From a virus: a DNA stretch of 25,346 bases. Where the stretch lies: positions 1 through 25,346 of IMG/VR virus record IMGVR_UViG_3300005858_000007, one strand, 5' to 3'. A program made the position numbers and the translations under genes. Under the pieces are notes generated by a model. The model was not told where the DNA came from and searched no databases. It worked only from the letters and a program-made list of their open reading frames with translations. Positions 1 through 25,346 of this stretch are shown here, one piece after another (within the stretch, counting starts at the first letter, position 1; each line of letters starts with the position of its first letter).

Positions 1-156
1 GTCCAGGCCGTCGCCGGCTGGCTCCCACTCCACGCGGCACTCCTTGCACCCTGCCACCACCACCCCGCCCGGGTCGTCGTCCAGGAGGGTAAGCCTCCGG
101 CCGTGGATGCAGGGCCGTTGCGTCTCTTGGCCTCTCAATACGTGTCCCAGATACAT
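1..156 (-). CDS. Small Cys-rich protein, probable zinc ribbon (partial, runs off left edge)
   Basis: The reading frame opens at ATG 156 on the minus strand behind an AGGAGG ribosome site (AGGAGGTAAGAGG-ATG) and stays open for 52 codons to the window edge, so the C-terminus is missing. It holds a C-x-H pair (PCIHG, about residues 16-19) and, about 23 residues later, C-x2-C (CKEC). This spacing fits a one-zinc ribbon and resembles the C-x2-H...C-x2-C layout of the proteins at 8176 and 23617. It is the third gene of a leftward run after the genes at 568 and 182, with 25 nt between it and its upstream neighbour. It was too short for a long-ORF search. No function can be assigned. A protein-binding or DNA-binding accessory role is only a guess. 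Confidence 0.6.
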   Translation of the reverse strand, partial: MYLGHVLRGQETQRPCIHGRRLTLLDDDPGGVVVAGCKECRVEWEPAGDGLD

Positions 157-181
157 CCTCTTACCTCCTGTCGAGGCTTTT

Positions 182-553
182 TCAATAAGGAGTCTCCCAG
201 CCCACACGCTTCAGTGCCAAGCGCGCCTTGCGCCCGCACCGGCGGCTGCAGTAGAGCCGCCGGGCCCGGCTCCACGTCGATGCGCCACACCAAGCGCACC
301 AACGTGCCCGGGGCTGACGCCTAAAGGATAGCATCCTCCCTGCCTCGCTGGCAGTGGCGTCGACGGGGAGGACATGCGGACGCATCCAGGCTGGGAACTG
401 CCGCAGAATTGCAGAGCGGGCAGCCAGAACTCTGGCCGCTTGCCCTGTCGCCCGTTCCTCCTTCATGGCCGCCTCCACCGCCTCTCGCGATGGAGTCGGC
501 ATCCCGAACAGCTCAGCTAGCATACACTGGAGGCTGTAATCCATAACCGCCAT
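182..553 (-). CDS. Hypothetical phage protein with C-terminal C2/C2 zinc finger
   Basis: I chose ATG 553 (MAVMDYS) because GGGAGGTGG lies 6-8 nt upstream. A longer frame back to 757 only overlaps the next gene and has no ribosome site. The 123-residue product begins with a predicted helical part (residues 1-60, Ala/Glu/Arg-rich) and ends in a finger of the form C-x2-C-G-A-x9-Y-C-S-x-R-C-x2-K-A (CAWCGA ... YCSRRC). The protein at 969, on the other side of the divergent control region, has the same motif with identical spacing, which suggests shared ancestry of the finger. Basic residues follow the finger, consistent with nucleic-acid binding. It lies 14 nt downstream of the gene ending at 568, so the two are probably co-transcribed. 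Function unknown. Confidence 0.7.
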   Translation of the reverse strand: MAVMDYSLQCMLAELFGMPTPSREAVEAAMKEERATGQAARVLAARSAILRQFPAWMRPHVLPVDATASEAGRMLSFRRQPRARWCAWCGASTWSRARRLYCSRRCGRKARLALKRVGWETPY

Positions 554-567
554 CGCTACCACCTCCC

Positions 568-813
568 CTACCTCCAGCCGCTGGGTAGCCTGCCCGTGCG
601 GGCGGCCTCGCGGATGATGTCGCCCAGGCAGTCCCTGCAAACCTGCTGCCCAATCATCTTCGCGGCCCACTCGAAGTGGGACCTCTCGCCATTCACAAAA
701 ATCTCGTTCTCGGCAGTGTAGAAGTCCAGGGTGACTGTCGCACCGCAGCGGGTGCACTGCCAGGTGACCTGCCGCCCATACTCGGTGTCCCGGGTCTGAA
801 TCCTGTCCGTCAT
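568..813 (-). CDS. Small zinc-ribbon protein, first gene of leftward operon
   Basis: ATG 813 (MTDRIQ) is preferred over the in-frame ATG at 843 because AGGAGGGAGGAGCG directly precedes it; that ribosome site would otherwise be coding. The product has 81 residues. It shows C-x2-C (CTRC) followed about 37 residues later by a second C-x2-C (CRDC), with an alternating hydrophobic segment between, as in a treble-clef or ribbon fold. It is the promoter-proximal gene of the leftward group and is read from the divergent region, where TTGACA lies at 872-877. No specific family is recognised. Being the first early gene, it may have a regulatory or host-interaction role, but that is inference. Confidence 0.72.
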   Translation of the reverse strand: MTDRIQTRDTEYGRQVTWQCTRCGATVTLDFYTAENEIFVNGERSHFEWAAKMIGQQVCRDCLGDIIREAARTGRLPSGWR

Positions 814-848
814 CGCTCCTCCCTCCTGTATCATTGTCTTCAACTACT

Positions 849-877
849 AGTGTGAAGCGTTGTCAGTTGTTTGTCAA
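849..877 (-). promoter_or_regulatory. Candidate leftward promoter (consensus -35, weak -10)
   Basis: On the minus strand TTGACA (complement of 872-877) is a perfect sigma-70 -35. The hexamer 17 nt downstream, CACACT (849-854), matches the -10 consensus at only three positions. It lies 36-41 nt upstream of the chosen start at 813. The -35 falls inside one of the repeated TTTGTCAA boxes, so a bound regulator would compete with polymerase. Confidence 0.45.
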
Positions 878-914
878 GCCCTCCGCCAACGAGTTTTGTT
901 AAAAGTTTGTTAAC
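859..914. promoter_or_regulatory. Operator-like array of TTTGT(T/C)AA boxes, 11-bp spaced pairs
   Basis: Four related boxes are visible: GTTGTCAG (859-866), TTTGTCAA (870-877), TTTGTTAA (895-902) and TTTGTTAA (906-913). Each pair is 11 bp apart, one helical turn, and the pairs are 25 bp apart. They lie between the divergent genes at 813 (minus) and 969 (plus). The last box in its 10-bp form, GTTTGTTAAC, occurs in exact inverted orientation at 22406-22415. The array is AT-rich in a GC-rich genome. The likely reading is binding sites for a phage regulator, which is not itself identified here. Confidence 0.5.
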
Positions 915-968
915 AGGGTGGCAGCGTTCCCCTCGGAGTGTGTTACCATGGAAACGGAGGTGGTGCGT

Positions 969-1214
969 ATGTGGCCTGAGGAGCATTCGCAACTGGGGCG
1001 ATTACTAGCATCGCTGCGGAAGCGGCATCACAAAGTGTGTGTGGAGTGCGGGGCCGCTTTCGAGGGTTGGGCGATTCAAAATTATTGCAGCCCGCGATGC
1101 CAGAAGCGGGCCACGTGGCGGAACTACTATCACAGGCATCGGGACAAGGTTTTGGCCCGGTGGAAGGCGTGGTATCGAAGAAAGAGAGCGCAACAAACGG
1201 GCATTAGTAGCTAA
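969..1214 (+). CDS. Small C2/C2 zinc-finger protein, probable DNA-binding
   Basis: ATG 969 (MWPEEHS) is chosen because GGAGGTG lies 6 nt upstream. Earlier starts at GTG 918 and ATG 948 lack ribosome sites and would use the control region as coding sequence. The 81-residue protein has a central finger CVECGA-x9-YCSPRC followed by an Arg/Lys/Trp-rich tail (RNYYHRHRDK and onward). The finger has the same spacing as that of the divergently encoded protein at 182-553. Zinc fingers of the CGxxF...YCSxxC type followed by a basic helix occur in many small phage and bacterial proteins, usually without experimental function. Position next to the operator array and the strong basic charge make a regulator plausible, but this is not shown. 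Confidence 0.7.
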   Translation: MWPEEHSQLGRLLASLRKRHHKVCVECGAAFEGWAIQNYCSPRCQKRATWRNYYHRHRDKVLARWKAWYRRKRAQQTGISS

Positions 1215-1243
1215 CAAGCTGGCAGTTTCGCTAAAATACGGGT

Positions 1244-1657
1244 GTGGCCCAATACCCGTCTGTGCGGGCTGAGGCTCTTTATGCCCGCCTGCGGTCTATA
1301 GCCGCGCGTGTAGCCCTTGATGGCGAGCCTGCCATGAGCTCCCGCCGCCTGGACGACCTCATCTCCGGTCGTTTTCGCCCCAGCGCTGGCCTTGACCGTG
1401 GAGACCGCCTCCTGTGGTGGGATGCCCAGCGAGCTCTAGCCTTCCTCGATGAGCTGGCACCCCAGGCGGCCCAGCTGCTGCGTGGACGCCTGTACCCTGG
1501 GCGGCGCTTCCGGCCCGGGTGGTGGCGCCAGATGGAGGAGCCCTGCCGCCGCAACCTGTGGGGCTGGGCGCTAGAGTTGCTGCTGTGGGCGATGGAGGGC
1601 GAGGGCGAGCCCCCAGAGGAGCCTCCCTGCTGCTACCCGTTGAGCGCTGGCCAGTGA
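1244..1657 (+). CDS. Unknown 137-aa protein directly upstream of the late promoter
   Basis: The frame opens after a TAA at 1232 and the first start is GTG 1244, with no clear ribosome site. GTG 1262 and ATG 1334 (MSSRRLDD) are alternatives. The product is rich in Arg, Leu and Trp and is predicted largely helical. It has a basic GRFRPSAG stretch, then RGDRLLWWDAQRALAFLDEL, then WGWALELLLWAMEG, and ends in a Glu/Pro/Cys tail. I do not recognise a family. It is the last gene before the promoter-terminator pair at 1640-1724 and the terminase genes. That is where many phages encode a late-gene activator or anti-terminator (RinA, ArpU, Q), so such a role is possible from position alone. Codon use matches its neighbours. 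Confidence 0.6.
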   Translation: MAQYPSVRAEALYARLRSIAARVALDGEPAMSSRRLDDLISGRFRPSAGLDRGDRLLWWDAQRALAFLDELAPQAAQLLRGRLYPGRRFRPGWWRQMEEPCRRNLWGWALELLLWAMEGEGEPPEEPPCCYPLSAGQ

Positions 1658-1669
1658 AAGCGCTATAAT
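1640..1669 (+). promoter_or_regulatory. Candidate late promoter (TTGAGC-18-TATAAT)
   Basis: A perfect -10 TATAAT (1664-1669) has TTGAGC (1640-1645) 18 nt upstream, overlapping the end of the 1244-1657 gene. Transcription would begin near 1676, only about 18 nt before a terminator hairpin and about 108 nt before the small-terminase start. It is the best sigma-70-type promoter seen on the plus strand. Confidence 0.55.
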
Positions 1670-1693
1670 GTGTTTAGCTGGATAGGTGTGAGC

Positions 1694-1724
1694 ACTGAGG
1701 GCCGGGTGACCCCCGGCCCTCAGT
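1694..1724 (+). terminator. GC-rich terminator hairpin between promoter and terminase genes
   Basis: The arms ACTGAGGGCCGGG (1694-1706) and CCCGGCCCTCAGT (1712-1724) form a perfect 13-bp stem with a 5-nt loop, followed by a short T-containing tail (CTTTG). The tail is weaker than in a classic intrinsic terminator. It could end the upstream early transcript, attenuate the promoter at 1640, or both. Confidence 0.6.
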
Positions 1725-1757
1725 CTTTGTGATGCCCCACGGATTTTCCATCAATTA

Positions 1758-1787
1758 TCGTCCATTTTCGTCCATTTTTGTCCATGC
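1758..1787 (+). repeat. Three 10-bp direct repeats before the small terminase gene (candidate terminase site)
   Basis: TCGTCCATTT occurs exactly at 1758-1767 and 1768-1777, and a third degenerate copy, TTGTCCATGC, at 1778-1787 includes the TerS start codon. The period is exactly 10 bp, about one helical turn. Repeats recognised by the small terminase subunit commonly sit near or in its own gene (SPP1 pac, lambda cosB), so this is a candidate packaging site. A translational or transcriptional control element is an alternative. Confidence 0.45.
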
Positions 1788-2368
1788 CTGAGGCCTCTTT
1801 GCGCCCTCGTCGTCGTGGCCGTCCCCGGGCCGACCCCGACCGTTTGCCCCCGCGCATGCATCATGCCCTCGCCTTGTTCCTCTCTGGCGCCACCTATCCC
1901 GAGATAGCCCGCGCCATGCAGGTCACGGTGGATACGGTGCGTCATTGGTTTTCGGACGAGCGTATGCGGCGGGCGCTGGACCGCGAGCTCTATGCCATGC
2001 GGGAGATGGCGCTGGCCATGCTGGCGGGCCATGCGCCGGCGGCTGTGCAGGTCATCCTGGAGGGGCTGCGAGCGGAGCGCTTCACGGAACGGCTGCGGGC
2101 GGCAGACATGCTCTTGGAGAGGGCAGGGCTCAAGGCCGAGGGGCCGCGCCTGACGGTGGTGGAGCTGCCGCGAGTGGTGGAGGTGGGGGAGGCGCCGCCG
2201 CAGGAGGGCGGGCATGGCCATGGCCCTGATGCCCCTGCCTCCAAGTGCTTTTTGTGTTCCCCCTCCTACCGGGCGACCTACATGGCGCGGCAGGTGTGGC
2301 GGCGAGTGCTGGCGGTCTCGGAGCACCGTGACTGGGGCCCTGGGCGAGCGCCCATCGAGGTGGTGTAG
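1784..2368 (+). CDS. terS: Terminase small subunit (TerS)
   Basis: The small terminase subunit recognises phage DNA and feeds it to the large-subunit motor. The 194-residue product starts with a basic arm (RPRRRGRPR), then a helix-turn-helix around residues 37-59 (YPEIARAMQVTVDTVRHWF), then a helical oligomerisation core whose end, RLRAADMLLERAGLK, is typical of phage TerS proteins of the HTH type. A Gly/His-rich stretch and a C-terminal tail probably contact TerL or the portal. ATG 1784 is the likely start; TTG 1778 is in frame. Neither has a ribosome site, which is unusual here, and the start lies inside the 10-bp repeat array. TerL follows with no gap. Confidence 0.85.
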   Translation: MPEASLRPRRRGRPRADPDRLPPRMHHALALFLSGATYPEIARAMQVTVDTVRHWFSDERMRRALDRELYAMREMALAMLAGHAPAAVQVILEGLRAERFTERLRAADMLLERAGLKAEGPRLTVVELPRVVEVGEAPPQEGGHGHGPDAPASKCFLCSPSYRATYMARQVWRRVLAVSEHRDWGPGRAPIEVV

Positions 2369-3568
2369 GTGTCGACGCTGCGCATTCAGCTGCATCCCGC
2401 CCAGATGCGGGCCTGGCGCAGTCGGGCCCGGGTGGTGGCGGCCATCGCCGGGTCTGGCGGCGGCAAGACCTGGCTCGGGGTGCGCTGGCTCTATGCGCGC
2501 GTGGCGGAGCACCCCCGTGATTCTTTCTTCGCCGTCTCCCCCTCCTACAAGATGCTGACCCGCGTCGTCCTCCCCTCGTGGATCCGCTTCGTCGACGATG
2601 AGCTGGGCCTGGCTCGGGCAGGACTGGGCGTCCTCCTCAAGGGGGAGATGATCTACCGCTTCCGCACGGGCGCCGTAGTGCACTTCGCCTCCGCCGAGCG
2701 CCCCTATTCCATCGAGGGGCTGCATGCTCGGGCGGGCTGGCTGGACGAGGCGGGCCAGATGCCCCTCGTCATGTATGAGGTAGCTCGCCGGCGTCTCGCC
2801 TACCTCTCGGGCCAGCTCCTCATCACTACCACCCCCTACAGCCTCAACTGGCTCAAGACGGAGGTCTACGACCGTTGGAAGGCAGGCGACCCCGACATCG
2901 AGGTCGTCCAGTGGGCGTCGGTGGACAACCCTGCCTACCCGCGGGAGGAGTTCGAGCGCATGCGGCGCACCCTGCCCGAGTGGAAGTTCCGCATGTTCTT
3001 CCTGGGCGAGTTCACCCGCCCCGAGGGGCTGGTCTACCCGCCCCCACAGGTTGTCGACCCCTTCCCGGTGCCGCCCGAGTGGCCCCGCTATGCTGGTCTG
3101 GACCTGGGCTACCACAACCCCACGGCGGCGGTGTTGCTGGCCCGTGACCCCGATGGCGTCTGGTATGCCATCCGGGAGTATTACGAGCGCGAGCGTCTCC
3201 TTTCGGATCATGCCCGGGCCCTCCTGCCCTGGGCAAAGGAGGAAGGGGCCATAGCCTTCGCTGGCGACCCTTCGGCAGCTCAGGAGCTGGCGGAGCTGCG
3301 GCGCCTGGGGCTGCCGGTGGTGCCGGCGCCCCGCCTGCCGGTGAGGGCGGGCATCGACGCCGTCCATCGCCTGGTGGCTGAGGGGAGGCTCAAGGTCTTC
3401 CGGGGCCTCACGCATCTCCTGGACGAGTGGGAGTCCTACCGCTGGGAGACGCGGGGCGAGGAGGTGCTGGACGAGCCCCACAAGGAGAACGACCACCTCA
3501 TGGACGCCCTGCGCTATGCCATCACCTACGCACAGGCGGGCGCAGCAGCGCGCCTGACGCTGGTGTGA
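2369..3568 (+). CDS. terL: Terminase large subunit (TerL), ATPase-nuclease packaging motor
   Basis: The protein pumps DNA into the prohead and cuts the concatemer. The ATPase half shows Walker A GSGGGKT (residues 28-34), Walker B WLDEA (124-128) with catalytic Glu127, and a coupling motif ITTTPY (152-157). The RNase H-like nuclease half shows acidic residues in GLDLGYHNP (Asp245), AGDPSA (Asp300) and ENDHLMDALRYA (Asp375, Asp379). At 399 residues it is slightly short for the family (usually 400-550) but has all motifs, so it should be active. GTG 2369 follows the TerS stop directly, with GAGGTGG upstream, which implies translational coupling. It belongs to the Terminase_6 group by motif pattern. 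Confidence 0.96.
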   Translation: MSTLRIQLHPAQMRAWRSRARVVAAIAGSGGGKTWLGVRWLYARVAEHPRDSFFAVSPSYKMLTRVVLPSWIRFVDDELGLARAGLGVLLKGEMIYRFRTGAVVHFASAERPYSIEGLHARAGWLDEAGQMPLVMYEVARRRLAYLSGQLLITTTPYSLNWLKTEVYDRWKAGDPDIEVVQWASVDNPAYPREEFERMRRTLPEWKFRMFFLGEFTRPEGLVYPPPQVVDPFPVPPEWPRYAGLDLGYHNPTAAVLLARDPDGVWYAIREYYERERLLSDHARALLPWAKEEGAIAFAGDPSAAQELAELRRLGLPVVPAPRLPVRAGIDAVHRLVAEGRLKVFRGLTHLLDEWESYRWETRGEEVLDEPHKENDHLMDALRYAITYAQAGAAARLTLV

Positions 3569-3571
3569 GAC

Positions 3572-5638
3572 ATGAGGCTGGGCCCACTGGAGATACGGCT
3601 ACGGCTCCGGCGCAGACAGGCCGAGGGTCCCAGGTTTTCGAGCTCCCTCTTCTCCTGGGCGTTTTTGCCCGACGCCCCGGAGGTGAGGCCTGGGGACGAT
3701 GGCGCAGCCGATGCCTATCAGCTGGAGCTGTGGGTCTACCGCTGCGTCTCCATCGTGGCCATGCACTGCGCCGAGGCCCTGCCCCGTCTGCATCGCCTCC
3801 TGCCCGACGGGACGCGGGAGCCCATACCCGAGTCGCCCCTGCTGGACCTGCTGCGCGATGTGAACCCCTACTCCATGAACTACCGCAGCCTGATGGTGGC
3901 CACCGTGTCGTCACTCCTCCTGTGGGGCAACGCCTACTGGCTCCTGGATGGGCGGCAGCGGCCCGAGGCCATCTACTGGCTCCCGCCGCAGAGCGTCACG
4001 CCTGTGCCCGACCCCGTGCGCCTGGTGGCGGGCTACGACTGGCGGGTCAACGGGCAACTGGTGCGGTTGCCCTCCGAGCGGGTGGTGCACTTCCGTTTCT
4101 TCAACCCGCGGTCGCAGGTGCTGGGGCTATCGCCCATCTCCGCTGCCAGGCTGGACATCAACCTGTCGCTGTCGGCCAAGCACTACAACCGCGCCTTCTT
4201 CCGCAACATGGCACGCCTGGGAGGCGTGTTCGTGACCGACCAGCCTCTCTCCGATGAACAGCGGGAGATGCTAGTCCAGCAGCTGCGCTCGGCGCTTACG
4301 GGTGCTGAAAACGCCTTCCGGTGGCTCGTGGCCGAGGCCGGCATCAAGCCTCAGCCCATGGCCATCCCTCCGAAGGACGCCGAGTTCGTGCAGCAGATGG
4401 AGCTCAGCCGCATCGATATCTGCGCCATCTTCGGTGTGCCACCCACGGTGGCGGGGGCATCCCAGGCGGCCAACTACGCCACGGCCCGGGAGGAGGGGCG
4501 CTGGTTCCTGGAATACACCGTTCGCCCCCTCCTGGGCTTCCTGGCCGAGGAGCTCACCTGGAGCCTTGTCCCCTTCTTCGCCCCGCAGGAGGAGACGTGG
4601 GAGCTCACCTTCGATGCCTCGCCCATCGAGCGCAAATTAGAGGACCCTTCAGCCCGCCACCAGATGGTGCGGGAGGACTTCAAGGCCGGGATCCTGACGC
4701 TCAATGAGGCCCGGCGGGAGCTCTACCCCCACCTGCCCGAGCTGGCTGACGGCGATGTGCTGCTGTTGCCCGCCACCCTCGTGCCCATGGCGGCAGAGGT
4801 GCGGGAGGCCAGGGCGCCCAGGCTGGTGGCTGCCCGCGCCGTCCCTGCCCTGGTGGACGCCACAGCTGAGTTCGGCTCCCCCGCTCACGAGGTGCGATGG
4901 CGGGGCTTCGCCCAGCGGGCCGAGGGCCACGAGCGGAGCTTCGCCCAGCGGCTGCGCCGGGAGTTCAAGCGCCAGCAGGAGGAGACGCTACGCAATCTCC
5001 GGGAGGCCCTGGGGCAAAAACAGGGCCCCGACCCTGACCTCCTGGCCTCCCTCATCTTCGACCTGGACGAGCAGGTGAGGGTGTGGCTCCGCCTCCTGGG
5101 GCCCATCCTCCGCTCCATCGTGGAGGACGAGGGGGCCTGGGTGGCGGACGAGCTGGGTGTGGAGTTCAACCCATCCCATCGCCGGGTGCGTGATTTCCTC
5201 TTCGAGCGCCAACGTCACCTGGCCCGTGTGGTCAACGAGACCACGTTCCAGCAGATAAAGGAGGCCCTGGCCGAGGGCATCCGGGAGGGTGAGGGCACCG
5301 ACAAACTTGCCGAGCGGGTGCAGCAGGTGTTCGCCTTCGCCAGCCGGGTGCGAGCCGAGCGCATCGCCCGCACCGAGACCATCGGCGCGAGCAACTTCGC
5401 CCACGTGGAGGCCTACCGCCAGTCGGGCCTCGTGGAGATGAAGCGCTGGATCGCCGCCCTGGACGAGCGCACACGCGACACCCACCGGGAGGCCCATGGG
5501 CAGGAGGTGCCTGTGGACGCCCCCTTTAGCGTGGGCGGGCATGCCCTCATGTTCCCGGGCGACCCCGATGGACCCCCAGAGGAGACCATCAATTGCCGCT
5601 GCACAGTAGCGCCAGTGCTGAGAGGAGGGAGGAGATGA
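3572..5638 (+). CDS. Portal protein fused to MuF-type head morphogenesis domain
   Basis: Residues 1 to about 410 match an HK97-type portal, the dodecameric ring through which DNA enters the head. Supporting parts are the YRCVSIVAMHCAEALP helix, LWGNAYWLL, and AIFGVPPTVAG near residue 295. The part after residue 430 is helical and leads to a MuF domain at about 560-685: ARTET, DERTRDTHREAHG and the terminal NCRCTV are hallmarks. In many phages these are two genes; here one uninterrupted 688-residue frame encodes both. The MuF part would be held at the portal, probably on the inner face of the vertex, with copy number fixed by the portal ring. ATG 3572 lies 3 nt after the TerL stop with a weak ribosome site. 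Confidence 0.92.
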   Translation: MRLGPLEIRLRLRRRQAEGPRFSSSLFSWAFLPDAPEVRPGDDGAADAYQLELWVYRCVSIVAMHCAEALPRLHRLLPDGTREPIPESPLLDLLRDVNPYSMNYRSLMVATVSSLLLWGNAYWLLDGRQRPEAIYWLPPQSVTPVPDPVRLVAGYDWRVNGQLVRLPSERVVHFRFFNPRSQVLGLSPISAARLDINLSLSAKHYNRAFFRNMARLGGVFVTDQPLSDEQREMLVQQLRSALTGAENAFRWLVAEAGIKPQPMAIPPKDAEFVQQMELSRIDICAIFGVPPTVAGASQAANYATAREEGRWFLEYTVRPLLGFLAEELTWSLVPFFAPQEETWELTFDASPIERKLEDPSARHQMVREDFKAGILTLNEARRELYPHLPELADGDVLLLPATLVPMAAEVREARAPRLVAARAVPALVDATAEFGSPAHEVRWRGFAQRAEGHERSFAQRLRREFKRQQEETLRNLREALGQKQGPDPDLLASLIFDLDEQVRVWLRLLGPILRSIVEDEGAWVADELGVEFNPSHRRVRDFLFERQRHLARVVNETTFQQIKEALAEGIREGEGTDKLAERVQQVFAFASRVRAERIARTETIGASNFAHVEAYRQSGLVEMKRWIAALDERTRDTHREAHGQEVPVDAPFSVGGHALMFPGDPDGPPEETINCRCTVAPVLRGGRR

Positions 5639-5639
5639 G

Positions 5640-6887
5640 ATGACTGCCGAAGTCAAAGACGCTGGCCTGGCCCGGGGAAGCGCCCCGGGCCAGCGCATTT
5701 ATAGGCCCTCCCGCGAGGTGAGGGCCGTGGACCCCTTCACCCGCACCATGACCGTGGTCGCCTCCGATGAGACGGTCGACCGCTTCGGCGAGGTGGTGCG
5801 GGCTGCGGGGTGGGAGCTGGCCAACTACCTCCGCAACCCCGTGGTGCCCTGGGCTCACGACTACTCCCGGCCTCCCGTGGGCCGGGCCCTGGACGTGCGG
5901 GTGGTGGGGCGCCAGCTCATCGCCACCATCCAGTTCGCCGACCACCCCTTCGCTGAGGAGGTGTTCCGCCTCTACCGGGACGGGTATCTGCATGCCGTCT
6001 CGGTGGGCTTCATCCCCCTGGAGTGGCACACCGAGGCCCGCGATGGGCGCACGGTGCGGGTCTACGACCGGCAGGAGCTCTTGGAGATCTCCTGCGTCGT
6101 GGTGCCGGCCAACCCCGACGCCCTGGTGGCCATCTACCGTGCCCTCTCCAACGGCGAACGCCTCCCCGAGCTGGGGGACTTGAGCCTGGCCCAGCTGCCT
6201 GCCTGGCAGCTGCGGGATGGCATCTTCGTCCCCGTCCAGCGAGGGGTGGTGCCCAGGGACGTGAGCCGGGAGACGGCGCCCGAGGACACCCCCTGGGAGG
6301 CTCCCACCCTCTCCGATTTCACCGACAAGTCCTGGGAGGACCTGTCGGAGGCGGAGAAGCGGCGTATCGCCGGGCACTTCGCCTGGGCGGCCAGCATGCC
6401 GCCTGAGCGGTTCGGCGATCTCAAGCTCCCCCACCACCGGCCCAGCGACGGGAAGGTGGTCTGGCGGGGCGTGGCTGCTGCCATGGCTGCCCTCCTGGGC
6501 GCCAGGGGTGGGGTGGACATCCCCGACGAGGACCGCCCACGGGTCTACGAGCACCTGGCCTCCCACTACCGGCAGTTCGACAAGGAGCCACCCGAACTCC
6601 GTGAGGCCCTGACTCCTGTCCAGAAGGTGGGCCGTGTCCTGTCGCGGGCCAACGAGGAGCGCATCCGCGAGGCGGTGCGGCTCCTGCAGGAGGTGCTGGC
6701 CCAGCTGGAGAAGGAGCCGGAGGTGGAAGAGCCAGAGGCACAGGAGGAGGAGGTGAGAGCTGACTTTGAGGTGGAAGAGCGCGTTCTGGCAGCCCTGAGG
6801 GATGCCCTGGCGGCGGGGGCGTCTCTCTCACGAGCTATCGCCGCAAAGATCCAGCAAATCCAGCAAATTCACGCAGGAGGTGAGTAG
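5640..6887 (+). CDS. HK97-family prohead protease with C-terminal KLPHH and scaffold-like regions
   Basis: Residues 20-165 form a serine protease of the prohead type. The catalytic residues are His73 in PWAHDY and Ser121 in AVSVGF, with an acidic partner likely in LLEISCVVVPANPDA (Glu149). It cuts the capsid delta domain during maturation. Residues 225-320 hold a second conserved module (FGDLKLPHH ... YEHLASHYRQF) that is often attached to phage proteases and whose role is not established. The last 90 residues are highly acidic and coiled-coil-like (LLQEVLAQLEKEPEVEEPE), as expected for a scaffold. At 415 residues it is about twice the length of a bare protease. ATG 5640 follows GAGGAGGGAGGAGATGAG and nearly touches the portal stop. 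Confidence 0.93.
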   Translation: MTAEVKDAGLARGSAPGQRIYRPSREVRAVDPFTRTMTVVASDETVDRFGEVVRAAGWELANYLRNPVVPWAHDYSRPPVGRALDVRVVGRQLIATIQFADHPFAEEVFRLYRDGYLHAVSVGFIPLEWHTEARDGRTVRVYDRQELLEISCVVVPANPDALVAIYRALSNGERLPELGDLSLAQLPAWQLRDGIFVPVQRGVVPRDVSRETAPEDTPWEAPTLSDFTDKSWEDLSEAEKRRIAGHFAWAASMPPERFGDLKLPHHRPSDGKVVWRGVAAAMAALLGARGGVDIPDEDRPRVYEHLASHYRQFDKEPPELREALTPVQKVGRVLSRANEERIREAVRLLQEVLAQLEKEPEVEEPEAQEEEVRADFEVEERVLAALRDALAAGASLSRAIAAKIQQIQQIHAGGE

Positions 6888-6890
6888 CGC

Positions 6891-8090
6891 ATGACTGACA
6901 TGATCCACGACGCCGTGAAGCAGGCCACCGAGGCCCTAGCCACCCTCAAGGGGCTGGCCGACGCCCTGGGGGTGGAGGTGGAGCGGCCGCCCGAGCCCAA
7001 GGCCCAGCGCCAGTTCCAGGAGCGGTTCACCCTCCTGGAGGATGACGAGGCGCTGGAGCGGGCGCAGTATGAGACGGAGCGGGAGATGGAGGAGCTGCGG
7101 CGCAAGCGGCAGCACCGCGACTTCCACTTTGCCCGCTTCATCAGGGGCCTGGTGCTGGACCGGGTCTACGGCCCCGACCCCGCCCACTGGAAGGGCGCGG
7201 AGTTCGAGCTGAAGACGGTGGTGGAGGCCACCCAGCGCCAGCTGCGGGAGGGCGTGGAGACCGCCGGCGGCTACCTGGTGCCCCCGGAGTATGCTGCTGA
7301 GGTCATCGAGCTGCTGCGGGAGCAGGCGGTAGTGCGACAGGCTGGGCCCACCATCATCAACGTCCGCTCCAACCGCGTCCTCATCCCGCGGGTGACGGCA
7401 GGCACCACCGCCTACTGGGTGGGCGAGGGCGCCGACATCCCCGAGAGCGCCATGCAGTTCGCCCAGGTGGCTCTGGAGATTAAGGATCTGGCGGGCCTGG
7501 TCCACATCACCAGGGACCTGCTCATGGACGCCGACGTGTCCGTGGAGCAGATGGTGCGTGAGGACCTGGCCGCCTCCCTCGCCCTCAAGGAGGACGAGGG
7601 GTTCCTCCTGGGCAACGGCACCGGCAACGCTCCCGTGGGCATCGGCAACATCCCGGGCTTCCAGTCCTTCGCCGCCGGTGCCGAGTTCACCCCTGAGGCC
7701 TTCACTGCCGCCCGTCTCCGCCTGCGCACGGCCAACATCCCCTTCGACGACCGGTGCGTCTGGCTGTGTGACCCGCTGGTGGAGAAGAAGATCGTCGACA
7801 TGAAGGACGCCAACAACAACTACTACTTCATGGCGTCCCTCATGGTGGCCCCTGAGGTGAGGATCCTGGGCAAGCGGGTCCTGACCACCAGCGTTCTGCC
7901 CGACAACGAGCTGTGGCTGGTGAACATGCGCCACATCGTGGTGGGGCAGCGCATGGGGCTGGAGATCGCCATCTCCGGCGAGGCCGGCCAGACGTTCTAC
8001 CGCAACACGGTGGCCGTGCGGGCCATCATGCGCGTGGGCATCCAGAGCCGTCACCCGGCGGCCCTGGTGAAGGTCACGGGCATCCCGTAG
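6891..8090 (+). CDS. Major capsid protein, HK97 fold
   Basis: The 399-residue protein forms the icosahedral shell. The first 110 residues or so are charged and helical (EREMEELRRKRQHRD) and match the cleaved delta/scaffold domain of HK97-like capsids. The mature part then begins near the GGYLVPPEYAAEVIELLRE motif, followed by the E-loop/A-domain order typical of Phage_capsid, including WVGEGADIPES, ITRDLLMDAD, LLGNGTG and TNxAVRAxxRVG-like ends (NTVAVRAIMRVG). AGGAGGTGAG ends 6 nt before ATG 6891, an excellent ribosome site that suits a highly expressed protein. It sits directly after the protease, in the standard head order. The exact cleavage site cannot be read from the sequence. Confidence 0.96.
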   Translation: MTDMIHDAVKQATEALATLKGLADALGVEVERPPEPKAQRQFQERFTLLEDDEALERAQYETEREMEELRRKRQHRDFHFARFIRGLVLDRVYGPDPAHWKGAEFELKTVVEATQRQLREGVETAGGYLVPPEYAAEVIELLREQAVVRQAGPTIINVRSNRVLIPRVTAGTTAYWVGEGADIPESAMQFAQVALEIKDLAGLVHITRDLLMDADVSVEQMVREDLAASLALKEDEGFLLGNGTGNAPVGIGNIPGFQSFAAGAEFTPEAFTAARLRLRTANIPFDDRCVWLCDPLVEKKIVDMKDANNNYYFMASLMVAPEVRILGKRVLTTSVLPDNELWLVNMRHIVVGQRMGLEIAISGEAGQTFYRNTVAVRAIMRVGIQSRHPAALVKVTGIP

Positions 8091-8115
8091 CTCTGACGAG
8101 CTGATGCGGGGCTAG

Positions 8116-8152
8116 GGCCGGGGCCCTGCGTCGGGGCTCATGGGCCCCGGCC
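8116..8152 (+). other. Strong GC hairpin after the capsid gene
   Basis: GGCCGGGGCCC (8116-8126) and GGGCCCCGGCC (8142-8152) form a perfect 11-bp stem with a 15-nt loop in the 85-nt gap after the capsid gene. There is no T tract, so full termination is unlikely. It may protect the 3' end of capsid mRNA or partly reduce downstream expression. Confidence 0.55.
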
Positions 8153-8175
8153 TGCCCCCATCACGGAGGTGGAGC

Positions 8176-8382
8176 ATGGCTAGCAGAAGCCGCAAGGAGG
8201 TTCGCACTGAGGGCGAGGCTGTCTCCTCGCAGCAGAGCCAGCTGCAGGAGTGCGCTCGCCACGAGCCCGTGCGGGTCGACGTCATCACCGAGGCTCGCCT
8301 GGGCTTCCAGACGTGGAAGCTCTACCGGGTGGCATGCCGCCACTGCGGCCAGGACATGGGCACCGAGACCGAGCTGGGGTAG
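8176..8382 (+). CDS. Small zinc-ribbon-like protein in the head module
   Basis: ATG 8176 is chosen because GGAGGTGGAGC precedes it; the frame from GTG 8140 would cross the hairpin. The 68-residue product starts polar (SRSRKEVRTEGEAVSSQQSQ), then carries C-x2-H (CARH) and, about 32 residues on, C-x2-C (CRHCGQ). The same C-x2-H ... Y-x-x-x-CRHC layout appears in the protein at 23617. It lies between the capsid and head-tail connector genes, where some phages carry a decoration or assembly-assisting protein, but nothing in the sequence establishes that. No family recognised. Confidence 0.68.
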   Translation: MASRSRKEVRTEGEAVSSQQSQLQECARHEPVRVDVITEARLGFQTWKLYRVACRHCGQDMGTETELG

Positions 8383-8392
8383 GTAGGGAGCC

Positions 8393-9001
8393 GTGCCTCC
8401 AACCTACGCCACCCTGGGGGAGCTCAAGGCTCCGGGGCTGCTGAACATCACCACCACCGAGCATGATGCCCTGCTCTCCTCCTACCTGGAGGCGGCATCC
8501 CGGGCCATCGACCGCTACTGCGGGCGACAGTTCTACGCCTCAGGGCCCATGCGGCGGCGCTACACCGCCACCAGCCCTGACCTGGTGTTCATCGACGACC
8601 TCCTCTCCCTCGTGGCCCTGAGGACTGACGAGGACTGGGACGGGGTGGCTGAGACGGTGTGGGCGCCGGATGAATACGTCCTCCAGCCCTATAATGCCCT
8701 GCCCAAATTGTGGGTGGAGACGACGGATCCGCCCAAGCGCGTGTTTTCCACCCGACGGGGCGTGGTGGAGGTGGAGGGCGTCTTCGGCTACTGCCCCACT
8801 GGCGAGCACCCCGAGCCCATCCGCACGGCCTGTCTCATCATCGCCAGCAGGCTGTTCCGGGCCGGCACCACGGGCTTCTACGGCCCCGTGGGCTCTCCCG
8901 ACCTGCAGGCTCCATCCCCGGCTGACCAGCTGGTGCTGGCCGACCGCACGGTGAGACAGCTGCTAGATCCCTACCGCCGGGTGGCGTCCCGGCCTTTGTG
9001 A
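8393..9001 (+). CDS. Head-tail connector, HK97 gp6-like adaptor
   Basis: The protein should form the ring below the portal. The 202 residues begin with YATLGELKAPGLLNITTTEHDALLSSYLEAASRAIDRYCGRQF broken into typical adaptor helices; the key pieces are LxxYLEAASRAIDRYCGR near residues 30-45 and a later RTACLIIASRLFR helix near 143. A beta-rich middle part (YVLQPYNALPKLWVE) and a charged C-terminal tail follow. GTG 8393 has AGGTAGGGAG upstream. It is encoded right after the capsid group and overlaps the next gene by 4 nt (GTGA), as is common for connector genes. Length is near double that of the short gp6 forms, matching the longer bacterial-phage adaptor type. Confidence 0.82.
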   Translation: MPPTYATLGELKAPGLLNITTTEHDALLSSYLEAASRAIDRYCGRQFYASGPMRRRYTATSPDLVFIDDLLSLVALRTDEDWDGVAETVWAPDEYVLQPYNALPKLWVETTDPPKRVFSTRRGVVEVEGVFGYCPTGEHPEPIRTACLIIASRLFRAGTTGFYGPVGSPDLQAPSPADQLVLADRTVRQLLDPYRRVASRPL

Positions 9002-9450
9002 CGGACATGGAGATGGAGTTTGAGGTGCGAGGGCTGGAGGAGGCCCTGCGCCTCTACGACCCCCGACGCGTCATGGAGGCCCTGGGCAAAGCCCTGCTGG
9101 CCGGGGCCCTCGCCCTAGAGGGGCCTATCAAGGAGGCGACGCCTGTGGACACGGGCCGGCTCAGGGCGAGCATCCGCTCGGGCCTCCTGGACCAGGAGCG
9201 GTCTCGGGTCTACACCGACGTGGAGTATGCGCCCTACGTGGAGACGGGCACCCGGCCTCACTGGCCGCCCGTCTCCGCACTGGAGGGGTGGGCCCGCAGG
9301 CATGGGATAGAGCCCTTCCTGGTGGCCAGGGCCATCGCCGAACGCGGCACCAAGGGTGCGCACATGTTCCAGCGGGCTGCGGAGGAGCACGGGCAGGAGG
9401 CCCTGGAGCTCATAGCCCGGGCCCTCCGGGAGGCGCTGGAGGGTAAGTGA
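8998..9450 (+). CDS. HK97 gp10-like neck / head-closure protein
   Basis: The 150-residue product has the hallmark of the HK97-gp10 family: TPVDTGRLRASIRSG near residues 48-62, then EYAPYVETGTRPHWPP (about 76-91) and a C-terminal helix. These proteins act at the head-tail joint or in tail completion. GTG 8998 overlaps the previous stop as GTGA; ATG 9007 and ATG 9013 are possible alternatives, and no strong ribosome site favours any of them. The neighbours, an adaptor before it and a tail terminator after it, fit the conserved connector order of siphoviruses. Confidence 0.88.
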   Translation: MTDMEMEFEVRGLEEALRLYDPRRVMEALGKALLAGALALEGPIKEATPVDTGRLRASIRSGLLDQERSRVYTDVEYAPYVETGTRPHWPPVSALEGWARRHGIEPFLVARAIAERGTKGAHMFQRAAEEHGQEALELIARALREALEGK

Positions 9451-9884
9451 TGGGGCTGAGGCAGGTGCTGGAGGGGGCGGCGGCGATAGTCCAGGGCGCG
9501 CCCCATCCGGCGGAGGAGCCGCCTCTGCGCGCTGTCTACATCGGGGCCCCCAGAGCCATCACCGCGACGCCAGCGGTTGTCCTGGTGCCCGTGGCCACCG
9601 ACATCGAGAGGGGCGGGGCTCTCAGGCGGCTGCGCCACACCGTCCACGTCTACGTCGTCCTGCCACCAGCACCTGATGCCCAGACGGCGCAGCGCAGGCG
9701 TGAGCTGTGGGTCATGAGTCTTTTGGATGCCTTCGACCGGGCCCTCACCCTGGGCGGTGCCGCCTCCCATGCCCAGGTGGAGCGAGTGGAGCATGGCACC
9801 ATCACCGTGGCCGGCCAGGAGTTCGTGGTGGCCAATTTGGTGCTGGTCGCCTGGGAGGAGCAGCCGTTCGCATTTCAGTCATGA
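9450..9884 (+). CDS. Tail terminator / tail completion protein
   Basis: The 144-residue product has the mixed alpha/beta pattern of gpU-like tail terminators, which cap the tail tube and join it to the head. An N-terminal helix (LRQVLEGAAAIVQG) is followed by strands such as AVVLVPVATDIERG and HTVHVYVVLPP, a long helix (AQRRRELWVMSLLDAFDRAL) and a final strand pair ending in FVVANLVLVAWEEQP. The call rests on this order and on position between the gp10-like protein and the tail tube. ATG 9450 overlaps the previous stop as TGATG; GTG 9447 lies one codon upstream. Confidence 0.72.
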   Translation: MGLRQVLEGAAAIVQGAPHPAEEPPLRAVYIGAPRAITATPAVVLVPVATDIERGGALRRLRHTVHVYVVLPPAPDAQTAQRRRELWVMSLLDAFDRALTLGGAASHAQVERVEHGTITVAGQEFVVANLVLVAWEEQPFAFQS

Positions 9885-9900
9885 GAGGAGGGGGATAGAG

Positions 9901-10086
9901 ATGGGAGCTGAGTTGGAATACGTGGGCGGCGGCCTATATGTGGTAGGCTGGCCCGCCTGTGACCACTACGAGCCTGATGACGCGCTGGCGCGCCTCAAGG
10001 TCGCCTCGGGCCTCTACCGCTACAAGCAGCAGCCCGAGGGCGAGGATGCTGAGGGGCGGCCAAAAAGCGGGAAGGGAGGTAGGTAG
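9901..10086 (+). CDS. Small conserved-type phage protein upstream of the tail tube
   Basis: ATG 9901 follows GAGAGGAGGGGGATAGAG, a clear ribosome site, and ends 2 nt before the tail tube gene. A longer in-frame reading from 9727 would overlap the tail terminator and is not credible. The 61-residue product reads EYVGGGLYVVGWPACD ... LKVASGLYRYK followed by a polar Lys/Gly tail. Short proteins with a YxGG ... GxPxxD ... SGLYR pattern are often found between neck and tube genes in phages; their function is not known to me. Confidence 0.7.
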   Translation: MGAELEYVGGGLYVVGWPACDHYEPDDALARLKVASGLYRYKQQPEGEDAEGRPKSGKGGR

Positions 10087-10088
10087 AC

Positions 10089-11087
10089 ATGGGCATAGGC
10101 GCACTCTACAAAGTCCAGAGCGGCAAGGAGACTACCCGCGGGGTGGCCGTGGCTGCTACGGCCAAGTGGGTGGGGGACCTGACGCCCTCCCCCAGCCCTG
10201 AGTGGGCAGAGCTGCAGCGGCCATCTCTGGTGGGGGCCTTTGATGCTGTGCGCATCAAGGACTCCTGGGAGGCCGACTATAAGGGCCCCCTCACCTTCGA
10301 GGCGCCCCTGCTGCATCTCCTGTCTGCTGGCGTCCGCGGTGGTGTGACGCCCACCCAGCCTGACGCCACCAATCACCCCAGCGTGAGGCTGTGGACGTTC
10401 ACCCCCACGGCCACCACCTCGGGGCAGCACCAGACCCTGACTCTGGAGTTCGGCGACGACGTGCGGGTGTGGCGGGCTACATATTGTCTGGTGTCAGAGC
10501 TGGGCATCAGCGGCAAGGCTGGCGAGAGACTGGAGCTGTCTGCCAGCCTATTCGGTCGCAGCCAGGTGGAGCTGCCCGCGGGGTTCACGCCAGGCCTCCC
10601 GGAGCTGCCTGCCAACATCGCCACCATGGCGAACACAAAGCTCTACGTGGACGATGCCACAGGCAACTATGGGACGACTGAGGTGCCAGGTGTCATCGTC
10701 TCCCTGGAGGTGAGCTTGAAGACGGGACTAGCGCCCGTCTGGACGATGGGCAGCCTCGCCTTCGCCACCCACTCTGAGCAGCGCCGGGAGCTGACCATCA
10801 CCCTCCGTGGGCTCTTCAATAACGTCTGGGCTGCCGAGTGGGCCCAGTTTGCCCAGGGTGCCCGCCGCAAGCTCCGCCTCCACATCGAAGGCCCTGCCAT
10901 CTCTGGCCCCTACAAGCGCTTCGTGCAGATAGATGTCTTCGGGCGCTGGCGGGAGGTCGGAGCTCTCCCGCCAGAGGCGGAGGAGGGCATGACGGTGATG
11001 GAGCTCACCTTCAAGAGCGAGTATGACCCTGCCCTGGGCGCCGACTTCGTCATCCGCGTCCAGAACGATATAGCGTCGCTGCCGTAG
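10089..11087 (+). CDS. Major tail tube protein
   Basis: The 332-residue, beta-rich product forms the stacked rings of the tail tube. It starts with MGIGALYKVQSGKETTRGVA broken by typical tube N-terminal features, including TTRGVAVAATAKWVG (about residues 16-30). Two similar halves follow: a plug-like beta barrel and a second barrel around IVSLEVSLKTGLAP (about residues 204-217). It ends in LTFKSEYDPALGADFVIRVQN, consistent with the two-domain tube proteins of actino- and Chloroflexota-type siphoviruses. GGGAGGTAGGTAG precedes ATG 10089. Position between the tail terminator and the chaperone/tape-measure genes is diagnostic. No sheath gene accompanies it, so the tail is not contractile. Confidence 0.85.
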   Translation: MGIGALYKVQSGKETTRGVAVAATAKWVGDLTPSPSPEWAELQRPSLVGAFDAVRIKDSWEADYKGPLTFEAPLLHLLSAGVRGGVTPTQPDATNHPSVRLWTFTPTATTSGQHQTLTLEFGDDVRVWRATYCLVSELGISGKAGERLELSASLFGRSQVELPAGFTPGLPELPANIATMANTKLYVDDATGNYGTTEVPGVIVSLEVSLKTGLAPVWTMGSLAFATHSEQRRELTITLRGLFNNVWAAEWAQFAQGARRKLRLHIEGPAISGPYKRFVQIDVFGRWREVGALPPEAEEGMTVMELTFKSEYDPALGADFVIRVQNDIASLP

Positions 11088-11095
11088 GAGGCATC

Positions 11096-11554
11096 ATGGA
11101 GAGCTTCTTCATCGACCCTGAGGCCCGTCACCGCATCTATCTGCGTGACCTGCCCGTCCCTCGCCTCAAGGACAGCGAGGACTGGGTGGAGATCTACGCC
11201 GAGCTCCCCTACGGGGTGGCCATGGCGGTGGAGCGGGAGGGCTTACGGGCCCGCATGGTGCTGGGCAGCAACAACTCCACCTCGGGCGAGGTGCCGGTGG
11301 AGCTGGACCTGCTGGCCGCCAGGAGAGCCCTCCTGGTGCACGCCCTCCTGGACTGGAGCCTCGTGGACCGCGATGGGCGCAAGGTGCCCGTCGACACCAT
11401 CGAGCAGAAGAGGCGGGCCCTGGAGCGGCTGCCCGACTGGCTGGTGCGGGCCCTCATGGACGCCGTCGACAGCTACTATGCCAGCCGGCGTCTTGATGTG
11501 AAAAATCGTGCGCATACAGCTGCTTTCGGGGAAGATACCGCCGGAGCTGGCTGA
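11096..11554 (+). CDS. Tail assembly chaperone (G component; shift product GT extends to 11717)
   Basis: The 152-residue product lies between the tube and tape-measure genes, the fixed position of tail assembly chaperones, which coat the tape measure during tube polymerisation. It carries DLPVPRLKDSEDWVEIYAEL at the start and a helical part (LDLLAARRALLVHALLDWSL) in the middle. Its last 17 codons after DVK read NRAHTAAFGE and so on, out of keeping with the preceding helices, as expected for a short tail beyond a shift site. AGGAGGCATC precedes ATG 11096. The next frame (11508-11717) overlaps it and has no ribosome site, which supports programmed frameshifting to give a GT fusion of about 206 residues. 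Confidence 0.8.
   Translation: MESFFIDPEARHRIYLRDLPVPRLKDSEDWVEIYAELPYGVAMAVEREGLRARMVLGSNNSTSGEVPVELDLLAARRALLVHALLDWSLVDRDGRKVPVDTIEQKRRALERLPDWLVRALMDAVDSYYASRRLDVKNRAHTAAFGEDTAGAG
11501..11505 (+). other. Candidate +1 programmed frameshift site (A5) in the tail chaperone pair
   Basis: In the G frame the codons are GTG-AAA-AAT-CGT (11498-11509). A lysyl-tRNA on AAA (11501-11503) can slip forward one base onto AAA (11502-11504) with full pairing, and ATC GTG CGC then follows in the T frame. That frame is closed by TGA at 11499, so the shift must happen after it. A -2 slip gives the same frame but pairs less well. Confidence 0.5.
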
Positions 11555-11717
11555 TGTGGCGGCTGTGATGCAGCTGTGCGAGGCCCTCCATTGCTCCCCA
11601 TTCGACCTGCCGCGCCTGCCCCTCCGCTGGATTGAGGGGGCGCTCATGATCCTGCAGGCCAGGCGGGAGCTGGAGGAGCTGGAGATGAGGAAGTTGAGGA
11701 AGCGATATGGCAGCTAG
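11508..11717 (+). CDS. Tail assembly chaperone T component (expressed by frameshift)
   Basis: The frame is open from 11502 and encodes about 70 residues: a leader QLLSGKIPPELADVAAVM, then CEALHCSPFDLPRLPLRW, and a helix with LQARRELEELEMRKLRKRYG. This matches the T part of GT chaperones, which contacts the tape measure or tube. The nominal GTG 11508 has no ribosome site, so independent translation is doubtful and fusion to G by a +1 shift at 11501-11505 is preferred. It overlaps the tape-measure start (11707) by 11 nt. Confidence 0.75.
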   Translation: MRIQLLSGKIPPELADVAAVMQLCEALHCSPFDLPRLPLRWIEGALMILQARRELEELEMRKLRKRYGS

Positions 11718-14169
11718 CGCTACGCTGGAGCTCCTGCTGCGGGCGCGGGATGAGGCCTCTCGGGCTCTTGATGCTGTGAGGGATGTCCTGCGGGGACTCG
11801 GGCCTGCTGCCGAGGGCACCCAGTCAGCCATGCGCGAGCTGGCGGGGACTGCGCAAGAGATGGCTACTGCAGCAGACAAAGTGGAAGCGGAGGCTGCGCA
11901 GGCTGGAAAGGCCGTAGAGCAGGCTGGCGAGGCTGCGGAGAAGGCGGCGGAGAAGAAGGAGCGCGCGTCGAAGTCCGCGCAATTGCTGCGGGCCGCCCTG
12001 GGCGCCCTGGCTGGCGCTGGCCTGGGCAAGGCCTTCCAGATGCTTTCCCAGGATGTCCTCCAGACCAACGAGCTCATGGCCCGCTTCGCTGCCGTGACCG
12101 GGGCCTCGGCCGAGGATGTGCGCGCCATGACGCAGGTCCTGAACCAGCTGTACCGCGCCAACACCGACAGCAGGGAGTCCATCGTCAGCGTCATGCAGGC
12201 CCTGGCCACCCTCCAGGGGGTCAGCACCGCCGACGCTGAGACGATGAAGCGGCTGACCCAGGCCTATCTGGACTTCAGCAAGGTCACAGGGATGGACGCC
12301 GTCCAGGCGGTCTCAGCCTTCGACGACGTGCTGGACGCCTGGGGCCTCTCGGCTGATGATGCCCAGAGGCTCATGGACGCTCTGGTGGTGTCTCATCGTG
12401 AGTTCGGCACCAGCGTGGAGGGAGCCCTGGGCGCCCTCAATCGCATGGCGCCGGCGTTCCAGGCCCTGGGGCTCGATATCAACACTGCCCTGGGCTACAT
12501 CAACCTGTTCGCCACAGCCGGTATCGACGCTGAGGGTACAGCGCGGGCATTCACCCAGGCCCTCAACATCCTCTCTGATACCAGCGAGACGGGGCAGAAA
12601 AAGCTCCAGGCCCTGGCCGAGGCGATAGGCCTCCAGGGGGACGAGATAGAGGCCTTCTTCGCCCTCTCGCCTGCCGAGAAGTTCCAGGTGCTGACCCAAG
12701 CCATCGCCTCCATGGAGGACCCAGCGGCGCGCGCCCAGGTGGCCATGGAGCTGTTCGGCACCAGGGCAGGCCCTGCCCTCGCCAACGCCCTGGCCCAGTC
12801 GGGCGGGTCCCTCGAGCAGTTCAAGGTGGACCTGGCAGCAGTCGAAGGCGCCACCGCTCAGGCGTCTCAGACCATCGACTCCGCCCTTACGGTGAAGTTA
12901 CAACTCCTGGGACGCGAGATCATGGGCCGGGCCTCGGAGCTGGCGCAGCAGCTGGGTCCTGCGTTCCAGATAGTCGCTGCGCTGGCGGGGCCCCTGGGAC
13001 CCATCATTGGCGGCATCGCTGGTGCCCTCTCGGGGCTGGCGTCGACGATAATCCGCACCGTCATGCCCTCTCTGATGAGCCTGGCCCTGACGCTGGGGCC
13101 CTACGGAGCCATTGCGCTGGCTTTGGCAGGCCTGGGCGTGGCCATCTTCATGTTCCGTGACCAGATAGTCCAGGCGTTCGACTGGATCCGTGACCGGGTT
13201 CTGCAGGCAGCCGACTACCTGCGTGACCGGCTCGTCCAGGCGTTCGATTTCATCCGTGACCGGGTTGTCGACGCCATGGGCAAGATGAAGGAGTTCCTCC
13301 AGCAGCACTGGCAGGAGATCCTCAGCATCGCCTCCCTCTTCCTCCTGGGCCCCGGCGGTTTGGTAGTCCTGTTCACCACTAATGCGTTTGGTATCCGGGA
13401 CCAGGTGGCAGCAGCTTTCAAGGAGCTGCAAGAGAAGCTGCAAGATATCTGGAACAGCGTCAAGGACTTCCTGGCGAGCAACTGGCGGGAGATCGTCTCC
13501 ATCGCCTCCTTCATCCTGCTAGGGCCGGGTGGCCTCGTGGCCCTGTTCACCACAAACGCCTTCGGCATCCGGGACAGGGTGGTGGAGGCCTTCACCAATA
13601 TGCGCGACTGGGTCGTGGAGAGGATGCAGGCGCTCAAGGATGGCGCCGTCTCCCGCCTACAGGACCTGCTGTCTTGGGTCTCGAGTCTGCCTCGCCGCAT
13701 CCTCGATGCCCTTGGCAACATGGGAAGACTGCTCTGGGATGCTGGCCGCGCCCTCATCCAGGGGCTCATTGGCGGCATTACGGACAAGCTGGGCGACCTG
13801 CGCGACACCCTCGTTGGCATCAAGAACAAAATCACCAGCTGGAAGGGGCCCATCACCGATGACCGCCAGCTCCTGGTGCCCGCTGGACAGGCCATCATGG
13901 AGGGGCTTATGAGTGGCATCTCCGCAGAGCTCCCAGCTTTGCGGCAGCTCCTGGCCAGCGTCACCGCCACCATCGCCTCGCTAAGGTCACCAGCCAGCTA
14001 CGCCGCGCCACAGCCGAGCATGCAGGCGATGGCGGCACGACCGGGCTCGGTAGCGCCGACTCCTGCGGCAGCTACTGCGCCCGTTATCAACATCACCGTC
14101 CAGGAGCGGGACGTGGCTGGCGAGGTGGAGCGGGTGCTCAGGCGCATTTTGTTCCAGGCGGGGTGGTGA
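11707..14169 (+). CDS. Tape measure protein
   Basis: This is the longest gene of the window (820 residues), lying right after the chaperones. It sets tail length and is ejected with the DNA. Residues 1-95 are an Ala/Glu coiled coil (AAQAGKAVEQAGEAAEKAAE). Residues 100-400 match the TP901-type core region (TNELMARFAAVTGASAEDV, AGIDAEGTARAFTQALN, FGTRAGPALANAL). A hydrophobic part at 420-480 could cross the host membrane during ejection. Two 43-residue copies at 529-571 and 587-629 (LLGPGGLV(V/A)LFTTNAFGIRD) form an internal duplication. A Pro/Ala-rich linker precedes a C-terminal INITVQERDVAGEVERVLRR segment, which is usual for tape measures. At about 1.5 angstrom per residue the tail would be near 120 nm, as a rough family-based estimate. 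Confidence 0.93.
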   Translation: MAASATLELLLRARDEASRALDAVRDVLRGLGPAAEGTQSAMRELAGTAQEMATAADKVEAEAAQAGKAVEQAGEAAEKAAEKKERASKSAQLLRAALGALAGAGLGKAFQMLSQDVLQTNELMARFAAVTGASAEDVRAMTQVLNQLYRANTDSRESIVSVMQALATLQGVSTADAETMKRLTQAYLDFSKVTGMDAVQAVSAFDDVLDAWGLSADDAQRLMDALVVSHREFGTSVEGALGALNRMAPAFQALGLDINTALGYINLFATAGIDAEGTARAFTQALNILSDTSETGQKKLQALAEAIGLQGDEIEAFFALSPAEKFQVLTQAIASMEDPAARAQVAMELFGTRAGPALANALAQSGGSLEQFKVDLAAVEGATAQASQTIDSALTVKLQLLGREIMGRASELAQQLGPAFQIVAALAGPLGPIIGGIAGALSGLASTIIRTVMPSLMSLALTLGPYGAIALALAGLGVAIFMFRDQIVQAFDWIRDRVLQAADYLRDRLVQAFDFIRDRVVDAMGKMKEFLQQHWQEILSIASLFLLGPGGLVVLFTTNAFGIRDQVAAAFKELQEKLQDIWNSVKDFLASNWREIVSIASFILLGPGGLVALFTTNAFGIRDRVVEAFTNMRDWVVERMQALKDGAVSRLQDLLSWVSSLPRRILDALGNMGRLLWDAGRALIQGLIGGITDKLGDLRDTLVGIKNKITSWKGPITDDRQLLVPAGQAIMEGLMSGISAELPALRQLLASVTATIASLRSPASYAAPQPSMQAMAARPGSVAPTPAAATAPVINITVQERDVAGEVERVLRRILFQAGW
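13291..13593 (+). repeat. Duplicated 43-codon segment in the tape measure gene
   Basis: Nucleotides 13291-13419 and 13465-13593 encode two segments offset by 58 residues, with 31 of 43 identical residues by my alignment. Each has an amphipathic start (xFLxxxWxEI), a hydrophobic stretch with LLGPGGLV and the invariant LFTTNAFGIRD. Duplication of tape-measure units is a known way of changing tail length. Confidence 0.8.
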
Positions 14170-14172
14170 CGG

Positions 14173-14994
14173 ATGGACCTGCGCCTCGTGGCCGGCAGTG
14201 AGGTGGTGCTCATGGACGGCTCTCAGGGCTACTACCTCACCGATGCCGCTGGCCTAACCATGCCCCCGCCCGAACACCAGGCGGTGCGGGGCGTAGGTAT
14301 GGATGGGGCCATCTGGCTGGGCACGACCTATGCCCCCAGGCAGGTGGAGTTACGACTTATGCTAGCTGCCAGCTCCCTGGAGGAGCGGCACCAGCGCCTG
14401 TCGCGCCTGGCGGCGCTGCTGGCGCCCCACACCGAGGTGGGGCTGGAGGCCATCAGGGCCGACGGCGCCTATAGCCTCAGGTGCCGCCTAACCGACATGA
14501 CGGTGCGCTATCAGGGGCCTCTGGTGGCAGAGGTGCAGCTGCAGCTGCAGGCCTTCGACCCCTTCTGGCTGGGCCAGCTCGTCCAGCAGGACTGGAGCAC
14601 CGAGGTTCGGCTTGGGGGGCCCAGCATCCCCTTCGCCATCCCCTTCGCCATCTTAGCTGAGGGTAACGCTGTCAACTTGACGGTGCAGAACCCAGGCCAG
14701 GCGATTACCCATCCGACCATCATCCTCTACGGCCCGGCCTCGGCTCCCATTGACCTCTCACATCAGGGGCTCAACGCGACGCTGGCCCTGGCCTACGACG
14801 TGGGGGATGGCGAGGCGGTGACAGTGGACATGGGCGCCAGGACAGCGAGAACATCAGGCGGTCGTAACCTCTACGACCGCCTGAGCGGGCGATTCTGGCC
14901 CCTCCTGCCCGGTCCCAACCCGCTGCGCTTCAGCGCCCAGAGCACCCTGCGGGGCCAGCTGCGGTTCACCCCGCGCTATCTGGGAGTGGTGTGA
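14173..14994 (+). CDS. Distal tail (Dit-like) protein
   Basis: The 273-residue product directly follows the tape measure, the position of the distal tail protein that closes the tube and starts the baseplate. Residues 1-130 fit the ring-forming domain: VRGVGMDGAIWLGTTYAPRQVELRL, read as strands GVGMDGAIWLG and PRQVELRLML, then a helix SLEERHQRLSRLAALLAPH. The second half is a beta-sandwich (NLTVQNPGQAITHPTIILYG) like the C-terminal galectin-type domain of Dit proteins, with DYVVVDMG-like VTVDMGARTART and LLPGPNPLRFS signatures. ATG 14173 has GGGTGGTGACGG upstream. Confidence 0.83.
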   Translation: MDLRLVAGSEVVLMDGSQGYYLTDAAGLTMPPPEHQAVRGVGMDGAIWLGTTYAPRQVELRLMLAASSLEERHQRLSRLAALLAPHTEVGLEAIRADGAYSLRCRLTDMTVRYQGPLVAEVQLQLQAFDPFWLGQLVQQDWSTEVRLGGPSIPFAIPFAILAEGNAVNLTVQNPGQAITHPTIILYGPASAPIDLSHQGLNATLALAYDVGDGEAVTVDMGARTARTSGGRNLYDRLSGRFWPLLPGPNPLRFSAQSTLRGQLRFTPRYLGVV

Positions 14995-16169
14995 TGGATT
15001 GGGAACTCACCCTGTGGCCTCCCGACCTCTCCTCCCCCATCGCTGTGCTCTATCCCGCAGGTCAGCCTATCTCTCGCCTCTCGTGGTCAGTGAGGCTCTG
15101 GGGGGTGGGCGAACTATCCATGGAGGCGCCTGCCATGGGCCCCCTGGTGGAGGCCCTCAGCGCCGGGCAGCTCCTGGGGGCGTGGCTGGAGCTGCGCAGG
15201 GACGGCGAGCCCTTCTGGACCTACATCGTTACCCGCATACGCATCGCCGATGGGCTCGCTGAGTTGGAAATGGATATGTCGCAACACGTCACCGCGATCT
15301 ACGTGGCTGGGCAGGGAGAGGGCACCGCCCGCACCGTCCAGGTCTACACGCTAGCCCCCACCGAGGGAGCACCACGCTCACCCTACAGGCTGGAGGCCTT
15401 CCGAGATGCCAGGGACACCGGCGATGTGGACACTTATCGCACCAGGGCCCTGGAGGACCTGCGCAATGCGTCTCTGCTGTCCGCCCTGGCGGCGAGTGGA
15501 AGGGGAGGTGAATCTCCCACCATCGAGGTGAATGCCCATGACCCCGGCTGGCTCCTGGCACATCGCATCGTCCTGCCCCCGCCTGGGACGGCGAGCGAAC
15601 CCATGGCCATTGAGGGGGGCTATGTGCAGGACGTGGACATCACCGGGGCCTATGCTGACCGGGCAGTGGGGGCACCGGCTGCAGTGGTGGCGGCTTACGT
15701 CCAAGGGCACATTGTCTCGCCTAACGACCCTAGCCGTCGTGAGCCCCGCATCGTTATCGCTAGCTCTCTCCCTACAGGAACGTCCATCGCCCATGAGGCG
15801 CGCTTTGCCACCGTCCTGGAGGTGTGCCAAGAAGTGGGGGCGCGCGCCCTCATGGGCTGGGTCTGGCATCTGGACAGGGCAAGCCACGCCGCCATCTTCT
15901 CGCCCCGTGTGCTGGAGGATAGGACGGAGGTGGTGGTGCGCAGCAGGCAGCCCCTCCTCGCCGAGGAGTATGGACGCTTCCTCGTGGGAGACGTGGTGCG
16001 GCTGGAGATGGAGGCGCTGGGCTTGGCCACCTCCGTGCGCGTGCTGGGCGTGGCCTGGGAGGCGCAGGAGGGGAGCGTGACACCAACGCTGCGGCTAGAG
16101 ATGGAGAGGCAGCCATGGGAGCGCCTGCTACGCTCTCCACGTCGCATAACTGTTGCAGGGAGGTTGTAA
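14994..16169 (+). CDS. Tail hub / baseplate protein, ReqiPepy6 gp37-like
   Basis: The 391-residue product follows Dit and should be the tail hub or Tal N-terminal part. It opens with WELTLWPPDLSSP and SRLSWSVRLWGVGELSMEAP, close to the N-terminal beta-domain of siphovirus gp37-like proteins, and contains VLEVCQEVGARALMGWVWHLD near residue 275 and RFLVGDVVRLEME near 330. No peptidase or lysozyme domain is appended, so it is a structural hub rather than a tail lysin. ATG 14994 overlaps the Dit stop by one base; GTG 14991 is one codon upstream. ReqiPepy6 gp37 assignment is by remembered pattern, without a search. Confidence 0.75.
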   Translation: MDWELTLWPPDLSSPIAVLYPAGQPISRLSWSVRLWGVGELSMEAPAMGPLVEALSAGQLLGAWLELRRDGEPFWTYIVTRIRIADGLAELEMDMSQHVTAIYVAGQGEGTARTVQVYTLAPTEGAPRSPYRLEAFRDARDTGDVDTYRTRALEDLRNASLLSALAASGRGGESPTIEVNAHDPGWLLAHRIVLPPPGTASEPMAIEGGYVQDVDITGAYADRAVGAPAAVVAAYVQGHIVSPNDPSRREPRIVIASSLPTGTSIAHEARFATVLEVCQEVGARALMGWVWHLDRASHAAIFSPRVLEDRTEVVVRSRQPLLAEEYGRFLVGDVVRLEMEALGLATSVRVLGVAWEAQEGSVTPTLRLEMERQPWERLLRSPRRITVAGRL

Positions 16170-16172
16170 CTC

Positions 16173-17891
16173 ATGCCAGCTGTTGACAGACTCTTTGGCT
16201 TCGATGAACCGACGCAATTCATGACGGAGGCGTTGTGGCAGCGCCTCTGGCAGCTGGTAACGGGCAATGGCGTCTACATGGAGTCATCGTCATCTCTCGC
16301 TGTCGTGCCCACCTCGCCCCCCAGCATGAACGTGGTGGTCCAGCCTGGAGCTGCCTGGGTGGGTGGCGCCTATGCCGAGGTGACGACGGCCAAGACGCTC
16401 GCCATCGCCGCCGCCCCCGCCTCTGGCACCCGCATGGACAGGGTGGTGCTCAGGCGCAACAACGCCACCAACTCCATCGCGCTGGATGTGGTGCAGGGGG
16501 TGGCCAGCAGCTCCCCTTCGCCGCCCAGCCTCACCAGGGCAGGCGACATCTACGAGATCTCTCTCGCCACGATAGTGGTTCCGGCCGGCACCACCGCCAT
16601 CGGAGCGAGCAACATCATCGACGAACGCCCCGACCCCCAGCTCTGCGGCCACGTGACACCAGGGGCCCCGAGGGGCTATACCAGCAGGCTGGTGGGGGGC
16701 GTTGCCACGGTTAACCTGGCCAATGGCGACAACAACGACGTCGCTGTGCCCAACGCTACCATTGTCCGCGTCACAGGTCCCACCGCCCCGTTCGCCATCA
16801 CTGGCCTGACGGGAGGCGAGGCGGGCAGGGTCCTCATTTTACTCAATGACACAGACAAGGCCATGACCATACGCCACGCGTCCACTGCCAGCGCCGCGGC
16901 CAACCGCATCTTCACCCCCACGGGGGGCGACGTCACATGCAAGGCCGCTCTCCTCACATACGACGGGACAGCGCAGCGCTGGCGGGTGCTGGACGTGGCC
17001 GTGGGGGGCAGTGCGGGCGGCACGACCAGCATGACGGTCTCGCTCCCCACCACCGTCAACAACTACGTCGAGCTCATGGGCCTGCCAGCCAATACCGCCG
17101 TGCGGATGGTGGTAGATGTGCCAGCGCTCGCCATCACCAAGTCGTATCAGTTCCAGACACTGAATAGCGCCGTCAGCGGAGTGTGGCATGTCCCGCCCGC
17201 CGCCATGTCCGCTGCGGACGTGACGGCCAACGATGTGGTGCTGGAGATGACCTGGGATAACACCAACAACCTGGCCGTCCTGCGCCTCCGCCGCCGTGCC
17301 GGCACCACAGCAGCCACCGCCTATATCACCGTCGAGACGGCGGGCACCATCACGCCACGCAGCGGCACAGGGACCAGCGGGTCCACCTCCCTCTGGCCAA
17401 AGGCCCTGCGCGGGTGGCAGCTCGTAGGACGAGCTGTAGTCTCCACCCCCGTGACCGCTGTCTCGTTTCAGGGGCTATACATGACCAGGGATGGAGCGCT
17501 GCAGCTCGTCATACGTGGTCAAAATGCACTGACGCTAGAAACGTCCCTGTCTGTCCGTGTGAATGGGGAGCCTGATGACACCAGCTGGTCTGGACGGGAG
17601 TTCAGCGTCACTGGCAACGTCACGCCGCTCACCACAAACGCACGCCACAACGTCTCGGGGCTCATCGCCTTCGTCGAGGGGGGTGCCCAGTTCGCTGCCG
17701 TCTCCTACATCATGTTGGCCACAGGGCAGGTGTTCGTGGTATCACAGGCTGTCACGAGTGACTACGGGCGCATGGCCTGGGCGAGGCGAACTGGCAGCGT
17801 CACTGACATCACCCGTGTCGATGTCGTGAGCCCTAACTCTGGCATCGGCTCTTTCTCCATCCTCGAACTGTATCAGCTGCTAGAGAGGTGA
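16173..17891 (+). CDS. Baseplate / tail fibre protein
   Basis: The 572-residue product has an N-terminal part (residues 1-150) of a common phage baseplate type, with FMTEALWQRLWQLVTGNGVY and VVVQPGAAWVGGAYAE followed by IDERPDPQLCGHVTP. Such domains anchor fibres to the tail tip. The remainder is Ser/Thr/Gly/Val-rich and beta-strand-rich, as in trimeric fibres. Residues 180-290 resemble a jelly-roll-like shaft (NNDVAVPNATIVRVTG, GRVLILLNDTDKAMTI); the last 180 residues may bind a receptor. No enzymatic motif was seen. GGGAGGTTG precedes ATG 16173. It is the first of two fibre-like loci, the other lying beyond the lysis genes. Confidence 0.8.
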   Translation: MPAVDRLFGFDEPTQFMTEALWQRLWQLVTGNGVYMESSSSLAVVPTSPPSMNVVVQPGAAWVGGAYAEVTTAKTLAIAAAPASGTRMDRVVLRRNNATNSIALDVVQGVASSSPSPPSLTRAGDIYEISLATIVVPAGTTAIGASNIIDERPDPQLCGHVTPGAPRGYTSRLVGGVATVNLANGDNNDVAVPNATIVRVTGPTAPFAITGLTGGEAGRVLILLNDTDKAMTIRHASTASAAANRIFTPTGGDVTCKAALLTYDGTAQRWRVLDVAVGGSAGGTTSMTVSLPTTVNNYVELMGLPANTAVRMVVDVPALAITKSYQFQTLNSAVSGVWHVPPAAMSAADVTANDVVLEMTWDNTNNLAVLRLRRRAGTTAATAYITVETAGTITPRSGTGTSGSTSLWPKALRGWQLVGRAVVSTPVTAVSFQGLYMTRDGALQLVIRGQNALTLETSLSVRVNGEPDDTSWSGREFSVTGNVTPLTTNARHNVSGLIAFVEGGAQFAAVSYIMLATGQVFVVSQAVTSDYGRMAWARRTGSVTDITRVDVVSPNSGIGSFSILELYQLLER

Positions 17892-17895
17892 GAGC

Positions 17896-18126
17896 ATGCC
17901 TCGGGTCACTATACTGCGCTGTTACCCTGATGGCCGGGAGGAATACGTAGAAGAGGATATGACGCTGCCACCACCGCCGTCACCTCCGCCACCCCCCCTG
18001 GAGGAGCGGCTTGCTGCCATCCTGCAGGAGATGGCAGCCCTCCTGACGCAGGGTGTGCCACCTCAGCAGATAGCGCAGCGGTTATCCCAGCGAGCACAGG
18101 AGTTGTCGCCAGGCACGCAGAGCTGA
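17896..18126 (+). CDS. Small Pro-rich, coiled-coil tail-associated protein
   Basis: ATG 17896 follows AGAGGTGAGAGC. The 76-residue product opens with RVTILRCYPDGREEYVEED, has an uninterrupted Pro-rich linker (about residues 24-34) and ends with helices EERLAAILQEMAALLTQG and QQIAQRLSQRAQEL. Small proteins of this layout follow fibre genes in many Gram-positive-type phages (position comparable to XkdX) and may bridge fibre subunits. It overlaps the lysin start by one base (TGATG). No family can be asserted. Confidence 0.7.
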   Translation: MPRVTILRCYPDGREEYVEEDMTLPPPPSPPPPPLEERLAAILQEMAALLTQGVPPQQIAQRLSQRAQELSPGTQS

Positions 18127-19025
18127 TGGCTCATCTGGGATTTGGTCTCGATGCCTCCTTCAGTCGCATCGACTGGGATGCGGTGCTGGGCGCCTTGCCA
18201 GGGCGGCCCCACGTTTATGTGCAATGCCTGTGGACGGGCGGTTACGCCTACTATCAGACCCTGCTACAGGTAGCCGAGCACAACCTGCGGGGCGCGCGAG
18301 AGCGAGGCATTATCACAGCTGGCTACATCAATGCCAGCCCGTGGTATCCCCCCGAACTCTGCTTCGAAAAGGGGCGTCAGGCGGCCGGCGCTGAATGGGA
18401 TCGTCTATCCCGCCTGGCGGTGGATGTGGAGCTGCCGGGCATCCAACTGGAGCACGTCAGACGCTTATGCGAACTCTGCGCCCAGCACCGGCCCACCTGC
18501 ATCTACACGGGGCGCTGGTTCTGGGTAGGGCACATGCACAACGCCCAGGATGCCTGGCTCCTAAATTATCCCCTGTGGGCAGCGCAATACGATGGGCGGC
18601 CCAACTTGGACATCGTGCCCTACGGCCCGCCTGGCTGGCGGGTGGTGGGGAAGCAATATGGAGGCACTACCCTTGTGGGCGCTTTCGAGTTCGATTTCAA
18701 CACGTTCGACATGGACTGGTGGGGTGATAGCATGCCGAATCTGTCCTGGATGGATGAACAAATGCTCTGGAAGGCTCCCGCTCCCAACTGGGGCGTGGAG
18801 GTCAAGATGGGCACGGTGGCAGATTTCTATCGTGCCCTGGCTAAGGGCGAGGCCTGGACGCTCAAAGACGACATGCAGGACGCCATGATCGCCCAGCTAG
18901 TCCAGCGCATCGACAAACTGGAGCGGGAGCTAGCTGCCAAGGCCGCCGGGGTGTCGCGGAAAGAGCTAATCGACATCTTGATAACAGCTCTGCAGCGCCT
19001 GAAGGAATCCCAGGGAGGTGATTGA
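18126..19025 (+). CDS. Endolysin, GH25-like muramidase
   Basis: Residues 1-200 form a TIM-barrel lysozyme of the GH25-like kind, which cuts the MurNAc-GlcNAc bond of peptidoglycan. The signs are an early GFGLDASFSRID (Asp9), the AVDVE strand end with Asp100 and Glu102, IYTGRWFWVG (126-135), WAAQYDG (151-157), and the barrel end KQYGG ... FDFNTFD with Asp190 and Asp195. After residue 205 there is no LysM, SH3 or other wall-binding domain that I can recognise; a charged helix of coiled-coil type follows (IAQLVQRIDKLERELAAKAAG). There is no signal peptide, so release should need a holin. Three membrane proteins follow. Its start overlaps the previous stop and has a poor ribosome site, which implies coupling. 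Confidence 0.88.
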   Translation: MAHLGFGLDASFSRIDWDAVLGALPGRPHVYVQCLWTGGYAYYQTLLQVAEHNLRGARERGIITAGYINASPWYPPELCFEKGRQAAGAEWDRLSRLAVDVELPGIQLEHVRRLCELCAQHRPTCIYTGRWFWVGHMHNAQDAWLLNYPLWAAQYDGRPNLDIVPYGPPGWRVVGKQYGGTTLVGAFEFDFNTFDMDWWGDSMPNLSWMDEQMLWKAPAPNWGVEVKMGTVADFYRALAKGEAWTLKDDMQDAMIAQLVQRIDKLERELAAKAAGVSRKELIDILITALQRLKESQGGD

Positions 19026-19028
19026 TTT

Positions 19029-19241
19029 ATGGGCAAGGGCTCTCGCAAGGACCCCGCTTTCTGGCACAAGGTCTACGAAGAAGGTGGCTACGCACTCGTG
19101 CGGGCACGGGATGCCAAGACGGGGCGCTTTGTCCCTCTCTCGTATGCGCAGTCCAACCCCGACACCACGGTAGTGCATACGTTCGTTGTGCGCAAGCGTC
19201 CCAAGGCTGGTGCTGACCCAAAAGGAAGGGAGGTGAGCTAA
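19029..19241 (+). CDS. Small basic protein in the lysis cassette
   Basis: GGGAGGTGATTG precedes ATG 19029. The 70-residue product reads YALVRARDAKTGRFVPLSYA then NPDTTVVHTFVVRK, with a basic tail. Short proteins containing rDAxTGRFV ... nPxTTV are frequent in phages and bacteria without assigned function. It is soluble by composition and has no membrane segment, unlike its three downstream neighbours. It overlaps the next start by one base (TAATG). Confidence 0.7.
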   Translation: MGKGSRKDPAFWHKVYEEGGYALVRARDAKTGRFVPLSYAQSNPDTTVVHTFVVRKRPKAGADPKGREVS

Positions 19242-19423
19242 TGGGCAAGGCGTTCTATAGGAGCCGCACGTTCTGGGTGAACCTCATCGCCGCCGCCGTC
19301 CTGATCTATCAGGGCGTCACCGGCCATGAATTCGCCCTGCCGCCTGAGACCCAGGCGGTGATCCTGGCGGCCATCAACCTGGTGCTGCGGGCCATCACCC
19401 GCGAGCCCATTAGGTGGAGCTGA
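19241..19423 (+). CDS. Small membrane protein, holin-like
   Basis: The 60-residue product starts with FYRSRTFWVNLIAAAVLIYQ, one clear membrane helix at about 8-26, and has a second hydrophobic helix ILAAINLVLRAITREPI near 40-56. This pattern (short, YxSRTFWxN start, NLxLRxxTxEPI end) is common in phage lysis cassettes and in phage-encoded membrane proteins downstream of lysins. It may be a holin or a holin partner. GGGAGGTGAGC precedes ATG 19241. Confidence 0.75.
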   Translation: MGKAFYRSRTFWVNLIAAAVLIYQGVTGHEFALPPETQAVILAAINLVLRAITREPIRWS

Positions 19424-19429
19424 CACGCT

Positions 19430-19672
19430 ATGCCTCGCAAGGAAGCGATCGCCAGCCCCCAGTCACTAGAGACCCGCATCCTGCGCCTCGAGGATGCAAT
19501 ATATGGCGATGGCGAAGGGCTTCTGTCTCGCCTGGCTCGCCTGGAGGAGTGGGCAGCGGAGATGCGGGGCAGCATCGCCACCCTCAAATGGTTGATTCCT
19601 GTGCTCACGGCAGTGGTAGCGCCCCTGCTGGCAGCGGTAGTGAGCATCTCGTTATCGGCGGCACTGCGATGA
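19430..19672 (+). CDS. XhlA-like coiled-coil plus membrane-anchor protein
   Basis: The 80-residue product has an N-terminal amphipathic helix (TRILRLEDAIYGDGEGLLSR and RLARLEEWAAEMRG, about 15-46) and a C-terminal membrane helix (WLIPVLTAVVAPLLAAVVSI). This is the layout of XhlA-type proteins, which work with a holin and an endolysin in host lysis. It overlaps the following membrane protein gene by 4 nt (ATGA), so the two are probably made together. ATG 19430 has no strong ribosome site. Confidence 0.8.
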   Translation: MPRKEAIASPQSLETRILRLEDAIYGDGEGLLSRLARLEEWAAEMRGSIATLKWLIPVLTAVVAPLLAAVVSISLSAALR

Positions 19673-19980
19673 AACCGCTACAGACGCCTTCGTTCGCCCT
19701 CAGCATGAGCGGCCTAGCGTTGGGCGCCCTGGCGCTTGCCGGTCATAACTGGGCAGTCACACCGGCCATCATCCTCCTGGCCATTCCTGGGATAGGGGGC
19801 ATGGCTATCGCCCTCTATGAGCACGTTCAGGCGGCAGGCGAGGAGTGGGGATGGCGAGGCATCGCCCGGGCTTTTGTGCGCCGCCGGCCAGATCGGGCGT
19901 TTTGGCTGGGCATCGTCTCCCACCTTCCCCAGGCGCTAATTGCCTTGGGGCTTTTGCTAATCCGTTGGCGAAGGAGGTGA
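19669..19980 (+). CDS. Multi-span membrane protein, candidate holin
   Basis: ATG 19669 overlaps the previous stop as ATGA. A longer frame from 19414 exists but would overlap the whole XhlA-like gene. The 103-residue product has likely membrane helices at about 9-27 (ALSMSGLALGALALAG), 31-50 (TPAIILLAIPGIGGMAIAL) and 80-98 (GIVSHLPQALIALGLLLI), with a basic loop between the second and third and an Arg-rich end. It is the third small membrane protein in a row. No specific holin family is recognised. Confidence 0.72.
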   Translation: MKPLQTPSFALSMSGLALGALALAGHNWAVTPAIILLAIPGIGGMAIALYEHVQAAGEEWGWRGIARAFVRRRPDRAFWLGIVSHLPQALIALGLLLIRWRRR

Positions 19981-19984
19981 AAGG

Positions 19985-20359
19985 ATGTCGATCAGCGATT
20001 ACTACGAGAACAAGATCCTCGACCACATGCTGCGCGGCACGGCCTTCTCTCCCCCGACAGCGGTCTACGTCTCCCTACATTCTGCCGACCCTGGTGAGAC
20101 GGGGGCCAACGAGATCAGCGGCGGCGGTTATGCCCGCCAGCAGGTCACCTTCAACGCCCCCAGCGGCGGCAGCATGACCAACTCCAACCTGCTGCGCTGG
20201 AACAACATGCCGGCGGTGACGGTGACCCACGTGGCGCTGTGGGACGCTCCCACCGCGGGCAACTGCCTCTGGACGGGAGCCCTCACCGCCAGCGTGACTG
20301 TGAGCGCCGGCGCCAGCTTCGAGATCGCCCCCGGTAACCTGACGGTAACGCTGGACTAG
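19985..20359 (+). CDS. Phage tail fibre-like protein (Gp80 type)
   Basis: AAGGAGGTGAAAGG precedes ATG 19985, one of the best ribosome sites here. The 124-residue product shows the signature of a widespread small tail-fibre family: SDYYENKILDHMLRGTAF at the start, VYVSLHSADPGETG, EISGGGYARQQVTF, VTHVALWDAPTAGN and a C-terminal strand ending in LTVTL. It is likely a virion surface or fibre-tip protein. Its place after the lysis genes and before the repeat fibre suggests a separately acquired fibre block. Confidence 0.85.
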   Translation: MSISDYYENKILDHMLRGTAFSPPTAVYVSLHSADPGETGANEISGGGYARQQVTFNAPSGGSMTNSNLLRWNNMPAVTVTHVALWDAPTAGNCLWTGALTASVTVSAGASFEIAPGNLTVTLD

Positions 20360-20375
20360 CGCGCAGCTAGTTAAA

Positions 20376-22073
20376 ATGGCCTTCTCTTCGCTGGGCACCT
20401 TCGCGTCGGCCACCCACAAGACCAGCGCGTCATCGTTCAGTTTTGCGCCCAGCGCCGCTCTCAACGCCGGCGAGCTAGGCGTCCTGGTCATCGCCTGCGA
20501 CAACCTGGACGCTACGGATGGCGACTTCGGCGTCATCGCCGCCGTCAGCGACTCGGCAGGCAACACCTGGCAAAAGGCCGCCGAATTCACCAATGGCCAG
20601 GGCGGCGCCGCAGCGGGGGCAACGGTCGCCATCTGGTATACCGTCGCTGCCGCGACGCTCCCCACCACTGGCTCCATCACCATCACCTTTCGCGCCCCCC
20701 TCGTTGCCAAGGCCGTCGTCGGCCACAGATTCGCCAAAGCCCCCGACACCACCGTGAGAACCGCCGCCGCTGCTGGCCGGGCCGATGACGGCGTGGACCC
20801 TGGGCCCATCTCTCTCGCCGGCCTGGCCTCTCGCCAGTACTTGTTCATGAGAGGCATCGCCAGCGAGAGCAGCAGCACGACGGCGCTCACGGCGACTACT
20901 GGCTGGACACAGATCGGCCAGGCCGTCACGACGGGTGGTGGCTCCGCCACCAACATCGCGGCGCGAGGCGAGTATCTGATAGCCACCGCGACGAGCGTCA
21001 CCAGCGACCCCACGCTATTTATCGCCGACCACGCCTCCGCTCTGGTGGCGCTGTACGAGGAGGCGGCCCCCGTCTTCCAGGGCAGCGCCAGCCTGAGCGG
21101 CGCCGGCGTTCAATCGGCGGCAGGGCTCCCCGTCTTCATAGCCCAGGCCAACCAGCCCGGCCTGGGACAGCTCACCGGTGCTGGCCTCTACGTGGCCATC
21201 GCCCAGGCCGCCGCCTCAGGCCTCGGGCATCTGGCGGGTAGCGCCATCGCTGTAGCCCAGGCCCAGGGCCAGCTTGCCGGCACAGGAGACCTGGGTGCGG
21301 CGGGCACGCCAATAGCCCAGGGCAGCGCCAACCTAGCGGGCCAGGGCTCCCTGAGCCTCGCCACCGGCGTCGCGGGGGCAGCCCTTCTGGAGGGGCTGGG
21401 CTCTCTGGGCGCCTCGGCCCAGGCAATAGCGGTCGCCGAGGCCAACCTCACAGGCGCGGGGCACCTGGCAGCGTCAACTCTGCCCGTCCTTGTCGCTGGG
21501 GCCACCCTCCCAGGTTCTGGTTCCCTAGCGGCATCGCCCCTTTCCGCTATCGTCGCCGGTGCTGTGCTGGCCGGGCAGGGCAGCGGCAGCGCCACGGCTC
21601 AGGCGGTGGCTGTCGCTGAGGCCAGCTTCACGGGCGCGGGTGCTCTAGCGGCATCGGCCCTTCCCGTCGCTGTCGCTGCCGCCGCCCTGGCCGGCCAGGG
21701 CAACGCTAGCGCCTTGGCGGTGCTCATATTACAGGCGGGGGGCTGGCTCCCTGGCCTGGGCGATGCCCAGGCCACAGGCTCCGCCGCGGAGGCCGTCGGC
21801 TCCCTCTTGGTCGGGCAAGGCAGCATGCAGGCCACGGGCCTGCAGGTGCTCCCTGCCAGTGTCACGCTGGTCGGCGAGGGCGGCATGCTGGCCACGGCGC
21901 TGCTAATAGCCATCGCCGCTGGCATGCTGGGCGGCCACGGCCGGCTGCTGGTCATCCCGTTCGCGGAAGCCTACAGGAGGCTGGATGGTGTGGCAAAACT
22001 ACGAGAGCCAGCGCTGACAGCCCGTTACTCGCGGGCCAGGGAGGGGAAGGCCATATATCGCGCCTGGAGGTGA
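20376..22073 (+). CDS. Tail fibre with N-terminal lectin-like domain and 20-residue repeats
   Basis: Residues 1-230 form a beta-rich domain (GELGVLVIACDNLD, DSAGNTWQKAAEF, GSITITFRAP, ALVALYEEAAP) like jelly-roll modules often found in phage and surface proteins. Residues 233-524 are about 14 tandem repeats of 20 residues, ending in pattern AxLxGxGxL followed by xAxAxxVAVA, rich in Ala, Gly and Val. The last 40 residues (EAYRRLDGVAKLREPALTAR) are charged and unrelated, perhaps an attachment or capping end. No ribosome site is visible before ATG 20376 (GCTAGTTAAA), which is atypical for this operon. The next gene overlaps its stop. Role in host attachment is inferred from composition and position. 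Confidence 0.75.
   Translation: MAFSSLGTFASATHKTSASSFSFAPSAALNAGELGVLVIACDNLDATDGDFGVIAAVSDSAGNTWQKAAEFTNGQGGAAAGATVAIWYTVAAATLPTTGSITITFRAPLVAKAVVGHRFAKAPDTTVRTAAAAGRADDGVDPGPISLAGLASRQYLFMRGIASESSSTTALTATTGWTQIGQAVTTGGGSATNIAARGEYLIATATSVTSDPTLFIADHASALVALYEEAAPVFQGSASLSGAGVQSAAGLPVFIAQANQPGLGQLTGAGLYVAIAQAAASGLGHLAGSAIAVAQAQGQLAGTGDLGAAGTPIAQGSANLAGQGSLSLATGVAGAALLEGLGSLGASAQAIAVAEANLTGAGHLAASTLPVLVAGATLPGSGSLAASPLSAIVAGAVLAGQGSGSATAQAVAVAEASFTGAGALAASALPVAVAAAALAGQGNASALAVLILQAGGWLPGLGDAQATGSAAEAVGSLLVGQGSMQATGLQVLPASVTLVGEGGMLATALLIAIAAGMLGGHGRLLVIPFAEAYRRLDGVAKLREPALTARYSRAREGKAIYRAWR
21072..21947 (+). repeat. About 14 tandem 60-bp units (20 codons) in the fibre gene
   Basis: The protein can be divided into units such as AASTLPVLVAGATLPGSGSL, AASPLSAIVAGAVLAGQGSG, SATAQAVAVAEASFTGAGAL and AASALPVAVAAAALAGQGNA, each of 20 residues. 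One unit of 18 and one of 21 occur. At DNA level GCATCGSCCCTT-type starts recur at 21471, 21531 and 21651, multiples of 60 bp. Such a regular unit suggests a beta-solenoid or similar shaft and may change length by recombination. Confidence 0.85.
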
Positions 22074-22384
22074 TGGCGTTAATGGTGGTTCCTACCAGCG
22101 ACTTCACCATTTACCAGGGGGAGACGGTGACCCTGCGCTGGACGCTACAGCCGGCTACAAACATCGCGGGATGGAGTATCAGGTTCGCCATACGGGGTGG
22201 CCCGCAGAAAACGGCCCAGATAGTGGACGCGCCGGCTGGCGTATTTGAGGTAACGCTCACGGCGGCGGAGACGCGCGCCCTGGCTGTGGGTGCCCATTAT
22301 TACGATGTGGCCAGGATAGATCCGGGGCAGGAAGCGGTGCTGGCCGTGGGCTATCTGGTCGTAAGGGAGAGCGTGGCCCTCTAG
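22073..22384 (+). CDS. Small beta-rich baseplate/fibre-associated protein
   Basis: ATG 22073 is chosen over GTG 22070: GGAGGTG precedes it and it overlaps the fibre stop by one base. The 103-residue product has FTIYQGETVTLRWTLQPA then IAGWSIRFAIRGG and ends GAHYYDVARIDPGQEAVLAVG. This resembles the first domain of BppU-type baseplate proteins and other short immunoglobulin-like phage proteins, which bind fibres or act as their assembly partners. It is probably the last gene of the late operon; a 64-nt gap follows. Confidence 0.72.
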   Translation: MALMVVPTSDFTIYQGETVTLRWTLQPATNIAGWSIRFAIRGGPQKTAQIVDAPAGVFEVTLTAAETRALAVGAHYYDVARIDPGQEAVLAVGYLVVRESVAL

Positions 22385-22448
22385 AGCGCAGGAGCAGGCA
22401 CAGGCGTTAACAAACGTCGTGCGCTAAATAGCGAAAAACGCCCGGACA
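22385..22448 (+). promoter_or_regulatory. Intergenic control region with inverted copy of the 10-bp operator box
   Basis: GTTAACAAAC (22406-22415) is the exact reverse complement of GTTTGTTAAC at 905-914. It lies within the loop between AGCGCA (22385-22390) and TGCGCT (22420-22425), which can pair. This is the only gap of more than 50 nt between 8176 and 24713. It separates the late genes from the integrase-proximal cluster, so it probably holds a promoter, though no good -35/-10 pair stands out. Confidence 0.45.
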
Positions 22449-22808
22449 ATGGTGCAGGCGCTCATTGACTTTGACAACGCCATGCCGCTCAGCCCCACCA
22501 CCGACCTCCTGGTGGAGCTCTGGCCTCGCCGGGGTGCTACTGGGCTGATGGTGCACTGGGACACCCGCACCGCCTCCGTTGTGCCAGGGTGCCCCGACAT
22601 CGTCATGGCCGTCCCTATGGCTAAGACCCCCCAGGGGTCGATACTGGGAGCCCACGTCATCGCCTGCCAGCAGCGGCATGGCGCCAGCGCCTTCTTCGCG
22701 CCAGATGGGCGTGCCTTCTGTCATGCCTGCGACTCCCCCTTCTTGTGGATGGTAGCTTGGCGTCAGAAGGAGGTGATGGATGATGGCCCGGATCGGGCGG
22801 CAGATTGA
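22449..22808 (+). CDS. Hypothetical protein with C-terminal Cys pair
   Basis: The 119-residue frame starts at ATG 22449 without a ribosome site; ATG 22482 is an alternative. Visible parts are DLLVELWPRRGATGLMVHWD, IVMAVPMAKTPQGSILGAHV and a terminal CHACDSPFLWMVAW, in which the two Cys could bind zinc with the upstream Cys or His residues. No family is recognised. It precedes several small genes with good ribosome sites, the next of which overlaps its 3' end. A large minus-strand frame covers the same place but lacks support. Confidence 0.55.
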   Translation: MVQALIDFDNAMPLSPTTDLLVELWPRRGATGLMVHWDTRTASVVPGCPDIVMAVPMAKTPQGSILGAHVIACQQRHGASAFFAPDGRAFCHACDSPFLWMVAWRQKEVMDDGPDRAAD

Positions 22809-22899
22809 TGTGGGCATCAGTGTCCCCTTGCCCCAGGTGCGTGAAATCCCCAAGCCCACGCCCGAGCCTGAGAAAGAGCCGGTGCCCGCCGGGAGGTGA
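22780..22899 (+). CDS. Very small basic/proline-rich protein (39 aa)
   Basis: AAGGAGGTG (22767-22775) lies just before ATG 22780 (a second ATG follows at 22783). The frame encodes 39 residues, ARIGRQIDVGISVPLPQVRE then a Pro/Glu/Lys tail KPTPEPEKEP, and its stop overlaps the ribosome site of the next gene. It overlaps the end of the previous frame by 29 nt. It is too short for automated ORF lists, but the ribosome site is the best in this cluster. Function unknown. Confidence 0.55.
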   Translation: MMARIGRQIDVGISVPLPQVREIPKPTPEPEKEPVPAGR

Positions 22900-22903
22900 C
22901 TGC

Positions 22904-23620
22904 GTGCCTGTCGTCCTGGGCTGGCGGGTCATGACGCCCGTGTGGTGTGCCACGTGTGGGGGCGTTACCCTGGAAGGCATCCGGGGCCACTCTCATTTGC
23001 CCCAGCGCCTTAGCTATCCAGCCGTCTGCCTGGGTTATGTAGAGCACATCGCCCACACCCATCTACAGCATGACCCAGAGTGGAAACCGCCCCAGGAACA
23101 TATCGCCGCCAATTCCAGCCTGACGGCGCAATGCTACTACTGCTTCTGGGGCATCTGCCAGCACATTAAGGAACTCCTCCATGGCACGCCCCACCATCTG
23201 CCACCAGCGCCCCACCCGTATTGCACCTGCGGCTACTACATTCTGTGGCGCCCCCAAGACCAATCCAGCGTGGGCGTTGACGTGCTGGGCGGGCGAGTCT
23301 GGCTGTATGTCGTGGGCGTAGGCAGATACGTGGCCTATACCGAAGGAGCGCGACTAGAGCGTTATCGCCTCCTGCGCTGGTGGTGGCCCTTAACCGAGTG
23401 GCAAGGCGAATGGCAGCCAGTAGATGCCCGGGCCCGCAGTCGTGTCTACGCGACCGAAGCCGCCCTCTGGTGGCGGGGCACCGCCCTCGACTGGCACGAC
23501 GTCGTAGAGGCGCTGAAGCTGCGGTATGCCCTGCCCCCCGTGGTGGGCGACCCCAGGGAAGCTGACCTGCCTTCGGGCGTTCTACAGCAGCTGCCAGATG
23601 TCGTGGAATCAATGCTATGA
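22904..23620 (+). CDS. Multi-Cys/His protein, probable multi-zinc fold
   Basis: GTG 22904 (MPVVLGWR) is preferred because GGGAGGTGACTGC precedes it; the frame could be extended to 22805 but without support. The 238-residue product has CATCGG near residue 17, further Cys/His pairs in VCLGYVEHIAHTH, then CYYCFWGICQHIKE and CTCGYYILW near 105. After these comes a beta-rich GVDVLGGRVWLYVVGVGRYVA part with YTEGARLERYRLL. Proteins with a CxCGIYA-like turn followed by GxVxLWGxV and xGYRAexA occur in actinobacteria and relatives as hypotheticals, and this looks like a distant form. A treble-clef-rich binding protein is likely. Its start and stop are tightly coupled to its neighbours. Confidence 0.65.
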   Translation: MPVVLGWRVMTPVWCATCGGVTLEGIRGHSHLPQRLSYPAVCLGYVEHIAHTHLQHDPEWKPPQEHIAANSSLTAQCYYCFWGICQHIKELLHGTPHHLPPAPHPYCTCGYYILWRPQDQSSVGVDVLGGRVWLYVVGVGRYVAYTEGARLERYRLLRWWWPLTEWQGEWQPVDARARSRVYATEAALWWRGTALDWHDVVEALKLRYALPPVVGDPREADLPSGVLQQLPDVVESML

Positions 23621-23886
23621 AACCCCTGGCTGCATGTGTGCACCACTGGCGCATTCTGAGCACGCCCACGACCCAGGGCTATTATGCTCGCTGCCGTCAC
23701 TGCCACGCCGAGCGCTACCTCCCAGTTGAGCCACCGCCACGGAAACCTCATTTCCAGGAGCTGCGCCTGCGGGACCGCGAACTGGCCTGGGATGGCTGGT
23801 TCCGCAAATTAGAGTGGGAGTCTGGCGAGGGCGTGCTGAGCCGCCTCCGTCGCGCCAAGCGCCTCTACTATGGCACGCTCATCTAA
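23617..23886 (+). CDS. Small zinc-ribbon-like protein upstream of integrase
   Basis: ATG 23617 overlaps the preceding stop as ATGA. The 89-residue product has CVHHW (about 7-11), then TTQGYYARCRHCHAER with C-x2-C near 26-29, and a basic helical C-terminal half (LRRAKRLYYG). The C-x2-H ... YxxxCRHC layout resembles the proteins at 8176 and, less closely, at 1-156. Its end overlaps the integrase start by 17 nt, so the two should be translated together. It could be an accessory to recombination, such as a directionality factor, but there is no direct evidence. Confidence 0.65.
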   Translation: MKPLAACVHHWRILSTPTTQGYYARCRHCHAERYLPVEPPPRKPHFQELRLRDRELAWDGWFRKLEWESGEGVLSRLRRAKRLYYGTLI

Positions 23887-24427
23887 ACGCCTGCCCGATA
23901 TCCTGACGGAGACGGAGCTAGAGAGCCTCCTGTCCGTCGCCGAAGAGGACGCCCGTGCTTACGCCATCGTGACCCTGATGGCCTACGCCGGGCTGCGCGT
24001 CTCCGAGGTGGCCAAATTGCGCTGGCAGGACGTGGAGGCAGGCACCATCTGGGTGCGCATGGGAAAAGGACGGAAGGACCGGGTGGTGCCGGCGCACCGG
24101 CGGGTGCTGGAGGCGCTGGAGCGACTTCGCAAAACGTCGCTTTTGCGAAGCCCCTACGTGTTCCCATCGCCTCGCAACCCCCGCAGACCCATCACCACCA
24201 GGGCCCTGCAGTACCTGATCGAGCGGTTGTGCCAGGAGGCCGGCATCCCCCGCTACAAGGCCCACCCCCATACCTTGCGCCACACCATGGCCACTCGCCT
24301 GCTACGAGCCACGCACGACATCCGGCTCGTGCAGAAGGCCCTGGGCCACGCCTCCATCGCCACCACGCAGATTTATACCCATCTGGCTCTGGATGATGTG
24401 GCAGAAGGTATTGCCCGCCTATCATAA
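23870..24427 (+). CDS. int: Minimal tyrosine recombinase / integrase (catalytic domain only)
   Basis: The 185-residue protein has the full active site of a tyrosine recombinase: Arg43 in YAGLRVSE, Lys66 in MGKGRKDR, His134 and Arg137 in HTLRH, His160 in LGHASIATT and nucleophile Tyr169 in IYTHL. The amino-terminal core-binding (SAM-like) domain and arm-binding domain found in typical 300-400-residue integrases are absent. They cannot be added, because TGA at 23837 blocks the frame upstream. The size is close to FimB/FimE-type recombinases. The start ATG has no ribosome site, so translation relies on coupling to the 23617 gene. It most likely performs integration/excision or resolution. A 26-bp palindrome lies within the gene at 24125. 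Confidence 0.9.
   Translation: MARSSKRLPDILTETELESLLSVAEEDARAYAIVTLMAYAGLRVSEVAKLRWQDVEAGTIWVRMGKGRKDRVVPAHRRVLEALERLRKTSLLRSPYVFPSPRNPRRPITTRALQYLIERLCQEAGIPRYKAHPHTLRHTMATRLLRATHDIRLVQKALGHASIATTQIYTHLALDDVAEGIARLS
24125..24150 (+). repeat. Perfect 10-bp inverted repeat with 6-bp centre inside int
   Basis: CTTCGCAAAA (24125-24134) and TTTTGCGAAG (24141-24150) flank CGTCGC. The arms are AT-richer than the surrounding gene. The shape, about 10-bp arms with a 6-bp centre, is like Xer/dif or phage core sites; an RNA hairpin reducing int translation is the plain alternative. Confidence 0.5.
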
Positions 24428-24441
24428 TAGGAGGTGCACCC

Positions 24442-24693
24442 ATGAGCGGGTTTCGCCCAGACGCCAAATACTCGCCAACCGCCGACGCCATTTACGTGTA
24501 TCTAAGCGACCAGCCCGTGGCCTACAACCGTGAGCTAGATGACCACCGCCTCATCGACTACTCTGCTAACGGCGCCGTGGTAGGCATAGAGTTTCTGGGT
24601 GTAAGTGGTGGCATTGACCTCAGCAACATCCCTCTGCCTGCAATACAAAAGGCGGCTGTTCTTGCGCTATTGAATGACGTGACAGAGAGATGA
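24442..24693 (+). CDS. DUF2283 family protein
   Basis: The 83-residue product matches the DUF2283 pattern: SPTADAIYVYLSDQ at the start, RLIDYSANGAVVGIEFLG in the middle and a hydrophobic helix at the end. The function of the family is not settled. Its members are often paired with DUF4258 proteins in toxin-antitoxin-like modules, but no DUF4258 gene is present here, so it would be an orphan. GGAGGTG lies 6 nt upstream of ATG 24442; a short CCTAT/ATAGG hairpin at 24418-24431 touches this site and could lower its translation. It follows int by 14 nt and may be co-transcribed. Confidence 0.82.
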   Translation: MSGFRPDAKYSPTADAIYVYLSDQPVAYNRELDDHRLIDYSANGAVVGIEFLGVSGGIDLSNIPLPAIQKAAVLALLNDVTER

Positions 24694-24713
24694 AGAGGGG
24701 GCGGAGACTCCTT

Positions 24714-25184
24714 TCACGCGCCCGCCAAAACTAACCGCAAGGCCCTAATGGCCGCCGCTCCCTTGCGAGCGGCCTTGGCATACCAGTAGATAACCTCTTC
24801 GTCTCCCATCTCGGCGATGCCTGCCCGTAGAAGCGCCCAGCGGCTGGGCTTCTGGACGGAGGCCATGGCCCACAGGAGAAGGACAATACGCGCCCCCAGG
24901 GCCTCGTCCAAGCGGAAGCGACCCCGGCCCCTCTCCTCCAGGCGGGAGAGGGAGAAGCCATGGCGGTGCAACATCTCCAGCACAGCGGGGAGAGCCCCCT
25001 GCGCCCGTGCCCCGGCCAGGACAGCCAGGCGCTGAGTTTGCTCACGCCCAGCACCCCTGCCCAGTAGAGGCCGCCGGATGGTGACCACCATCCGGAGTGC
25101 CGCAAGATCCAACGTGAGGGTGAAGGGCCGATAGTGCTCCTGGGGCCGAACATGGCGCGACAGAGACGCTGACCTCCTGGCCAT
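24714..25184 (-). CDS. DUF7680-like protein, convergent, possibly host
   Basis: ATG 25184 is chosen over GTG 25193 because AGGTGAGG lies just upstream of it. The 156-residue product has a beta-rich start (FTLTLDLAALRMVVTIRR), a helix LPAVLEMLHRHGFSLSRLEE, then LDEALGARIVLLLWAMASVQ and a terminal GIAEMGDEEVIYWYAKAARK with a final helix AIRALRLVLAGA. This order, with the DEExxYW ... A-L-R ending, is what I remember of DUF7680, a family that has been seen beside DUF499/DUF1156-type methylase systems; I could not run a search. It faces the integrase operon and lies beyond it, so it may mark the host side of the junction. Only 20 nt separate it from the DUF2283 gene. Confidence 0.6.
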   Translation of the reverse strand: MARRSASLSRHVRPQEHYRPFTLTLDLAALRMVVTIRRPLLGRGAGREQTQRLAVLAGARAQGALPAVLEMLHRHGFSLSRLEERGRGRFRLDEALGARIVLLLWAMASVQKPSRWALLRAGIAEMGDEEVIYWYAKAARKGAAAIRALRLVLAGA

Positions 25185-25236
25185 CGTCCTCACCTACATA
25201 TATGGCCGCCGCCCGTTCCATTCTGCCACGATAGTG

Positions 25237-25284
25237 TTTTGCAGCTAGTGTCCTCCGTCTGGACGGGAACCACTAGTTGCCAAA
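25237..25284. repeat. 48-bp imperfect dyad upstream of the DUF7680-like gene
   Basis: Half-sites TTTTGCAGCTAGTG (25237-25250) and the complement of 25271-25284 (TTTGGCAACTAGTG) agree at 12 of 14 bases. They are separated by 20 bp that contain an inner dyad CCGTC-TG-GACGG (25255-25266). The rest of 25194-25346 holds no gene with a start and ribosome site. An operator or recombination site is possible. Confidence 0.5.
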
Positions 25285-25346
25285 TCGCCACACGACCCGA
25301 CAGTCCTGGGGCGCCCGCCGCCGGCTCCTGGACCTGACTTCGATGG

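Follow-up and report, generated by a model that had tools for sequence, protein, structure and literature searches.

Can a tyrosine recombinase that consists of little more than its catalytic domain act at a DNA site lying within its own coding sequence? The question is raised by a locus near one end of a linear virus record, 25,346 b long, the whole of which was analysed and is called the window here. The window holds a siphovirus structural module (terminase, portal, protease/capsid and tape measure), and the features that bear on the question are these:

23617-23886, plus strand: small Cys/His-rich (zinc-ribbon) ORF of 89 aa that overlaps the start of the recombinase; no Pfam or PHROG match.
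23837-23839, plus strand: in-frame TGA that bars an N-terminal extension of the recombinase.
23870-24427, plus strand: catalytic-domain-only, Xer-like tyrosine recombinase of 185 aa (PF00589, XerA match, homologue in genome G455).
24124-24151, no strand assigned: dif-like core site of 11-6-11 layout, ACTTCGCAAAA CGTCGC TTTTGCGAAGC, in codons 86-94 of the recombinase.
24442-24693, plus strand: DUF2283 protein (PF10049, 1e-12), with GGAGGTG just ahead of it.
24714-25193, minus strand: DUF7680 protein (PF24728, 3e-24), convergent with the recombinase.

The original prediction held that the 185 residues contain every active-site residue, that the N-terminal domain is absent and that an upstream stop excludes it, and all of this is borne out. 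In a profile search PF00589 covers residues 12-173 (3e-43, 147.9 bits), and Pfam profiles detected no SAM-like or core-binding domain in the protein. R43, K66, H134, R137, H160 and Y169 are invariant in the recombinase alignment and complete the R-K-H-R-H-Y set, so the ORF has both the fold and the residues of a tyrosine recombinase. Upstream, no start codon lies between the TGA at 23837 and position 23870. Another window gene was considered as a source of the N-terminal domain and set aside, as none of the scanned ORFs contains a SAM-like domain. When AF2 was given an alignment of 25 relatives, it returned a model with a pLDDT of 90 and a pTM of 0.86, which superimposes on the catalytic domain of XerA with a TM of 0.84-0.85; a model made without the alignment had a pLDDT of 49 and was discarded.

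By sequence, NCBIfam profile and fold, the catalytic domain is nearest to XerA. Yet the protein aligns only with residues 133-302 of XerA (5hxy) and matches only positions 88-260 of the XerA NCBIfam profile, scoring 158.7 bits against a cut-off of 220, and thus lacks both the core-binding domain and the score of an Xer recombinase proper. Its architecture is instead that of the catalytic-only FimB/FimE proteins (~200 aa); the NCBIfam profile for tyrosine-type DNA invertases (200 positions) matches at 6e-14, with 52.1 bits and so below the cut-off of 221. PF16795, the SSV-type integrase family, found no match in the profile search, where PF00589 alone was recovered. The catalytic domain of a tyrosine recombinase usually binds DNA weakly without its clamp.

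The palindrome within the gene was confirmed to the base, since the perfect inverted repeat CTTCGCAAAA-CGTCGC-TTTTGCGAAG, with arms of 10 bp and a centre of 6 bp, occupies exactly 24125-24150. When the recombinase gene was resampled synonymously, a palindrome with this arm length and gap arose in 0.08% of cases, and one with any gap up to 12 in 2.4%. The coding DNA of the window holds six perfect hairpins (arms of at least 10 bp, gap of at most 12) against 0.9 expected, and therefore palindromy alone is weak to moderate evidence. Perfect hairpins, mostly intragenic, lie at 14854-14884, 5667-5693, 10946-10974, 21752-21774, 25074-25095 and 1694-1724. None of the window hairpins other than that at 24125 is dif-like, the others having strongly negative scores under the dif model.

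Taken as an 11-6-11 element (24124-24151), the palindrome has the layout and the XerC/XerD-like arms of a dif site. Its dif-arm score of 17.7 ranks first in the window and just reaches the range of real dif sites (from 17.7 upwards), on arm models built from a published table of proteobacterial dif sites (PMC2731167). Shuffled windows gave maxima of 8.0 +/- 3.0, and 0 of 60 reached 17.7; the same score was reached by 0 of 1500 synonymous recombinase genes and by 13 of 40,000 random palindromes. The left arm, ACTTCGCAAAA, is identical at 10 of 11 positions to the XerC arm of the Thiobacillus denitrificans dif, ACTTCGCATAA, with one base different (PMC2731167). No second dif-like site was found elsewhere in the 25,346 b, so no internal substrate is visible. 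The case for more than chance is thus strong by sequence and moderate by palindromy, and, with the conservation of the arms described below, we take 24125-24150 to be functional DNA.

A close relative of the recombinase gene was found in one of 393 genomes of the class at E <= 1e-30. This genome, G455, is a fragmented assembly, as is the genome G433 described below. Its contig C10 encodes, at 24596-25159, a catalytic-only recombinase of 187 aa that is 62% identical to the window protein (66% at the nucleotide level). The palindrome in the G455 gene occupies the same codons as in the window, with both arms identical and the 6-bp centre changed from CGTCGC to TGTCAC. The rare codons CTT, TTG, CGA and AAA are kept at 5 of 5 positions in the arms vs 0 of 6 elsewhere (Fisher p=0.002), and codons for the same residue that end in A or T are kept at 4 of 4 vs 1 of 19 positions (Fisher p=0.0006). 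It is the sequence itself that is kept, there being no compensatory changes between the arms. Thus, because the arm codons persist and the centre bases differ between the two genes, the arms are constrained as DNA and the centre not, as expected for the core site of a tyrosine recombinase, where the overlap has to match only its partner. The original prediction had named synonymous decay of the palindrome in relatives as the observation that would count against it, and in G455 the arms survived; its reading of the palindrome as having the geometry of an Xer core site likewise gains from dif-like arms that are conserved base for base around a variable centre.

How far does this conservation extend? 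In distant homologues no palindrome was found at the equivalent place, and full-length homologues carry one at the background rate, so the palindrome is conserved in the near clade only. In viral contigs scanned by alignment, about 12 of 80 loci encode recombinases of 186-230 aa, too short to include a core-binding domain, and 4 of these ~12 have a second, full-length recombinase within ~4 kb. None of the ~12 has a comparable 10-6-10 palindrome in its gene. The catalytic-only architecture is therefore recurrent, and this clade of two is so far alone in having the embedded site. The viral loci L194, L195, L202 and L238 each pair a full-length tyrosine recombinase with a catalytic-only one. A search of IMG/VR by recombinase, portal and capsid protein found no close relatives; terminase relatives there reach 51-53% identity and mostly come from fragments without any recombinase.

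The G455 gene belongs to a prophage that shares its late-gene order with the window phage (tail proteins 79-81% identical, tape measure 55%). There the late (tail/lysis) run that corresponds to that of the window ends with the catalytic-only recombinase, and the window recombinase lies near the end of the same run. The prophage begins beside a tRNA-Asp gene with a full-length integrase of 305 aa that carries a SAM-like domain, and it is bounded, at the contig end, by an exact 52-bp copy of the 3' end of tRNA-Asp. Beyond this copy, 2.2 kb of DNA align at 89% identity with host sequence in G438, a genome of the same family, and the tRNA-Asp end and its 52-bp copy form a standard attL/attR pair. 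Within the integrated prophage the catalytic-only gene and its palindrome are both intact. Thus, in G455 integration did not take place at the palindrome and has left the gene undivided, contrary to one option of the original prediction, in which the palindrome would be attP and integration would divide the gene. The relative instead has two recombinases, the catalytic-only enzyme being separate from the integrase that inserts the prophage. A tRNA-type attP was also sought in the window, where no tRNA was found.

The original prediction had further suggested that the zinc-ribbon protein encoded at 23617 might serve as a partner in place of the missing domain. No counterpart of ORF 23617-23886 lies beside the G455 recombinase, the only trace being a short host-side match in C10. 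This argues against the zinc-ribbon protein as a substitute for the domain.

Are there similar sites outside these two phages? We searched for the pattern TTCGCAAAA-N6-TTTTGCGAA in 400 genomes from the phylum of a Caldilineales (Chloroflexota) genome. Exact copies occurred only in G433, which has three, and a control with the reversed pattern gave 0. A looser search added a fourth copy in G433 and one in G455, both members of the same four-genome bacterial family; the other two members, G438 and G456, have no site within 3 mismatches. G433 thus has four copies, G455 one, carried by the phage, and G438 and G456 none, which is not the distribution of a single conserved dif copy at the terminus. 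The four G433 sites have near-identical arms and different centres: ACTTCGCAAAA TCCATC TTTTGCGAAGT, ACTTCGCAAAA TCCCTC TATTGCGAAGT, ACTTCGCAAAA GGCACG TTTTGCGAAGC and CTTTCGCAAAA GAGGCC TTTTGCGAAGC. The palindrome is the precise starting point of 227 bp that contigs C25 and C26 have in common (90%); on its other side, C26 matches the C5 flank in inverted orientation at 74%. Flanks that break at the palindromes in this way are of the kind that site-specific exchange produces, although these contigs are short and drafty, with the sites near contig ends and some flank matches at only 74%. Half of a recombinase gene was not found as a flank at any of the G433 sites. One site adjoins an Hma-like defence operon, and G433 encodes Xer-like proteins of its own (open frames of 310 and 377 aa). 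Several G433 contigs start or end with the same ~50 bp (for example L305:1-53 and L306:1-53), either a dispersed repeat or an assembly edge.

In viral contigs the motif is present in modest excess, with 13 stretches (~9 distinct) vs 3 for a matched control pattern. At one locus (L323:1-8661), the site TTCGCAAAA-CTATGC-TTTTGCGAA lies between an integrated microvirus, with capsid and Rep genes, and a host block that encodes a LexA-like protein, an XerS-like recombinase and a CD-NTase-like protein. This is likely a single-Xer attachment site; dif-like sites are a known target of microvirus integration (PMC3091885). Another group of occurrences is on viral contigs with a Rep_3 plasmid initiator. 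The sites in L106 and L107, intergenic in an AT-rich phage, were uninformative and were dropped as evidence.

What, then, could the enzyme and its embedded site be for? The reading that we tentatively favour, with somewhat less than even confidence, is that of a second, Xer-like, catalytic-only recombinase, expressed late as its gene order suggests, which would act at the site in its own gene, probably by homotypic exchange between phage copies. The coding sequence would carry the enzyme's own 28-bp dif-like core, with two identical 11-bp arms and a 6-bp overlap, and such perfect symmetry suits a single recombinase on both arms, in the manner of Cre or XerH. As the coding sequence itself contains the site, recombination of one phage copy with another would regenerate the gene on both sides with no need to match a host overlap, and recombination of identical phage sites is therefore the likeliest use, whether in resolving multimers or concatemers or in circularising the genome. 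Prophage integration would be left to a separate full-length integrase at tRNA-Asp, as in G455, and a host Xer protein or other factor may complete the complex in place of the missing core-binding domain. We infer both that the 185-aa protein acts on 24124-24151 and that multimer resolution is the purpose.

Parts of the same evidence could be explained in other ways. The palindrome may be a site for host Xer proteins, recognised by XerC/XerD or by a single Xer in the way known for IMEX phages and plasmid pdif sites, with the catalytic-only protein modulating the reaction or unrelated to it. Such a role would fit arms that resemble the dif XerC arm, a motif that borders an integrated microvirus and recurs on a viral contig with a Rep_3 initiator, and G433 sites whose variable centres look like pdif modules in a genome with two Xer-like frames. 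We nonetheless regard it as unlikely, since a position inside the recombinase gene in both phages would be odd for a host-only site, perfect symmetry is unlike the asymmetric XerC/XerD dif, and the family genomes G438 and G456 lack the site at up to 3 mismatches. A hairpin that serves as an operator or RNA structure controlling the gene would also have this stem-loop geometry, and coding hairpins are over-represented in this phage. However, the arms are conserved beyond what pairing demands, the motif recurs in unrelated flanks in G433 and the other window palindromes are nothing like dif, all of which makes a regulatory role very improbable.

The remaining alternatives take the palindrome as a recombination site with a different use. 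Integration of the SSV kind, with the palindrome as attP and the recombinase gene split on insertion, could draw on the dif-like site in the gene and on matching sites in one genome from the relative's host family; with the G455 prophage inserted by another integrase and its catalytic-only gene whole, with no half-gene beside any G433 site, and with such integrases reported only in archaea (PMC8371274), we hold it to be a long shot. The sites might instead flank movable modules, such as defence genes or phage segments, which a late recombinase would swap between phage and host DNA in the manner of pdif. Hybrid flanks at the G433 sites, one of them beside the Hma-like operon, point this way, as does the window DUF7680 gene, whose product is 73% identical (77% at the nucleotide level) to that of a gene in the same operon. 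That homologue (L305:9728-10153) sits between an HmaC-like ATPase and an HmaB-like methylase, but it is 6.5 kb from the palindrome copy and not bounded by two sites, and the centres differ between sites, normally a block to strand exchange; module exchange is thus distinctly improbable. The DUF7680 gene of the window may be a phage-borne defence accessory or host flank at the record's end.

Like dif and difH, the window site is 11-6-11 with XerC-like arms, but it is perfectly symmetric and lies inside a recombinase gene; unlike XerA, XerC, XerD and XerH, the window enzyme has no core-binding domain and is encoded as a phage late gene. Cre and loxP of phage P1 are a phage recombinase and a linked symmetric site, used homotypically for circularisation or dimer resolution. 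They resemble the window pair in this linkage, but Cre has an N-terminal domain, and loxP, with its spacer of 8 bp, is situated outside cre. The FimB, FimE, FimX and IpuA invertases are catalytic-only proteins of ~200 aa like the window recombinase, which differs in scoring below the family cut-off and in that the window contains neither a second site nor an invertible segment. DNA inversion, as of tail-fibre genes, was accordingly discarded as a role, since the 25-kb record holds neither another site nor long inverted repeats that match. The 3' end of the IpuA gene overlaps its own invertible element, and inversion removes the last 11 residues (PMC6083910), so that in IpuA there is a bacterial precedent for a recombinase gene that overlaps its site. 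In IMEX phages, integrated microviruses and pdif modules, Xer proteins use 28-bp dif-like sites that vary in their 6-bp centre (PMC3091885, PMC6449649); these elements differ from the window in relying on host recombinases and in a site that is normally outside the recombinase gene. The SSV-type archaeal integrases do have the core site within the recombinase gene, but the window gene has no PF16795 match, its site is not tRNA-like, and the G455 relative is integrated at another place, by a different enzyme, and keeps its catalytic-only gene whole. Such suicidal, gene-splitting integrases have been stated to be exclusively archaeal (PMC8371274).

A broader interpretation, which we think unlikely, is a bacterial-phage cassette in which the gene for a clamp-less recombinase is its own recombination site. 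Selection would hold the protein and the arms in the same codons while the overlap drifts, giving each lineage its own specificity, and exchange with another copy or a host site could reassort the two halves of the gene, N-terminal and catalytic, or the modules next to it. Bacteria would then have an equivalent of the att sites within genes that have until now been described as archaeal. If the enzyme does act at the site in its own gene, the locus would show how a clamp-less tyrosine recombinase can be maintained in phages that also have a full integrase, gene-embedded core sites would seem not to be confined to archaea, and the locus would offer a natural minimal unit of enzyme plus site, ~560 bp long, for study, with 24124-24151 as a concrete substrate for a recurrent, unassigned group of catalytic-only phage recombinases. 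At a further viral locus (L313:2683-4210), a catalytic-only recombinase of 187 aa lies beside a terminase-like gene, with a TTCGCAAAA-N6-TTTTGCGAA site ~0.9 kb away.
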